Below are positions 1-64,000 of a stretch of 64,000 bases of DNA, in pieces. Every line of letters starts with the position of its first letter. Position 1 is the stretch's first letter. The translations under genes and the position numbers were made by a program. The DNA is from an uncultured Mycobacteriaceae bacterium (GTDB lineage: Bacteria > Actinomycetota > Actinomycetes > Mycobacteriales > Mycobacteriaceae). The notes below the pieces were generated by a model, which was not told the DNA's origin, ran no database searches, and saw only the letters and a program-made list of their open reading frames with translations. The stretch is taken from positions 62,001 to 126,000 of the forward strand of contig CADEGF010000009.1 of assembly GCA_902826815.1 (NCBI GenBank), given 5' to 3'.

Positions 1-377
1 GCCACCCGCTGGTCGGGCGTCAACCGCTCCAGCACCACCATGGCCGCGAACCTCGCGTCCTCACCCGCCACAACGGCCTCGAGCGGATCGTTGCCGTCGA
101 AGCCGGTCACCACCGGTTCTGGTAACCACTCTCCGACGTAGGTCTCGCGCCGATGTGCCGCCGAGCGCAACCGGTCAAGGCCCAACCTGCTGACCACCGT
201 CGTCAGCCAGGCCCGCAGGTCGGTGATCTCGCGCGAACGCTCGTTGCGATCCCAGCGCAGCCATGCGTCCTGGACGACGTCTTCGGCGTCGGCGAGAGTT
301 CCGGTGAGCCGATACGCCACAGCCAGCAGATGCGGACGTAGATCCTCGAACTCGTCGACTCGCGTGCTCGCGGTCAT
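1..377 (-). CDS. sigJ: ECF sigma factor SigJ (N-terminal part; cut by window edge)
   Basis: Reading the minus strand from the ATG at 377 gives 125 codons that run off the left edge. The product begins MTASTRVDEFEDLRPHLLAV and contains a sigma-70 region 2 core (YRLTGTLADAEDVVQDAWLRW) followed by WLTTVVSRLGLDRLRSAAHRR, the region 2-to-4 linker typical of the ECF41/SigJ group. These sigma factors direct RNA polymerase to stress or special promoters and carry a SnoaL-like C-terminal domain, which lies outside the window. The gene diverges from the permease at 491. In M. tuberculosis sigJ (Rv3328c) sits directly beside Rv3329; here about 25 kb separates it from the equivalent aminotransferase. Family assignment is confident, orthology likely. 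Confidence 0.9.
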   Translation of the reverse strand, partial: MTASTRVDEFEDLRPHLLAVAYRLTGTLADAEDVVQDAWLRWDRNERSREITDLRAWLTTVVSRLGLDRLRSAAHRRETYVGEWLPEPVVTGFDGNDPLEAVVAGEDARFAAMVVLERLTPDQRV

Positions 378-477
378 GAAACAAGTCTAGAAGCTCGCAT
401 CGGTTACTGATTTCGTCGCCCGTCATGACCCTGTGAACGATTTCGGTGTACAACTCACAGAATCTCCACTGGAACCG

Positions 478-483
478 TATATT
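478..483 (+). promoter_or_regulatory. -10 box for the APC permease (leaderless start)
   Basis: TATATT fits the mycobacterial TANNNT -10 consensus and is followed by seven bases and then the ATG at 491. A transcript would begin at or very near the start codon. This supports 491 over the upstream in-frame ATG at 446. No clear -35 is seen. Confidence 0.5.
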
Positions 484-490
484 TCCGCAC

Positions 491-1999
491 ATGGCAATCA
501 CGGAAGCTGCGGCTCCGGCGGTCGGCGATAAGGGTCTGCAGGCCGGTGCCATCGGTCTGGTCGGCAACGTGGTCATCGGCTTGGCCGCCGTCGCGCCCGC
601 CTACAGCCTGGCGGCCACCCTCGGCTACGTCGTTCTCGCCGTCGGCGAGAAGGCGCCGTCGATGTTCATCCTCGCCTTCATCCCGATGTTGCTCGTGGCG
701 TTCGCTTACAAGGAGTTGTCACAGGACACGCCCGACTGCGGCACCACCTTCACGTGGGGTACCAAGGCATTCGGGCCGTGGATCGGATGGATCGGCGGCT
801 GGGGCCTTGCCGTATCGGCGATCATCGTGCTCGCCAACGTGGCCGAGGTCGCCGCGATCTACCTGTTCAAGTTCCTTGGCCTGGACGAGCTTGCGGAGAA
901 CCTGTTCGCCAAGGTGCTGCTCGGGTCGTTCTTCATCGTCGCGATGACGCTGCTGTCCGCCCGCGGCATCGTGGTGTCCGAAAGGGTCCAGAACGTCTTG
1001 ATCGCCATTCAGTTCGGCGTGCTGATCGTCGCGAGCGTCATCGCGCTGATCCGGGTGTTCTCGGGTACCGCGGGCGCACAGGCGATCAGTCCGCAACTGT
1101 CGTGGCTATGGCCCTCCGGCCTCGACCTGTCGTCGATCGCGGCGGCGATCATCCTGTGCGTCTTCATCTACTGGGGGTGGGACGCCTGCCTGGCCGTCGG
1201 CGAGGAAACCAAGGATCCGGGTCGCACACCCGGCATCGCCGCGTTGATCACCACGCTGATCCTGGTGTGCACCTACGTGCTGGTCGCTTATGCGGTGCAG
1301 TCGTTCTCCGGGTTCGGTGACGTCGGTATCGGCCTGAACAACGCGATGAACACCGACGACGTGCTCACCGTGCTCGGTGAGCCCGTCGCAGGTCCGATTC
1401 TGGCGTCGCTGCTGCTGTTGACGGTTTCGGTGTCGGCGCTGTCATCCACCCAGACGACCATCCTGCCGACCGCACGCGGCACGCTGTCGATGGCGGTCTA
1501 CGAGGCCATCCCGAAGCGGTTCGCCACCGTCCACCCGCGCTATATGACGCCCGCATTCGGCACTATCGTGATGGGCCTTTCGGCGCTGTTCTTCTACCTG
1601 CTGCTGACCTTCCTTTCGGAGAACGCACTCGCCGATTCGATCGCCTCGCTTGGCCTCGCAGTGGCGTTCTACTACGGCATCACCGCGTTCGCGTGCGTGT
1701 GGTACTTCCGCGGGACCCTGTTCGAATCGGTGCGGAACTTCTTGTTCCGCGGCCTGTTTCCGTTTCTCGGCGGGGCTTTCATGGCGGCAGCGTTCATTAT
1801 CAGCGCCAAGGACATGATCCAGCCCGATTACGGCTACACGGCGTTCGGTTCGATCGGCGGCGTCTTCGTCCTCGGTGTCGGCATGCTGGTACTGGGTATC
1901 CCGCTGATGCTGGCCTGCTTCGCATTCGGCACCAAGCGGTTCTTCCGCGGTGAAACGCTGAACGCGGGCACCGAAGTCAAGGTCCCCGACGTCTTCTAG
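491..1999 (+). CDS. APC superfamily amino acid/amine permease
   Basis: A 502-residue multi-spanning membrane protein with about 12 hydrophobic segments. The N-terminal segment GNVVIGLAAVAPAYSLAATLG is the unwound TM1 motif typical of APC transporters, and PDCGTTFTWGTKAFGPWIGW follows near TM3. Such proteins import amino acids or amines by cation coupling; the substrate cannot be read from sequence. ATG 491 is chosen because a TANNNT box precedes it. A universal stress protein gene follows after 29 bases and a GabD1-like dehydrogenase after that, suggesting a unit for uptake and oxidation of an amino compound such as GABA (inference). A close paralogue is cut by the right edge of the window at 62500. 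Confidence 0.88.
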   Translation: MAITEAAAPAVGDKGLQAGAIGLVGNVVIGLAAVAPAYSLAATLGYVVLAVGEKAPSMFILAFIPMLLVAFAYKELSQDTPDCGTTFTWGTKAFGPWIGWIGGWGLAVSAIIVLANVAEVAAIYLFKFLGLDELAENLFAKVLLGSFFIVAMTLLSARGIVVSERVQNVLIAIQFGVLIVASVIALIRVFSGTAGAQAISPQLSWLWPSGLDLSSIAAAIILCVFIYWGWDACLAVGEETKDPGRTPGIAALITTLILVCTYVLVAYAVQSFSGFGDVGIGLNNAMNTDDVLTVLGEPVAGPILASLLLLTVSVSALSSTQTTILPTARGTLSMAVYEAIPKRFATVHPRYMTPAFGTIVMGLSALFFYLLLTFLSENALADSIASLGLAVAFYYGITAFACVWYFRGTLFESVRNFLFRGLFPFLGGAFMAAAFIISAKDMIQPDYGYTAFGSIGGVFVLGVGMLVLGIPLMLACFAFGTKRFFRGETLNAGTEVKVPDVF

Positions 2000-2028
2000 A
2001 GAGCGCAGATGAAACCACCGGAGCGACA

Positions 2029-2892
2029 ATGCATCTGACCGTCGGGTACCTGGCGACCCCGACCGGCGACGACGGCGTCGCGCTGGCTGGCGCGATCGCC
2101 AAGACCTTCGACGCCGAGGTGGATGTCGTCCTCGTGGTTCGCGAGGAGATGCCGGACGGGCATCCTGGCCGGGCCGAGTATCAGCAACTCTTGGTCAACA
2201 GGGGCAAGGACTGGATCTCCCGCGCCGTCGGCGCGCTGGCCGACCGCGGAGTGAAGGCAGCCTCGACCGTGCTCGTCGGGGAGTCGTTCGCCGGATCGTT
2301 GATCGACTTCGCCGAGAAGATGGACTCGGACCTGATCGTGATCGGCGGTGCCCGTGACGGCATCTTCGGCGGCCACGTCATCGGATCGGTCACCGGCGCC
2401 CTGCTGCACGCCTCGCCGATCCCGATCGCGCTGGCACCGCGTGGCTACCATGAGGACGCGCCCGACACCGTCACCGCCGTGACTGCCGCCGTCCCGACCC
2501 GACCCGGCGACGACAACCCATTGCCCTTCGCACTGACGCTGGCCAGTGCGGCGAACCTGCCGATCCGGATGGTGTCGCTGGTGTCGGCAGAGAACCTCTC
2601 CGAGGCAGGCAGCGCCAAGGAGGTGCGCCAGATTCAGGTCGCGGCCGCCGAGGAGAATCTTCTGCGCGCGGCACGAGCGTTGCCGGATGCGCCCGAAATC
2701 GAGTCACTGGTCGCCGACGGGTTGACACTGGAGTCGGCGCTCAAGAAGCTCAACTGGAAGGACACCGACGTGTTGGTGGTCGGCTCGAGTAGGTTTGCTG
2801 CGCCACGGCGAATCTTCTTGGGGTCCACCGCAGCTCGTATCCTGGCTGGTACGGATGCGCCGGTGATCGTGGTACCGCGCGAGGACGCCTGA
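2029..2892 (+). CDS. Tandem-domain universal stress protein (UspA family)
   Basis: A 287-residue cytosolic protein with two UspA domains, about 1-140 and 155-285. Each ends in the nucleotide-binding loop G-x2-G/R-x9-G-S/T: GGARDGIFGGHVIGSVTG near 104-121 and GSSRFAAPRRIFLGSTAARI near 250-270. This implies an ATP-binding Usp. It lies 29 bases after the permease and 42 before the aldehyde dehydrogenase on the same strand, so it probably belongs to one operon. Usp genes beside APC permeases are common in actinobacteria, where the Usp may modulate the transporter (inference). The start has a weak GGAGCG ribosome site. Confidence 0.88.
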   Translation: MHLTVGYLATPTGDDGVALAGAIAKTFDAEVDVVLVVREEMPDGHPGRAEYQQLLVNRGKDWISRAVGALADRGVKAASTVLVGESFAGSLIDFAEKMDSDLIVIGGARDGIFGGHVIGSVTGALLHASPIPIALAPRGYHEDAPDTVTAVTAAVPTRPGDDNPLPFALTLASAANLPIRMVSLVSAENLSEAGSAKEVRQIQVAAAEENLLRAARALPDAPEIESLVADGLTLESALKKLNWKDTDVLVVGSSRFAAPRRIFLGSTAARILAGTDAPVIVVPREDA

Positions 2893-2934
2893 AGACTTTT
2901 CAAGAGGCCTGACGATAAAAGGAGAGAACAGCAA

Positions 2935-4284
2935 ATGAGCACGTCTTTGTATGCCGTAACCGACCCGTCTACAGGCGAGGTGGTCAAGGAGTACCCGACC
3001 GCGACGGATCAGCAGATCGAAGCCGCCGTCGCGGCGGCCAGCAAGGCCCACAGCGAGTGGTCGCGAGGGTCGACGGTGGCCGACCGCGCCGAGCTGATCC
3101 GCAAGGTCGGCAAACTGCACACCGAGCGCAAGACCGAGCTCGCGAAGATCATCAATCGTGAGATGGGCAAGCCGATCGACCAGTCCGAGGGCGAGGCCGA
3201 GTTCAGCGGCGCGATCTACGAGTACTACGCCGACAACGCCGAGAAATTCCTCGCCGACGAACCCATCAAGCTCCTCGAGGGCGAGGGTTCTGCGCTCATC
3301 CGGCGCAGCTCGGTCGGCGTGCTGCTCGGCATTATGCCGTGGAACTACCCGTACTACCAGGTCGCCCGGTTCGCGGGTCCGAACCTGACGCTGGGCAACA
3401 CCATCCTGCTCAAGCACGCTCCGCAGTGCCCCGAGTCGGCTGCGGCAATGCAGCAGATCTTCGACGACGCCGGGTATCCCCCAGGCGCCTACGTCAACAT
3501 CTACGCGACCAATGAACAGATCGCGGAGATCATCGCCGACCCGCGCATCCAAGGGGTTTCGCTGACCGGCTCCGAGCGCGCGGGGGCCGCCGTCGCGGAG
3601 GTCGCGGGCCGCAACCTGAAGAAGGTCGTCCTCGAGCTCGGCGGCTCCGATCCGTTCGTCCTGCTGAGCTCCGATGACCTGGACGCCACGGTGGAGGCAG
3701 CCATCGACGGTCGGTTCGAGAACACCGGGCAGGCCTGCAACGCCGCGAAGCGGATCATCGTCTCCGAGGGCATCTACGACGATTTCCTTGACAAGTTCAC
3801 GAAGGCCGTACTGGCGAAGGCCGACGGGCTTGCCCCGCTGTCGTCGGTAGCGGCGGCCGACCGGCTGGACGAGCAGGTGAAGCGGGCCGTCGACGACGGT
3901 GCCACCCTGGTCTCCGACGGCAAGCGCAGCGGCGCGTTCTTCCCGCCGGGTGTGCTCACCAACGTGTCCCCGAAGTCGCCGTCCTACAAGGAGGAGCTGT
4001 TCGGACCGGTCGCGACGGTGTACAAGGTCGGCTCCGAGGAAGAGGCCGTGGAGCTGGCCAACGACACGCCGTTCGGGCTCGGCTCCTACGTCTTCACCAC
4101 CGATGACGAGCAGGCCAAGCGTGTTGCCGACCGCATCGAGGCAGGCATGGTGTTCGTCAATGCCGTTGGCGCAGAAGGCGTCGAGCTGCCGTTCGGCGGC
4201 GTGAAGCGATCCGGTTTCGGCCGCGAACTCGGCCGCTACGGCATCGACGAATTCGTCAACAAGAAGCTGATCCGCATCAGCTAG
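2935..4284 (+). CDS. NAD(P)-dependent aldehyde dehydrogenase, GabD1-like (succinate-semialdehyde dehydrogenase)
   Basis: A 449-residue ALDH-superfamily enzyme, the compact length of mycobacterial GabD1. Key residues are visible: PWNYP with Asn137, Lys160 of the cofactor site, Glu234 in LELGG, and the nucleophile Cys268 in ENTGQACNAAKR. Gene order after a permease suggests oxidation of a semialdehyde such as succinate semialdehyde from GABA, but other aldehydes remain possible. An AGGAGA ribosome site lies 10 bases before the ATG. The gene is convergent with hyuB, with only 10 bases between the two stop codons and no clear terminator. Confidence 0.82.
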   Translation: MSTSLYAVTDPSTGEVVKEYPTATDQQIEAAVAAASKAHSEWSRGSTVADRAELIRKVGKLHTERKTELAKIINREMGKPIDQSEGEAEFSGAIYEYYADNAEKFLADEPIKLLEGEGSALIRRSSVGVLLGIMPWNYPYYQVARFAGPNLTLGNTILLKHAPQCPESAAAMQQIFDDAGYPPGAYVNIYATNEQIAEIIADPRIQGVSLTGSERAGAAVAEVAGRNLKKVVLELGGSDPFVLLSSDDLDATVEAAIDGRFENTGQACNAAKRIIVSEGIYDDFLDKFTKAVLAKADGLAPLSSVAAADRLDEQVKRAVDDGATLVSDGKRSGAFFPPGVLTNVSPKSPSYKEELFGPVATVYKVGSEEEAVELANDTPFGLGSYVFTTDDEQAKRVADRIEAGMVFVNAVGAEGVELPFGGVKRSGFGRELGRYGIDEFVNKKLIRIS

Positions 4285-4294
4285 AACCCAACCG

Positions 4295-5929
4295 TCACAG
4301 TCGTTCGTTGCGTTCGTCGAACGCGCGCGCCTCTGGCGTGCGCGCTCGGGGATCGCCGTAGCCACCGCCGCCCGCGGTCTCCACCCGGACCACGGTGCCC
4401 GGTTGCAGCGTCAGCGACGCCTTGTCGGCAAGGCCTGCGATCTCACGGCCGTCGGCACCGATGACCGTGACGGTCGTCGCCCTCGCGTCTCCGCCCCCGT
4501 GCGCACCCCTCGGGACGAAGTCGGGGTGGGTTTGTTCGCAGTAGTACGTGACGCGTTGTGGGGTGTCGATGATCTGGTACTCCCTGCGAAGCCCCAGACC
4601 GCCGTTGAAGGTACCCAGCCCCTGTGAGCCGGAGACGAATTCGGTCTTCAGCACCCGCACGCTGTAGTTGGTCTCGACCACTTCGGTTGGCATGACGCCG
4701 ACGTTCGACATGTAGGTGTCGACACCGTCGATACCGTCTCCGAACGCGGTGGCACCGGTGCCGCCGCCGACGACGTCGGCCATCACCGACGGATGGCCGG
4801 TCAGCGGGCTGACCGAGCCGACGTTGAAGCAGAAGAAGCTCACGGTGCTACTGCCGACCGCGGTCTGCGGCCACATCACGGCCATGGCGCGGATCAGGGT
4901 ATCGGCGAAACGCTGACACGTGTTGTGCCGCACTGAAACCGCTGCAGGCGGCTCGGGGTTGAGCACAATCCCGGCAGGGGCGTCGACGTCTACCGCCCTC
5001 AGCAGGCCGTCGTTGGCGCCGAGGTCCGGTGCGACCACCGCACGGACCGCGTAGACGATGCCTGCGCGCGAACTGGCCCACGGCACGTTCATCGCGCCCG
5101 CGACCTGCCGGTCGGAGCCGGACAGGTCGATCGCAAGTCGTTCGCCGCGTTTGACCACCCGCACGTGGATGCGGGTCGGCGCGCCGCCGCGGCCGTCGTC
5201 GTCGAGAAAACCCTCGGCCTCAGCCTCACCGTCGGGCAGGGCTCGCAATGCCGTCTTCACCCCGTCCTCCACCGAGTCGAGCATGCCCTCCATCACCGCG
5301 AGCACCGTGTCGGTGCCGTAGCTCGACGCCAGCTCGGAGACCCGTTCATCGCCAAGCGCGCACGCGGCACGCTGGGCCCGTAGGTCGCTGATCGTGCTTC
5401 GTGGATCGCGGATGTTCTCGGTGATGACCGCGATCAAGTCGTCGTTCTCCACGCCCGCGATCGACAGCCGCACCGGCGGCAGCACCAGCCCCTCACCGAA
5501 GATGTCCTCCAGTTCGGGGCCCTCGCTGCCGGGGTTCACCCCACCCACGTCGATGTGATGCGCAGCCGTTCCCGCCCAGGCGACCAGCCTGCCGTCACGG
5601 AAGACCGGACAGATGACGTTTACGTCGGGCAGGTGCATGGCACCCATGAACGGGTGGTTGGAGATGAACGCGTCGCCGGGGGTGATCCGGCCCTCCCACC
5701 GCTCGATGATGGCCTTGACCACCAGCGACATCGCACCGAGCTGCGCCGGGATGTAGTCGGCCTGCGCGACGAGTTCGCCGCCCGCGGTGAAAAGGGCGCA
5801 CGAGAAGTCGTCCATGTCGCGGATGATCGGGCTGTAGCTCGAGCGCTTGAGGACGTTGCCCATCTCCTCGGCTGCCGACTGCAGCGCGGCCGCGACAACC
5901 TCGAATGTCACGGTGTCGATTTGCGTCAT
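4295..5929 (-). CDS. hyuB: Hydantoinase B / oxoprolinase family, large hydrolase subunit B
   Basis: A 544-residue HyuB/OplB-type protein starting MTQIDTVTFEVVAAALQSAAEEMGN. The family motif around SYSPIIRDMDDFSCALF and the FISNHPFMGAMHLPDVNV metal/substrate region are present. With HyuA it performs ATP-dependent opening of a cyclic amide (5-oxoproline, N-methylhydantoin, caprolactam or pyrrolidone in known members). The start overlaps the hyuA stop by four bases (ATGA), so the two are translationally coupled. The substrate cannot be decided from sequence. Genes for gamma-glutamyl hydrolysis, GABA-type aldehyde oxidation and amide transport in the same block favour 5-oxoproline or a lactam (inference). 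Confidence 0.88.
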   Translation of the reverse strand: MTQIDTVTFEVVAAALQSAAEEMGNVLKRSSYSPIIRDMDDFSCALFTAGGELVAQADYIPAQLGAMSLVVKAIIERWEGRITPGDAFISNHPFMGAMHLPDVNVICPVFRDGRLVAWAGTAAHHIDVGGVNPGSEGPELEDIFGEGLVLPPVRLSIAGVENDDLIAVITENIRDPRSTISDLRAQRAACALGDERVSELASSYGTDTVLAVMEGMLDSVEDGVKTALRALPDGEAEAEGFLDDDGRGGAPTRIHVRVVKRGERLAIDLSGSDRQVAGAMNVPWASSRAGIVYAVRAVVAPDLGANDGLLRAVDVDAPAGIVLNPEPPAAVSVRHNTCQRFADTLIRAMAVMWPQTAVGSSTVSFFCFNVGSVSPLTGHPSVMADVVGGGTGATAFGDGIDGVDTYMSNVGVMPTEVVETNYSVRVLKTEFVSGSQGLGTFNGGLGLRREYQIIDTPQRVTYYCEQTHPDFVPRGAHGGGDARATTVTVIGADGREIAGLADKASLTLQPGTVVRVETAGGGGYGDPRARTPEARAFDERNERL

Positions 5930-7977
5930 CGACGGCCTCCGTCCGTGATGACGATGTCACCGTCGGTCCCGACCGCGGCGTGCTGCCCCTCGAGAAGCAC
6001 TGTGGTCGAATCCATCTGGCGAATGATCGCGGGACCGTCGATGCCGTCGCCGCGGGCAAGCAACGAACGTTCGTAGACGGCCATCTCCGTGGCGGCGAAT
6101 CCCGGTATGCGTACCTGCCTGCTCGCGACGACCGCCCGGTCGACGCCGCCCGTGTCCTCGGCGCCGGTCGAGCCGAACTCCGGCCTGCCGTATTCGCCGA
6201 CCGCCATGATCCGCAGCGTCACCACCTCGACGGGTTCATCGCGGTTGGCGTGGCCATATCGCTCGGCATGCGCACCGTGGAACCGACCTGGGATCGCCCC
6301 GAGATCCTCACTCGCCCAACCCGAAAGAGGGACATTCAGCTCGTAGCCCTGGCCAACGTAGCGGCAGTCGACCGATGCCGACACCGCCACCTGACCATCC
6401 TGCGCGCCGTCAGCGACGAGTTGGCGGGTCGCCGAGGACGCCGACTCGGCGAACCAGCCCGCGATGACGTGCAGCGACTGCTCGTCGAACGTGGTGAGCA
6501 CCGTCTGCGCGTCGTCGAGTCGCAGCCCGGCGACCAACAGACCGTCTGCCGAGAAGAGCCCGGGCCAACTCGGTACGAGAACACTGTGAAGTCCCATGTG
6601 CCGCAACAACAGACCTGCATGCAAAGGACCCGCCCCGCCGAAGGGCACCAGGGTGAACTTTCGCGGGTCGAGGCCTCGCTCGACGCTGACCTTACGGACG
6701 GCGCGCACCATGTGGGCGAGTCCGATCGCGAGGATCGCCTCCGCGGCGTCACCGGTGTCCATCCCGACCAACCCGCCGACCCGATCGACGGCCGCGGCGG
6801 CTGCGTCGCGGTCGAGTACGAGGTCGTCGGCGAGCCCGTCGGTGCCGAGCGTTCCGAGTACGACGTGGGCGTCGGTGATGGTCGGCTCGATTCCGCCGCG
6901 CAGATAGCTCGCGGGACCCGGGTCGGCCTTGGCGGACTGCGGGCCCACCCGCAGCCGGCCGGTCTGGTCGGTCCATGCGATGCTGCCGCCGCCCGCGCCG
7001 ATGGTGTGGATGTCGACGGCAGGTGCGAGCAGCACGTGGTCCTTGACGGTCTGCGTTGTGGTGAACGGGATGCGGCGCGCGCGCACGAGACAGACGTCGG
7101 TCGAGGTGCCGCCCATGTCGAGGCTGATCACATCGTCGAGCCCGTGCCTTGCCGCGGACGCGACCAGCCCGGCGACCCCACCCGCCGGTCCCGACAGCAC
7201 CAGCCGGTGCGCACCGTCATCGGCTCTCCCGGCGGGCACGCTGCCTCCGTTGGACTGCATGACAAGGAAGGGCGCGGTGAGACCGGCAGCCGACAGCGCC
7301 GCCGCGGCGCGCTGCATATAGCCGCCGATCACCGGCCGCAGCGCCGCGTTGATCACCGTCGTCGCGGTGCGCGGGTACTCCCGGAACTCGCGGGCCACCT
7401 CGCTGGACAGCGTGACCGGCACGCCTGGAAGCGCTGCCCGCAACGCATCGCCGAGCCTGCGCTCGTGACCGTCGTCGATGTAGCTGAACAGCAGGCACAC
7501 CGCGATCGCACCGACGTCCAACTCCGACGCCATCGCCACGACCCGCTCGATCTCGGCATCCTCGAGCGCGACGAGCACCTCGCCGGTGCTGGTGATCCGC
7601 TCGGTCACCTCGATGCGCGCGAAGCGCTCGACGAGCTCGCTCGGCCGCTGGGGGGTGAGGCTGTAGACGTCGGGCCTGCTGGACTGGCGATATCCCATGA
7701 CGTCGCGGAACCCGCGGGTGGTCAGCAGCGCGACCGGAGCGAGGTTGTCGGTCAGCACGGCGTTGGTCGCGACGGTGGTGCCGTGGCATACCAGCGAGAC
7801 GTCCTCGACGGGCATTCCTTTCGATACCAGCGACGTGACAGCGGTAGACAGCGCACGCGACGGGTCAGCCGGCGTCGAGGCGACTTTGGCGACGAGGACG
7901 CGTCCGTCGCCGCACCGCGCAACGGCGTCGGTGAACGTGCCGCCTGCGTCGATACTCACCGTCCAACCTCGTTGCAC
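5926..7977 (-). CDS. hyuA: Hydantoinase A / oxoprolinase family, ATP-binding subunit A
   Basis: A 683-residue HyuA-type protein. The N-terminal phosphate-binding loop DAGGTFTDA (residues 10-18) and the second actin-fold motif SLDMGGTSTDVCLV place it in the ASKHA-fold HyuA_N plus Hydantoinase_A family. It would activate the cyclic amide carbonyl with ATP for the HyuB partner, whose gene overlaps it by four bases. It is divergent from the deacetylase operon at 8126, and the 148-base shared intergenic region holds a CGTC-N4-GACG inverted repeat at 8041-8056. The ATG at 7977 gives the expected family N terminus. Confidence 0.88.
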   Translation of the reverse strand: MQRGWTVSIDAGGTFTDAVARCGDGRVLVAKVASTPADPSRALSTAVTSLVSKGMPVEDVSLVCHGTTVATNAVLTDNLAPVALLTTRGFRDVMGYRQSSRPDVYSLTPQRPSELVERFARIEVTERITSTGEVLVALEDAEIERVVAMASELDVGAIAVCLLFSYIDDGHERRLGDALRAALPGVPVTLSSEVAREFREYPRTATTVINAALRPVIGGYMQRAAAALSAAGLTAPFLVMQSNGGSVPAGRADDGAHRLVLSGPAGGVAGLVASAARHGLDDVISLDMGGTSTDVCLVRARRIPFTTTQTVKDHVLLAPAVDIHTIGAGGGSIAWTDQTGRLRVGPQSAKADPGPASYLRGGIEPTITDAHVVLGTLGTDGLADDLVLDRDAAAAAVDRVGGLVGMDTGDAAEAILAIGLAHMVRAVRKVSVERGLDPRKFTLVPFGGAGPLHAGLLLRHMGLHSVLVPSWPGLFSADGLLVAGLRLDDAQTVLTTFDEQSLHVIAGWFAESASSATRQLVADGAQDGQVAVSASVDCRYVGQGYELNVPLSGWASEDLGAIPGRFHGAHAERYGHANRDEPVEVVTLRIMAVGEYGRPEFGSTGAEDTGGVDRAVVASRQVRIPGFAATEMAVYERSLLARGDGIDGPAIIRQMDSTTVLLEGQHAAVGTDGDIVITDGGRR

Positions 7978-8040
7978 CGATTGCCACCTCTCGACGGGCC
8001 CCAGTGCGCCAAGTACAGCGATCGCCGTAGGTGTTCGTCA

Positions 8041-8056
8041 TGCGTCATTCGACGGA
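8041..8056. promoter_or_regulatory. Candidate operator, CGTC-N4-GACG inverted repeat (copy 1)
   Basis: TGCGTCATTCGACGGA lies between divergent hyuA and the deacetylase gene, ending 70 bases before the latter's ATG. It shares the core CGTC-N4-GACG and the flanking GA with the perfect 16-base palindrome at 13334-13349, which ends 73 bases before the transporter binding-protein gene. Similar position and sequence suggest one regulator binds both, most simply the LuxR-sensor hybrid at 11577. The core is short for GC-rich DNA, so chance is possible. Confidence 0.35.
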
Positions 8057-8125
8057 CGGCAGACGCCGAGCGACTACGTCGAATTGCGGATGCTGGTTCG
8101 CCGCAGCGTGACGACAATCGTGGGA

Positions 8126-8923
8126 ATGGCTCCAGGACACGCTCTCAACTGGCCGAACGGGGCACGCTACGCCGCGACCGTCAGCTTCGACTTCGACGCC
8201 GAGGAGGTGTGGCTCGGCGAGGACCCGGCGAACGAGAACCGGCCAGGGGTGCTTTCGCAGGGCACCTACGGGCCCAAGGTCGCCATCCCCCTGCTGCTGG
8301 ACCTGCTCGAGCGTCACGACGTCAAGGCGACGTTCTTCATCTGCGGCGGCGACGCCGACCGACATCCCGAACGGGTGCGCGAGATTCTCGCCGCGGGTCA
8401 CGAGGTAGGCCACCACGGCTACACCCACCGCTCCCCGACCAACCTGACTCGCGACGAGGAAGAGGCTGAGCTCGTCAGGGGTCTCGAGTCGTTACGCGGC
8501 CTCGGCGCCGACGTGGTCGGCTACCGCTCACCGTCATGGGACTTCAGCCCGAATACGTTGACGTTGTTGGCCGCTCACGGTTTCGAGTACTCGTCGAACC
8601 TGATGGATGACATCCGTCCCTATCGTCATCCCGGCGGCATCGCGGAGTTGCCGGTGTCGTGGCTGCTCGACGACGCGCCGCACTTCTGGTTCGCAGGCGA
8701 CACCTGGAACAAGACCATCCGCACCGTTGACGAGGTCTACTCGCTGTGGAGCGACGAACTCGACGGCATCGCCGAGCTCGGCGCGCACTACATGCTGACG
8801 ATGCATCCTCAATTCATCGGCCGCCCGTCCCGGCTCAAGCTGCTCGACCGGCTGCTGAACGATATGAAGATGTCCGGAGCGTGGATCGCGCCTGGCCGCG
8901 ACGTGGCCCGGCTGGCCCCATGA
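8126..8923 (+). CDS. NodB/polysaccharide-deacetylase-fold hydrolase (possible imidase or amidohydrolase)
   Basis: A 265-residue cytosolic protein with no signal peptide. NodB motifs are present: SFDFDAEE with Asp22/Asp24 for base and metal, the metal pair His97-x3-His101 in GHHGYTH, and GYRSPSWDFS as motif 3. Cytosolic members include cyclic imide hydrolases and PuuE-type allantoinases rather than cell-wall enzymes. Given the hydantoinase pair next door, hydrolysis of a cyclic imide or ureide is plausible (inference). ATG 8126 is chosen because homology begins there; the open frame extends upstream without family features. The stop overlaps the next ATG by four bases, starting a coupled four-gene operon. 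Confidence 0.8.
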   Translation: MAPGHALNWPNGARYAATVSFDFDAEEVWLGEDPANENRPGVLSQGTYGPKVAIPLLLDLLERHDVKATFFICGGDADRHPERVREILAAGHEVGHHGYTHRSPTNLTRDEEEAELVRGLESLRGLGADVVGYRSPSWDFSPNTLTLLAAHGFEYSSNLMDDIRPYRHPGGIAELPVSWLLDDAPHFWFAGDTWNKTIRTVDEVYSLWSDELDGIAELGAHYMLTMHPQFIGRPSRLKLLDRLLNDMKMSGAWIAPGRDVARLAP

Positions 8924-9693
8924 CCGCGGACGCGCGGTGCGCGGTCGTCACCGGAACCGCACACGGGCTCGGCTTTGACATCGCGAAGCGACTGCTCGTC
9001 GACGGCTGGTGCGTCATCGCAAGCGACGTCACCGCCGACGTCGACTCCCGTTTCGAACCGGGTACGTTCGACGGCAGGGTCAGGACGGCGGTAGCGGATA
9101 TCGCCGCGCCAGACACCGCCGATGCACTCGTCCGCACCGCGCTCGCATCGTTCGGCCGGATCGACGCGGTGGTGAACAACGCGGGTATCGGGGGGCCAGG
9201 CGGCGACCTGGATGCAGTTGCGATCGACGACGTCATCCGCACGCTGGAGGTGAATCTGCTTGGCGCCGTGCGGTTGTGCCGCGCCGCGATACCGCACCTC
9301 AAGGCGCAGCGTTCGGGCCGCATCGTCAATATCGGCTCGGTCTACGCCGAGCAGCCCGTCACCGGCGGAAGTGCCTACATCATGTCGAAGGCGGCATTGC
9401 GCGGCCTTTCGCAGTGCCTGGCGCTCGAGCTCGGCCCGTTCGGAATCACCGCGAACACGGTGTCACCTGGCTACATGCTGACGCGGATGCACGCCGAGGA
9501 GGTCGAGCTACAGGCGCAGTCGGCGGGCATCGACCCGCAACTGCGGCTGCAACAGCTCCGTGACGAGGTGCCGCTCGGCAGGCATGGAAACGGTGTCGAC
9601 GTCGCAGGCGCCGTCACCTGGCTGTTGTCAGATGACGCGGCCTATGTCACCGGACAGACGATCGGTGTCAACGGCGGGATCAAGGTGAGCTGA
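8920..9693 (+). CDS. Short-chain dehydrogenase/reductase (first of a tandem pair)
   Basis: A 257-residue classical SDR. It shows the cofactor motif TGTAHGLG (11-18), NNAG (86-89) and the catalytic set Ser140, Tyr153, Lys157 in YIMSK, with PGYMLT after it. It should oxidise or reduce an alcohol/ketone with NAD(P). Its ATG overlaps the deacetylase stop (ATGA) and its stop overlaps the next SDR start by one base, so the proteins are coupled. Substrate is unknown; in this block it likely acts on a ring-opened hydroxy-amide or acid (inference). Confidence 0.88.
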   Translation: MTADARCAVVTGTAHGLGFDIAKRLLVDGWCVIASDVTADVDSRFEPGTFDGRVRTAVADIAAPDTADALVRTALASFGRIDAVVNNAGIGGPGGDLDAVAIDDVIRTLEVNLLGAVRLCRAAIPHLKAQRSGRIVNIGSVYAEQPVTGGSAYIMSKAALRGLSQCLALELGPFGITANTVSPGYMLTRMHAEEVELQAQSAGIDPQLRLQQLRDEVPLGRHGNGVDVAGAVTWLLSDDAAYVTGQTIGVNGGIKVS

Positions 9694-10409
9694 TGAACCG
9701 ACTCGTCGTCACGGGAGCCGCATCGGGAATCGGCGCCGCTGCCGCCGCCCAGGCGGAGGCGAACGGGTGGGATGTCGCGCGAATCGACAGGGCCTTCACC
9801 GGAGACGCCGACACCGCAGGCCGGTACACCGCCGACATCGTCGACGAGCGACAGGTCGGCGACGTCATCGACGCGATCACATCGGCGTGGGGCGCACCGC
9901 CGGATGCGTTGGTGCACTGCGCAGGTGTCTATCGAGTGGCGGAGTCGACAGCGGTCGACGCCGCTGCATGGGACGACGTGTTGAGCGTCAACGCGAGAGG
10001 CAGCTTCCTGGTCGCACGCGCGGTCGTCGCCACCATGCTCGCCGCGGGGAGTGCGGGTGCCGTCGTCCTCCTCGGCTCGGTGGCGTCGTCGAGAGGTGAC
10101 GCGGGCGAGCCAAGCGCCGCCTACGCGGCGAGCAAGGGCGCGGTGAGCTCGCTGGTGCGACAGCTCGCCGTCGAATGGGGTCCTGCAGGGATCCGGGTCA
10201 ACGCCGTCGTGCCCGGCGTCATCGACACGCCGATGACCACGATCGTCGACGACGCGGGTGCCACCGCGGCCCTGCTTGAGCGGCTACCGATGCGGCGTCT
10301 CGGCCGCGCGGATGAGGTCGCGGCCGCATGCATGTTCATGGCCGGACCACACTCGTCGTACATCACCGGGACCGAAATCGTCGTCGACGGAGGGTATCTC
10401 GCGTCATGA
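9693..10409 (+). CDS. Short-chain dehydrogenase/reductase (second of the pair)
   Basis: A 238-residue classical SDR with TGAASGIG (7-14) and catalytic Ser129, Tyr144 and Lys148 (YAASK). The usual NNAG is HCAG (75-78). C-terminal GTEIVVDGG is typical of NAD(P) SDRs. Start and stop overlap both neighbours (TGATG and ATGA). Two different SDRs in tandem suggest consecutive steps or an oxidation/reduction pair on one pathway intermediate. Confidence 0.87.
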   Translation: MNRLVVTGAASGIGAAAAAQAEANGWDVARIDRAFTGDADTAGRYTADIVDERQVGDVIDAITSAWGAPPDALVHCAGVYRVAESTAVDAAAWDDVLSVNARGSFLVARAVVATMLAAGSAGAVVLLGSVASSRGDAGEPSAAYAASKGAVSSLVRQLAVEWGPAGIRVNAVVPGVIDTPMTTIVDDAGATAALLERLPMRRLGRADEVAAACMFMAGPHSSYITGTEIVVDGGYLAS

Positions 10410-11527
10410 GCGAAAACGAACTGCCGATCATCGGCGTCGCAGGCGACGCACGACAGCGCGGCACGCAGTACGGCGAACAGGCCGCGTCACGCGTGCACCG
10501 CACGCGCGACGCCTATGCAGGCGTCTACGCACACTTCGCCGGATGGGACTGGAACCGGGTCCGCGACGAGGCGCAGAGGTTCGTCGAGCCGATTCAGAGT
10601 TTCCACCCCGCTTCGATCGAGGAGATGTCGGGCATCGCCGAAGGAGCGGGCCTGGACTTCCTCGACGTGCTCGCGATGAATCTGCGCACCGAGATCCTCT
10701 TCGCCGCCAAGGTCCGCGCCGCAGGCGCAACGCCACCGCGCGCCGAGTGCACATCGTTCGCGGCACGTGACCACGACGGCGCGCAGTTGATCGGCCAGAC
10801 CTGGGACTGGCTCACCTTCTCCTCGGAAACCATCGTTCTTCTCGAGTCGACGCCCGACGACGGGCCGTCCTGGATGTCCGTCGTCGAGGCGGGCCTGCTG
10901 GCCAAGCTCGGGATGAACTCGTGCGGCCTCGCGGTGGCGACCAATGCGCTGGTGTCGTCAACGGATGCCGGCGAGCCCGGCGTGCCCTACCACGTGATGC
11001 TGCGAGCGCTTCTGGACTGCCGCAACCCGACATCGGCGGCGACGCTGCTGCAGTCGGTACACCGGTCCTCATCGGCGAACTACCTGATCGCCACCGCCGA
11101 CGGTCTGGCAGTGGATGCCGAGACACGGCCGGGCGGATTCGATGCGATCGCATGGGATGTTCCCGACGACGACGGGCTGCTGTTGCACGCCAACCACTTC
11201 TCGGTCGCCGGGTCGCGCTGCAGCGACGCGACGGACGTCGGCGTGATGCTGATGGCCGACTCGCTGTTCCGGCTGCAGCGGGTGCGCAGGCTCGCCCGCG
11301 AGGTGCCACACGGTGGCGTCGAGGACTGGAAGCAGATCCTTTCCGACCACGCGGGTCATCCGCTCGGGATCTGCTGCCATCCGGACCCCGCCGCGGCGCC
11401 GTATGACCAATGGACGACGGCAACGGGGGTGGTCTTCGAGCCGCAACGGCGACGCGCACACATCTCCGTCGGCAACCCCTGTGAGGCCCGCTGGATCGTC
11501 CGCGACTACGCCGACGCGTGGAGGTAG
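10406..11527 (+). CDS. C45-family N-terminal nucleophile hydrolase (acyl-CoA:6-aminopenicillanate acyltransferase-like)
   Basis: A 373-residue protein of the C45/IAT family. These are made as precursors that cleave themselves before a cysteine, which then becomes the nucleophile; here this is Cys115 in ECTSFAA. QTWDW (about 132-136) and the SANYLIATADG segment are family features. Members hydrolyse or transfer acyl groups on amides. The ATG overlaps the second SDR stop by four bases. In this operon it probably cleaves a linear amide made upstream (inference). No signal peptide is seen, so it is cytosolic. Confidence 0.83.
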   Translation: MSENELPIIGVAGDARQRGTQYGEQAASRVHRTRDAYAGVYAHFAGWDWNRVRDEAQRFVEPIQSFHPASIEEMSGIAEGAGLDFLDVLAMNLRTEILFAAKVRAAGATPPRAECTSFAARDHDGAQLIGQTWDWLTFSSETIVLLESTPDDGPSWMSVVEAGLLAKLGMNSCGLAVATNALVSSTDAGEPGVPYHVMLRALLDCRNPTSAATLLQSVHRSSSANYLIATADGLAVDAETRPGGFDAIAWDVPDDDGLLLHANHFSVAGSRCSDATDVGVMLMADSLFRLQRVRRLAREVPHGGVEDWKQILSDHAGHPLGICCHPDPAAAPYDQWTTATGVVFEPQRRRAHISVGNPCEARWIVRDYADAWR

Positions 11528-11576
11528 AGTTCCTGACCACGGCCTGACCGCCCCGACACCGGCCAGAAGGAGACGG

Positions 11577-13325
11577 ATGTCGAAGGTCATCGCGGAACTC
11601 ACGGTGGAGGCGACAGCGCGCGAACGCGTGAGCCACCCGGCCGTTCCCGCTGAGATCGTCGACTACGCGCACGCGTTCTTCGCGACCACCCGCGACTCGC
11701 TTCGCTTCCTTTGGCGCACCGACGACCAGTGGCTGGCGGTGCACCTGATCCGCAAGCCCCACGATCCCGATTGCGCTCCCGGCGATCGACGGCCGCCGGG
11801 TGAACGGGTGTCGCTGCGTGTCGCCGAGGTGGAAATGCCGCGCGGCATCACCATCCGCGAAGTGGATGTGCTGACGCTGCTCGCACTCGGCCTGACGAAT
11901 GCGGGCATCGCGGAGCGGCTCGGCACCAGCGCGCGCACGGTGTCGACCCAGATCGAGCGCCTGCTGATCAAGCTCGACCAGGGCACCCGCGGCGGGCTGG
12001 CCGCGCTCGCGGTGGACTCGGGGCTGTTGCGGCTGCCGATTCCCGGCGGCGTCGACGGCACGCCGGGCATCGGCGTCGTCGAGCTGGAATCCATCGCCAG
12101 CGATGTGCCGCGGGTGTCGACATTGCCGCTGCGGCCCGCGTATCCGCGCAAGCGGCCGCTGACCGTCGGTGCGCTCATCCCGACCGGTGCCGCTGCGGCG
12201 GACGGCCTCGAGGTGCGCCACGGTGCGACGCTCGCCGTCGAGGAGATCAACGCGACAGGAGGTATCGCGGGCCGAAGCGTCGAACTGGTCACCTCCGACG
12301 TCGACCTCTTCGATCTGCGAAGCGTCGAGCGCGGCCTCACCCGCCTGTTCACCCGTGACGTCGACGCCATCACGACCAGCTATGCGAGCGCGGAGTGCGC
12401 CTCGGTCATCGACCTCGTCGCCGACTACGGCAAGCCGTTCCTGCACACGGCGACCTTCGCCGAGCAGGTACGGCAGACCGAGTCCGACCCGTCGCGCTAC
12501 GGCGCGGTGTTCCAGACCTGCGCATCGGAGACGTTCTACGGCGTCGGGCTGATCCGGCTGCTGACAGAGTTGGAGGCGGCGGGTGTCTGGACGCCGCGGT
12601 CACGCCGGATCGTCAGCATCGAGGCCGCCACATCGAGTACGCGGGTCACCAACGAACACTTCCTCGCGACCGCGGAGAAGGCGAAATGGTCACTCGCAGA
12701 ACTCATTCGCGTTCCGGTGCCAACCACCGACTGGTCGCAGATCGCGCACCGCCTTACGGCTCTGGATCCCGAAGTCGTCATGGTCACGCACTTCCTCGAC
12801 CAGGAGGTCGCCGAGTTTCAGCGTGAGTTCGTCGCGGCGGGCCTTTCCTCGCTTGTCTACTGCGTGTACGGCCCGTCCATCCCGCGGTTCCAGGACGCGG
12901 TCGGCGGTGCGGCCGACGGCATCATCTGGTCCACCACCACGGGCACCTACGACGACGTGCTCGGCCACCGGTTCCGCAACCAGTACGCCGCCCGGTTCGG
13001 CCGCGAACCCGGTTGGTCGCAGGCCGGCGCCGCATACGACCAGGTCAATCTGCTTGCCGCGGCGTGGTCAGCGACGGCGACCCGCAGCACCAACGATGTC
13101 GTGCGCTACCTGCGCAGGTGGCCGCACCGAGGTGTCAACGGGGTGTACTACTTCGGCGAGACCAGCCATTCCACGCTGTCCTATCCCGATCTGACGCCGG
13201 ATGCATCGATGGCGCAGGCACACATGACCTATCAGATCCAGGCCGGCTCGCATCACGCACTCGCACCCGAACCGTTCGGGTCGTGCTCGCGGTTCCAGAT
13301 CCCGTCCTGGTGCCTGACGGCTTGA
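11577..13325 (+). CDS. Hybrid regulator: LuxR-type HTH fused to a periplasmic-binding-protein-like sensor
   Basis: A 582-residue protein with no signal peptide. Residues about 88-145 form a LuxR/GerE-type helix-turn-helix (ITIREVDVLTLLALGLTNAG, then IAERLGTSARTVSTQIERLL). Residues about 195-582 are a type I binding-protein fold (PLTVGALIPTG...LEVRHGATLAVEEIN). The sensor half is clearly paralogous to the transporter binding protein encoded next door: YGPSIPRFQDA vs YGPSVPEYLDL, IIWSTTTGTYDD vs VLWSTVIGTLPD, HMTYQIQAG vs HLTYQIQDG. This implies a cytoplasmic one-component sensor recognising the imported ligand, in concept like AmiC but fused to its DNA-binding domain. An AGAAGGAGA ribosome site precedes ATG 11577. 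It lies 49 bases after the C45 gene on the same strand. Confidence 0.85.
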   Translation: MSKVIAELTVEATARERVSHPAVPAEIVDYAHAFFATTRDSLRFLWRTDDQWLAVHLIRKPHDPDCAPGDRRPPGERVSLRVAEVEMPRGITIREVDVLTLLALGLTNAGIAERLGTSARTVSTQIERLLIKLDQGTRGGLAALAVDSGLLRLPIPGGVDGTPGIGVVELESIASDVPRVSTLPLRPAYPRKRPLTVGALIPTGAAAADGLEVRHGATLAVEEINATGGIAGRSVELVTSDVDLFDLRSVERGLTRLFTRDVDAITTSYASAECASVIDLVADYGKPFLHTATFAEQVRQTESDPSRYGAVFQTCASETFYGVGLIRLLTELEAAGVWTPRSRRIVSIEAATSSTRVTNEHFLATAEKAKWSLAELIRVPVPTTDWSQIAHRLTALDPEVVMVTHFLDQEVAEFQREFVAAGLSSLVYCVYGPSIPRFQDAVGGAADGIIWSTTTGTYDDVLGHRFRNQYAARFGREPGWSQAGAAYDQVNLLAAAWSATATRSTNDVVRYLRRWPHRGVNGVYYFGETSHSTLSYPDLTPDASMAQAHMTYQIQAGSHHALAPEPFGSCSRFQIPSWCLTA

Positions 13326-13333
13326 GTCGGCAG

Positions 13334-13349
13334 TCCGTCAGATGACGGA
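13334..13349. promoter_or_regulatory. Perfect 16-base palindrome, candidate operator (copy 2)
   Basis: TCCGTCAGATGACGGA has seven-base arms around GA. It starts nine bases after the hybrid-regulator stop and ends 73 bases before the binding-protein ATG. A related site lies at 8041-8056. It could be an operator for the LuxR-type hybrid. A terminator stem is less likely because there is no following T tract. Confidence 0.45.
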
Positions 13350-13421
13350 TGCGCCCACCAGCGCCATTGGCTGTACTGCTTACACGCTCGCGCCCCTGTG
13401 CCACGACCGAGGAGGCAATCC

Positions 13422-14747
13422 ATGGCGGATACCACACCAACCGAGCGACCCCGAGGCGTTTCCCGGCGAAACTTCGTCAACAGCGTCGGGATCGCGGGCG
13501 TCGGCGGTCTTGTCGTCGGCGGCGGCGCGGCTTGGGCGATCAAGCCGGAGAAGTCGAGTGGTGGCGGCGGAGGCGGGTCCGGCGAACCCATCAAGATCGG
13601 CAGCGTCGCCCCGATCACCGGACCGTATTCCGGTGACGGACAGGAGATGGTGCGCGGCGCCGAGATGGCGGTCGAGGACATCAACGGGTCGGGCGGGGTC
13701 GCAGGCCGCCAGGTGCGGCTGGTCACCGCGGACATCTCCGACCAGGCGCCGGAGAATTTCATCCAGGCCGCCCAGCGTCTGGTGTCCCAGGAAAAAGTCT
13801 CGGCGGTGTTCTCCGGATACACCTCGACCACATCGGCCGAGTACAAGATCTACGGAGACGCGGGCGTCCCGATGATGCACACCAACACGCTTCAGGCCAA
13901 TACGGACTTCGTGGTGGACAACGGAATCACGAACATCTACCAGTGCTGCCCGACCGAGATCTGGTACGCCAACGGCTTCATCGAACTGATGAAGGAGTGG
14001 ATCGACTCGAAGGCGTGGACGCCGACCAAGAACACCGCGGCCGTCATCTCCAGCAACGACTCCTACAGCATCTCGATCGCCACCGTGTTCCAGGACGGGA
14101 TCAAGAAGCTCGGCTGGGAAGTCACGCTCTACGACGAGGTCACCGCGCCCAACGCCGACTGGGGTCCGCAGCTGGCGAAGATCCGAGCCGACCCGCCCGG
14201 CCTCATCTTCATCACCGACTACGTCGCAGGCGATCTCGCCAGCTTTGCCACCCAATTCGCGAGCGCCCCGACCCCGTCGCTGCTCTATCAGCAGTACGGC
14301 CCGAGCGTGCCCGAATATCTCGACCTCGCCAAGGGTGCTGCCAACGGGGTGCTGTGGTCGACGGTCATCGGCACGCTGCCCGACACCATGGGCACCGACT
14401 TCCGCGACCGCTATCAGAAGAAGTACGACGCGCCTGCGGGATTGAGCCAGTCCGGAGCCCAGTACGACATCGTGCGACTGTGGGCTCGCGCCGCCGCGCA
14501 GGCAGGCAACGCCGAGGACTTCGAGAAGGTCAACCAGTTCCTCAAGGCGACCCTGTTCCGCGGCGTGGTCGGCACGTACGCGTTCGACCAGAAGGAACTC
14601 ACGGCGATCCCCTACCCGGACAAGGTCAACGACCCGAGCCTGGCCATGCCGCACCTGACCTACCAGATCCAGGACGGAAAGCAGGTACTGCTTTCACCGA
14701 CGCCGTACACCCAGGGGGCATTCCAGCTGCCACCCTGGATTCGCTGA
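13422..14747 (+). CDS. ABC transporter substrate-binding protein, branched-chain/amide (HAAT) type, Tat-exported
   Basis: A 441-residue binding protein. The N terminus SRRNF (Arg15-Arg16) followed by a Gly/Ala-rich hydrophobic stretch to about 38 is a twin-arginine signal. A Gly/Ser linker (about 45-53) leads into IKIGSVAPITGPYSGDGQEM, the type I fold of LivJ/UrtA/AmiC proteins. It captures the ligand outside the membrane for the LivGFHM-type transporter that follows. GGAGG lies 7 bases before ATG 13422, which is preferred over the ATG at 13398. The four transporter genes follow directly. It resembles UrtA/AmiC more than LivJ in length, so urea, short amides or related compounds are candidate ligands (inference). 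Confidence 0.87.
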   Translation: MADTTPTERPRGVSRRNFVNSVGIAGVGGLVVGGGAAWAIKPEKSSGGGGGGSGEPIKIGSVAPITGPYSGDGQEMVRGAEMAVEDINGSGGVAGRQVRLVTADISDQAPENFIQAAQRLVSQEKVSAVFSGYTSTTSAEYKIYGDAGVPMMHTNTLQANTDFVVDNGITNIYQCCPTEIWYANGFIELMKEWIDSKAWTPTKNTAAVISSNDSYSISIATVFQDGIKKLGWEVTLYDEVTAPNADWGPQLAKIRADPPGLIFITDYVAGDLASFATQFASAPTPSLLYQQYGPSVPEYLDLAKGAANGVLWSTVIGTLPDTMGTDFRDRYQKKYDAPAGLSQSGAQYDIVRLWARAAAQAGNAEDFEKVNQFLKATLFRGVVGTYAFDQKELTAIPYPDKVNDPSLAMPHLTYQIQDGKQVLLSPTPYTQGAFQLPPWIR

Positions 14748-14751
14748 GTCG

Positions 14752-15540
14752 ATGTCGGACGCGCTGCTCGAAACGGTTTCGGTCACAAAGCGTTTCGGGG
14801 GCCTTACCGCGGTCGACGAGGTGTCGATCTCGGTGCGCGCCGGTGAGATCTTCGGCATCGCGGGGCCGAACGGAGCGGGGAAGACCACGTTCTTCGACGT
14901 GGTGACCGGGATGACGAGGGCGACCGCGGGCGAGGTCAGGTTCTCCGGTGACACCGTCACCCACGCCAGCGTCACCGACATCTGTCACAAGGGGATCGCG
15001 CGGACGTTTCAGCATCCCGCCGTGTTCGACACCCAGACGGTGCTGGCGAACGCTGTCGTCGGTGCGCAGTTCGGAGCGGGCCGCCGCTGGTGGGCAGCGC
15101 TGCGCAAGGACCCCGGCACACTCCAACGAGCCTGGGCTGAACTGGAATTCGTCGGACTGGCCGAGCGGGCCCACCGGCAGACCGGGCCCCTTCCTGCGTT
15201 CGACAAGAAGAAGTTGATGATCGCCTCGGCGCTGGCCACCCAGCCCGTGATGCTCTTCCTCGACGAGCCCTTCGGCGGCCTCAGCCTCTCCGAGATCGAC
15301 GAGCTCATGGAGTTGCTCACCGAGATCCAGGCGCGCGATGTCACCATCGTGCTCATCGAGCACGTCATGCGCGCGCTGATGGCGCTCTCTGATCGCGTAC
15401 TCATCATGAACCAGGGCAAGACCCTGTTCGAGGGCACCCCGAAGGAGGTCGTCGCACACGAAGAGGTCGTCCGCGTGTACCTCGGCGAGACGATGTCCAC
15501 CACCGAACCCGATGCGCGAGAGGATGGCACGAATGCCTGA
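14752..15540 (+). CDS. ABC transporter ATPase, LivG-like, with degenerate signature motif
   Basis: A 262-residue ATPase with Walker A GPNGAGKTT (38-46) and Walker B VMLFLDEP (166-173). The ABC signature that should read like LSGGQ or LSYGDQR is replaced by LPAFDKKKL (147-155). The partner LivF-like ATPase keeps a normal LSGGE. In a heterodimer this would leave one consensus and one degenerate ATP site, since each site uses one protein's Walker A with the other's signature. The gene lies four bases after the binding-protein stop and overlaps livF by eight bases. Confidence 0.87.
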   Translation: MSDALLETVSVTKRFGGLTAVDEVSISVRAGEIFGIAGPNGAGKTTFFDVVTGMTRATAGEVRFSGDTVTHASVTDICHKGIARTFQHPAVFDTQTVLANAVVGAQFGAGRRWWAALRKDPGTLQRAWAELEFVGLAERAHRQTGPLPAFDKKKLMIASALATQPVMLFLDEPFGGLSLSEIDELMELLTEIQARDVTIVLIEHVMRALMALSDRVLIMNQGKTLFEGTPKEVVAHEEVVRVYLGETMSTTEPDAREDGTNA

Positions 15541-16258
15541 CGCGCTCCTCGACATCGCGGGCGTGGCGGCCGGCTATGAGTCGACGACCGTGCTGCACGG
15601 TGTGGACCTGCGGGTGGAAGCCGGCGAATTCTCCGTGCTCATCGGACCCAATGGACACGGCAAGACGACACTGCTGCGTGCCGCCAGTGGCCTCGTCACG
15701 CCGAGCAAGGGCCGGATAACGCTTGCCGGACAGGACATCACGCGGATGCGACCGGAGGCGATCGCAGCGCGCGGCCTCGTCCACATTCCGCAGGGAGATT
15801 CGCTGTTTCCAGATATGACGGTCTTGGAGAACCTCACGCTCGGCGCGTTCCTGCGCCGCGGCGGACGCGCTGAGCGCGCCAAGCAGCTGTCCGTCGTCTA
15901 CGAAATCTTCCCGCGACTGGCCGAGCGCGCCTCGCAACGGGCCCGCACCCTATCGGGAGGCGAGCGCCGCATGCTCGCGCTCGGCCGGGGGTTGATGGCG
16001 GAGGCGAAGCTGCTGATGATCGACGAGCCGAGCCTGGGTCTGGCGCCGGTGCTTGTCGACGAGGTGTACCGGCAGATCGCACGAATCGGCAAGTCGGGCA
16101 TGACCATCCTGCTCGTCGAGGAGAACTTCTCCCGCGTGCGGAATCTGGCCGACCGGCTCACGCTGATCGAGAACGGTGAAGTCCGGGCCAGCGGAACTGT
16201 GCATGAGGTGTTGGCCGACCCTGCCGTCGCAGCCACGTATCTCGGGATCGAATCGTGA
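15533..16258 (+). CDS. ABC transporter ATPase, LivF-like
   Basis: A 241-residue ATPase with Walker A GPNGHGKTT (38-46), signature LSGGERR (140-146) and Walker B LLMIDEPSLGLAP. It pairs with the LivG-like ATPase to drive import. In-frame ATGs exist at 15512, 15524 and 15533. The last is chosen because family homology (MPDALLDI) starts there and GAGAGG lies upstream; 15524 is possible. The gene overlaps livG by eight bases and the livH GTG by four. Confidence 0.87.
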   Translation: MPDALLDIAGVAAGYESTTVLHGVDLRVEAGEFSVLIGPNGHGKTTLLRAASGLVTPSKGRITLAGQDITRMRPEAIAARGLVHIPQGDSLFPDMTVLENLTLGAFLRRGGRAERAKQLSVVYEIFPRLAERASQRARTLSGGERRMLALGRGLMAEAKLLMIDEPSLGLAPVLVDEVYRQIARIGKSGMTILLVEENFSRVRNLADRLTLIENGEVRASGTVHEVLADPAVAATYLGIES

Positions 16259-17142
16259 ATCTCGTTCTGCAGACACTGGTCAGCACGCTGGTGCAGGGTT
16301 CCATCCTCGCGCTCATCACCATCGGCATGAGCCTGGTCTACGGCACGCTGCGGGTGCTCAACATGGCGCAGGGCGTCATGGTGATGGTGGGCGGAATGGC
16401 CGCATGGGTGTTCGTGTCGCAGTGGGGTCTGCCGGTATGGGCCTCGCTGCTGTTCGCCGCAGCGGTCGCGTTCGCACTCGGCGTGCTGACCTACTACGCG
16501 GCAGTGCGCCCCCTCATCGGCAGGCTTGGCGTCGATTTCGAGATGACAGCGTTCATCTCGACATTCGCCATCGCCACGATCATCCAGAGCATCGTGCTGG
16601 CGTCGTTCGGCCCGAGGCAGCGGCCGTTCCCCGAATTGATCACCGGCAGGGTCGATCTGGTGTCCGGCGTTTCGATCACCTACCACTCGCTGCTGATGGC
16701 CGCGGTGGCCATCGTGGCGCTGCTCGGTCTCGGACTGTTCCTGACGCGATCGCGCTACGGGCTGGCGATCACGGCTGTCGCCCAGGACATCGACGCGGCC
16801 CGACTGCTCGGCATACCCGCCACCCGGGTATATGTGATCACCGTCGGCATCGCCGCGGCACTGGCCGGCATAGCGGGGGTTCTGCTCGCGCCGATCTACT
16901 TCGTCTATCCCAATTCGGGCGACCTGCCCTTACTCCAGGCGATGATCGTGGCGATCTTCGCGGGACTCGGCAGCATCCGCGGCACGATCATCGCGGCCTA
17001 CGTGATCGGCTTCGTGCAGGCGGCAGTGTCGATCTACTGGAGTTCGACCTACGCACTGCCCGCGCTGTACGCCGTGATCCTGGTGGTCCTGCTGGTCCGG
17101 CCATGGGGTATCGACGGCAAACCGCAGGAGGCCCGGTTGTGA
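16255..17142 (+). CDS. Branched-chain-type ABC transporter permease, LivH-like
   Basis: A 295-residue permease with about eight membrane spans and the LivH-type start (LVSTLVQGSILALITIGMSL) and coupling region (LGIPATRVYVITVGIAAALAG). It forms half of the membrane channel with the LivM-like protein. The start is GTG at 16255 overlapping the livF stop (GTGA). The stop overlaps the livM GTG in the same way, so translation is coupled along the operon. Confidence 0.88.
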   Translation: MNLVLQTLVSTLVQGSILALITIGMSLVYGTLRVLNMAQGVMVMVGGMAAWVFVSQWGLPVWASLLFAAAVAFALGVLTYYAAVRPLIGRLGVDFEMTAFISTFAIATIIQSIVLASFGPRQRPFPELITGRVDLVSGVSITYHSLLMAAVAIVALLGLGLFLTRSRYGLAITAVAQDIDAARLLGIPATRVYVITVGIAAALAGIAGVLLAPIYFVYPNSGDLPLLQAMIVAIFAGLGSIRGTIIAAYVIGFVQAAVSIYWSSTYALPALYAVILVVLLVRPWGIDGKPQEARL

Positions 17143-18173
17143 CGACACCCAAGACAGCCGAGCGCGCCTCGTGGTCGGCGACGAATATGGGATGGCCGCG
17201 GCCCCAGGTCATCGTGCTCTTCGTGGCGGCACTTTTTGCGATAGCCCTGCCGTTTCTCGTGCCGGACCGCAGCTGGCTCGGAGTGGCGACTCTCGGAGCG
17301 ATCTGGCTGACACTGAATCAGAGCTGGAACCTGGTGCTCGGGTTCTCGGGGGTTTGGCACTTCGGGCAGCTGGCCATCTACGCGATCGGCGCCTATGTCG
17401 CGGCGCTGTTGAGTCTGCACACCGCTTTACCGCCCGCCCTCACCGTGTTCCTCGGCGGCGTCGCCGCGCTGGCGGTTTCGGTGCTGCTCTCGCTGCCCGC
17501 GCTGCGGCTACGCGGGATATACGTCGCGCTCATGACGTTCGGCTTCGGCGAGGTCGTGCGGCTGCTGATCATCTCGGATCAGACCCGGTTCACGGGCGGC
17601 ACATTCGGCTTATCGGAGTTCCGCGGTTTCGACCTCGGCGCGCTCGACGGGCTGGCCCGCGACCGCATCTTCTACTGGATCGCGATCGTCGTCGCGATCG
17701 TCACGGGCATCATCCTTTTCACAATCGTGCGCTCACCACTGGGTAGCGGCCTCGTTGCGCTGCGCGACAACCCGACACTGGCCGCAGCGCGCGGGATCAG
17801 CCCACGGATCTATCAGATGCTGGTATTCGGAATGTCCGGCTTCTTCGCCGGTGTCGCAGGTGCCTTGTACGCCTTTGTGTTCGGGGTCGTGTCGCCGTCC
17901 CTGATGGGACTCGCACCCATGACGTTGCTTGTCACGATGCTTGTGGTGGGTGGCCTCGGCACGGTGATGGGCCCGATCGTCGGGACAGTCATCATGACGT
18001 TCGTGCAGGCGCGCCTGCAGAGTTGGCCCGATGTCCGGCTGATCATCCTCGGCCTCATTCTTCTCGTGATGGTCGTCGCGGTGCCGCGCGGACTCGTGCC
18101 GCTCGGCTCGCGGTTGCGAAGGAAGCTCGACGACTGGGTCTCCGAAGACGACGAAGGCGATGCTAGGTCTTGA
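17139..18173 (+). CDS. Branched-chain-type ABC transporter permease, LivM-like
   Basis: A 344-residue permease with about nine to ten spans. Typical LivM features are LNQSWNLVLGFSGVWHFGQLAIYAIGAYV in two parts, LRLRGIYVALMTFGFGEVVR, and GLGTVMGPIVG. GTG 17139 is chosen because GTGA couples it to livH and homology begins shortly after. It is the last gene of the import operon. Its 3' end overlaps the 3' end of the gamma-glutamyltransferase gene by 11 bases on the opposite strand. Confidence 0.87.
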   Translation: MTTPKTAERASWSATNMGWPRPQVIVLFVAALFAIALPFLVPDRSWLGVATLGAIWLTLNQSWNLVLGFSGVWHFGQLAIYAIGAYVAALLSLHTALPPALTVFLGGVAALAVSVLLSLPALRLRGIYVALMTFGFGEVVRLLIISDQTRFTGGTFGLSEFRGFDLGALDGLARDRIFYWIAIVVAIVTGIILFTIVRSPLGSGLVALRDNPTLAAARGISPRIYQMLVFGMSGFFAGVAGALYAFVFGVVSPSLMGLAPMTLLVTMLVVGGLGTVMGPIVGTVIMTFVQARLQSWPDVRLIILGLILLVMVVAVPRGLVPLGSRLRRKLDDWVSEDDEGDARS

Positions 18174-19755
18174 CGATTCGCGGGTAGTGCGCGACGACGG
18201 CCGCGCCATCCGACCGTGGATCCGACGCTGCCGTCATCGACCCCTTGGCGTCGGCGAAAACGACGTTGGCCTGTCCGAGCGCCTCGGTGCCCGGCGGCAC
18301 TTCGATGGGGGTGAGCCCGGCACGGACTATCGAGGCCTTCGCCGCGGGCTGCACATCGGACTCCACCGTCACCGAGTCGGCCGTTGCGCCGTCGCTCTGC
18401 AGCCCGACGACGGCGCGGGGTGCCGCGATCGACTCCTCGGCCGCCGCACCGCCGAGAGACTTCAGGAGTACTTGCGAGAGGATCTGCGGCTGGCCCTGGC
18501 CGCCCATCGTCGCCAGGATGTGTCGGGGCGCGCCCCCGGCGAGCGTCATCACCGGCATCAGCGTGTGCAGCGGGCGTTTTCGCGGCGCGATGACATTCGG
18601 CGACCTGTCATCCAAGGAGAAGCTGGTACCCCGGTTGTGAAAGAGGATGCCGGTGGCCGGATCGATCAGCCCCGACCCGAACGCGTGGTACACGCTCTGA
18701 ATCAGCGACACCGCATAGCCGTCGGAGTCGGCGGCGGCCACACCGACGGTGTCACCGTGGGGCACCAGCGCGGGCCCCGACTCGGCGACACCGAGGTCTG
18801 CCATCACCTCCAGGCCGTCGTTCGAAAGCCACTCGACGTCGACGTCGACGAACCCCGGATCGGCAATGTGTGCTGTGCGCAGGGCGTTCCCGCAGTGGAA
18901 GACCCTCATCAGGGTGCCGAGACCGGCACCGAGCGGGTCGGCGATCGCCAGCTCGTCGATGGCGTGCAACGCCCGCAACATGAGCACTCCGTGCGTGTTC
19001 GGCGGGCTGGTCAGCACCGTGAGGCCTCGGAAGTCCGTCGAGATCGGCTCGACGATCTCGGGCTCGAACGCCGCGAAATCGTCCACCGTCAAGGCTGATC
19101 CGCGCGACCGGAGGTAGGAAGCGCAGCACTCGGCGAGGTCCCCTTTGTAGAACACGTCAGGTCCGCCTTCGCGCAGGGCCGCGAAGCTGTCGGCCAGCAG
19201 CGGCTGGACGAAGTCGTCGCCAGCGCGAAGGCTTGTGCCGCGCGGCCGGAAGACCCTGTCGAAGTCCTCGGTTCCGAACAGGTCGGCGTTCTCGGTGTCG
19301 GCGATGTGCGATGCCAGCGACGGTGCGACGGGTGCACCCGTCCTCGCAACGGCCTCCGCTGCCGCCAGAGTGGCTGTCCACTCGAGGCGAGCATCGAAGC
19401 GACGCAATGCTTCCCAGCCACGGACTCCGCCGGGCACCGTCACCGGGTCGGCGCCTCGAGCAGGGAGCCACTTGCCGTGCCGTGCGCGCAGGCGCGCCGC
19501 GTCGGTGGCCGCGCCAGCCCATCCGGATGCATTGACACACCGCACTGTTCCCTCGGGAGTGCGGACCAATGCGATCAGATCACCGCCCAACGCGACATTG
19601 TGCGGATAGACGACGGTGAGTACCGCCGCAGCGACGATGGCCGCGTCGATCGCGTTGCCGCCGTCCCGGTAGGCCTGCATGCCCGCTTCGGTGGCCATGG
19701 CGTGCGGCGTGGCCAGCGCTCCGGTGAATGACGTCGACGCCGATTGGGTGGACAA
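18163..19755 (-). CDS. ggt: Gamma-glutamyltransferase family protein
   Basis: A 530-residue Ntn-hydrolase precursor with no signal peptide. The self-cleavage Thr336 sits in GDTVGVAAADSDG. The two residues after it are Val-Gly instead of Thr-His, as in the GDT subgroup of the family. SLIQSVYHAFGSG follows. Such enzymes cleave gamma-glutamyl amide bonds, yielding glutamate or a gamma-glutamyl transfer product. It lies 18 bases downstream of the polar amino acid ABC ATPase gene on the same strand. It is therefore probably the last gene of that TetR-linked operon, pointing to import and hydrolysis of a gamma-glutamyl compound (inference). Confidence 0.86.
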   Translation of the reverse strand: MSTQSASTSFTGALATPHAMATEAGMQAYRDGGNAIDAAIVAAAVLTVVYPHNVALGGDLIALVRTPEGTVRCVNASGWAGAATDAARLRARHGKWLPARGADPVTVPGGVRGWEALRRFDARLEWTATLAAAEAVARTGAPVAPSLASHIADTENADLFGTEDFDRVFRPRGTSLRAGDDFVQPLLADSFAALREGGPDVFYKGDLAECCASYLRSRGSALTVDDFAAFEPEIVEPISTDFRGLTVLTSPPNTHGVLMLRALHAIDELAIADPLGAGLGTLMRVFHCGNALRTAHIADPGFVDVDVEWLSNDGLEVMADLGVAESGPALVPHGDTVGVAAADSDGYAVSLIQSVYHAFGSGLIDPATGILFHNRGTSFSLDDRSPNVIAPRKRPLHTLMPVMTLAGGAPRHILATMGGQGQPQILSQVLLKSLGGAAAEESIAAPRAVVGLQSDGATADSVTVESDVQPAAKASIVRAGLTPIEVPPGTEALGQANVVFADAKGSMTAASDPRSDGAAVVAHYPRIVKT

Positions 19756-19773
19756 GGTGACAGTTACTCCTCA

Positions 19774-20541
19774 TCAATCGATCGTGGATAAGAATGCTTT
19801 GGTCCGTTCGTGTTTCGGCTCGCTGAACAACTGTGCAGGCGGCGAGTCCTCGACGATTCGGCCCGCGTCCATGACGATGATGCGGTCGGCGACCTCGCGC
19901 GCGAACCGCATTTCATGGGTGACCACGATCATCGTCATGTCGTCCCGCGCAAGCTCGCGCATGACCGCAAGAACCTCACCGACCATTTCGACGTCCAGCG
20001 CGCTGGTCGGCTCGTCGAACAGCATGACCTTGGGCCGCATCGCCAGCGCACGGGCGATCGCGACCCGCTGCTGCTGGCCGCCCGAAAGCTGGCTTGGCCG
20101 CGACTCCGCCTTATCGGCAAGCCCGACTCGCTCCAGCAGCGCCAGTGCGTCCCGGCGCGCCTTGTCCTTCGCGGTTCCGAGCACTCGCACGGGGCCGTTC
20201 CAGACGTTCTCGACCGCGGTCATGTGCGGGAACAGGTTGAAATGCTGGAAGACGAAGCCGATCTCACGACGCCGTAGAGCAAGCTCGTTCGTACTGACCT
20301 TCTTCTTGGTCGTGGTGTCGCGGTGACCGATCGGCACACCGGCGATCAGCACCTCGCCGCTGTCGACTTCTTCGAGTTGGTTCAGCGACCGCAACAGCGT
20401 CGTCTTACCCGCTCCTGACGGGCCGATGAGCACGACCACCTGGCCCCGCATCACGTCCAGCGAGATGTCGTCGAGCACCTTCCGGCCGCCAAGGGTGCAC
20501 GACGCCCCGCGCACCGACACGATGGGTGCGGGCTGCGTCAT
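19774..20541 (-). CDS. Polar amino acid ABC transporter ATPase (GlnQ/HisP type)
   Basis: A 255-residue ATPase with Walker [10 protein letters not shown] (40-48), signature LSGGQQQR (152-159) and Walker [13 protein letters not shown]. The [12 protein letters not shown] segment is typical of amino acid importers. The ATG at 20541 overlaps the permease stop (ATGA); longer upstream readings have no homology. It powers uptake by the permease and binding protein encoded just before it. Confidence 0.88.
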
Positions 20542-21323
20542 CCGTGCACCTCCAATACGGGCGAGGCGGTCCGGCGTGCGCCACTGAGCCGCTGCGTGAT
20601 TCGGACACGCGCTTCGATGCCGAGTTGACGTGCCAGGCGGTTCTCGATACCGGCCTGGATGAACGTCCAGATCGTGGTCAGCGCAAGGTAATAGATCGCG
20701 GCGACGATGAAGATCTCGAATGTGTGGAAGGTGTAGGAGCTGATCGACTGGGTGACCAGAAACATCTCGCTCACCCCGATCACCGACAGCACCGACGTCG
20801 TCTTCATCATCCCGTTGAACGAGTTGCCCAGCGGCGGAACCATCACGCGAAGGGACTGCGGCACGATGATCCACCGCATCACCTTCCACGGCTTCATCCC
20901 CAGCGAAGCCGCCGCCTCGAACTGCCCTTTGGGCACGGAATCCAGTCCGGCACGGATGATTTCGGCGATATAGGCGCTCTCGTTGACCATCAGACCGATG
21001 ATCGCGGCCTGCACAGCGGCCTTCACCGACAGCCCGAGCAGCGACACGTCGTGGAACTGATAGAGGCCGATGGCAGCCAGACCGGTGTAGATCAGCACGA
21101 GTTGCACCAGTAGCGGTGTTCCGCGGATCACCCAGATGTAGAAGCTGGCGAACCAGCGCATCGCGGCGAACCGCGAGCGTCGCATCAACGCGACAACAAG
21201 GCCGACCAACGTGGCCAGCACCATCGCCGCCACCGAGATGACGATCGTCAGGATCAGCCCGTCGATGAACGGATCGCTGGGGGTCAGCAGCGCCTTCCAG
21301 AAGAATTGCCAGTCGAAGTGCAC
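20538..21323 (-). CDS. Polar amino acid ABC transporter permease (HisM/GlnP type)
   Basis: A 261-residue permease with about five spans and the binding-protein-dependent transport loop [20 protein letters not shown] (about 116-135) that contacts the ATPase. Only one permease gene is present, so the channel is probably a homodimer. It lies seven bases after the binding-protein stop and overlaps the ATPase start. Confidence 0.87.
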
Positions 21324-21330
21324 CGTCGGG

Positions 21331-22179
21331 CTACCTCTGGATGCTGAGGTCGGTCATACCCCACTCGTTGAGGATCTTGTCGTAGGTACCGTTGCTCTCC
21401 AGAGTGGCGAGCGCTGCGGCGATCGCATCGTGAAGTTCCTTGTTGCCCTTCAGCGTCGCCGCCCCGATCTTGATGGTCCCGAAGGGCTGTCCGGCCATCT
21501 GGATCTGCGCACCGGTCTTGGTCGCGTAGTAGCCGAGCGTCTCCGCCGTGTCGAGGTAGGCGTCGACCTGACCGTTCTGCACTTGCTGTAGCGACACGTC
21601 GGCGTGGTTGTTGCGGTTGATGTCGATCGCGGGTTTCCCTGCGGCCGTGCACTTGTCGGACTGCTCCTGCGACAGTGCTTCTGCCGTGGTGCCCACTGCG
21701 ACCATCACCTTCTTGCCGCAGAGGGTGTCGTTCATGCCCGTGATGCCGCTTTGCTTGTCCTTGGCCACCGAGATGCCGGTGCCGGAGTACACGTAGGGCA
21801 CGAAGTCGACGACCTGCTCGCGCTCGGGCTTGATGTAGAGCTGGGCCATGATGACGTCGCACTGTTTGGCTTGCAAGGTCGGGATGACCGCCGCGAAGGC
21901 GGACTGGACGAAGTCGGCATTGAGTCCCATCTCGGAGGCGAGCGCCTTTCCGAGGTCGACTTCGGCGCCGACGAGGTCGCCCGTTTCGTCGTGGTACACG
22001 TTCGGCGGGGCTCCGTCGTTCGGGGCGCAGATCTTCAATGTGCCTGCCTGAAGAATCGCGGGCGGGGCGACCTTCGCGGGACCGGTATTCGTCGAAGCCG
22101 ACTCGTCCGAAGAGGACGAGCAGCCGGGCAATGCCAGTGCGACAGCGCCGACGACGATACCGATGAGAGCGGTCTTCAT
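21331..22179 (-). CDS. Polar amino acid ABC transporter substrate-binding lipoprotein
   Basis: A 282-residue SBP_bac_3-type protein. The lipobox LALPGC with Cys20 marks a lipoprotein anchored outside the membrane. CDVIMAQLYIKPEREQVVDF and VAVGTTAE are characteristic of amino acid-binding members. A GGAGG ribosome site precedes the ATG. It is the first gene of an operon (binding protein, permease, ATPase, gamma-glutamyltransferase) whose promoter region carries two CTATC-N4-GATAG operators. Confidence 0.88.
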   Translation of the reverse strand: MKTALIGIVVGAVALALPGCSSSSDESASTNTGPAKVAPPAILQAGTLKICAPNDGAPPNVYHDETGDLVGAEVDLGKALASEMGLNADFVQSAFAAVIPTLQAKQCDVIMAQLYIKPEREQVVDFVPYVYSGTGISVAKDKQSGITGMNDTLCGKKVMVAVGTTAEALSQEQSDKCTAAGKPAIDINRNNHADVSLQQVQNGQVDAYLDTAETLGYYATKTGAQIQMAGQPFGTIKIGAATLKGNKELHDAIAAALATLESNGTYDKILNEWGMTDLSIQR

Positions 22180-22200
22180 GGTTCCTCCATGAGTCGGTTA

Positions 22201-22234
22201 CCTATCAAACGATAGGCGTCTATCACCCGATAGG
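22201..22234. promoter_or_regulatory. Double operator (two CTATC-N4-GATAG palindromes), probable TetR sites
   Basis: CCTATCAAACGATAGG (22201-22216) and TCTATCACCCGATAGG (22219-22234) are similar palindromes with centres about 18 bases apart. They lie 22 bases upstream of the binding-protein ATG, between it and the co-directional TetR gene. Two same-face dyads are a normal arrangement for cooperative repressor binding. The TetR protein at 22279 is the likely ligand-responsive repressor (inference). Confidence 0.7.
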
Positions 22235-22278
22235 CACGCGTTTCGAGAGCTTAGTTTTGATGGGGTGATCGCCGCAGG

Positions 22279-22956
22279 TCAGCGGATCGCCGCGGACTCC
22301 AGCTTGCCAAGCCGGCTCTGCGTGGCGCGGCGGATTTTCGCTAGCGACTCCTGATCGACGAGCAGCGCCCGCACGACGAAATCGGCGGCCTGCAGCGGGC
22401 GTCGCTCCCGCAGACGGCCGCTTGGACCGCCCTGTTCCCGCAGCGTTTCGAACAGCACACCGTTCACCGCGCGCTGGACGAAGCTGGGCTCGAAATCGGC
22501 GAACTCCCCTGCCCGCTGGCCGGACGAGATCACGTGCTCGACCAATTCGTGGAACAGCTCGATGGCGGCCCGCTCGTCGGCGAACTCACCGAGTCCGAGC
22601 ACCGCATCCTGGTAGAGGCCGCGCGCGTCGAACGGTTGAATCAAGACCTCGCGGACATCGCAGGCGACGGCCAGGTGCAGCTTCTCCGCCCACGTCGACT
22701 CCTCCTCGATGCGGCTGCGGATGCGATCGATCGATGGGCCCAGATCCAATTCGACCAGGGTGCGGAAGATCTCGTGCTTGGCCTGGAAATGGTGAAACAG
22801 CGACGGCTGCCTGATCGACACCGCGTCGGCGATGTCGCGGGTCGACGTGCCGAAGTAACCGCGCTGGGCGAACAGCGTCGAGGCGGCGAGCAGGATGCGC
22901 CCACGCGTCGACGACCAGTCGATTGGCGGCGGGCGCCATCCCTGCCCGTACTTCAC
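22279..22956 (-). CDS. TetR family transcriptional regulator
   Basis: A 225-residue regulator. The N-terminal TetR domain includes ILLAASTLFAQRGYFGTSTR and the helix-turn-helix DIADAVSIRQPSLFHHFQAK (about 25-65). The C-terminal half should bind the inducer. It lies directly upstream of the amino acid transporter-gamma-glutamyltransferase operon on the same strand, with a paired palindromic operator in the 99-base gap. It is the obvious candidate to control that operon. Confidence 0.87.
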   Translation of the reverse strand: MKYGQGWRPPPIDWSSTRGRILLAASTLFAQRGYFGTSTRDIADAVSIRQPSLFHHFQAKHEIFRTLVELDLGPSIDRIRSRIEEESTWAEKLHLAVACDVREVLIQPFDARGLYQDAVLGLGEFADERAAIELFHELVEHVISSGQRAGEFADFEPSFVQRAVNGVLFETLREQGGPSGRLRERRPLQAADFVVRALLVDQESLAKIRRATQSRLGKLESAAIR

Positions 22957-22963
22957 GCCTCGA

Positions 22964-23041
22964 TTCTGTCAGCTGAGCAACGTCAGCCGCAGCTTGTCCA
23001 CCGCGTTGCTACTACCCGGGTCGCCGAGACTGCTGACAGAA
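22964..23041. repeat. 10-base inverted repeat with a 58-base loop
   Basis: TTCTGTCAGC (22964-22973) and GCTGACAGAA (23032-23041) are exact inverted copies flanking the region between the aldehyde dehydrogenase stop and the TetR start. The left arm overlaps the palindrome TCAGCTGA (22969-22976). The loop is too long for a normal terminator. Two separated half-sites for a regulator, or chance, are the alternatives. Confidence 0.35.
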
Positions 23042-23055
23042 CGCCATATCCGTCC

Positions 23056-24558
23056 TCAGCGCTTTGTGAAGATGATTCGGTGCCAGTCCTTTTCGGCGAC
23101 AGCGGTGATATCGCTCATCACGTGCTTGATCGTCAGGTACTCCTCGAACGAGTAATCCGACATGTCCTTGCCGAAGCCCGATGCGCCGACGCCGCCGTGC
23201 GGCATCTCGCTGATGATCGGGATGTGGTCGTTGATCCACACGCAGCCGGACTGGATCTCCCGCGACGCGCGCTGCGCGCGGTAGACATCGCGGGTCCACG
23301 CCGAGGCGGCAAGGCCGAACGCGGTGTCGTTGGCCTGCCGTAGCGCGTCGTCGTCATCGGTGAACGGCCGCACCGTCAAGACCGGCCCGAAGATCTCGTC
23401 GCGGTAGATCTCGGAGTCCTCGGCGACGTCGGCGACCAGCGTGGGCCGGTAGAACGACCCGGGCAGATCGGGTGCGCTGCCGCCGGTCACGATGCGACCG
23501 CCCTGGCCGGGCGCCCGCTCGACCATGCCCGCGACCTTGGCGCGGTGGGCCATCGAGATGAGCGGCCCAAGGTCGGTGTCGTCGTCGGCGGGATCGCCAA
23601 CCACGATCTTGCTCATCACCTCTCCGACACCGGCAACGAAGTCGTCGTAAAGCTCGCGCGCGACGATCGCGCGCGTCGCCGCGGTGCAGTCCTGCCCGGT
23701 GTTGATCAGCGATCCGGCGACCGCACCCTGGATCGCGGCGTCGAGATCGGCGTCGTCGAACACCACGAAGGGCGCCTTGCCGCCGAGCTCGAGCTGGGTG
23801 CGATGACCGTACACGGCCGCGGCTGCCATCACCTTGCGGCCCACCGGCGTCGACCCGGTGAACGTCACGACATCGACGTCGCGATGGCCTGCCAGCGCGC
23901 TGCCGACATCACCGCCGGCCCCGGTGATCACGTTGAGAACGCCGTCGGGCAGACCGGCTTCGGACGCCAGCCGCGCCAACGTCAACGTGGTCAACGGCGT
24001 GAGCTCGGCCGGCTTGATGACAACGCTGCAGCCGGCGGCCAGCGCGGGTATCACCTTCCACACCGCCATCTGCAGCGGGTAGTTCCACGGTGTGATGGTC
24101 GCGACCACCCCGACGGCCTCGCGCCGAATGCTCGACGTGTGATCGCCGGAGTACTCCGCAGCGGCCTTGCCCTCGAGGTGGCGCGCGGCCCCTGCGAAGA
24201 AGTCGACGTTGTCGATGCTGCCAGGCACGTCGAACTCGCGGGCCAGCCGCGCAGGCTTGCCGGTCTGGCTGACCTCCTCGGCGACCAGCTCGTCGGCGTG
24301 GTCGGACATCAGCGCCGCGAGCTTGGCCAGCACGGTCGCGCGGTCGACCGGGGTGGCGTTCCCCCAGCCCGGCTGCGCCTTGCGGGCCGCCGCCACAGCG
24401 GTGTCGACGTCGGCCGGGGTGGCCAACGCCAGTTCGGTGACGATCGCGCCGTTCGCGGGGTTGATGACCTGATGATTGGCGCCTCCGGTGACCACTGCCG
24501 CGCCGTTGATCCAGCTGCCGGCTTTGATGTCGGAGCCGGCCGATACCGTCGAAGTCAT
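23056..24558 (-). CDS. Gamma-aminobutyraldehyde dehydrogenase-like aldehyde dehydrogenase
   Basis: A 500-residue NAD-dependent aldehyde dehydrogenase with TPWNYP (Asn159), Glu257 in LELGG and nucleophile Cys291 in NTGQDCTAATR. The GQDCTA form resembles YdcW/PatD aminobutyraldehyde dehydrogenases, which make GABA in putrescine breakdown. It diverges from an Lrp-type regulator that is coupled to a class III aminotransferase, matching a polyamine or amino-aldehyde pathway. TAGCGT (24570-24565) six bases before the ATG suggests a leaderless transcript. Exact substrate is inferred. Confidence 0.82.
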   Translation of the reverse strand: MTSTVSAGSDIKAGSWINGAAVVTGGANHQVINPANGAIVTELALATPADVDTAVAAARKAQPGWGNATPVDRATVLAKLAALMSDHADELVAEEVSQTGKPARLAREFDVPGSIDNVDFFAGAARHLEGKAAAEYSGDHTSSIRREAVGVVATITPWNYPLQMAVWKVIPALAAGCSVVIKPAELTPLTTLTLARLASEAGLPDGVLNVITGAGGDVGSALAGHRDVDVVTFTGSTPVGRKVMAAAAVYGHRTQLELGGKAPFVVFDDADLDAAIQGAVAGSLINTGQDCTAATRAIVARELYDDFVAGVGEVMSKIVVGDPADDDTDLGPLISMAHRAKVAGMVERAPGQGGRIVTGGSAPDLPGSFYRPTLVADVAEDSEIYRDEIFGPVLTVRPFTDDDDALRQANDTAFGLAASAWTRDVYRAQRASREIQSGCVWINDHIPIISEMPHGGVGASGFGKDMSDYSFEEYLTIKHVMSDITAVAEKDWHRIIFTKR

Positions 24559-24564
24559 GGCCCA

Positions 24565-24570
24565 ACGCTA
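24565..24570 (-). promoter_or_regulatory. -10 box for the aldehyde dehydrogenase (leaderless)
   Basis: On the minus strand TAGCGT fits TANNNT and is separated from the ATG at 24558 by six bases, so transcription would start at the initiation codon. Confidence 0.45.
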
Positions 24571-24591
24571 ACCGACGGCGGTACCCGGCGG

Positions 24592-24613
24592 CTACGCATT
24601 CCCTACGCATTCC
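24592..24613. repeat. Tandem 11-base repeat between divergent dehydrogenase and Lrp genes
   Basis: CTACGCATTCC occurs twice head to tail (24592-24602 and 24603-24613). A period of 11 bases is close to one helical turn, so the copies face the same side of the DNA. The location between the divergent genes makes it a candidate Lrp/AsnC binding site. Confidence 0.5.
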
Positions 24614-24692
24614 TGCAGTCGCGACGTGGCTCGGCGCGTGATTTCATAGGTTTGGTTGCTTGTAACGACGGATTCCGTGCACAATCTCAGAC

Positions 24693-25208
24693 ATGGCCAA
24701 CCCGGGTGCTGATGGCATCCAACCCGTATCCATGCGCGTTCAGACGCGTCCTGGGGCGGCAGTTCAGCTCGACGACCTGTCCAAGGCGATCATCGAAAAG
24801 CTGCAACAGGACGGGCGTCGGTCGTATGCGGGCATCGGCAAGGCGGTGGGACTCTCCGAGGCCGCGGTGCGGCAGCGCGTCCAGCGCATGGTCGACGCGG
24901 GTGTCATGCAAATCGTCGCCGTCACCGATCCGATGCAACTCGGATTCGCCCGGCAGGCGATGATCGGCATCCGCTGCACAGGGGACACAACGCTGGTGGC
25001 CGACAAGTTGGCCGCGATAGACGCGGTCGAGTATGTGGTGCTGACCGCCGGCTCCTTCGACGCCATCATCGAAGTGGTCTGCGAGGACGACGACGATCTG
25101 CTCGATCTGCTCAACACCCAGATCCGTGCACTGCCAGGAGTGATATCCACCGAAACGCTCGTATACCTGAAACTCGTTAAACAGCAATACAATTGGGGCA
25201 CAAGATGA
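24693..25208 (+). CDS. Lrp/AsnC family transcriptional regulator
   Basis: A 171-residue regulator. The AsnC-type helix-turn-helix spans about 28-70 (DDLSKAIIEKLQQDGRRSYA, GLSEAAVRQRVQRMVDAGVM). An alpha-beta RAM ligand domain follows (TAGSFDAIIEVVCEDDDDLL). ATG 24693 gives a short N-terminal extension; ATG 24732 is an alternative. The stop overlaps the aminotransferase ATG (ATGA), so regulator and enzyme are co-translated. It probably senses the amino compound and controls both this operon and the divergent aldehyde dehydrogenase. Confidence 0.88.
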   Translation: MANPGADGIQPVSMRVQTRPGAAVQLDDLSKAIIEKLQQDGRRSYAGIGKAVGLSEAAVRQRVQRMVDAGVMQIVAVTDPMQLGFARQAMIGIRCTGDTTLVADKLAAIDAVEYVVLTAGSFDAIIEVVCEDDDDLLDLLNTQIRALPGVISTETLVYLKLVKQQYNWGTR

Positions 25209-26590
25209 CAACTACTGATATCGCACCAGAAGTAACGACAGATCTAGCAAGCAAGGCCAACCGCCACCTGTGGGGCCACTTCGCGCGGCACGGCGAAGGC
25301 ATCACTCCGCCAATCATCACCCGCGGCGAAGGCGTGCACATTTTCGACGACAAGGGCAAGAGCTACATCGACGGCCTTTCGGGGTTGTTCGTGGTCCAGG
25401 TCGGCCACGGTCGCAAGGAGCTCGCCGAGGCCGCAGCCAAGCAGGCTGAGAAGCTGTCCTTCTTCCCGCTGTGGTCCTATGCGACGCCGCCCGCGATCGA
25501 GTTGGCCGAGCGCATCGCCGGGTACGCGCCGGGCGATCTGAACCGGGTGTTCTTCACCACCGGCGGCGGCGAGGCCGTCGAGAGCGCGTGGAAGCTGGCC
25601 AAGCAGTATTTCAAGCTGACCGGCAAACCCGGTAAGCACAAGGTGGTTTCGCGTTCGATCGCCTATCACGGCACCCCGCAGGGCGCCCTGTCGATCACCG
25701 GCATCCCGGCGTTCAAGGTGCCGTTCGAGCCGCTGGTGCCCGGCGGTTTCCGCGTGCCGAACACCAACTTCTACCGGGCACCCGAGCCGTATGACACCGA
25801 CATCAAGGACTTCGGCCGCTATTGCGCGGACCGGATCGCCGAGGCCATCGAGTTCGAGGGCCCCGACTCCGTCGCCGCGGTGTTCCTGGAGCCGGTACAG
25901 AACGCCGGCGGCTGCTTCCCGCCGCCGCCGGGCTACTTCGAGCGGGTCCGCGAGATCTGCGACGAGTACGACGTGCTGCTGGTGTCCGACGAGGTGATCT
26001 GCGCCTACGGCCGTATCGGCTCGATGTTCGCCTGCCGGGACTTCGACTACGTGCCAGACATCATCACCTGCGCAAAGGGCTTGACGTCCGGCTACTCGCC
26101 GATCGGCGCAATGGTCGCCAGCGACAGGCTGTTCGAGCCGTTCAACGACGGACAGACGGTGTTCGGTCACGGCTACACGTTCGGCGGACACCCGGTGTCC
26201 TCGGCGGTGGCGCTGGCCAACCTCGACATCTTCGAGCGCGAGGGCCTCAACGACCACGTCAAGCAGAGTGCCCCGGCGTTCCGCGCGACGCTCGAGAAGC
26301 TGTACGACCTGCCGATCGTCGGCGACGTCCGCGGCGAGGGCTTCTTCTACGGCATCGAACTGGTCAAGGACAAGACCACCAAGGAGACCTTCAACGACGA
26401 AGAGTCCGAGCGGCTGCTGCGCGGTTTCCTCACGCCTGCACTGTGGGAGGCCGGTCTGTACTGCCGCGCCGACGACCGCGGCGACCCAGTCGTACAGCTG
26501 GCTCCGCCGCTGATCTGCGGGCAGAAGGAGTTCGACGCGATCTACGACATCCTGAGCAACGTGCTGGGTGAGGCCGGCCGAATGCTCTGA
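25205..26590 (+). CDS. Class III PLP-dependent aminotransferase (Rv3329-like)
   Basis: A 461-residue fold-type I omega-aminotransferase. Features are the glycine-rich TTGGGEAVESAWK loop (118-130), the PLP-contacting Asp262 in SDEV, and the Schiff-base Lys291 in CAKGLTSGY. It resembles putrescine/pyruvate and GABA-type aminotransferases, which turn a terminal amine into an aldehyde; the divergent aldehyde dehydrogenase would take the next step. ATG 25205 is coupled to the Lrp gene by ATGA; the open frame extends four codons upstream. In M. tuberculosis the corresponding Rv3329 also precedes dacB1. Confidence 0.87.
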   Translation: MTTTDIAPEVTTDLASKANRHLWGHFARHGEGITPPIITRGEGVHIFDDKGKSYIDGLSGLFVVQVGHGRKELAEAAAKQAEKLSFFPLWSYATPPAIELAERIAGYAPGDLNRVFFTTGGGEAVESAWKLAKQYFKLTGKPGKHKVVSRSIAYHGTPQGALSITGIPAFKVPFEPLVPGGFRVPNTNFYRAPEPYDTDIKDFGRYCADRIAEAIEFEGPDSVAAVFLEPVQNAGGCFPPPPGYFERVREICDEYDVLLVSDEVICAYGRIGSMFACRDFDYVPDIITCAKGLTSGYSPIGAMVASDRLFEPFNDGQTVFGHGYTFGGHPVSSAVALANLDIFEREGLNDHVKQSAPAFRATLEKLYDLPIVGDVRGEGFFYGIELVKDKTTKETFNDEESERLLRGFLTPALWEAGLYCRADDRGDPVVQLAPPLICGQKEFDAIYDILSNVLGEAGRML

Positions 26591-26670
26591 GTGCGCTTCC
26601 GTCAGTCACATTTGAAACTCTAATCACTTTAGTCACAGCGTGGCTCCGTGGAATTCGGCCGCGAATCGCC

Positions 26671-26676
26671 TAATCT
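26671..26676 (+). promoter_or_regulatory. -10 box for dacB1 (leaderless)
   Basis: TAATCT fits TANNNT and lies nine bases before the dacB1 ATG at 26686, placing the transcription start at the start codon. Confidence 0.45.
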
Positions 26677-26685
26677 GCGGACACA

Positions 26686-27903
26686 ATGGCGACCTTCACC
26701 ATCGCAGCACAGCGCGCAACCGCCCTGGCAGCAGCGCTTTTCTTCGCGGCGACTCCGGCGCTGGCGAACGCCGAGCCCATCGCGTCGCCCGAGGCACCGG
26801 CCTGCCCGTACCAGGTCAGCACGCCACCCGCCGTCGACGCGTCGGAAGTGCCAAAAGCCGGCGACCCTCCGCAGCCGCTGGCGGTCCCGTCGGACCCCGT
26901 CGGCGGTGACGCCCTCGGCGGCTGCGGTATCGCCACAGCGCCGGGGACACCACCGCTGCCGGGCGACGTCTCCGCGGAGGCCTGGCTGGTCGCCGACCTC
27001 GACACCGGCGACGTCATCGCCGCCAAGGATGCGCACGGCAGGCACCGGCCCGCCAGCATCATCAAGGTGCTGGTGGCGATGGAGGCGCTGCGGGATCTGC
27101 CGGTCCACAAGGTGGTGGCGGGCACCGCCGACGACGCGGCCGCGGAGGGAACGAAGGTCGGCATCGGCGAGGGTGGGCACTACTCGATCCGCGACATCCT
27201 GCACGGGTTGCTCATGCACTCGGGTAACGACGCCGCGCATGCGCTGGCCATGCAGATGGGCGGCATGGATGCGACGCTGACCAAGCTCAACGATCTGGCG
27301 GCCAAGCTGGGCGGCCGCGACACCCGGGTGGCGACGCCGTCGGGTCTAGACGGCCCCGGCATGAGCACATCGGCCTACGACATCGGCCTGTTCTACCGAT
27401 ATGCCTGGCAGAACCCGACTTTCGCCGAAATCGTCGCGACCCGCTCGTTCGACTTCCCCGGCCGCGGCGATGCCGGCTACCCGGTCGAGAACGACAACAA
27501 GCTGCTGGAAAACTACCCGGGCGCGATGGGCGGTAAGACCGGCTACACCGACGATGCGGGGCAGACATTCGTCGGTGCGGCCAACCATGACGGCCGCAGG
27601 CTCGTCGCGGTGCTGCTGCGCGGCACCAGGCAGCCGATCGCGCCGTGGGAGCAGGCCGCTCACCTCCTGGATTACGGTTTCGCGACCGCGCCGGGGACGA
27701 AGGTGGGCACGCTGATCGAACCGGACCCTTCACTGGTGACGACGCCACAGGAGGCCGCGACGGGCACACCGTTGACCGCCGCTCCGGTGTTACCGGCCGC
27801 CGATGCGCTTCCGGTGCGGGTTGGCGTCGCATTCGTCGGCACCATCCTCGTGTTCTGCCTGATCATGGGCGCACGGTCGCTGAACCGGCGACCGCAGCAC
27901 TGA
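26686..27903 (+). CDS. dacB1: D-alanyl-D-alanine carboxypeptidase DacB1 (penicillin-binding protein)
   Basis: A 405-residue exported peptidase S11. Residues 1-29 form a Sec signal ending ALANAE. A Pro-rich low-complexity linker follows to about 92. The serine-type active site is complete: Ser124-x-x-Lys127 (SIIK), Ser179-Gly-Asn (SGN) and Lys284-Thr-Gly (KTG). A C-terminal segment (about 376-397) forms a membrane anchor. The enzyme trims the terminal D-alanine from peptidoglycan stem peptides outside the membrane. Position after the Rv3329-like aminotransferase matches M. tuberculosis Rv3330. Confidence 0.93.
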
Positions 27904-27936
27904 CACAGACGTTTTCGCCCACCGCGCGCCATTTGC

Positions 27937-27942
27937 TACCCT
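27937..27942 (+). promoter_or_regulatory. Possible -10 box for the guanidine riboswitch transcript
   Basis: TACCCT fits TANNNT and would start transcription near 27949, shortly before the riboswitch. A small inverted repeat, GTCAC-CACAT-GTGAC, lies at 27949-27963 just before the aptamer. Confidence 0.35.
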
Positions 27943-27964
27943 TGGTAGGTCACCACATGTGACA

Positions 27965-28007
27965 CCGGACGAGCGGCCCCGTACCCGGCGAGCGACAAGA
28001 CGGCGCC
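27965..28007 (+). ncRNA. Guanidine-III riboswitch (ykkC-III)
   Basis: The segment matches the compact guanidine-III pseudoknot. It begins CCGGACGAG, has CCGTACCCGG in the middle, and ends CGACAAGACGGCGCC. CCGG at 27965-27968 pairs with CCGG at 27985-27988. ACGGCGCC (28000-28007) pairs with GGCCCCGT (27975-27982) with one C-C mismatch, forming the pseudoknot. The Shine-Dalgarno GGAGG (28011-28015) lies three bases after it and the exporter ATG at 28022, so ligand binding would control access to the ribosome site. The gene controlled is a guanidinium exporter, as expected for this RNA class. Confidence 0.88.
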
Positions 28008-28021
28008 CTCGGAGGTACGTC

Positions 28022-28339
28022 ATGGCTTGGCTGATTCTTCTCGTCTCGGGTGTCCTGGAAGCCGTCTGGGCAACCGCACTCGGCAAGTCCGAGGGGTTCA
28101 CCCGACTCGTTCCATCGCTCATCTTCGCTGTCACGCTGGTGTTTTCGATGGCGGGACTGGCGATCGCGATGCGCAGCCTGCCGGTCGGCACCAGCTACGC
28201 GGTGTGGGTCGGTGTCGGCGCGGTGCTGACCGTCGGGTACGCGATGGCCACCGGTGCGGAAACCGCGTCGGCGATCAAGGTGGTGCTGATGCTCGGGGTC
28301 GTCGGTTGCGTCATCGGCCTCAAGGTCGTCGGTCACTGA
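28022..28339 (+). CDS. gdx: Small multidrug resistance family guanidinium exporter (Gdx/SugE)
   Basis: A 105-residue four-helix membrane protein. The essential Glu13 lies in GVLEAVWA in helix 1. SLPVGTSYAVWVGVGAV (about 58-74) is the Gdx/SugE signature that separates guanidinium exporters from QacE/EmrE. The N terminus MAWLILLVSGVLEAVWA aligns with E. coli SugE. It works as an antiparallel dimer exchanging protons for guanidinium. The guanidine-III riboswitch immediately upstream independently supports the function. It is convergent with the YihY gene, four bases apart. Confidence 0.93.
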   Translation: MAWLILLVSGVLEAVWATALGKSEGFTRLVPSLIFAVTLVFSMAGLAIAMRSLPVGTSYAVWVGVGAVLTVGYAMATGAETASAIKVVLMLGVVGCVIGLKVVGH

Positions 28340-28343
28340 CGGC

Positions 28344-29369
28344 TCAGCGACGCCTGCTCAGCCGCGAAAAGCCCAGTGCGCCAATGGCGCCGACGGCTGC
28401 CGCGCCCAGCGCCCCGACTGGGCCCAGTCCCTCGCGGACCTGTACCCGCGGGGTGATCTGGGCGGCCGATGGTGGGTTGACCGGCGCGGCTTCGAGATTC
28501 TCTTTGGCGGTGGCCGCCCATGCGGTCGCGAAGAGAAGTATCCGCGCGGAGATGTAGGCGAACACCATCAAGCCGAGCACGGGTCCGAATGTCGCACCCG
28601 CAGGCCCGGTTACCACGGACTTGAGATAGATCGACGCGACCTGCTTGAAGATCTCGAAGGCCACCGCGACCATCAGTCCGGCCCGCGCCGCGCTGCGCAA
28701 CGTCACCGATTCGCGCGGCAGCCTGGCGATCATCCAGGTGAACAGCAGCCACGAGACGAGAATGGAAATCACGATGGCTACCGCGCGCAGGGCGATGCTC
28801 ATGCCCGGGAGATCCTGTAGCCCAAGCCATTCGACGACTTGCGTCATCAGGTCCGAGCTGCCCACTGCGGTCAACGCGACGGTGGCGACGATCGCGCCGA
28901 ACAACCCGACGATGGCGAGCAGGTCGGAGAGCTTGGTGCGGATGAAGCCTGCCGTCTCCTGACGCATCGAACCCCACATCTGTGTCAGCGCCTCGCGCAG
29001 GTTGGCCATCCAGCCCAGCCCGGCCCACGCGGCCGTCGCCAGGCCGATGATGCCGACCGACGTGCGCGACTCGATGGCGGAGTCCATCAACTCGACCAGC
29101 TGCTCGCCGAGATCGCCCGATACCGTCGACTTGATCTTCTCGGTGATCTCGGCGAGCAGGTCGGGCTGGCTGGCGAGGACGAAGCCCGCGATCGCGAACG
29201 CGACCATCAGCAACGGGAACAGCGCGAAGATCGTGAAGTAGGTGATGCCCGCGGCGTAAAAGTCGCCCTTGCTGGTCTGGTAGCGCTCCTGGGCGCGCAT
29301 GACGTGGTCGAACCACCCGTATCGGGCGCGGAAGCGGTCCAGAATTCCCGGTTTGGCCGGTTCAGTCAT
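28344..29369 (-). CDS. YihY/BrkB family inner membrane protein
   Basis: A 341-residue protein with about six membrane spans. It starts MTEPAKPGILDRFRARYGWF and carries the family region AQERYQTSKGDFYAAGITYF (about 26-45), with GLGWMANLREALTQMWG further on. Molecular function of the family is not established. It lies 19 bases after trpS on the same strand, as Rv3335c follows Rv3336c in M. tuberculosis. Confidence 0.87.
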   Translation of the reverse strand: MTEPAKPGILDRFRARYGWFDHVMRAQERYQTSKGDFYAAGITYFTIFALFPLLMVAFAIAGFVLASQPDLLAEITEKIKSTVSGDLGEQLVELMDSAIESRTSVGIIGLATAAWAGLGWMANLREALTQMWGSMRQETAGFIRTKLSDLLAIVGLFGAIVATVALTAVGSSDLMTQVVEWLGLQDLPGMSIALRAVAIVISILVSWLLFTWMIARLPRESVTLRSAARAGLMVAVAFEIFKQVASIYLKSVVTGPAGATFGPVLGLMVFAYISARILLFATAWAATAKENLEAAPVNPPSAAQITPRVQVREGLGPVGALGAAAVGAIGALGFSRLSRRR

Positions 29370-29388
29370 TGCCGACCTCTCAAATGGG

Positions 29389-30871
<1,483 letters not shown>

Positions 30872-30877
30872 CGCGTC

Positions 30878-30920
30878 ATGATAGGCATTGCACTATCGTA
30901 TGTGTACGCTTATCATATGT
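30878..30920. promoter_or_regulatory. Divergent leaderless promoters with repeated operator-like sequence
   Basis: Minus-strand TATCAT (30878-30883) and plus-strand TACGCT (30905-30910) each lie six bases from the start codon they serve. Between and across them are the near-identical direct repeats TATCGTATGT (30894-30903) and TATCATATGT (30911-30920), plus GATAG/CTATC arms (30881-30885 and 30893-30897). A MarR dimer binding here would block both transcripts. Confidence 0.5.
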
Positions 30921-31540
30921 ATATGCTTACTGACTCACATCGCTCAGCCGTCCTCCGAACGATCGATCTCGTCGACACCGTCACGCCGGCTGACCTCGAC
31001 CGGCCGACCCCGTGCGCAGGCTGGAATCTCGCCGACCTCCTCGCTCATATGACAGCCCAGCACCGCGGATTCGCCGCGGCGGCAAGGGGGCACGGCGCAG
31101 ACCTCGCCATGTGGGAGGCGAAGGCGGGCGACTCGTACCCGGAAGCGGCACACGATGCACTCGAGGCGTTCGCGGCCGACGGCACGGCCGACGCCTCATT
31201 CGCACTGCCCGAGTTCGGCGACGGAGCGGTGTTCCCAGGCGCGATGGCGATGGGATTCCACTTCGTCGACTACGTCGTGCACGGCTGGGACGTCGCCGCA
31301 TCGCTGGGTGTCCGCTACGAACTGCCGTCCGACGTCGTCGAAGCCGTGCTGCCGTTGGTGCTCCTGGTGCCCGACGACAACGACATCCGCACCATGGCGG
31401 GGTCGCCGTTCGCGCCCGCGCTCGAGCCGGCGGGCGTGGGCGACTTCGAGCGGATCCTGCGGCACCTCGGCCGCAATCCGGATTGGGCTCAGCGGTACTC
31501 GACGGTCACCGGGGCGTGGTCGGACCAGCGCAACGCGTAG
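30917..31540 (+). CDS. TIGR03086/DinB-like mycothiol-dependent maleylpyruvate isomerase family protein
   Basis: A 207-residue four-helix-bundle protein. LDRPTPCAGWNLADLLAHMT (about 22-41) is the N-terminal signature, and the metal ligands are probably the His in LAHMTAQH and the His in VVHGWDVA. Some family members use mycothiol or a divalent metal; most have no known reaction. ATG 30917 is chosen because of a TANNNT box six bases upstream; ATG 30923 is an alternative. It diverges from the MarR gene, its likely controller. The last 52 bases overlap the 3' end of the exonuclease gene on the other strand. Confidence 0.78.
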   Translation: MYMLTDSHRSAVLRTIDLVDTVTPADLDRPTPCAGWNLADLLAHMTAQHRGFAAAARGHGADLAMWEAKAGDSYPEAAHDALEAFAADGTADASFALPEFGDGAVFPGAMAMGFHFVDYVVHGWDVAASLGVRYELPSDVVEAVLPLVLLVPDDNDIRTMAGSPFAPALEPAGVGDFERILRHLGRNPDWAQRYSTVTGAWSDQRNA

Positions 31541-32310
31541 GCGTCGGCCCGCTCGACCCGCGCTGCGCTCGCCCGCGCACCAAGGCCCGGGGTGGCCAAC
31601 TGGTAGTCGATGCGCCAGCCCGCATCGTTGTCGAACGCCCGACCGCGCCACGACCACCACGAGTACGGACCTGCCACGTCGGGGTGCAGCGCGCGCACCA
31701 CGTCGACCCACCCGGTTGCGAGGAGGTCGGTCAGCCACTGCCGCTCGCTGGGCAGGAACCCCGATTTCTTGATGTTTCCCTTCCAGTTCTTGATGTCGTT
31801 CTCGGTGTGGGCGATGTTCCAGTCGCCGCACACCACGGCATCGCGGCCGGATGCGTTCAGGGCCGCCATCCGGTGTGCCAGCGCGGCCATGAACCGTTCC
31901 TTCTCCAACTGGCGGTCGGTGTCCGCCTCACCGGTCTGGATGTAGACGCTGGCCACGGTCGCTCCCCCTTCCCCGCTGCCGACGTCGACCTCGACGTAGC
32001 GGCCGTGCAGCGCGAACTCGTCAGCGCCAGAACCCACCCGGACGTCGGTGATCGGTCGACGGCTGAGCACCGCAACCCCGTTGCGGCCCTTCAGATGTGC
32101 GTCCGCCGACGCCAGATGCCAGCCGTCGTCGATGGCCGGCCGCAGCGCGGTCGTGAGTTGTTCGTCGTCGGCGCGGGTCTCCTGCAGGCACACCACATCG
32201 GCTGTGGTCGCCGCCAACCACGGCAGCAGTCCGAGGTTGGTCTCCGACCGCGCTTTGATGGCCGCTCGGATGCCGTTGACGTTGATGGTGCTCACGGTCA
32301 GGGCGCTCAC
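31489..32310 (-). CDS. xthA: Exodeoxyribonuclease III / AP endonuclease
   Basis: A 273-residue EEP-superfamily nuclease for base-excision repair. Motifs are STINVNGIRAA near the start, the metal ligand Glu in VVCLQETRADD, CGDWNIAHTENDIKN in the middle, and the terminal WSDHAPV with catalytic Asp-His. Start is GTG 32310; TAGAGT (32324-32319) eight bases before it supports a leaderless start, and homology begins within a few residues. The open frame continues far upstream only as a shadow of the neighbouring hydrolase. The 3' end overlaps the DinB-like gene by 52 bases. Confidence 0.9.
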   Translation of the reverse strand: MSALTVSTINVNGIRAAIKARSETNLGLLPWLAATTADVVCLQETRADDEQLTTALRPAIDDGWHLASADAHLKGRNGVAVLSRRPITDVRVGSGADEFALHGRYVEVDVGSGEGGATVASVYIQTGEADTDRQLEKERFMAALAHRMAALNASGRDAVVCGDWNIAHTENDIKNWKGNIKKSGFLPSERQWLTDLLATGWVDVVRALHPDVAGPYSWWSWRGRAFDNDAGWRIDYQLATPGLGARASAARVERADAYALRWSDHAPVTVEYR

Positions 32311-32318
32311 GTCGGCGA

Positions 32319-32381
32319 ACTCTAATCGACCTCGTTGCGGAATCGGGCGGCTTGCGATACCGCCGGTATCACCTTTACTGT
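32319..32381. promoter_or_regulatory. Divergent leaderless promoters for xthA and the alpha/beta hydrolase
   Basis: TAGAGT on the minus strand (32324-32319) is eight bases before GTG 32310. TACTGT on the plus strand (32376-32381) is seven bases before ATG 32389. Both fit TANNNT and place transcription starts at or beside the start codons. Confidence 0.45.
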
Positions 32382-32388
32382 CGGCACC

Positions 32389-33206
32389 ATGAAGCAGCGT
32401 GACCCGATCCACCTCGGCACCGGCGAACCGATGCTGTTGCTGCACCCGTTCATCCTGTCCCAGAACGTGTGGAAACGCGTCGCACCGCTGATAGCTGACA
32501 CCGGCCGCTACGAGGTCTTCGCGCCCACCATGGTCGGCCACAACGGCGGCCCGGGCGGCCGGTTCCTGCTGGATGTCGCCACCCTTGCCGACGACGTCGA
32601 GCGCCGGATGGACGCGCTGGGCTGGGGTACCGCTCATATCGTCGGCAACTCCCTTGGCGGCTGGGTCTCCTTCGAACTGGAGCGCCGTGGCCGGGCCCGC
32701 ACGCTGACCGGCATCGCCCCCGCCGGCGGCTGGGACCAATTCACTCCCGCGAAGTTCGAGATCGTCGGCAAGTTCCTCGCAGCCGCTCCGCTGTGGCTGG
32801 TGTGCCAACTGCTCGGCAAGCGCGCGGCCAAGGTCCCGCTCGCACGCCAATTCGCCTATCCGGCGGTGAGCGCGACGGCCGGTGGCCTCACAAACGACGA
32901 CATCGTCGAGATCATCGACGATGTCGCGCACTGCCCGGCCTACTTCCAGATGCTTGTGAAGGCGCTGACGACGCCCGGCCTGCTGGAACTGGCCAACACC
33001 CGCACGCCGACGCATCTGGTGATCTGCGAGAAGGACAGGGTGCTTCCGACGCCGCGGTACACCCGCCAGTTCACCGAACGGCTACCGTCGAACACCAAGG
33101 TGACGACCCTGGACGGCGTCGGGCACGTGCCGATGTTCGAGGCGCCGCAGCGGATCGCCGACGTCATCACCGAATTCACCGACCAGTACGCCCACCCGAA
33201 GGCGGG

Positions 33207-33210
<4 letters not shown>
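32389..33210 (+). CDS. Alpha/beta hydrolase (Rv3338-like)
   Basis: A 273-residue serine hydrolase. The nucleophile elbow is GNSLGG with Ser88. The oxyanion region is LLLHPF, the acid is probably the Asp in CEKDRVLP, and the catalytic His is in GVGHVPMF. Substrate is unknown. The ATG at 32389 has a TANNNT box seven bases upstream. It is tail-to-tail with the isocitrate dehydrogenase gene, sharing CTAG for both stop codons. In M. tuberculosis Rv3338 lies at the same position beside icd. Confidence 0.88.
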
Positions 33211-35432
<2,222 letters not shown>

Positions 35433-35603
35433 GTGGTGTCTCCCGGCGTCGGTGTCGGCTATCAGTATCGCGTCGGTTACGAACCTACGCGTGCCCACAG
35501 ATAGGGACATTTGCCCCATGCCCTGATGGCCGAAACGGCACAGAATTCAGGTTCATGATCGGCCAGTGGCGGCCATGACCTGGCATGCGATACGCTTCTC
35601 ATC

Positions 35604-37130
<1,527 letters not shown>

Positions 37131-37153
37131 AAGACGGTCAAGAGGTCTTAGAC

Positions 37154-38275
37154 ATGACAATCTTTGATGTGCCCATTGACGCGCTGCCTGCCGAGGGCGA
37201 GGTCGCGATCGTCGACATCGGTTCGCTGAGGCTCGAGAACGGCGCTGTCATCGACGATGTATCCATCGCCATCCAGCGGTGGGGCGAGCTGTCCCCCAAC
37301 CGCGACAACGTGGTGGTAGTGCTGCATGCGCTGACCGGCGACTCGCATATCACCGGTCCAGCAGGCCCCGGCCATCCGACGGCGGGCTGGTGGGACGGTG
37401 TTGCGGGGCCAGGCGCTCCGATCGACACCGACCGGTGGTGCGCGGTGGCCACCAATGTGTTGGGCGGCTGCCGCGGGTCGACCGGCCCGAGTTCGCTTGC
37501 CCGCGACGGAAAGCCCTGGGGCTCAAGGTTTCCCCTTGTGACCGTGCGCGACCAGGTGGAGGCCGACGTCGCCGCGCTCGCCGCGCTCGGCATCACAGAG
37601 GTCGCGGCCGTCGTCGGCGGATCGATGGGCGGCGCGAGGGCGCTCGAGTGGATGATCGGCTATCCGGACAGGGTCCGCTCGGCGCTGGTGCTTGCGGTCG
37701 GGGCGCGTGCGACCGCCGATCAGATCGGCACCCAGAGCAGCCAGATCGCCGCGATCAAAACCGATCCGAACTGGTGCGACGGCGACTACTACGGCACCGG
37801 CCGCTCGCCCGACATCGGAATGGAGATTGCGCGGCGATTCGCACACCTGACCTATCGCGGCGAGCACGAACTCGATGACCGCTTCGGCAACGACGGCCAG
37901 GGCGACGAGGACCCCGCCACCGGCGGCCGCTATGCGGTACAGAGCTACCTGGAGTACCAGGGGCACAAGCTGCTGAGCAGGTTCGATGCGGGCACCTATG
38001 TCGCGCTCACCGAATCGCTGTCCAGCCACGACGTCGGCCGCGGCCGCGGCGGCATCCGGGCCGCGCTGGGCAACTGCCATGTCCCGGTGGTCGTCGGAGG
38101 CATCACTTCTGACCGCCTGTACCCAATCCGGCTGCAGGAGGAATTAGCCGAGCTGCTGCCGGGTTGTGCGGAGTTGAAGGTTGTCGACTCGATCTACGGC
38201 CACGACGGGTTCCTCGTCGAGTCGGATGCGGTCGGCATTCTGATCCGCGAGACATTGGAGCTGGCATCCAGGTGA
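37154..38275 (+). CDS. metX: Homoserine O-acetyltransferase
   Basis: A 373-residue alpha/beta-hydrolase-fold acyltransferase making O-acetylhomoserine from homoserine and acetyl-CoA. The nucleophile is Ser158 in [17 protein letters not shown] (about 58-68) and [14 protein letters not shown] are family signatures. The Asp-His pair lies near [12 protein letters not shown] and IYGHDGFL. It supplies the MetY substrate, and the two genes are 23 bases apart under one SAM-IV riboswitch. The stop overlaps the next GTG (GTGA). Confidence 0.95.
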
Positions 38276-39003
38276 CCCGATCCAGGCAACAGCGTTCCCT
38301 GTCGTTCGGTGCAGAAGCCGCGGCATACGAACGCGGCCGACCGTCCTATCCGCCCGAGGCCATCGACTGGCTGCTCCCGCCCAACGCGCGCGACGTGCTC
38401 GATCTCGGCGCAGGGACGGGCAAGCTGACGACGCGGCTCGTCGAACGCGGACTGGATGTCGTCGCGGTTGACCCGATCCCGGAAATGCTTGAGCTGCTCA
38501 GCCATTCGTTGCCCGAGACGCCCGCGCTGCTCGGCACCGCAGAGGACATCCCGCTGCCCGACGAGAGCGTGGACGCGGTGCTGGTCGCGCAGGCCTGGCA
38601 CTGGTTCGATCCGGAACGCGCCGTCAAGGAGGTCGCGCGGGTGCTGCGGCCCGGCGGGCGCCTCGGGCTGATCTGGAACACCCGCGACGAGCGGATGGGC
38701 TGGGTCAAGGACCTCGGCCACATCATCGGACACGAGGACGACCCGTTCAGCCACGAGGTCACGCTTTCGGAGCCGTTTGACGGCGTGGAACGCGACCACC
38801 AGGAGTGGACAAGCTATCTCACCCCGCAGGCGCTGATCGACCTCGTCGCGTCCCGCAGCTACTGCATCACCTCGCCGACGGACGTCCGGACCCAGGTGCT
38901 GGAGCAGGTGCGCGAGCTGTTGGCGACGCACCCCGCGCTGGCCAGCTCCAACGGCTTGGCGCTGCCCTACATCACGGTGAGCATCCGCGCGACGCTCCCC
39001 TAG
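38272..39003 (+). CDS. Class I SAM-dependent methyltransferase (Rv3342-like)
   Basis: A 243-residue methyltransferase with motif [13 protein letters not shown] (41-52) and post-[25 protein letters not shown] and [11 protein letters not shown] are Methyltransf_11-type features. The substrate is unknown. Start is GTG 38272, coupled to metX by GTGA, so it is also under the SAM-IV riboswitch, which suits a SAM user. M. tuberculosis Rv3342 has the same position. Confidence 0.88.
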
Positions 39004-39180
39004 TCGGCGCCGAACCAGCGTGCCAGCGAAGCTCCGACTTTGGTAGGGGACGTGCGAGATGACGTCTACCAAACTCGAATCTCATGCGCGTTGATGTTCA
39101 CAGTCGTCACTCCGATCAACTTTCTGCAGGGGAAGAGCGAGTAACGCCCTGCAAAATGTCGATCGAAGCGATCCAAGTGA

Positions 39181-40713
39181 CTACGTTCCCGTGAGCTTGG
39201 CGCCGAACCAGCGCGCCAGCGCTGTTCGCAGTGCCGAGGCGTGGCGGTCGTCGAATGTGTCTGCGGCCCACGCGACATAGCCGTCGGGGCGGATGAGCAA
39301 CGCAGCGGGCCCGTCGGTCACCGTGCCCGTCACCAAGTCCACCCGATCGGCCCACGCGGCCGCGGCCGCCGACGCTTTCCCACCGGTCGCGTCGAGCAGC
39401 ACCGGGCGCGCGTCGTGCAGCAGCTCGACGACGCGGCGGCCGTCGTCGAGGACGAGGTCGGGCACCATCCGACCGGAGAGCCGATGGTCGTCGCCGACGT
39501 CGTAGCGGACGTCGGAGCCTGCGAGCAGACCCGCCATGTGCTTCGCGACCTCGCGTTGGGACACCAACTCGCCGAAAAGCGAACGCAGCGCCTCGACTTC
39601 GGGTCCGGGCGCGCACAGCGCCAGTTGCGCCTGCGAATGCATCATCACCCGCTCACCCACCGGGTAGCGCTCGGACTCGTAGGTGTCGAGCAGGCCGTTG
39701 GGCGCCTTCCCGGTCACCGTGGCCGCGAGCTTCCAGCCGAGGTTGACGGCGTCCTGCATGCCGAGGTTCAGCCCTGGACCGCCCATCGGCGAGTGCACGT
39801 GTGCGGCATCCCCCACCAGTAGCACCCGACCGACGCGGTAATGCTCGGCCTGCCGCGAGTTCGTCGTGTCGAGCTTGCGCAGTGCGTGCGGGCCCGGACC
39901 TTTCGGCGGCCCCAGCGGTACGTCGACGCCGATGATGCGGCGGATGCTCTCGCGCAGCTCGTCGAGCGTCAACGGCCGGTCTGCTCCGCCGAAGGTCTGG
40001 CCGTATTCGATCGTGCCGACCATCGGCCGGTCGGGTTCGATCGGAAACGCGATGATGGTGCCGTTGGCAAACCTGTTGTGGCCGAACGGCAGTAGACCGA
40101 AGCCCGGGATGTCGTAGCCGCGGCCGGGCACCAGAAGCTTCTCGGGAAGAGATACGTGGGCGATCCGGCTCACGATCGGCGACGTGTGGCCGGGAAAGCC
40201 GATGCCAACACTCTTGCGCACGGTGCTGCGACCACCGTCGGCCCCGACCAGATAGCCGGCGTCCAGCCGATACGCGCGGCCAGAGGTCGCCACCGTCAGC
40301 GCGACGCCCTGCTCCCCCGGCCTCAACGCGGTCAGCTCGTGGCCCCACCGGATGTCGACGCCGAGATCGCGGGCCCGCTTCTCCAGCAGGCGGACCACCC
40401 GCGGCTGCTGTATCAGCAGCGAGTACAGCGGGTTGTCGTCGATGCCGAGGAAGTCGAGCGCCATGCCCGCGAACATCCAGCCGTAGGCGGGCCGCGGCGG
40501 ACCTTCTTCACCGCCGAACGCGTGATAGAGGCCACGCATGTCGAGCTGTCGGATGACTTGTCCGACAAGGCCGTTGGCCTTGGGTTCGTCGCTCGGGCCA
40601 GGCAGCTTGTCCAGGACAACCGGCCGGACACCGGCCAGCGCCAGCTCGCACGCGAGCAGCAGCCCGTTGGGCCCGGCGCCGGAGATGACGATGTCAGCGG
40701 CTTCAACGGTCAT
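39181..40713 (-). CDS. FAD-dependent aromatic-type monooxygenase (class A flavoprotein hydroxylase)
   Basis: A 510-residue flavoprotein. It has the FAD-binding GAGPNG (12-17), the DG motif GADGGRSTVRKSVGI, and the GD motif VLLVGDAAHVHSPMGGPGLN, all typical of PHBH-like hydroxylases such as rifampicin and tetracenomycin monooxygenases. A thioredoxin-like C-terminal domain follows after about residue 400. It would hydroxylate an aromatic or polyketide-like compound with NAD(P)H and oxygen. The start overlaps the TetR stop by four bases (ATGA), so it is the second gene of a self-regulated pair. Role in detoxification or catabolism is undecided. Confidence 0.87.
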   Translation of the reverse strand: MTVEAADIVISGAGPNGLLLACELALAGVRPVVLDKLPGPSDEPKANGLVGQVIRQLDMRGLYHAFGGEEGPPRPAYGWMFAGMALDFLGIDDNPLYSLLIQQPRVVRLLEKRARDLGVDIRWGHELTALRPGEQGVALTVATSGRAYRLDAGYLVGADGGRSTVRKSVGIGFPGHTSPIVSRIAHVSLPEKLLVPGRGYDIPGFGLLPFGHNRFANGTIIAFPIEPDRPMVGTIEYGQTFGGADRPLTLDELRESIRRIIGVDVPLGPPKGPGPHALRKLDTTNSRQAEHYRVGRVLLVGDAAHVHSPMGGPGLNLGMQDAVNLGWKLAATVTGKAPNGLLDTYESERYPVGERVMMHSQAQLALCAPGPEVEALRSLFGELVSQREVAKHMAGLLAGSDVRYDVGDDHRLSGRMVPDLVLDDGRRVVELLHDARPVLLDATGGKASAAAAAWADRVDLVTGTVTDGPAALLIRPDGYVAWAADTFDDRHASALRTALARWFGAKLTGT

Positions 40714-41339
40714 TGCTTACCTCTCTTGGCGGCGGGTTCCGGCAGCCCTGCTGCGACTTCGGCGAAGGCGGCGCGGATCAGATCGGTGATGGCGACGGGT
40801 GGCTCCGCCCGCACGTATGTCTCCGTCGCCGCGTCGCCGACGGCACGAACAACGGCGGCCACGAGCCGCGGGTAGATGTCTCGCTCCGGGTCGGTGCCCG
40901 TCCGCTCGGCGACGACGTCGAGCCATTCATCGAACAGCTCCTTGTTCGCGGCATCGCGGATCTCGGGTCTCATCAAAAGCTTCCGGACTTCGGCCAGCTC
41001 CGTGCGGGTCGGGATCTTGGTCTCCTCGCCGGTGACCTCACGGAAGTCCTCTTCGAGCGGAGCGACGACGGACTCGGTGATCGACGTCCACAGCGGTTCG
41101 TCGGCGGGCCGGTCCCGCAGCACACTGATGCTGCGCCGCAGGCGTTCGGTCTGGCGGTAGGCCAGCGCCTCGTACTTGCCGGTGAAGTAGTTGTTGAACG
41201 TGCGCAGCGATACGCCCGCAAGGTCGGCGATCGCCTCGCGAGTGACCGACTCGAGGCCGCCATCGAAGGCCAGCTTCAACGCGGCGTCGCTGAGCGCGCG
41301 TCGGGTGTCGAGCTTCTTTCGCTCCCGAAGTCCGGTCAT
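40710..41339 (-). CDS. TetR family regulator of the monooxygenase operon
   Basis: A 209-residue TetR protein with the helix-turn-helix region ESVTREAIADLAGVSLRTFN followed by NYFTGKYEALAY (about 31-62). ATG 41339 is supported by TATGGT six bases upstream on the minus strand, a leaderless arrangement. It is co-transcribed with the monooxygenase, with coupled translation. AT-rich repeated sequences just upstream (41368-41421) are the likely operator. Confidence 0.87.
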   Translation of the reverse strand: MTGLRERKKLDTRRALSDAALKLAFDGGLESVTREAIADLAGVSLRTFNNYFTGKYEALAYRQTERLRRSISVLRDRPADEPLWTSITESVVAPLEEDFREVTGEETKIPTRTELAEVRKLLMRPEIRDAANKELFDEWLDVVAERTGTDPERDIYPRLVAAVVRAVGDAATETYVRAEPPVAITDLIRAAFAEVAAGLPEPAAKRGKQ

Positions 41340-41345
41340 AGGGCC

Positions 41346-41421
41346 ACCATACCGAAACATGCACAGCGGGCAAATTTTCCTATCAGGCAAATTGGCTAAA
41401 TTGTTCGATCTGGTCGAAATG
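41346..41421. promoter_or_regulatory. TetR-monooxygenase promoter and AT-rich operator-like repeats
   Basis: TATGGT (41351-41346, minus strand) is a -10 box six bases from ATG 41339. Upstream, in an unusually AT-rich stretch, GGCAAATT occurs twice (41369-41376 and 41386-41393) and GGCTAAA twice (41394-41400 and about 41422). CAAATTGGCTAAATTG (41388-41403) is an imperfect palindrome. These are likely repressor half-sites. Confidence 0.45.
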
Positions 41422-41517
41422 GCTAAACGAGGCCATGGCATCCCTGACCTTCCGCAACAGCGACGGCGATTTGCGAACGTCTCGACTTCACATTCGAAAC
41501 CACTTGGCGGCTCGACG

Positions 41518-41730
41518 ATGTCGCGACTTCTCGCCGAGGCGGCGAGCCACGGTATCGAGGTTCGCATCACCTACGTCGGGATGTCCAGCCCGGAGGCGCA
41601 CATCGCGCGGGTCGCGCAGCCGAAGCCGGTCCTGCACCTGGCCCATGGCCAGATCGTCGGGCCGTCCGACCTGTCCGCGACGCCGCAGTGGGCCAAGCCG
41701 ATCGTCGCCGCCGTTTGGAAGATGGCCTAG
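41518..41730 (+). CDS. Small hypothetical protein
   Basis: A 70-residue protein from ATG 41518 (MSRLLAEAASHGIEVRITYV...AKPIVAAVWKMA). I do not recognise the family. Coding is supported by the clean amino acid composition and by the stop sharing CTAG with the convergent transaldolase-like gene. An in-frame ATG at 41419 would give 103 residues, but the extra part is Arg/Gln-rich, lies in the AT-rich operator stretch and looks non-coding. No membrane segment or signal is seen. Confidence 0.5.
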   Translation: MSRLLAEAASHGIEVRITYVGMSSPEAHIARVAQPKPVLHLAHGQIVGPSDLSATPQWAKPIVAAVWKMA

Positions 41731-43064
41731 TCGGCTCGGTGCTGCCCGTTTCGGCTGACCACCGGCGCTGCAACAGCTTTGAGGAACCGCTGCTGGTAGG
41801 AGATGACATGCGGGCTACTCGACCACCTCGCGAGATGGCGAGGATCCGTCGTGATCAGCACGCGGTTGTGCAACTCGAGGAACTCCGGTTGCTCGAGCAT
41901 GGCCATGATCCCGGGAAACATCGCCGCACCGTCCATCGAGCAGATGATGAGCCTGCTGGCGTCCAGGTTGGAGCCCTGTAGCCACCGCAGAGATGCCCGC
42001 GCGCTATCCAAACCGTCGCCGCCTCCTGCGGCACTCGCCGCCTCGATCTGCTTGCCGATGGTGAGCGTCTCCAGCAGGTCCAACGTCTCCTCATGGCGGC
42101 CGAGATAGTGGTTCGCCACGAGATGCCGACGAAGCTCGGCCACGAACCACGTGTCGTCAGTCGCGGCGTAGCCCGCGATCAAACCTTCGATCCGGCGCAC
42201 GAAGTTCATCCGGTGTCGCAGAAAGGCATTGATGAAGTACGGCCTGGTCTGCAACGCCAATGCGGTCTGATACGGCTCGAACATCAGCGTGAAGTTCACC
42301 CGGTGACCCAGCTCGGTCAGCTTGAGCGCCAACGAATGTCCGCGCAGCAGATCGGCGGGTGATCCGTCGTAGAAGCGATGGTCGAGCAGGCCGTCGCCGG
42401 TAAGCAACTGCGTTGCCTCCGCGGGCGCGATCGCCCCGGTGTGCGGAACCTTTACCACCAGCCGGTACTTGCTGAGGATCTCCTCGTACATCTGTATCTC
42501 GTCCAGGATGCGGGCGAAGTCCTGCTCGTAGGGGTCTCGCAGTTCGACCGACACGTCGCAGCCTGAACCCACTACATCTGCGATCTCGCGGAGCACGTCC
42601 TCCAGCGATCCGAATTGGCCACCGATATTCGCCTCGGGATTGTTCAGAAACAGGTCGTACACGATGCCCGGATTGCAGGTGACGTTGGCGATCACATCGC
42701 GGCACTCCCGGATCTCGAACGGGTTGGCCGAATCCGCCGAGAACAACACGCCGGTAGGCCGCGGCGCGCCGCCACGGTCGCAGCCGATGTCGCGAACCAG
42801 GTCGAAGACAATCCGCCCGCGATCCTGGCGCTCAACGCGGAACCCGGCGGGCGTGAACGCGCAGGCGGGGGCGAAGAGATCCATCACTTCGCGGAATCGC
42901 GCGGTGACGTCCACCTCGGCGTCGGAGTCCACGAGCGACAGGGTCCTCCAGTCGATCGCGCGCACGTACTTGATCGCGTCGTCGCGCACACGAAGGCGAC
43001 TCTCGACGATCACATCTCCGCCGTCCTGGCCGCAGTACGGCGCCGTCACCTGCGCCGCATTCAC
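41727..43064 (-). CDS. Divergent transaldolase-superfamily protein
   Basis: A 445-residue protein, longer than usual transaldolases. The central part aligns by motif. FSADSANPFEIRECRDVI resembles the DTAN...IRE strand, NVTCNPGIVYD the TTNPSL motif, DVSVEL the next strand, VVKVPHTG the Schiff-base lysine strand (VIKIPxT), and VNFTLMFEPYQTAL the VNVTLIFS region. The usual SPFVGR phosphate loop is not recognisable. It is probably a Schiff-base aldolase or transaldolase with altered substrate. Start GTG 43064 overlaps the kinase stop (GTGA). It is the last gene of the seven-gene operon. Confidence 0.68.
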   Translation of the reverse strand: MNAAQVTAPYCGQDGGDVIVESRLRVRDDAIKYVRAIDWRTLSLVDSDAEVDVTARFREVMDLFAPACAFTPAGFRVERQDRGRIVFDLVRDIGCDRGGAPRPTGVLFSADSANPFEIRECRDVIANVTCNPGIVYDLFLNNPEANIGGQFGSLEDVLREIADVVGSGCDVSVELRDPYEQDFARILDEIQMYEEILSKYRLVVKVPHTGAIAPAEATQLLTGDGLLDHRFYDGSPADLLRGHSLALKLTELGHRVNFTLMFEPYQTALALQTRPYFINAFLRHRMNFVRRIEGLIAGYAATDDTWFVAELRRHLVANHYLGRHEETLDLLETLTIGKQIEAASAAGGGDGLDSARASLRWLQGSNLDASRLIICSMDGAAMFPGIMAMLEQPEFLELHNRVLITTDPRHLARWSSSPHVISYQQRFLKAVAAPVVSRNGQHRAD

Positions 43065-44038
43065 GATTTTCCTCTCGCCGCGTCGACGACCCGCATGCTC
43101 GATTCGAACCGCGGATCGTCTGCGATCACCGAAAGCCTTGCCAAGCACTCGTTTGCGTAGCCCACATGGTCGAAGTCGATGAAGTTGACCACGCTGATGT
43201 TGGCCGACCACAGTCCTTCCCGAAGCCGCGCGGTGAAGCGGTACATGAAGGTGACCGCCTCGACAAACTCGTACGATTCAGTCTGACGATAGCCCTCGAC
43301 GAACGCCTGCTCCTCCTGCGCATCGAGGTTCCACTTCTCGACGAAATCGCCGCAGTCGTAATACCTGTCGCCCAGCCCGGCATACTCCCAGTCGATGAAG
43401 TAGACGCGCGAACCGTCGGTCAGCACATTGCCGACTGACAGATCGGCGTGCAGAAGACACGTCAGATACTCACCCCTGGCGCGCTGGCAGCGCCGGTTCG
43501 CCCGCACCGCCCAGTCGAACTTCGAGGCTAGTTCCGGTGCGGCGCTGGTGGCCTTGCCGTATAGCCATTCGACTCCGACGAACGGATCGCTGATCCAGCT
43601 CGGAAGATCGGCCCCTGTGGTGCGGGTGTGCAGAAGATCCAGTGCATCGGCAGCGAGGCGCGCGGTACGCACCCGCTCGGCGGTGGTCGAGGGCTGAGCG
43701 CATTCAACATATTCGCTGATGATCGCCTTCGGCTGATCTCGATGCCACGCAACAAGGTTCGGGCCGAGACCGAGCTCGTCGACGACGGTCATGGATCTCG
43801 CGTGGGTGTCCCGGTTGATGCCGATACGAGCGGCAGCGTCGTCGGACAGCAGCAACTGAACGGCGTACTGCCTCGGGCCACCGGCGCCCGCTTCGACGGT
43901 GACCTTCCAGTTGCGGTTGGTCATCCCGCCGTCCAGGGGAGCCGCATCCCACCGCGCACCGGGCCACTGCCACTCCACGACGGCGGTGAGGTCCTGCTCC
44001 CCGGCGGTCGACTGCGTCTTCTCAACCTGATCGGTCAC
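43061..44038 (-). CDS. APH/choline-ethanolamine-kinase-like phosphotransferase
   Basis: A 325-residue kinase of the aminoglycoside phosphotransferase fold. The catalytic loop is LLHADLSVGNVL (His197, Asp199, Asn204). The metal-binding segment YFIDWEYAGLGDRYYDCGDF (Asp216) has the IDWEYAG wording typical of LicA-type choline and ethanolamine kinases. It should phosphorylate a hydroxyl on a small alcohol or amino alcohol. ATG 44038 overlaps the phosphatase-like gene stop by four bases. A EutH-family transporter nearby supports an amino alcohol substrate (inference). Confidence 0.8.
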   Translation of the reverse strand: MTDQVEKTQSTAGEQDLTAVVEWQWPGARWDAAPLDGGMTNRNWKVTVEAGAGGPRQYAVQLLLSDDAAARIGINRDTHARSMTVVDELGLGPNLVAWHRDQPKAIISEYVECAQPSTTAERVRTARLAADALDLLHTRTTGADLPSWISDPFVGVEWLYGKATSAAPELASKFDWAVRANRRCQRARGEYLTCLLHADLSVGNVLTDGSRVYFIDWEYAGLGDRYYDCGDFVEKWNLDAQEEQAFVEGYRQTESYEFVEAVTFMYRFTARLREGLWSANISVVNFIDFDHVGYANECLARLSVIADDPRFESSMRVVDAARGKS

Positions 44039-44826
44039 TCTCCGACCTCCTGTCCGACACGGCTCGATAACAGCAACTCCCGAACATGTTCCAGTTCAAC
44101 CAGATTAGTGATCGGAAGGTGAGATCTGTTGGTTTTCACCGTCAGTGGGGGTCCGCCGGCCTTCCCAAGGGAGTCGACGACGATGCCCGCGTCCGACAGG
44201 TCCTCGTCGCCGGTGTACGCGCTCGATGTGGCGATCACCGGCAGACCCGCCGTTCGCGCTGCCCGCACACCGATCTCGGAGTCCTCGACCACCACCGCAT
44301 CGAACGGCGACACGTCGATACCGCCGAGCGCATGCAGGTAGATGTCCGGCGCCGGTTTCTTGCGTGTCACGTCGTCGCCCGCGAAGACCGAAAAGGCGCT
44401 CGCGAGTTCGGCGCCCATGACGTGGTCGAGAACAGCGCGGACAGACTGGTGCGCCGATGTCGACGCGACAGCGAGCAGCCAACCGTCCTGGGCCGCCTCG
44501 TCTGCCAGTCTTCTGACCCCTGGCCGTGCCGGCAGCCGCCCGTCCGCCACCAGGCTGACGAACACCTCCGTCTTGCGCTTATGCCATGAGGCGATCAGCG
44601 AGTCCACGTCTGTGTCGCCGATGCCGTGGTGTTGTCGAAATTCCGGCGTCAGCAGCGCCCGTAGCCGCTCCTTGCCACCCGCCGTACGGAGCGCATCGGC
44701 GTAACCCTCGACGGTCCAAGCGAAGTCGATGCCGTACTCGACGAACACCGTGTTGAACGCCACCCGGTGACCGTCACGTTCTGTGTCGGCGAGAACACCG
44801 TCGCAGTCGAAGATGAGCGCGTTCAC
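44035..44826 (-). CDS. HAD-superfamily phosphatase, CbbY-like
   Basis: A 263-residue HAD hydrolase of the CbbY/beta-phosphoglucomutase-like group. The nucleophile motif is IFDCDGVLADTERDGH (Asp7, Asp9). ASTSAHQSVRAVL is motif II, RKKPAPDIYL gives motif III Lys, and VVEDSEIGV is motif IV. The cap region GGKERLRALL resembles CbbY, which dephosphorylates xylulose 1,5-bisphosphate. It probably acts on a sugar or polyol phosphate in the operon's pathway, perhaps removing an off-path product. It is coupled to both neighbours by ATGA overlaps. Confidence 0.85.
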   Translation of the reverse strand: MNALIFDCDGVLADTERDGHRVAFNTVFVEYGIDFAWTVEGYADALRTAGGKERLRALLTPEFRQHHGIGDTDVDSLIASWHKRKTEVFVSLVADGRLPARPGVRRLADEAAQDGWLLAVASTSAHQSVRAVLDHVMGAELASAFSVFAGDDVTRKKPAPDIYLHALGGIDVSPFDAVVVEDSEIGVRAARTAGLPVIATSSAYTGDEDLSDAGIVVDSLGKAGGPPLTVKTNRSHLPITNLVELEHVRELLLSSRVGQEVGE

Positions 44827-45677
44827 CGAGGGCTTCCTGCACCGGCGAACAGTTGGATATGACTACGTACGCAATCCGCAACCCGCCCGCGCACATGCGC
44901 GAGCAACGCCAGAGGCTCCGCTGAGTCGGAGTGGTCGCCGAGGTACTCGCGGTGGCTGCTGAGGAACGTTCGCTTGAGCGCTGTCGAGATGTTGACCTTC
45001 GCACATCCCGCGGTGATCAATTCGTGGAACTGAGCGGTGGTCAGACCGGATCCCCCGTGAAGCGCCATCGGCACCTCGGTGCGTGCGAACAGTCGTCGTA
45101 CCCGTTCGACGTCGAGTTTCGGCGCGGCCTTGTACAACCCGTGCGCGTTTCCGATCGCCGGCGCGAAGCAGTCCACCTTCGTCGTCTCCATGAAGTCGAC
45201 GATCACATCGTCGGGATACACCGTCGGAGCGGCGTCGCTACCGACACCGTCCTCGACGCCCTGGATACCCTCCACCTCACCCTCGACGTGAACGCCGTTC
45301 GCGTGCGCTTCCACGACCACAGCCGACGTTTGGCGAGTGGCTTCCTCGAGCGGAAGATGCGACGCGTCAAAGAGCACCGAGTTCCAGCCATTGGCAATAC
45401 ATTCCGATGCCACCGCGGGGTCCGGACAGTGGTCGAGGTGCAATGACACGGGAATCGTCGCGTCGCTTGCGGTCCTCGCGAACATCTGCGACAACTCCTT
45501 GGCGCCGATCGCCTTCACGGTCTTGACCGATGTCTGGATGATGATCGGCGCCCGCTCCTCCTCTGCCGTCTCGATCGCGGTGCGCAGGGTCAGGTCGTCG
45601 AAGACGTTCAACGCCAACACGCCATAGCCGCCTTCGATGGCGGGCGCGAGTAGCTCCGGTAACGGTTGGATACTCAT
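44823..45677 (-). CDS. Class II (zinc) ketose-bisphosphate aldolase family protein
   Basis: A 284-residue enzyme of the FbaA/GatY/KbaY family. Active-site residues are in place: Asp82 and zinc ligand His83 in LHLDHCPD, the Glu in VEGEVEGIQG, zinc ligands His179 in GNAHGLY and His207 in LHGGSG, with KVNISTALKR near the end. It should split or join a ketose phosphate with DHAP or a similar ketone. ATG 45677 is chosen because it overlaps the small gene's stop (ATGA); longer reading lacks homology. This is not the housekeeping aldolase by context. Confidence 0.86.
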   Translation of the reverse strand: MSIQPLPELLAPAIEGGYGVLALNVFDDLTLRTAIETAEEERAPIIIQTSVKTVKAIGAKELSQMFARTASDATIPVSLHLDHCPDPAVASECIANGWNSVLFDASHLPLEEATRQTSAVVVEAHANGVHVEGEVEGIQGVEDGVGSDAAPTVYPDDVIVDFMETTKVDCFAPAIGNAHGLYKAAPKLDVERVRRLFARTEVPMALHGGSGLTTAQFHELITAGCAKVNISTALKRTFLSSHREYLGDHSDSAEPLALLAHVRGRVADCVRSHIQLFAGAGSPR

Positions 45678-45904
45678 CGACCCGCCCCAGCCTTGGGCGC
45701 CGACCATCGCCCCGCACCGAAGGCCGCGGCGAGCGCGAGCCCGGCCGTCCCGGCTGCGGCGAGTACGAGAGGTACGTCGGTCTTCTCGAAAGTGACCTCG
45801 GATCGCCACGCGCCAAGCGAGGCGCCGATGACGAGCCTGCCGTCACGGATCTGGACGCCGTGGGCCGACACGCGGAACCTTCCCACGGGTGAAAGAACTT
45901 CCAC
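45674..45904 (-). CDS. Small single-span membrane protein of unknown function
   Basis: A 76-residue protein. Residues 1-40 are a short beta-rich soluble stretch (EVLSPVGRFRVSAHGVQIRD). Residues about 45-66 form one hydrophobic segment (VPLVLAAAGTAGLALAAAFG), followed by a short basic tail. I do not recognise it. It sits between the FAD oxidoreductase (26-base gap) and the aldolase (ATGA overlap). In GlpABC-like systems a third small subunit anchors two FAD dehydrogenases to the membrane, so an anchor role is conceivable (inference only). Confidence 0.7.
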   Translation of the reverse strand: MEVLSPVGRFRVSAHGVQIRDGRLVIGASLGAWRSEVTFEKTDVPLVLAAAGTAGLALAAAFGAGRWSAPKAGAGR

Positions 45905-45930
45905 TCAACTCTCCAATTGTCGGTGTTGTG

Positions 45931-46716
45931 TCAGCGGATAGCGGACACGACCGCACGCGCGGTCGCCTCCGCGATCTGCACCGCTTCCTCGTCTGACCGG
46001 GGGTCCCGTTCGCCGAAGCAGTCGTGAACGGAATCGCTCGGGTACAAAGCGCCTTCGATGTTGCGCATCGGAACCCGCCCTGACGCCAAGATGACGGCGT
46101 CCGTCGTTACTTCCTGTGCCCCGCGGTACGTCTCGATGACCACCGAATGCACCCGAGGGAACCCGTTGACTCGAACCACTCGAGCGTCGTCGAATGCGGT
46201 CACGCGGGGCCAGCTGCCGTTTCGCGGCCCATCGGTCACGGACGTCACCTGGCGAGCGCCCTTGCGCAACAACGAGTTGCACAGATGATGCGCCAGCTCG
46301 CCGCCACCGACGACGACCGGGTTGCGGCCGAGCAGCAACCCCGAATCGAGGAAGTGCACCGCAGCAGAACCCGGTGTGACCCCCGCACCGCGGTCGCCAC
46401 CGATGCCGAGCTCGGCCCGCGTTTGCGGACGCGTGCCGGTGGCAAGCACCAGAGCTTTCACCGGCACCGCAGACGCTCCATCGATACCGAGGGTGTGCAC
46501 CACGCCGTCCACGTGAGAAACGACCAGTGTGCCGAGCATGAGCTTCACGCCCGCGCGGCGCGCGGCCCGCTCCAGTGAGCGCGCGTCGCGTTCGGGTTCC
46601 TGGCCACCGACCTGTGGAAGCCGTTCCACCACAGTCACTTCGAATCCGCGCTCGGCGAGCATGCGCGCGACGTGCAGCCCGCAGCGCCCCGATCCGGCGA
46701 CGACGACGTCAGTCAT
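45931..46716 (-). CDS. FAD/NAD-binding oxidoreductase subunit (GlpB/TrxB-like)
   Basis: A 261-residue flavoprotein. It has GSGRCG (8-13) for the FAD ADP part, LVLATGTRPQTRAELGIGGD in the middle, and a second dinucleotide motif VVVGGGELAHHL. No redox-active Cys-x2-Cys pair is seen, so it is not a thioredoxin reductase. Together with the larger FAD/BFD protein encoded upstream it resembles a two-subunit dehydrogenase (GlpA-GlpB or hydrogen-cyanide-synthase/octopine dehydrogenase type). ATG 46716 overlaps the preceding gene by eight bases. Confidence 0.8.
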   Translation of the reverse strand: MTDVVVAGSGRCGLHVARMLAERGFEVTVVERLPQVGGQEPERDARSLERAARRAGVKLMLGTLVVSHVDGVVHTLGIDGASAVPVKALVLATGTRPQTRAELGIGGDRGAGVTPGSAAVHFLDSGLLLGRNPVVVGGGELAHHLCNSLLRKGARQVTSVTDGPRNGSWPRVTAFDDARVVRVNGFPRVHSVVIETYRGAQEVTTDAVILASGRVPMRNIEGALYPSDSVHDCFGERDPRSDEEAVQIAEATARAVVSAIR

Positions 46717-48157
46717 CGGTGGCTCCGACCCCGAGTTGCGAGCCCGGCTCGTGGTAGGGAATGTCCCAGGGATTGTCGCCGGTGTACATCGAGGTGATGA
46801 ACGACACCCCGGACAGACAGGCTGAGCCCTGACACCGTCCCCAGGTTGCGTGTGTTCGCCTGGCGACCCCGATGATGCTCGTTGCGGGGAGGGGCTGCGA
46901 CAGCGCCTGATGGATGTCCTGGGCGGTGACCTTCTCACACGCGCAGATCACTGTCCTACCAAGCGGATCCGACGCAGCGTCTGCGCAATTCAGCTCACTC
47001 CACAGCGGCTTGCGGTAGTCGAGGACGTGAACCGGATCGGCCTTCGCGGTCGAATTCAGGCCGCGCTCGACGAGTAGGTCGCGGACGAACTGCGCGATCC
47101 CCGGAGACGCCGAAACCCCGGTCGACCGAATGCCCGCGACGTGCACGACATTTCCCGCCGACTCGGACCATCCGATCCGGTACGTCGGGTCGGAGTTCGA
47201 TCGAACACCCGCGAACCGCTTGATGACGAACTGCATGTCGATCGACGGCATCATTTGCGTGCAGCGCCTCAGCACCTCGTTCAGGTTGTCCTCGTCGGTG
47301 CTGCGATCGAGCTTGTCCGTCAGGTCCTCGGCCGTCGGCCCGAGAAGCACGGAACCGTGCGCGGTGGGAAGCACCATCGGACCGTGCCCGAGTGGTCCGG
47401 GCACACCGGTCAGGATCCCTGGCACGCGGGCCCCGAACTCGCGGTCCAGCAGCGCCCATTGGCCACGCCGTGGCGTTACCGCGAAATCCTCGCCGCCAAG
47501 GATCCGCGAGACTTCGTCGGCGCCGAGGCCCGCGGCATTGACGATGAATCGCGGGCGGAACGTGTGCTGCGGCGTTGACACCTGGGAGACAACGCCTTCG
47601 ACGCTCTTCGCAGACACGACCGGCTGCGAGAAATAGAAGTCGACACCGTTGAGGCAAGCCTGTTCTCCGTAGGCGACGGTGAGCCGCACGGAGTCGATGA
47701 CCGCTTCCTCGGGGACATGGACCGCCATTTTGGTCGACGGTGACGCATGCGGTGCGTGCTCGAAAATGTCGTCACCGGAGAGGAGCAACGCCTCGTTGCC
47801 GTTCTCCTGCGAACGCTCCGCCCAGGCGGGAAGCGCTGCGACCTCATCGTCGGTGAACGCGAGCATCGTGATGCCGACCCTGCGCCACTTGACGCCGAGG
47901 TCTGCCGTCAGCTTGGGCCACTGCGGATACGACGAAGAAACCAGCCGCCCCTCGAGACTGCCGGGTGCCAGCGACCAACCGCAGTTGGTGACGCCGCTGT
48001 TGGCCTTGGACGTCTCCTCGCCCACGTCGTGCCAGCGCTCGACGACGGCGACGCTGACGTCGAGAAGCGACAGCTCGCGGGCCACCGCGGTGCCGACGAC
48101 TCCGGCGCCGATGACGAGGACGTCAACCGGCACCGGTCGAGACGATGGCTGGTTCAA
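46709..48157 (-). CDS. DAO-family FAD dehydrogenase with C-terminal BFD [2Fe-2S] domain (GlpA-like)
   Basis: A 482-residue protein. Residues 12-about 375 are an FAD-dependent DAO/glycerol-3-phosphate dehydrogenase-type domain (VLVIGAGVVGTAVARELS). The last about 85 residues are a BFD-like domain with cysteines in VICACEKVT and WGRCQGSACLSG, which would bind a [2Fe-2S] cluster. It likely oxidises a phosphorylated alcohol or an amine and passes electrons through the cluster to the partner flavoprotein or the membrane. It is the first gene of the seven-gene operon; a 154-base gap to the LysR gene should hold the promoter. Confidence 0.84.
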   Translation of the reverse strand: MNQPSSRPVPVDVLVIGAGVVGTAVARELSLLDVSVAVVERWHDVGEETSKANSGVTNCGWSLAPGSLEGRLVSSSYPQWPKLTADLGVKWRRVGITMLAFTDDEVAALPAWAERSQENGNEALLLSGDDIFEHAPHASPSTKMAVHVPEEAVIDSVRLTVAYGEQACLNGVDFYFSQPVVSAKSVEGVVSQVSTPQHTFRPRFIVNAAGLGADEVSRILGGEDFAVTPRRGQWALLDREFGARVPGILTGVPGPLGHGPMVLPTAHGSVLLGPTAEDLTDKLDRSTDEDNLNEVLRRCTQMMPSIDMQFVIKRFAGVRSNSDPTYRIGWSESAGNVVHVAGIRSTGVSASPGIAQFVRDLLVERGLNSTAKADPVHVLDYRKPLWSELNCADAASDPLGRTVICACEKVTAQDIHQALSQPLPATSIIGVARRTHATWGRCQGSACLSGVSFITSMYTGDNPWDIPYHEPGSQLGVGATDD

Positions 48158-48311
48158 TTACTTCCCTTTTGGCTATGTTTTGGGCCGTGGCGCGATGACC
48201 GAAGAGTAGGTGTGGCCGATACCGCAACGGCACCTCGTATGGGCACATCGCATATCAGCGCCGCGAACGATCGGGATGTCCGATAGGTTTCGCGGATCAT
48301 CCAGGCGAACG

Positions 48312-49253
48312 TCAGGACAGGGCGGTCACCGCCGTGGCGCCCGGGCCGTTGACGGCGTCGGCGAGCAGCACTTTGAAGTAGTGGTCGGCCGGCGCGGTCA
48401 CCACGCCGAGCAGGGCGATGGCCCGGACGTCACGCTGTCCCCAGTCGACGCCAGGAACGCGGAATTCGACGATTTCGCCCCGGCGCCGCTCCTCTGCGAT
48501 GGAGTGGATGGAGACGAAACCGATACCGGCTTGTTCGCGGGCAGCGCGTTTGACCGCGTCGACCGACCCCAGCTCCCAGACCGACTTCCAGCCAGGCGCT
48601 CCGCCGTGCATCTCGATCGCCTGGGTGCGCGTGCTCGATCCGCGCTCCTGCACCAGCAGGGTCTGACCGACGAGCTGGTCGAGCGTTACGCATCCGGTGG
48701 AGCTGATCTCCAGTCGTCCAGGACTGCAGATGCCGATCACTTCGTCACTTCCGATGGTTTCCACCCGAAGCCCTGGCGCAGTGATCTCGCTGCATGTGAT
48801 CGCCAACGTGACCCGGCCCTCCAGCAGCCAATCGATGACCGCGTCGGTCGGACCTACGGACAGGCGCACGTCGACGTCGGGGCAGCGGTTGACGAACTCG
48901 GCGACGACGCGCGGCAGGATGAAGGTCCCCGGCACCGACGATGCGGCGATGTTGAGGGTGCCCGCCCGCAAGCCGGCGCGAGCCGCGAGCGCCGACTGGC
49001 CAGCGGAGAGATTGGACAACGCTTGTGATGCCACCCTCGCAAGGATCCGTCCGCTCGGGGTCAGCACCAGGGATCGCCCGTTGCGCTCGGCGATCGGCTC
49101 TCCGGCCGCTGCACTCAGCAGACGCAGGTGCTCGCTGGCCGACGGTTGGCTGATGCCGACGGCCTTGGCGGCCATCGACAGGCTCGTGGCCCGCTCGAGT
49201 TCGACGAGCAACCGCATGCGGGTGGAATCCCACACGTCCATGAGCGACGGCAT
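48312..49253 (-). CDS. LysR family transcriptional regulator
   Basis: A 313-residue LysR protein. The winged helix-turn-helix spans about 10-65 (RATSLSMAAKAVGISQPSAS). The effector domain begins near 90 (GTLNIAASSVPGTFILPRVV). It lies directly upstream of the catabolic operon on the same strand and diverges from the EutH-family transporter at 49467, so it can control both. ATG 49253 follows an AGGGAG ribosome site; ATG 49241 is possible. Confidence 0.87.
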   Translation of the reverse strand: MPSLMDVWDSTRMRLLVELERATSLSMAAKAVGISQPSASEHLRLLSAAAGEPIAERNGRSLVLTPSGRILARVASQALSNLSAGQSALAARAGLRAGTLNIAASSVPGTFILPRVVAEFVNRCPDVDVRLSVGPTDAVIDWLLEGRVTLAITCSEITAPGLRVETIGSDEVIGICSPGRLEISSTGCVTLDQLVGQTLLVQERGSSTRTQAIEMHGGAPGWKSVWELGSVDAVKRAAREQAGIGFVSIHSIAEERRRGEIVEFRVPGVDWGQRDVRAIALLGVVTAPADHYFKVLLADAVNGPGATAVTALS

Positions 49254-49350
49254 GCGCTGATCTCCCTATCTATCCCCGGGGGCACACCCCGTCGTACCAG
49301 AAGCGAGACCCAGCGTAGGGCCCACCCATAGGCAAATCAGAACTGTCGTG

Positions 49351-49373
49351 CGGGATCCATCCGGGATCGGGAT
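49351..49373. repeat. Three CGGGAT direct repeats upstream of the EutH-family gene
   Basis: CGGGAT occurs at 49351, 49362 and 49368 within the 213-base gap between the LysR gene and the transporter. Spacings are 11 and 6 bases. This could be part of an activator site; a LysR T-N11-A dyad was not clearly seen. Confidence 0.3.
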
Positions 49374-49466
49374 ACGCCACCCCGAGTTCGGGCCATCGGT
49401 ATCGGTCGCGCCTAATCTTCAACCCACTCGGCCCGCGGGCCACCTGGCGGAAGGAACGACTGGGCG

Positions 49467-50771
49467 ATGGCCAACCTCGGCAATGCCGTCATCTACCTCA
49501 TGATGACATTCGTTTTGATCGGAGCGGTGTTCCTGGTGTTCCGCGGAGACCGCGGTATCGGGCACGAGTTCAAGGAGGGCCTGTATGCCCTCGGACCGCT
49601 CTTCGTTCCAGTCGGCGGCGTCATGGCGGGCCTCCCGTATCTGGCGTGGTTCGTGGAGAACGTCATCGGCCGGGTGTACGCGCTGTTCGGCGCCGACCCG
49701 GCCATGGCCGCAACGACATTCATCGCCAGCGACATGGGCGGCTACCAACTGGCGCTGGCGACGGCCGACTCGCCCGGGGCGTGGATCACCGCCGCGGTGA
49801 CCGGGTTCATGGCCGGAGCCACCATCTCGTTCACGATCCCCGTCGGCCTGGCCATCCTGAATCGCAAGGATCACCAGTACTTCGCGCTGGGCATCATGAG
49901 CGGCATCCTCACCGTCCCGATCGGTGTCATCGTGACGATGGCGATCCTGTTGTTCACCGACTCCCCGGTGCGCGGCACAGCGGTCACCGACGGCCCGTCG
50001 GAGGTCGCACTCGATGGCTTCGGCATGGGTGACGTCCTGCTGAACTTGCTTCCAGTGATCATCGTCTCGGTCGCGATCGCGGTTGGCCTCTACTTCGTGA
50101 CGAGGGCGATGGTGACGGCCTTCATCTGGTTCGGCCGAACCCTCAACGGCGCGATTTATCTCGTCCTCGCGATCGCGATCGTCGAGCACGTCACCGGCTT
50201 CTTCAGCTCGCATCTGAGTTGGTGGAACTTCCAGCCCATCATCGCCACCGCCGACGACCAGATGCGACCACTGGAGATCGCAGGCAACGTCGCCATCGTG
50301 TTGGCCGGCGCCTTCCCCCTGGTTTACGTGATCCGCACGTATCTGAAGACGCCGCTCGGGGCGGTCGGCAAATGGTTCGGGATCAGCCCCGACGGCACCG
50401 CAGGCCTGCTGGCCGCCGCGGCGAACATGATCGCTGCCTTCCACCTCGTCCAGTTCATGAAGGCGAAGGAGAAGGTGCTCGTCGTGGCGTTCGGCACCAC
50501 GTCGGCCTTCTTGGTGGGCGACCACCTCGCCTTCACCGCCAACTTCCAGCCGAACCTGATCGGTCCGCTCATGATCGGCAAGGTGGTCGCGGGCGTCACG
50601 GCGATGCTGATCGCGGCGTGGATCGCCGTACCTACCGCACAACGCATTGAGCGGGAACGCGAACTGGCAGAGGTGGCAGCGGCAGAAGCTGAACTCGCCG
50701 AGTCTGATTCGAACGACGAACACGTCGTCGAGTCCGCGGGCGTCGCTCGACGCGGCGAACCCGACGACTGA
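49467..50771 (+). CDS. eutH: EutH-family ethanolamine/amino-alcohol transporter
   Basis: A 434-residue membrane protein with about eleven spans. The EutH hallmark region is clear: EFKEGLYALGPLFVPVGGVM, then ADPAMAATTFIASDMGGYQL, TISFTIPVGLAIL, and DHQYFALGIMSGILTVPIGV, and later VGDHLAFTANFQPNLIGPLM. The C-terminal 45 residues form an acidic/charged tail. In enterobacteria EutH brings ethanolamine into the cell. Here no ethanolamine ammonia-lyase or microcompartment genes are visible. The neighbours are instead a choline/ethanolamine-type kinase, FAD dehydrogenases and aldolases, so the cargo may be a different amino alcohol or polyol (inference). GGAAGGA precedes ATG 49467. Confidence 0.85.
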   Translation: MANLGNAVIYLMMTFVLIGAVFLVFRGDRGIGHEFKEGLYALGPLFVPVGGVMAGLPYLAWFVENVIGRVYALFGADPAMAATTFIASDMGGYQLALATADSPGAWITAAVTGFMAGATISFTIPVGLAILNRKDHQYFALGIMSGILTVPIGVIVTMAILLFTDSPVRGTAVTDGPSEVALDGFGMGDVLLNLLPVIIVSVAIAVGLYFVTRAMVTAFIWFGRTLNGAIYLVLAIAIVEHVTGFFSSHLSWWNFQPIIATADDQMRPLEIAGNVAIVLAGAFPLVYVIRTYLKTPLGAVGKWFGISPDGTAGLLAAAANMIAAFHLVQFMKAKEKVLVVAFGTTSAFLVGDHLAFTANFQPNLIGPLMIGKVVAGVTAMLIAAWIAVPTAQRIERERELAEVAAAEAELAESDSNDEHVVESAGVARRGEPDD

Positions 50772-50790
50772 CGGAATCAGTCTCAGTGGC

Positions 50791-51084
50791 CTAGCTGGTG
50801 CCCAACGGGTCGATGGTCGCGGCGATGTAGAGCACGGCGGCGCTGACCGTGGCGGTCGTGACGAAGTCGGTGCCCTTACTGCGCACCACAAGCAGACCGG
50901 CGCGGTCGTCGGCGAGTCCGATGCGCAGCGCGGCCGCGACCGCGACACCGATGCCGATGACAAGGGCGCCGCGCCGCCAGTAGCCGGCGATCACCAGACC
51001 GAACGCCGCGATGAAGAACAGGCCGACCAGCAAGATCGGCCACTGCCCGCGGAACACCTTGCGGGCGAACTCATTGACGGTCAT
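50791..51084 (-). CDS. DUF3017 small membrane protein (Rv3355c-like)
   Basis: A 97-residue protein with three hydrophobic segments (about 15-35, 38-57 and 72-92) and the conserved [17 protein letters not shown] start. Function is unknown. ATG 51084 overlaps the folD stop by four bases; the same folD-DUF3017 pairing is found across actinobacteria. Confidence 0.85.
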
Positions 51085-51932
51085 CCGGCCCGTTCGGCGA
51101 GTTCGACGACGTTGACGAGCAGGAACGCCCGGGTCAGCAGCCCGACCCCGCCCGGGTTCGGCGATACGTGGCCCGCCACCTCCCACACGTCGGGTGCGAC
51201 GTCACCGACGAGCTTTCCGTTCTCGTCGCGGCTGACGCCGACGTCGACGACGGCCGCACCCGGCCGCACCATCTCCGCGGTCACCATGTGCGGCACACCC
51301 GCGGCGGCGATCACGATGTCCGCCTCGCGGGTGAGCTGCGGCAGGTGCCGAGTTGCGGTGTGGCACAACGTCACCGTGGCATTCTCCGATCGCCGGGTCA
51401 GCAGCAGGCCGAGCGGTCGTCCGACCGTGACGCCCCTGCCGATCACCACCACCTGTGCGCCCGCGATCTCCACCTCGTAGCGCCGCAGCAGGTGCACGAT
51501 GCCGCGCGGCGTACACGGCAACGGCGCGGGCTCGTTGAGCACCAGCCTGCCAAGGTTCATCGGGTGCAGGCCGTCGGCGTCCTTGCCGGGGTCGAGGCGT
51601 TCCAGCGCGGCGTTCTCGTTGAGGTGCTTTGGCAGCGGCAGCTGCACGATGTAGCCGGTGCATTCGGGATTCGCGTTGAGCTCGTCGATGGTCTCGTCGA
51701 GCTTGGCCTGGCTGATGTCGGCGGGTAGGTCGCGACGGATCGAGTTGATGCCCACCTTCGCGCAGTCGGCGTGCTTACCGCGCACATAGGCCTGCGAGCC
51801 GGGGTCGTCACCGACCAGGACCGTGCCGAGGCCCGGCGTGCGTCCGGCCGCGGTCAGGGCCGCCACCCGCTCCTTCAAATCGACGAAGATCTCGTCCCGT
51901 GTGGCCTTACCGTCCAATGTGATCGCACCCAC
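51081..51932 (-). CDS. folD: Methylenetetrahydrofolate dehydrogenase/cyclohydrolase
   Basis: A 283-residue bifunctional enzyme of one-carbon metabolism, interconverting 5,10-methylene- and 10-formyl-tetrahydrofolate with NADP. Family motifs are [14 protein letters not shown] with catalytic Lys53, [11 protein letters not shown], and the NADP-binding [14 protein letters not shown]. The C-terminal [10 protein letters not shown] segment is present. Start is GTG 51932 ([16 protein letters not shown]), matching M. tuberculosis FolD residue for residue at this point. It diverges from the flavin oxidoreductase with only 28 bases between. Confidence 0.96.
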
Positions 51933-51960
51933 GGAAGCCAGTCTGGCATGCTCCACTTTT

Positions 51961-53157
51961 ATGAACACTGCGCCCAATGTGTTCACCCCGACGAAGCTCG
52001 GCCCGGTGACGCTGCGCAACCGCATCATCAAGGCGGCCACCTTCGAGGCGTCCACGCCAGACGCGCTTGTGACGGATGACCTGATCACCTACCACCGGCT
52101 GCCCGCAGCGGGCGGAGTCGGCATGACGACCGTCGCCTACCTCGCGGTGTCCCCGGGCGGACGCACCGAAGGCAAGCAGATCTGGTGGCGACCCGAGGCC
52201 ATCCCCGGACTGCGCAATCTGACCGACGCGATACACGCAGAAGGCGCGGCGATCAGCGCGCAGATCGGTCATGCCGGGCCGGTTGCCAACGCACGGTCCA
52301 ACAAGGCGAAGGCCTACGCACCCGTGCGTTTCTTCAATCCGCTGTCGATGCGGTTCGCCAAGAAGGCAGGCCCCGACGACATCCGCGACATCATCGAGGC
52401 GCACGCCGCCGCAGCCCGCTATGCGATCGAGGCAGGGTTCGACGCCGTCGAGATCCACCTGGGCCACAATTATTTCGCCAGCTCCTTCCTCAGTCCGTTG
52501 ATCAACCGGCGCGACGACGAGTTCGGCGGCTCGCTGGAGAACCGCGCCAAGGTCGCGCGCGGCATGGTGATGGCGGTGCGCAAGGCGGTGGAGAAAGAAG
52601 GCACCCCGATCGCGGTCACCGCGAAGCTCACGATGGCCGACGGTGTTCGCGGCGGTATCTCCATCGACGAGTCGCTTCAGACCGCCAAGTGGCTGGAAGA
52701 AGACGGCGGCCTTGACGCCATCGAGCTCACCGCGGGCAGTTCGTTGGTCAACCCGATGTACCTCTTCCGTGGCGACGCCCCGATCAAGGAGTTCGCGGGC
52801 GCGTTCAAGCCGCCGCTGAGGTGGGGCATTCGGATGACCGGCAAGAAATTTCTCCGCGAATACCCCTACCGCGAGGCGTTCCTGCTGCGGGACGCCAAGA
52901 AGTTCCGCGCCGAGCTCAAGATGCCGCTGATCCTGCTCGGCGGTATCACCAATCGCGAAACCATGGACCTCGCGATGGCCGAGGGGTTCGACTTCGTCGC
53001 GATGGCGCGGGCGCTGCTCGCCGAGCCCGACTTGATCAACCGCATCCGTGACGACGGCGACGCTCACAGCGTGCTTTCGGCGTGCACACACTGCAACAAG
53101 TGCATGGCCACCATTTACAGCCACACCCACTGCGTGGTCACCGGCTCGCCGGGTTGA
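51961..53157 (+). CDS. NADH:flavin oxidoreductase (Old Yellow Enzyme family, Rv3359-like)
   Basis: A 398-residue FMN TIM-barrel protein. [20 protein letters not shown] starts the barrel. [27 protein letters not shown] and [15 protein letters not shown] are the FMN and substrate motifs. Near the C terminus [13 protein letters not shown] adds a cysteine cluster of the kind that holds an iron-sulfur centre in 2,4-dienoyl-CoA reductases, but the C-terminal FAD/NAD domain of those enzymes is absent. Substrate is unknown. ATG 51961 is chosen by homology. Confidence 0.87.
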
Positions 53158-53202
53158 CGACGCCACCTCCCTAACAGTCGCCGGAGATCGACCGGTTACC
53201 TA

Positions 53203-53208
53203 TAGAGT
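53203..53208 (+). promoter_or_regulatory. -10 box for the FHA-ABC gene (leaderless)
   Basis: TAGAGT (within TATAGAGT) lies eight bases before ATG 53217, so the transcript likely starts at the initiation codon. Confidence 0.45.
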
Positions 53209-53216
53209 TAGCCGCG

Positions 53217-55847
53217 ATGAGCTACCCAGCCCCGCCCGCGCTGACCGTTCGGAATGACGGATCTGCACGCACCTTCGCCGCTGGAAACGATGTGGTAATC
53301 GGTCGCGACCTTCGCGCAGACGTCCGCATCGCACACCCACTGATCTCGCGCGCGCACCTGGTGCTCCGGTTCGATCAGGGCCGGTGGCTCGCCATCGACA
53401 ACGGCAGCCTCAACGGCATGTACGTCAACGGACGCCGGGTGCCGACCGTCGATGTCCAGGACGGTATGCGCGTCAACATCGGCAACCCGGACGGCCCCGA
53501 GCTGACGTTCGAGGTGGGCAGGCAGCAAGCAGTCGGCCGGCCGCCGACCACGTCCATCCCCGTCACCAACCGGCCGAGCGGCAGCTGGCCCGCCCAACAG
53601 GCGCCAACGGCGCCCCCGCCAACGCCTCGCCCGCAGGCGTACCCGTCCGGCCCCCCGCAGGGCTACCCGTCGACCCAGCAGCCGCGGTACCCGAGTGGCC
53701 CGCAGCCCGGCTACACCGGATCGCAAGGGCAACCCGCGCGCGTACCAACGGCGGCCTCGCATCCGGTCGCTCAGCCCGGGCTGTCCCAGCCCGCTCTGGA
53801 GTCGGTGACGGCCATGGGCCCGACCGCCGCACCGCGCTCGAGCGAGGGCAACCTCGCGACGAGCATGCTGAAGATCCTGCGGCCGGGCCGTCCCGCCGAC
53901 TCGTCAGCGCCGGGCTCGATCAAGATCGGCCGCAACTCCGACAACGACATCGTGATCCCCGACGTGCTGGCGGGCCGCCATCACGCGACCCTGGTGCCGA
54001 CCGCCGCGGGTGCCGAGATCCGCGACAACCGAAGCATCAACGGGACATTCGTCAACGGCACCCGCGTCGAGAGCGCCCTGCTCACCGAGGGCGACACGGT
54101 CACCATCGGCAACGTCGACCTGGTGTTCAGCGGCGGCACGCTGGTCCGCCGCACCGAGACCACCGCGGCGAGCGGCACCGGCGGCCTTGACGTGCACGGC
54201 GTCACCTGGACGATCGAGGGCAACAAGACGCTGCTCGACAACATCTCGCTGACGGCGAGGCCGGGCACGCTGACCGCCGTGATCGGCCCGTCGGGTGCGG
54301 GCAAGTCGACCTTCGCGCGGTTGGTCGCCGGCTACACCCACCCGACGGAGGGCACAGTCGCCTTCGAGGGCCACGACATCCACGCCGAGTACGCCTCGCT
54401 GCGCTCCCGTATCGGGATGGTGCCCCAGGACGACGTGGTGCACGGTCAGCTGACCGTCAGCCAGGCGCTGATGTACGCCGCCGAACTGCGGCTGCCGCCG
54501 GACACCTCCAAGGAAGACCGCGAACGGGTCGTCTCGCAGGTGCTCGAGGAACTCGAGATGACGCAGCACCGCGAAACCCGAGTCGACAAGCTGTCCGGTG
54601 GTCAGCGCAAGCGCGCGTCGGTGGCGATGGAGCTGCTGACCGGTCCGTCGCTGCTGATCCTCGACGAGCCGACGTCGGGCCTCGACCCGGCGCTGGATCG
54701 TCAGGTGATGACGATGCTGCGCCAGCTCGCCGACGCGGGCCGCGTCGTGCTGGTAGTCACCCACTCGCTGTCCTACCTCGACGTGTGCGATCAGGTGCTG
54801 CTGCTGGCGCCGGGCGGCAAGACCGCGTTCTGCGGGCCGCCCAGCCAGATCGGCGCCGCGATGGGCACCACCAACTGGGCCGACATCTTCAGCGGCGTCG
54901 CACGTGATCCGGACGGGGCGCACCAGCGATTCGTCGCAGTGACCGGACCGACGCCCCCGCAGCCTCCGTCGCAGACGCCCGGCGACCTCGGGAAGCCGAC
55001 GAAAACCAGTGTGCGACGGCAGTTCTCGACGATTGCGCGACGGCAGATGAGGCTTATCGTCTCCGACCGCGGGTACTTCATCTTCCTGGCGTTCCTGCCC
55101 TTCATCATGGGCGTGCTGTCGCTGTCGGTGCCGGGTGACGTCGGCTTCGGCGTGCCCGTTCCGGCGATACAGGGCGGTGAGGCGCCGAACGAGCCGGGCC
55201 AGATTCTGGTGCTGCTCAATGTCGGCGCCATCTTCATGGGCACCGCACTGACGATCCGCGCCCTTATCGGTGAACGCGCCATCTTCCTGCGCGAGCAGGC
55301 CGTCGGATTGTCCACCACCGCATACCTTTTGGCGAAGGTCATCGTCTTCGCCGCGTTCGCGATCCTGCAGTCGAGCATCGTCACCGCCATCAACATATGG
55401 GGCAAGAAGTGGGGCCCTGGCGCCGTGACCAGCGGGGCGGTGATCCCCAACCGGAGCCTCGAACTGTTCGTCGACATGGCGGCGTGCTGCGTGGCCGCCG
55501 CCATGGTCGGCCTTGCGCTCTCAGCGCTCGCCAAATCGAGCGAGCAGATCATGCCGCTTCTGGTGATCGCGATCATGTCGCAGTTGGTATTCCAGGGCGG
55601 CATGATCCCGGTGACCGGTCGCATCGGCCTCGACCAGCTGTCGTGGATAACCCCGGCGCGCTGGGGCTTCGCCAGCACCGCCTCGACGATCGACCTCATC
55701 AGGCTCGTACCAGGCCCGCTGACGCCACAGGACTCGCATTGGAAGCACACGCCCGGCGCGTGGTGGTTCAACATGGCGATGCTCGGATGTATCTGCCTCG
55801 GCTACCTGAGCCTGGTGCGGTGGAAGATCCGGCTCAAGTCCGGCTAG
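53217..55847 (+). CDS. ABC exporter with two FHA domains (Rv1747-like)
   Basis: An 876-residue protein. FHA-1 spans about 10-100 (VVIGRDLRADVRIAHPLISR). A Pro-rich linker runs 105-190. FHA-2 spans about 225-310 (IKIGRNSDNDIVIPDVLAGR, NRSINGTFVNG). The ATPase domain is about 325-560 with GPSGAGKST, LSGGQRKR and LLILDEPTSGLDP. A six-span ABC2 membrane domain fills 615-872. In M. tuberculosis Rv1747 is a lipid/glycolipid-related exporter phosphorylated by PknF and clustered through its FHA domains. FHA-1 keeps the SR-x-H pThr-binding residues (Ser44-Arg45); FHA-2 has Gly253 in place of that Ser. No kinase gene is adjacent here. Confidence 0.93.
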   Translation: MSYPAPPALTVRNDGSARTFAAGNDVVIGRDLRADVRIAHPLISRAHLVLRFDQGRWLAIDNGSLNGMYVNGRRVPTVDVQDGMRVNIGNPDGPELTFEVGRQQAVGRPPTTSIPVTNRPSGSWPAQQAPTAPPPTPRPQAYPSGPPQGYPSTQQPRYPSGPQPGYTGSQGQPARVPTAASHPVAQPGLSQPALESVTAMGPTAAPRSSEGNLATSMLKILRPGRPADSSAPGSIKIGRNSDNDIVIPDVLAGRHHATLVPTAAGAEIRDNRSINGTFVNGTRVESALLTEGDTVTIGNVDLVFSGGTLVRRTETTAASGTGGLDVHGVTWTIEGNKTLLDNISLTARPGTLTAVIGPSGAGKSTFARLVAGYTHPTEGTVAFEGHDIHAEYASLRSRIGMVPQDDVVHGQLTVSQALMYAAELRLPPDTSKEDRERVVSQVLEELEMTQHRETRVDKLSGGQRKRASVAMELLTGPSLLILDEPTSGLDPALDRQVMTMLRQLADAGRVVLVVTHSLSYLDVCDQVLLLAPGGKTAFCGPPSQIGAAMGTTNWADIFSGVARDPDGAHQRFVAVTGPTPPQPPSQTPGDLGKPTKTSVRRQFSTIARRQMRLIVSDRGYFIFLAFLPFIMGVLSLSVPGDVGFGVPVPAIQGGEAPNEPGQILVLLNVGAIFMGTALTIRALIGERAIFLREQAVGLSTTAYLLAKVIVFAAFAILQSSIVTAINIWGKKWGPGAVTSGAVIPNRSLELFVDMAACCVAAAMVGLALSALAKSSEQIMPLLVIAIMSQLVFQGGMIPVTGRIGLDQLSWITPARWGFASTASTIDLIRLVPGPLTPQDSHWKHTPGAWWFNMAMLGCICLGYLSLVRWKIRLKSG

Positions 55848-55932
55848 GTGTGCTGACCTGCAGGCCTGGCTAACCCATCTTGGTAAATCGCTGCCGCGAA
55901 TATTGGCGTACAGGGCACTCCCAAACACACGC

Positions 55933-55938
55933 TAGGCT
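55933..55938 (+). promoter_or_regulatory. Possible -10 box for the DUF732 gene
   Basis: TAGGCT fits TANNNT about 65 bases before the ATG at 56005, leaving a short leader with an AGAAGGGA ribosome site. Confidence 0.35.
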
Positions 55939-56004
55939 GGAGATACGAAGCCACGCCACTCGTGCCTACGTCTTTCCGGCATACCACAGAAGGGATGGAC
56001 AGCT

Positions 56005-56334
56005 ATGTCCACACGCAGACGAAGTGTTCGCTTGATCGCCGCAGGGGTTGCCGCAGGTGCCTTGCTGGGCGGGACCGCCGCCACGGCTTCGGCCTGGCCG
56101 ATCCAGCTCACGCAGGAGGATTACAACTTCCTCAACACGGTCCGGCCTGCCTTCCCGCGCGACGACGACACGCTGCTGATGGCCGGCCGCGGTGCCTGCC
56201 GCGTGCTGTACACCGGCGGGGGCCAACAAGCCGCAATCGACACCGTCGTCGCGCAGTTCGGCGCCACCCCCGAACAGGCGACCGTCGTGGTGAACGCCGG
56301 CCGCGGCACCTACTGCACGCAGGCGCCCAGCTAG
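56005..56334 (+). CDS. DUF732 secreted protein
   Basis: A 109-residue protein. Residues 1-30 form a Sec signal (STRRRSVRLIAAGVAAGALL ... ATASA). The mature part has the DUF732 pattern with two cysteines (AGRGACRVL and GRGTYCTQ) likely forming a disulfide. These small secreted proteins are almost confined to mycobacteria and relatives; function is unknown. It is convergent with mfpA, 13 bases apart. Confidence 0.85.
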   Translation: MSTRRRSVRLIAAGVAAGALLGGTAATASAWPIQLTQEDYNFLNTVRPAFPRDDDTLLMAGRGACRVLYTGGGQQAAIDTVVAQFGATPEQATVVVNAGRGTYCTQAPS

Positions 56335-56347
56335 GCGGGTTCACACC

Positions 56348-56911
56348 TCACTCGCCGTGCACGTCCAGCCCGTGTGCGGCGGCGAAGGCCAGCGCCTGGT
56401 CGATGTCGATGCGCGCACCGCGGACCGAGGCGGTGGTCCACAGCGTCGGATCGATCCGGGCCCCGCGCAGGTCGGCTTCGTCCAGCCGGGTGTCCTGCGT
56501 GCGGGCTCCCCGCAGATCCGCGCGGCGCAGTACCGCCTTGCGCAGGTCCGCCTTCACCAGACTGGCCTCGCGCAGCCGGCAGTCCGACAGGTCGACGCCG
56601 CGAAGATCGCAATCGCCGAGCACCGCCAACGTGAAGTCGACCTCGTCGAACTTCACCGGCCTCAGACGGCATTCGGTGAACACCGAGCCGAGCATGCTGC
56701 AATGCCGGAAGGTGCTGTGCCACAGCGTTGCCCTACGGAATTTGCAGTTCCGGAAGGCTGATCCAATGTGCTCGGATTCACCCATGTCGACGCCGCTGAA
56801 GTCGCATTCGGTGAACACGACGCGCTCGGTGCGAAGCCGCGTCAGATCATCGTCGCGAAAATCGTGCTCGACGAATTCCTGTTCTTTCCAAACGGTTTCG
56901 GCTTCCGACAC
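56348..56911 (-). CDS. mfpA: Pentapeptide-repeat gyrase-protecting protein MfpA
   Basis: A 187-residue right-handed beta-helix protein built of A(D/N)LxX pentapeptides, for example FTECDFSGVDMGES, NCKFRRATLWHSTF and LREASLVKADLRKAVLRRAD. It aligns along its length with M. tuberculosis MfpA (Rv3361c). The family mimics DNA shape and charge, binds DNA gyrase and lowers fluoroquinolone sensitivity. It is the last gene of the mfp conservon, four bases after mfpB. Confidence 0.94.
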   Translation of the reverse strand: MSEAETVWKEQEFVEHDFRDDDLTRLRTERVVFTECDFSGVDMGESEHIGSAFRNCKFRRATLWHSTFRHCSMLGSVFTECRLRPVKFDEVDFTLAVLGDCDLRGVDLSDCRLREASLVKADLRKAVLRRADLRGARTQDTRLDEADLRGARIDPTLWTTASVRGARIDIDQALAFAAAHGLDVHGE

Positions 56912-56915
56912 GCGA

Positions 56916-57497
56916 TCAGCCGGGCACCGAAGGAAGTACGTTCAATGCGTATTCGGTCACCGAGATGAGTGCTGCTGTCGATGAGTGCCGGTCTCGTGCG
57001 TCGACGGTGATGATCGGGATGTGATCGGCCAGGGCGAGTGCTTTTCGCACTTCGTGCGGGGGATGCTTTGGCGCTTGGTCGAATTCGTTGATCGCGATGA
57101 GGAACGGCATGTTGCGGGCCTCGAAGAAGTCCACCGCCGCGAAGCTGTCCTGAAGCCGACGGACATCCACCAGGATGATGGCGCCGATCGCCCCGCGCAC
57201 CAGGTCGTCCCACATGAACCAGAACCGCCGCTGGCCCGGCGTGCCGAACAGGTACAGCACCAGGTTCTCGTCCAGGGTGATGCGGCCGAAGTCCATCGCG
57301 ACCGTCGTGGTCCGCTTGTCCGGCGTCGCCTCGAGGCCGTCGAGCCCTTCGGAGGCATTCGTCACCAACGCCTCTGTGCGCAGCGGCATGATCTCCGAGA
57401 CGGCACCGACGAACGTGGTCTTGCCGACGCCGAAGCCGCCGGAGATGACGATCTTGGTCGACGCCTTGTCATGACCCTCAGAGCGCTCGTAGGCCAC
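56916..57497 (-). CDS. mfpB: Conservon small GTPase MfpB
   Basis: A 193-residue Ras-like P-loop protein. The P-loop is GGFGVGKTT (20-28), the switch II-like LFGTPGQRRFWF and the base-specificity motif INEFDQA are present. It is the partner reported to modulate MfpA activity. It overlaps mfpC by 20 bases and precedes mfpA by four. Confidence 0.92.
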   Translation of the reverse strand: MAYERSEGHDKASTKIVISGGFGVGKTTFVGAVSEIMPLRTEALVTNASEGLDGLEATPDKRTTTVAMDFGRITLDENLVLYLFGTPGQRRFWFMWDDLVRGAIGAIILVDVRRLQDSFAAVDFFEARNMPFLIAINEFDQAPKHPPHEVRKALALADHIPIITVDARDRHSSTAALISVTEYALNVLPSVPG

Positions 57498-57852
57498 GGA
57501 GGGTCCTTCCTATCAGTTCACGCCGCTCGTCGACGCTGGAGTGATCGCTCAGGGTCGTGCGCACCCGCAGGTGACCCGACGACACCAGATCACCGATCAA
57601 CACGCGGGCCACCCCGACCGGCAACGAAAGGCGGGCCGCGATCTCGGCCACCGACGGGCTGCTACCGCACATGGCGCAGATCTGTGCCCGCACATCGTTT
57701 CCCGGCCATCGCTTGCGCTTGTCTGAGACGACGGCCTCGATCGGGGCCTCCAGCGGAAGGCTGACGCGCGAATCCGTGCGCCCCGCCGTCAGCGTGTATG
57801 GCCGTACCAGGCTTGGCTGGCTCTGCTGGGCGGGAGACTCGAATTCGTCCAT
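57478..57852 (-). CDS. mfpC: DUF742 conservon protein MfpC
   Basis: A 124-residue DUF742 protein. LVRPYTLTAGRT is the family start and a winged-helix-like region SVAEIAARLSLPVGVARVLI follows, ending with GLRAL. DUF742 proteins couple the conservon sensor kinase and roadblock protein to the GTPase. ATG 57852 is chosen by homology; a longer frame exists upstream. Confidence 0.9.
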   Translation of the reverse strand: MDEFESPAQQSQPSLVRPYTLTAGRTDSRVSLPLEAPIEAVVSDKRKRWPGNDVRAQICAMCGSSPSVAEIAARLSLPVGVARVLIGDLVSSGHLRVRTTLSDHSSVDERRELIGRTLRGLRAL

Positions 57853-57859
57853 CGTCCGC

Positions 57860-58270
57860 TCACGAGTGCTGAGGTGCTCGTCGCGACGACTGGACCACGC
57901 TGCCGACGCGCTCCACCAGCATCGCCATCTCGTAGCCGATCTGACCGATGTCGCAGCCCGTGGTGGCCAGCGTCGCGAGGTTGGAGCCGTCGCCGACACG
58001 CATCAACAGTAGATAGCCGTTTTCCATCTCGACGACGGACTGCATCACGTGGCCGCCGTTGAAGAGTTGAGACGCGCCGGCCGAAAGACTGGCGAGGCCC
58101 GATGCCACCGCGGCCAGCTGGTCGGCGCGTTCGATCGGCATGTGCTCACTGGCAGCCATCAGAAGGCCGTCCGCGGAGACGAGAACCGCATGGGTGACAC
58201 CGGATACGTCGCGGGCGAACTTCGAAACCAGCCAGTCGAGCGAATCGCGCTGCGTCGAACTTGGCGTCAT
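57860..58270 (-). CDS. mfpD: Roadblock/LC7 conservon protein MfpD
   Basis: A 136-residue roadblock/LC7-fold protein ([55 protein letters not shown]). It is the presumed GTPase-regulating partner (GAP or GEF-like) in the conservon. It overlaps mfpE by four bases and precedes mfpC by seven. Confidence 0.92.
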
Positions 58271-61077
58271 TCGTTATCTGTTCCTCTGGTCTCCTGTGCG
58301 TGCGACCGGGCGGCGTGCACACCGCTGAAGTGGCTGCTCATGCTCGCGCGAACGGCCTCCGGATCACGCACCGGTATGGCGTGCGCACCTGTACTGAATT
58401 CGGCCGCCGACTCTACCTCGTCATCGTCATCATGGCTGCGGTGCGCTCCGCCGTTGGTATGCCCACCGTTGACTCCGTGGCGTCCCATCGATGCCGCACC
58501 GGGTATCAGCCGCGCACCGGGGTTGCGGACGGGCAGCCCCAGCTCGGTGTGCGATTCGATCGGCGCATCCTCTGCTGCCTCCGCGACAGACCAGCCGTGA
58601 TCCCAGACCGACTGCCAATTCAGATCGCTGCTCTTGGCCAGATCGGTCGGATCGACGAGCCACTCCGAGAGCATCTTCTGGTAGATGGCGTCCTCGGAAC
58701 CCGCCGTCGTCGAGGCTGGGATTTCGGGGATCGCCGGGATCTCGGGTTCATGCACACCGTTGGTCGTCGCTTGGCTCCGCGATGCGAAGAACGCCGACGT
58801 GTCGACGGGAACCTGCCGCGGCTGCTCTGTGACCCGCTCCTCCCACGGCTCGGGCTCGTAATCGGCCTCCGGCTCGAGGTCGTACTCGACCTCGGACTCC
58901 GCCTCGGCTTCATCTTCGGCCTCGACCTCTGCTTCGTACTCCGAGTCGTTGACCGGATCACCGGAGATGCCGCTGGCGCCGGGATTGCGCTGCGGCAACA
59001 GCGTGAGCTCGGAGTGCCCGTTGAGCTGATCCACGCCGACCTCGGCCTCGTAATCCTGATACACATCGGCATACACGTCGGCCTCGTCGAATGCAGGCGC
59101 CGTCGCGATGACCGAATCCGCGACGGTGGGGTCGTCCTCGCTTCCGGTGTCGATGTCGTCGCGCATACCCGCACGAACGATCTGCTCCGACGGGACGTAC
59201 ACCCCCGCGGTGGTACCCGAATTCGGTTCTCCCGCAATGGTGCTGCGCAGACGGACCACGAGCCCGTGCTGCTGCGCGAGACGGCCGACCACGAACAGAC
59301 CCATATGGCGGGCGGTGTACGGAGTCACCTCGCCACCGGATTGCAGCCGCGTGTTGGCTACCCGCAGATCGGATTCGGTCATGCCGAGCCCGATGTCGCT
59401 GACCTCGATGACCAGTCCACCGTTGCCCGTGTGCACGGCCGACACCCGCACCTGCGAGATCGGCGGCGAGTAGCGCAGTGCATTGTCGAGAAGCTCAGCG
59501 AGCAAGTGCACGACGTCGCCTGCGATCGACCCGACGAGCTCGCTGTCGGGCACGGTCGCGGTGACGACGCGCTGGTAATCCTCGACCTCGGAGGCGGCGG
59601 CGTTGATGAGGGCCGCAACGGGGACCGCCTCGGCCTGCTCGCGCGGCACCTTGGAGCCGGCGAGCACCAACAGGTTGGCGCCGTTTCGGCGCATTCGCGC
59701 GGCCAGGTGATCGAGTTTGAACAGGCTCTCCAGCCGCTCCGGGTCCTCCTCGTTGCGCTCGAGCCCGTCGATGAGCGTGAGCTGCTGATCGACAAGCGAG
59801 CGGCTGCGCCGAGACAGCGTTTCGAACATGTCGCTGACTTGAAGCTGCAGTCGGCTCTGCTCACCCGCCAGGAAGACTGCCTGCTCGTGCAGTTCGTCGA
59901 CGGCGTGGGCGACCTGCCCGACTTCCTCGGTGGTGTGCACCGGGATGGGCTCGACCGGTCCCGGCTCCTTGCCGGCACGCACGCGCTCGAGCTCGCGCGA
60001 CAGATCCACGTGTGCGACCCGCAGTGCGCTGTCGCGCAGCGTGTGCAGCGGGCGCACCAGTGACCGGGCCACCAGCGCGACCAGGAGCAGGGCAAGCAGG
60101 ATCGCGCCGACCACGATCGCAGAATCGCGGATGGCTTCAGTGCGGGCGGCCGACGCCTGCTCGGCGACGGCTCCGGTCATCGCAGGCACCGTCGTGTCGA
60201 TCAGCTTGGCCGCGACCTGATCGGTGCTCTGAAGCGACTGGAGCAATTGCGGATTGGCGACGATCGGCACATTCGGATCCGAGATCAGTGCCGTGCGCTG
60301 GATGTACTCCCGCTGCAGCTGCTTGGCCTCCGCCGAGCCGACGCCCAGTACCTGGGCCATGCCGAACAGGGTCGACGGCTCAGTGCCTGCCAGCGTTACC
60401 AGCCGGCTGCGCAGTTCGGGGTCGGGCAGGTCGGCACCGCCCGTGACGACGAGCTGTTCCATCATCATCTGCCCGCGGGCACCGACAGCGCGCGCGAGGC
60501 CCTGCGCCTGGGCGAGGATGGCCTGGTCGTCGACCCGCACCGATCCGGTGATGGCGTCCTCTGCGGTCAGCAGGATCGGCACGTAGGTGGTGACACGGTC
60601 GATCAGGGAGACGGCGTTGGAGCCGCCGACCTTGTTCACCTGCGCCTGGCCGCTGTCCAGCATGCTCTTGACACCCTTGAGGACGTCCGGCGGTACGTTC
60701 GGCGCGTTGTCCAGCCGACGCTGCAGGTCGGCGCGGCTGGAGTCGAAAGTGCCTATCGCAGCTTGAACGTCGCCGCCCGTGGCCGGCGCCAGCATGACGC
60801 CGTTCAGCGCATTCATGTAGCTAACGATCGCGGGCACCATTTCGGCGCGATCCGCCGCGCGTTGCAGATCACGCGCCTCAATCGCGTTGGAGTAGACACG
60901 CAACCCGCCGAAGGCGCCAGCCAGAATCAGCGGCACCAAGACGATCGCAAAAACCTTCCACCGGACCGGCCAATTCCTCACCGACCACCGGGAGGGTCGT
61001 TTGGGTGGTGCGGCGCCCTGAGCATCGTCGTCGGCGACCACTCCGTCCACCAGCTCTTGCTGGGTGAACGAGGTCAT
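58267..61077 (-). CDS. mfpE: Conservon sensor histidine kinase-like protein MfpE
   Basis: A 936-residue membrane sensor. TM1 is about 41-63 and TM2 about 319-339; between them is a helical nitrate/nitrite-sensor-type (NIT) domain. A HAMP region follows (341-395). A DHp-like helix contains [16 protein letters not shown] with His457. The ATPase domain has N-box [12 protein letters not shown] (527-539), DIGLGM and [10 protein letters not shown]. The last about 250 residues are acidic and Glu/Tyr-rich, probably disordered. As first gene of the operon it would sense an external signal and act through MfpD, C and B on MfpA. Confidence 0.9.
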
Positions 61078-61323
61078 TGCTGTATCACCGCGCTACCGAT
61101 CACTAGTCCGTCTTTTTCAATTTGAGCGAGGTTCATAACGCTTCCTGCTGATTTTGCCCACGTCCGGGCTGGCGTTCGTCGCCTGGCAATTGATCGAGTA
61201 TGCCAGTCGTGCGCGGCAGGTTCCACAATTCTTACTGAACAGCCAAGGTTCGAGGGCTCGCTCTTAGGAGCGCAAAGAGGTGTCCGAGCAAATGTATTCA
61301 GGGGCGCCTGCAATCATCGTCGA

Positions 61324-61788
61324 ATGTTTCGGGTGATGTTCTTCTCGCCGCGTATCGCGCCCAACACCGGTAATGCGATCCGAATGGTCGCGGCGACGGG
61401 ATGCGAATTGCATCTGGTCGAGCCGCTCGGCTTCGAGCTGTCCGAACCGAAGCTGCGTCGCGCCGGGCTGGACTACCACGACCTGGCCTCGGTGACCGTG
61501 CACCGGGATCTGACGGCGGCGTGGAACTCCATCGGCCCGACGCGGGTGCATGCCTTCACCGCGCACGCGACGGCGTCGTACGCCGACGTCGAATACCAGC
61601 CGGGCGATGTGTTGATGTTCGGTCCCGAGCCCACCGGTCTGGACGAGGCGACCCTGGCCGACCCGCACATCACCTCGCTGGTGCGCATCCCGATGCTGGC
61701 GGGCAGACGGTCACTGAACCTGTCCAACGCCGCCGCGGTCGCCGCTTATGAGGCGTGGCGACAGCACGGCTTCCGCGGAGCGGTTTAG
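61324..61788 (+). CDS. trmL: tRNA (cytidine(34)-2'-O)-methyltransferase TrmL (SpoU family)
   Basis: A 154-residue SPOUT methyltransferase. The three knot motifs are IAPNTGNAIRMVAATGCELH, MFGPEPTGL and IPMLAGRRSLNLSNAAAVAA. The minimal length fits TrmL, which methylates the ribose of the tRNA-Leu wobble base. It corresponds to Rv3366 and is convergent with the nitroreductase gene, one base apart. The 246 bases upstream (61078-61323), shared with divergent mfpE, hold only promoter-type sequence. Confidence 0.9.
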   Translation: MFRVMFFSPRIAPNTGNAIRMVAATGCELHLVEPLGFELSEPKLRRAGLDYHDLASVTVHRDLTAAWNSIGPTRVHAFTAHATASYADVEYQPGDVLMFGPEPTGLDEATLADPHITSLVRIPMLAGRRSLNLSNAAAVAAYEAWRQHGFRGAV

Positions 61789-61789
61789 G

Positions 61790-62428
61790 TCACCACCCAT
61801 TCCAGTGCGTGAACTGCTCTGCGGGTAGGCGTTTGGCGCGTTTGAAGTCGGTGCCCTTGGTGTAGGCGATCGGGAACAGCCCGCCCTGCCGGTATTGGTC
61901 GTACGGGATGCCAAGCACGTCGGCGGCCAACTTCTCGCCCTTGCCGACAAGATGCAGAGTGGTCCACGCCGAGCCGAGGCCGCGCGAACGCAACGCCAGC
62001 ATGAAACTCCACACCGCGGGCAGCAGCGAGCCCCAGAACCCCGCACTGCCCGCGACCGCATCGTCGGGACTGCCCGCCAGGCACGGGATCATCATCACCG
62101 GCACCTCGTGGAAGTGCTCGTTGAGGTACATCGCGGATTCGGTCACCAGCGGGCGCTGCTCGTCACGCATATCGCCGAACGTCGGCTTGGGTTCGCTGAG
62201 GTATCGGTTCGCGTTGTGCCGGTAGATGTCGGCGATCGCCTTCTTCTTCTCCGGGTCGTCCACGAACACCCACTGCCAGCCTTGGGTGTTGGAACCCGTC
62301 GGCGCCTGCAGCGCAAGGTCGAGACACTCCGTCAGCACCTCACGGGGCACCGGCTTCTCCAGGTCGAGCCGCTTGCGCACCGAGCGGGTGGTCGTCAGGA
62401 CGTCGTCGACGGACAGGTTGAGGTTCAT
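61790..62428 (-). CDS. Nitroreductase family FMN oxidoreductase (Rv3368c-like)
   Basis: A 212-residue FMN enzyme. TTRSVRKRLDLEKPVPREVL (about 12-31) carries the Arg residues that bind FMN phosphate, and APTGSNTQGWQWVFV is the following FMN loop. AGSAGFWGSLLPAVWSFMLA forms the dimer core. It reduces an electron-poor substrate with NAD(P)H. ATG 62428 is preferred to the longer reading because homology starts there and a TANNNT box precedes it. Position after trmL matches Rv3368c. Confidence 0.9.
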   Translation of the reverse strand: MNLNLSVDDVLTTTRSVRKRLDLEKPVPREVLTECLDLALQAPTGSNTQGWQWVFVDDPEKKKAIADIYRHNANRYLSEPKPTFGDMRDEQRPLVTESAMYLNEHFHEVPVMMIPCLAGSPDDAVAGSAGFWGSLLPAVWSFMLALRSRGLGSAWTTLHLVGKGEKLAADVLGIPYDQYRQGGLFPIAYTKGTDFKRAKRLPAEQFTHWNGW

Positions 62429-62435
62429 GGAAGAA

Positions 62436-62441
62436 AGACTA
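62436..62441 (-). promoter_or_regulatory. -10 box for the nitroreductase (leaderless)
   Basis: On the minus strand TAGTCT lies seven bases before ATG 62428, and the same hexamer recurs at 62443-62448. One or both could serve as a TANNNT -10 box. Confidence 0.45.
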
Positions 62442-62499
62442 AAGACTAGCTCCACTGCTTACGATCATGGCCTCATCGGTACGAGCCTGCGAGGTCACC

Positions 62500-64000
62500 A
62501 TGACGATCGAAGCGCACGACCCGCACCATCAGCCCGAGGCAGACCTTCGGAAGAAGGGGCTCGCGGGTAACTCCGTCGGCCTGCTCGGCGGCACCGTCCT
62601 CGGAATTTCGTCAGTGGCGCCTGCCTACGCGCTGACGGCCACCCTCGGCATTCTGGTGGCGGAGGCGGGTTCGAAGATGGCGGTGGTGATCATCGCCGGC
62701 TTCCTGCCGATGTTCTTCGCCGCCTACGCCTACCGCGAGTTCAACAAGGTCGCGCCGGACTGCGGGACGTCGTTCACGTGGACCACCAAGGCATTCGGCC
62801 CCTATGTCGGCTGGCTCGGCGGGTGGGCCGCGGTTCTGGCCACGGTAATCGTGTTGTCGAACCTCGCAGGCGTCGCCGTCCAATTCTTCTACCAGTTCGT
62901 CGGCGACGTGATCGGCAGCGAATTCGTCGCAACCCTGTGGGAGAACCGCGGTGTCAACGTGGTCACCTGCCTGGTCTTCCTGTCGATCGCGACGGCCGTC
63001 GCCTATCGCGGCATCACCACAACCGAACGCGTGCAGTTCGTCCTCGTCGGTTTCCAGATGGTGGTCCTGCTGCTGTTCGCCGTTATCGCGCTGGCGAAGT
63101 CCGGCTCGTCGGAAACCGGCATGGCGTTCAGCCTCGACTGGTTCAGCCCCGCAGGACTGACGATGTCGGCGTTCATCGCGGGCCTGTCCGGATCCATCTT
63201 CGCGTTCTGGGGCTGGGACACCGCGCTGACCGTCAACGAGGAGTCCCGCGACTCGGACAAGACTCCCGGCCGGGCGGCGCTGTTGTGCGTCGTGTCGATT
63301 CTGTGCACCTATCTGCTCGTCGCCGTCGCGACCCAGATGTACGCAGGCGTCGGCGCCGAAGGGCTCGGGCTCGGCAACGAAGAGATCTCCGACAACGTCT
63401 TCGGGGCACTCGCCGAGCCGGTGCTCGGCAGCCCGCTGGACACCTTCCTGTTTCTCGCCGTGGTCGCCTCAAGCGCCGCGAGCCTGATCACGACCTTCCT
63501 GCCGACGTCGCGGACCATGTTGGCGATGGGGGTCTACAAGGCCTTCCCGGAGAAGTTCGCCACCATCCACCCCCGGTATCTGACTCCGTCCTTTGCGACG
63601 GTCGCAGCGGGTGTCGGTGCGGCAGTGTTCTATTCGACGCTGACCTTCCTCAGCGAGAGCGTGCTCACCGACACGATCTACTCGCTCGGCATCATGATCT
63701 GCTTCTACTACGGCCTGACCGCGTTCGCCTGCATCTGGTTCTTCCGCCGGGAACTGTTCTCGAGCGTGAACAACATCGTGTTCAAGCTGCTGTTCCCGTT
63801 GCTGGGCGGACTCGGTCTGCTTGGCGTCTTCCTGGTCACCCTCCGCGACAGCGCATCGCCGGATTACGGCAGCGGCGCAAGCATCGGCGGCGTTGGTCTT
63901 GTGTTGATCCTCGGTCTCGGGCTGATCGTGCTCGGCGTGGCGTTCATGCTGTTGATGCGCGCTCGCCAGCCCGAGTTCTTCAGCGGCGAGACGTTGCGCA
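62500..64000 (+). CDS. APC superfamily permease (C-terminal end cut by window)
   Basis: The first 500 codons of an APC permease. It is clearly paralogous to the protein at 491: SVAPAYALTATLG vs AVAPAYSLAATLG, PDCGTSFTWTTKAFGPYVGWLGGW vs the same motif, FFSGETL vs FFRGETL at the end. By that comparison only about a dozen codons are missing. About 12 spans are visible. The substrate is probably an amino acid or amine. GAGG lies 8 bases before ATG 62500. Confidence 0.88.
   Translation, partial: MTIEAHDPHHQPEADLRKKGLAGNSVGLLGGTVLGISSVAPAYALTATLGILVAEAGSKMAVVIIAGFLPMFFAAYAYREFNKVAPDCGTSFTWTTKAFGPYVGWLGGWAAVLATVIVLSNLAGVAVQFFYQFVGDVIGSEFVATLWENRGVNVVTCLVFLSIATAVAYRGITTTERVQFVLVGFQMVVLLLFAVIALAKSGSSETGMAFSLDWFSPAGLTMSAFIAGLSGSIFAFWGWDTALTVNEESRDSDKTPGRAALLCVVSILCTYLLVAVATQMYAGVGAEGLGLGNEEISDNVFGALAEPVLGSPLDTFLFLAVVASSAASLITTFLPTSRTMLAMGVYKAFPEKFATIHPRYLTPSFATVAAGVGAAVFYSTLTFLSESVLTDTIYSLGIMICFYYGLTAFACIWFFRRELFSSVNNIVFKLLFPLLGGLGLLGVFLVTLRDSASPDYGSGASIGGVGLVLILGLGLIVLGVAFMLLMRARQPEFFSGETLR

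Follow-up and report, generated by a model that had tools for sequence, protein, structure and literature searches.

Nine genes were delineated in a 64,000-nucleotide stretch of DNA from an uncultured Mycobacteriaceae bacterium (the window): seven minus-strand genes (41727-48157), a gene for a LysR-type regulator and, divergently oriented, one for EutH. All are open and in frame, and Pfam matches back the gene content given in a preliminary description of this DNA:

41727..43064, minus strand: divergent transaldolase/FSA-family protein (TAL), 445 aa, with a GTG start and a 4-nt overlap with the kinase stop (Pfam TAL_FSA 7.5e-08)
43061..44038, minus strand: APH or choline/ethanolamine-kinase-like small-alcohol kinase, 325 aa (Pfam APH 1.6e-15, Choline_kinase 9.6e-09)
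44035..44826, minus strand: CbbY-type HAD phosphatase, 263 aa (Pfam HAD 2.3e-21)
44823..45677, minus strand: class II (zinc) ketose-bisphosphate aldolase, 284 aa (Pfam F_bP_aldolase 1.5e-74)
45674..45904, minus strand: small protein with one hydrophobic stretch, 76 aa
45931..46716, minus strand: second FAD/NAD(P)-binding oxidoreductase subunit (FAD2), 261 aa (Pyr_redox_2 5.5e-16)
46709..48157, minus strand: DAO flavoprotein with a C-terminal BFD [2Fe-2S] domain, GlpA/GlpO-like, 482 aa (Pfam DAO 4.9e-60, Fer2_BFD 1.3e-06)
48312..49253, minus strand: LysR-type regulator (Pfam LysR substrate domain 3.3e-32)
49467..50771, plus strand: EutH-family transporter, 434 aa (Pfam EutH 2.8e-108)

Stop and start codons overlap by 4 nt at four junctions (small protein/aldolase, aldolase/HAD, HAD/kinase and kinase/TAL); the DAO and FAD2 genes overlap by 8 nt, and a 26-nt gap separates FAD2 from the small protein gene. 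The longer starts proposed by the ORF finder for the aldolase, FAD2 and TAL were judged false and shorter starts were used, that of TAL being placed by its overlap with the kinase gene.

All nine proteins were found together in three Mycobacterium genomes (G033, G036 and G573), with 49-74% protein identity, which indicates that the gene set in the window is not a chance assembly; the neighbourhood comparison thus bears out the preliminary description. Gene order in these genomes is that of the window, except that EutH lies between the HAD and kinase genes, within a single co-directional operon. A LysR gene also adjoins the operon in loci L005, L006 and L020. In G033 and G036, the operon lies within a tract that is identical base for base, 10,004 bp of it uninterrupted and about 14.8 kb in all, with two insertions in G033. 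The EutB regions of the same two genomes are only 79% identical. An initial reading in which this block had unrelated flanks was dropped, as identity continues on both sides, interrupted by insertions. Protein families, catalytic motifs, gene linkage and the tract shared by two species are all read directly from the sequence, and the nine-gene operon appears to be mobile and to have passed between mycobacterial species.

Comparison of loci divides the operon into two predicted modules. The first (EutH, APH-type kinase, GlpA-like flavoprotein, FAD2 and small membrane protein) would probably, within the general mechanism proposed below, import, phosphorylate and oxidize a small substrate, an order of steps already put forward in the preliminary description and supported here. 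The second (class II aldolase, CbbY-type HAD and divergent transaldolase) was also found with dihydroxyacetone (DHA) kinase in place of module 1: in G543 and G706 it lies beside DhaK and DhaL, both scoring above the DHA-kinase equivalog cut-offs, and in Cryobacterium and G794 it accompanies DHA kinase with TAL missing or broken. Aldolase and CbbY are also paired next to different entry modules, in Cryobacterium, Shinella and additional actinobacteria.

The transporter is a member of the EutH family (Pfam, 362.7 bits, cut-off 25) and falls just below the equivalog level of NCBIfam NF011668 (504 bits, cut-off 575). The kinase scored 35.4 bits against Pfam Choline_kinase (cut-off 29) and matched choline kinase 4r77 in a PDB profile comparison (1.6e-06). 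APH-fold choline/ethanolamine kinases are recognized by the motifs HxD..N and (I/L)D(W/F)E; the corresponding LLHADLSVGN and IDWEYAG are invariant in the kinase alignment, which makes this protein a candidate small-alcohol kinase. The 76-aa protein is conserved in L005, L006 and L020, and related small proteins were seen by eye in the same FAD2-EutH interval of L023, L070 and L075; judged by eye, it is possibly a membrane anchor of the flavoprotein pair. EutH occurs in another mycobacterium (L074) together with an APH kinase, a dimethylglycine-dehydrogenase-like DAO-GcvT protein and an aminotransferase of class III; the best NCBIfam match of the aminotransferase is PRK06148 (445 bits, under the cut-off of 1128). 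EutH, APH kinase and DAO-GcvT are also together in Nitratireductor, and these two neighbourhoods point to amino alcohols.

The best PDB match of the DAO flavoprotein is the glycerol-3-phosphate (G3P) oxidase 4x9m (5.6e-38). By counting in the alignment with 4x9m, the column of the catalytic His (His51 in GlpO) was located, and this residue is Asn in the flavoproteins of the window, L005, L006 and L020. The His is gone in all five APH-kinase loci examined, a set that comprises only four distinct sequences from two lineages. Where the kinase is of the FGGY (glycerol-kinase) type, 11 of 14 loci retain the His, as do all three Clostridia/Fusobacteria loci. The three mycobacterial loci L023, L070 and L075, in which EutH accompanies an FGGY kinase, have Cys at this position, so loss of the His is not confined to APH kinases. 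The residues aligned with Arg320 and Ser348 are kept and the place of Lys258 is taken by His; we take these three, with their GlpO numbering, to be active-site residues. Loss of the alcohol-oxidizing His suggests that the flavoprotein oxidizes its substrate at the C-N side, rather than converting a hydroxyl to a keto group. Of the FAD-linked oxidation to a keto-phosphate previously proposed, the FAD-linked oxidation stands and the keto product is put in question.

Compared with solved structures, the HAD scored 186 bits against AtCbbYA and 146 bits against RsCbbY, the best non-CbbY HAD reaching 52 bits, and it is 44% identical, over the parts compared, to the CbbY xylulose-1,5-bisphosphate (XuBP) phosphatases of both R. 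sphaeroides and Arabidopsis. It shares with CbbY the GGKER and H..KT motifs; GGKER, a cap motif that may mark CbbY specificity, is present in all eight aldolase-linked HADs, in five of six CbbY rows and in neither outgroup. In a 16-row tree, the eight aldolase-linked HADs and six CbbY rows were separated, with support of 100/100, from the outgroup, which has only two rows; the bootstrap was unsettled and the inner branching is mostly unresolved. By these comparisons the HAD is closest to the XuBP 1-phosphatase CbbY, and it is a candidate for that activity. CbbY dephosphorylates XuBP at C1 and is poor at hydrolysing RuBP (excerpts of PMC10212915) and FBP (excerpts of PMC9833046). In contrast to CbbY of Calvin-cycle operons, the HAD of the window lies within a heterotrophic catabolic operon, and excerpts of the same 2022 review (PMC9833046) state that CbbY orthologues are believed absent outside photosynthetic organisms. 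A role as RuBisCO repair enzyme here is unlikely: a RuBisCO large chain was found in only one of six genomes, that of the window (on another contig), and three of the four operon carriers lack it. The phosphatase had been described as CbbY-like and the aldolase as cleaving; since the HAD is nearest to true CbbY, the aldolase may run toward condensation and not only cleavage.

Class II FBP aldolases are characterized by zinc ligands and a catalytic Asp. The aldolase keeps the HLDH, AHG and LHGG motifs, aligned with annotated fba and gatY, and a C-terminal Arg, as expected for a member of this class. The Arg that corresponds in the alignment to the one of FBP aldolases, which we take to bind the phosphate of the aldehyde, is kept in the aldolases of the window, L006, L020 and G706. 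Those of G543, Cryobacterium, G794 and Shinella lack it, and in E. coli GatY it is Lys. Action on an unphosphorylated aldehyde was rejected for the window group because this Arg is kept.

TAL reached 32.5 bits against Pfam TAL_FSA (cut-off 27) and is 54-66% identical to three relatives. Transaldolases and FSA have a Schiff-base Lys with neighbouring motifs; VVKVPH, TCNPG, SVEL and NFTLMF are invariant in the four sequences, which places TAL by its motifs in the transaldolase/FSA family. A structure model (mean pLDDT 58.5) weakly supports such a fold: among its best seven fold matches, four are named transaldolase (ranks 1, 4, 5 and 6) and three (ranks 2, 3 and 7), whose title concerns making L-glyceraldehyde from C1/C2 aldehydes, were taken as FSA-type, all seven with TM-scores of at most 0.31 by query length and rmsd above 9. 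A Shinella 'transaldolase family protein' was rejected as a relative, BLASTP and profile comparison giving no significant similarity. Among 394 genomes of the class, TAL was found in the window's own genome, with two further short matches of 19.9 bits; plasmids gave no match. A scan of genome contigs with the TAL alignment gave one named match, M. austroafricanum DSM 44191, which says little on the spread of the family as the scan used two peptide patterns only.

We propose that the operon is mobile and serves the catabolism of a small amino alcohol resembling ethanolamine, a general mechanism that we consider probable. EutH would import the amino alcohol and the APH-type kinase would phosphorylate its hydroxyl. 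A GlpABC-like complex of the DAO/2Fe-2S flavoprotein, FAD2 and the small membrane protein would then oxidize the phosphorylated amine at its C-N bond, with the respiratory chain taking up the electrons; ammonia would be released and a carbonyl phosphate would remain. With ethanolamine, the latter would be glycolaldehyde phosphate, which the class II aldolase may join to DHAP to give XuBP; the CbbY-type phosphatase would take off the C1 phosphate to form xylulose-5-phosphate, and the transaldolase would help the pentose phosphate pathway to regenerate triose phosphate. Such a scheme needs no isomerase and the operon has none, which fits. Here we infer the substrate, the chemistry of every step and the direction of the aldolase. 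As a whole this account is our best explanation, held tentatively and at somewhat less than an even chance; the specific route taken jointly, from ethanolamine or a near analogue through glycolaldehyde phosphate and XuBP to xylulose-5-phosphate, is a little more doubtful. We know of no case in which phosphoethanolamine is oxidized to glycolaldehyde phosphate, and the literature matches listed contained none. Its fullest form, a carbon-conserving C2 assimilation cycle in which ethanolamine enters via the kinase and a quinone-linked flavoprotein, joins DHAP and makes CbbY a catabolic step, is rather unlikely.

The distribution of EutB bears on the choice of substrate. Classical ethanolamine use had been described as absent, and no EutB match was found in the window's genome (G000); the operon proteins searched with Pfam likewise included neither eut enzymes nor shell components. 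However, EutB is present in the five others of six genomes searched, among them G033, G036 and G573, which also carry the complete operon, so absence of EutB is no mark of the operon. These three would have two ethanolamine routes, which counts against ethanolamine. A close rival to the ethanolamine route, although in itself unlikely, has as its substrate serinol (2-amino-1,3-propanediol) or a comparable amino diol with three carbons: the kinase would make serinol phosphate, this would yield DHAP, and aldolase, HAD and transaldolase would channel the latter, with FBP going to F6P, to hexose and pentose phosphates. Serinol phosphate is the amino analogue of G3P, and the flavoprotein would deaminate it; that its nearest solved relative is a G3P oxidase, with the residues aligned with Arg320 and Ser348 kept, agrees with this, as does EutB in three of four carriers. 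Module 2 beside DHA kinase, a DHAP source, in G543, G706, Cryobacterium and G794 favours the same view, the first two suggesting that the modules meet at DHAP and not at glycolaldehyde phosphate. According to excerpts of PMC7046293, a bacterial ethanolamine sensor binds serinol too, so the two compounds are look-alikes. Against serinol, DHAP should require no dedicated aldolase, phosphatase and transaldolase, and CbbY-type HADs are poor on FBP (PMC9833046, excerpts).

Less likely still is a polyol substrate, close to the preliminary description, in which import by EutH and phosphorylation would be followed by a flavoprotein still acting as an alcohol dehydrogenase, and the ketose phosphate would be cleaved by the aldolase. 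Module 1 with an FGGY/glycerol-kinase-type kinase does occur with EutH in P. aeruginosa (L025) and in Mycobacterium (L023, L070 and L075). In G422 and Paracoccus yeei, EutH adjoins a member of the D-arabinono-lactone/alditol-oxidase family, a neighbourhood that would suit a polyol and counts against an amino alcohol. However, in the APH-kinase loci the catalytic His is lost (5/5 examined), and the kinase is choline-kinase-like. The operon also has no sugar isomerase, so the polyol-type substrates proposed earlier (erythritol, apiose) fit less well. The first interpretation is partly supported. Finally, it is very improbable that module 2 serves a dihydroxyacetone (xylulose monophosphate) formaldehyde cycle fed in the window by flavoprotein demethylation of an N-methylated amine phosphate to formaldehyde or DHAP: although in G543 module 2 and DhaKL adjoin a P450, a reductase and an S-(hydroxymethyl)mycothiol dehydrogenase that scored 669 bits against TIGR03451 (cut-off 513), and in Cryobacterium L030 aldolase-HAD-DhaLK lies beside TpiA, RpiB and a split transketolase, both DhaKL and transketolase are missing from the operon of the window, whose flavoprotein has no GcvT domain.

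The amino-alcohol operon that we favour resembles several known systems in part. Like GlpABC and the anaerobic G3P dehydrogenase triads (GlpA-like DAO+BFD, FAD protein and DUF1667), it has consecutive genes for a DAO+BFD protein, a second flavoprotein and a small third protein; it differs in the change of the catalytic His to Asn and in the third protein, which was not matched to DUF1667 and resembles, by eye, a membrane anchor. In amino-alcohol routes with a kinase and a phospho-lyase (Erwinia aminopropanol, ETNPPL), as proposed here, the amino alcohol is phosphorylated first; the window operon has no PLP phospho-lyase, and the phosphorylated amino alcohol would instead be the substrate of the flavoprotein. 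With the classical Eut pathway (EutBC, microcompartment) it shares the EutH transporter, but not the enzymes and shell genes considered above. The Streptomyces GlnA4 route (PMC6529630) is likewise a non-classical actinobacterial use of ethanolamine, but starts with a gamma-glutamylethanolamide synthetase, of which the operon contains none.

In agreement with the preliminary description, no pathway of this composition was described among the literature matches listed for pA10BH1, serinol with EutH, PA1487/1490/1491, glycolaldehyde phosphate with ethanolamine, EutH with glycerol kinase, DHA kinase with transaldolase and Mycobacterium, or EutH with mycobacteria. Excerpts of PMC8151288 list PA1487 among enzymes possibly phosphorylating glycerol, of which only GlpK is characterized. 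If the proposal is true, the operon would encode an undescribed catabolic pathway, with a flavoprotein acting on a phosphorylated amino alcohol. It would take CbbY out of the Calvin cycle, its supposed sole setting, and a RuBisCO repair enzyme and helper of carbon fixation would be used for building sugar phosphates. As the same aldolase-CbbY pair occurs with other entry modules, one explanation could cover several clusters. Designed photorespiration bypasses join C2 aldehydes to triose phosphate; the pathway would be their natural counterpart, and would provide engineers with a natural enzyme set for turning C2 units into pentose phosphates without loss of CO2.

All nine genes of the preliminary description, seven on the minus strand plus LysR and a divergent EutH, were found in place in the window. 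With likely starts, used for the coordinates below, the operon is tighter than with mechanical ORFs.

46709-48157, minus strand: DAO, a GlpA-like flavoprotein with BFD
45931-46716, minus strand: FAD2, a second FAD oxidoreductase
45674-45904, minus strand: small protein
44823-45677, minus strand: class II aldolase
44035-44826, minus strand: CbbY-type HAD phosphatase
43061-44038, minus strand: APH-type kinase
41727-43064, minus strand: TAL, a divergent transaldolase

The overlap is 8 nt between DAO and FAD2 and 4 nt (ATGA or GTGA) at four more junctions, as is typical of translational coupling. Judged from sequence, known families cover every operon protein except the small one. Outside the operon, the minus strand at 39181-41570 holds an FAD monooxygenase whose best matches are rifampin monooxygenase models, far under their cut-off (374 of 800 bits), and next to it a TetR gene with weak MftR likeness (62.5 of 224.9 bits).

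TAL was found in 3 of 61 relatives, a count that includes the window's own 6.87-Mb genome (G000), and in 5 of the 248 genomes searched in its genus, to which G036 also belongs. All nine proteins are conserved together, being encoded side by side in G033, G036 and G573, where the genes are co-directional in the order LysR-DAO-FAD2-small-aldolase-HAD-EutH-kinase-TAL; because EutH lies inside this run, it is part of the operon unit, though divergent in the window. Protein identity with the window ranges from 51% (kinase, EutH) to 74% (DAO) in G033 and G036, and from 49% to 72% in G573. A stretch of 10,004 bp with the whole operon is identical between G033 and G036; leftward the identity runs on for 0.8 kb and rightward for at least 4 kb, interrupted by two insertions in G033. 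This tract of about 14.8 kb (L006:3092-17920 in G036, locus L005 in G033) is 100% identical, with a stretch of 95% identity further left, whereas the EutB regions of the two genomes are only 79% identical; a recent exchange of the tract is therefore probable. The identity might instead stem from mixing between the two assemblies. Transposase-like ORFs were recognised by eye in the flanks.

The operon is made up of two modules that occur in other contexts. All six loci with a full-length TAL (G000, G033, G036, G573, G543 and G706, the last from a different class within the phylum) have the aldolase and HAD genes in the same gene run, the aldolase being separated from TAL by three genes at most. 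In G543 and G706, DhaL and DhaK replace EutH, the kinase and the flavoproteins beside this second module. In G794, TAL is present only in pieces at the ends of contigs, one of which also carries the aldolase and HAD together with an E1-like protein and DhaK/DhaL. On Cryobacterium plasmid pA10BH1, aldolase-HAD-DhaL-DhaK is accompanied by an aquaporin, TpiA, RpiB and a split transketolase, and no TAL lies near. A putative catabolic cluster on a Shinella plasmid (L031:1-22638) pairs an aldolase with a CbbY-type HAD and adds an FGGY kinase, a GlpD-like protein, an acetoin-dehydrogenase-like E1/E2/E3 set, phosphoglycolate phosphatase, TpiA and another divergent transaldolase, unrelated to TAL. The G543 locus (L021:2830-15169) places aldolase-HAD-DhaL-DhaK-TAL beside an amino-acid-permease-like transporter, a P450 with a reductase, and S-(hydroxymethyl)mycothiol dehydrogenase; this may be a demethylation pathway that yields formaldehyde and carries its own module for assimilation.

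The first module in turn occurs with no aldolase, HAD or TAL nearby. In Mycobacterium G344, G531 and G634 it takes the form DeoR-FGGY kinase-DAO-FAD2-small-EutH. Elsewhere we examined 15 of the 40 records listed out of 223. Pseudomonas aeruginosa, also reached through an EutH match, has DAO and FAD2 beside EutH and an annotated glycerol kinase. Kinase-DAO-FAD2 is found with other transporters: an amino acid permease in Streptomyces, Roseateles and Agrobacterium (there followed by an annotated fba), a TRAP transporter in Tistrella, Paracoccus and Chelatococcus (there with an annotated eutB nearby), and an ABC transporter, which we read as peptide-type, in Mesorhizobium.

At class level EutH scored above its cut-off in 3 genomes out of 394, and at genus level in 10 out of 246. 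Those ten hold 11 loci: four with the present operon, three with the FGGY version, one in G607, and three with none of the query proteins, adjoined by genes that look SDR-like by eye. The G607 locus (L074:5743-15358) encodes, besides EutH, an APH kinase, a DAO-GcvT protein that resembles dimethylglycine dehydrogenase, a class III aminotransferase and an acyl-CoA synthetase; Nitratireductor also has EutH with an APH kinase and DAO-GcvT. The best NCBIfam match of the aminotransferase is PRK06148, below cut-off and to the C-terminal part of the model only. Since we take PRK06148-type proteins to be kinase/phospho-lyase fusions, the G607 genes perhaps form a route for N-methylated ethanolamine by kinase and phospho-lyase.

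The closest solved relative of DAO is the glycerol-3-phosphate (G3P) oxidase of Mycoplasma pneumoniae, whose His51 is proposed to take the hydrogen from the C2 hydroxyl (PMC10726252). At this column, located by counting in the alignment, the window DAO has Asn. We surveyed 22 loci, leaving out a second P. aeruginosa record (L039) and judging kinase type in L043 and L048 by eye from the N-terminus. His was present in 0 of 5 APH-kinase loci (Asn in the window, L005, L006 and L020 of G573, Thr in L040), in 11 of 14 FGGY-kinase loci (Cys in Mycobacterium L023, L070 and L075), and in 3 of 3 loci of Clostridia/Fusobacteria, one with an annotated G3P-responsive antiterminator gene nearby. As L005 and L006 are identical, the APH set amounts to four distinct sequences from two lineages. 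The window DAO keeps the residues aligned with what we take to be Arg320 and Ser348 of G3P oxidase. This correlation, which is no proof, fits a substrate that bears a phosphate and would be oxidised at an amine rather than a hydroxyl.

Against solved structures, HAD scored 186 bits with Arabidopsis CbbYA and 146 bits with Rhodobacter sphaeroides CbbY (44% identity each over the compared parts), and 52 bits with the best other HAD. The GGKER motif, present in the window HAD, occurs in 8 of 8 aldolase-linked HADs, 5 of 6 CbbY rows and neither of two outgroup rows. CbbY-type rows separated from these two rows in a tree with a small outgroup, unsettled bootstrap values and mostly unresolved inner branching. 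Plant CbbY removes the 1-phosphate of xylulose-1,5-bisphosphate (XuBP) with a catalytic efficiency about 1000- to 5000-fold above that for RuBP (PMC10212915), and XuBPase is poor on FBP and believed absent outside photosynthetic organisms (PMC9833046). No RuBisCO large chain was found in three of the four full-operon carriers, nor in any of the five genomes searched besides G000. That of G000 (L079:6912-8273, on another contig, C111, of 9.6 kb) is 70% identical to the Allomeiothermus form I chain.

The motifs for zinc binding and catalysis are kept in the aldolase, and its versions in the window group and in G706 also retain the Arg that matches the one in FBP aldolases. The simplest combined reading is that the aldolase would join DHAP to a phosphorylated aldehyde and HAD would then take the C1 phosphate; a C2 aldehyde phosphate would give a pentulose-1,5-bisphosphate. 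TAL is a remote family member (Pfam, 7.5e-08), and a sequence search of the PDB (E 0.01) gave no match. The best fold matches of its low-confidence structure model include transaldolases, with poor superposition. The motifs that presumably hold its Schiff-base Lys and adjoining residues do not vary among four sequences, and TAL is taken as a putative active enzyme of sugar-phosphate rearrangement.

We lean towards a general amino-alcohol mechanism for the operon. Its specific version, ethanolamine via XuBP, is less likely than not; the two taken together fall somewhat short of even. Several points speak for ethanolamine: the EutH transporter, a kinase of choline/ethanolamine type, the lost His, the CbbY match, and the dependence that glycolaldehyde phosphate would have on just this kind of module for entry into central metabolism. 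Among six genomes searched, EutB was found in G033, G036, G573, G543 and G344 and was not found in G000; its presence in the first three counts against ethanolamine, as do the DHA-kinase versions of the second module, which point to DHAP as the shared junction. Serinol (2-amino-1,3-propanediol) entering at DHAP would satisfy both observations, but would leave the second module without clear need and is somewhat less likely than ethanolamine. A polyol is a weaker candidate still, although a protein of the D-arabinono-lactone/alditol-oxidase family, which would suit it, adjoins EutH in G422 and Paracoccus yeei, and a C1 reading is improbable.

Amino alcohol routes starting with a kinase are already known. 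The preliminary description recognised no described pathway of this composition, and none appeared among the literature matches listed, from a search with subscription papers mostly outside it. What looks new in an amino-alcohol route of this kind is how the genes are combined, that a G3P-dehydrogenase-like complex would act on a phosphorylated amine, and that CbbY would serve in catabolism.
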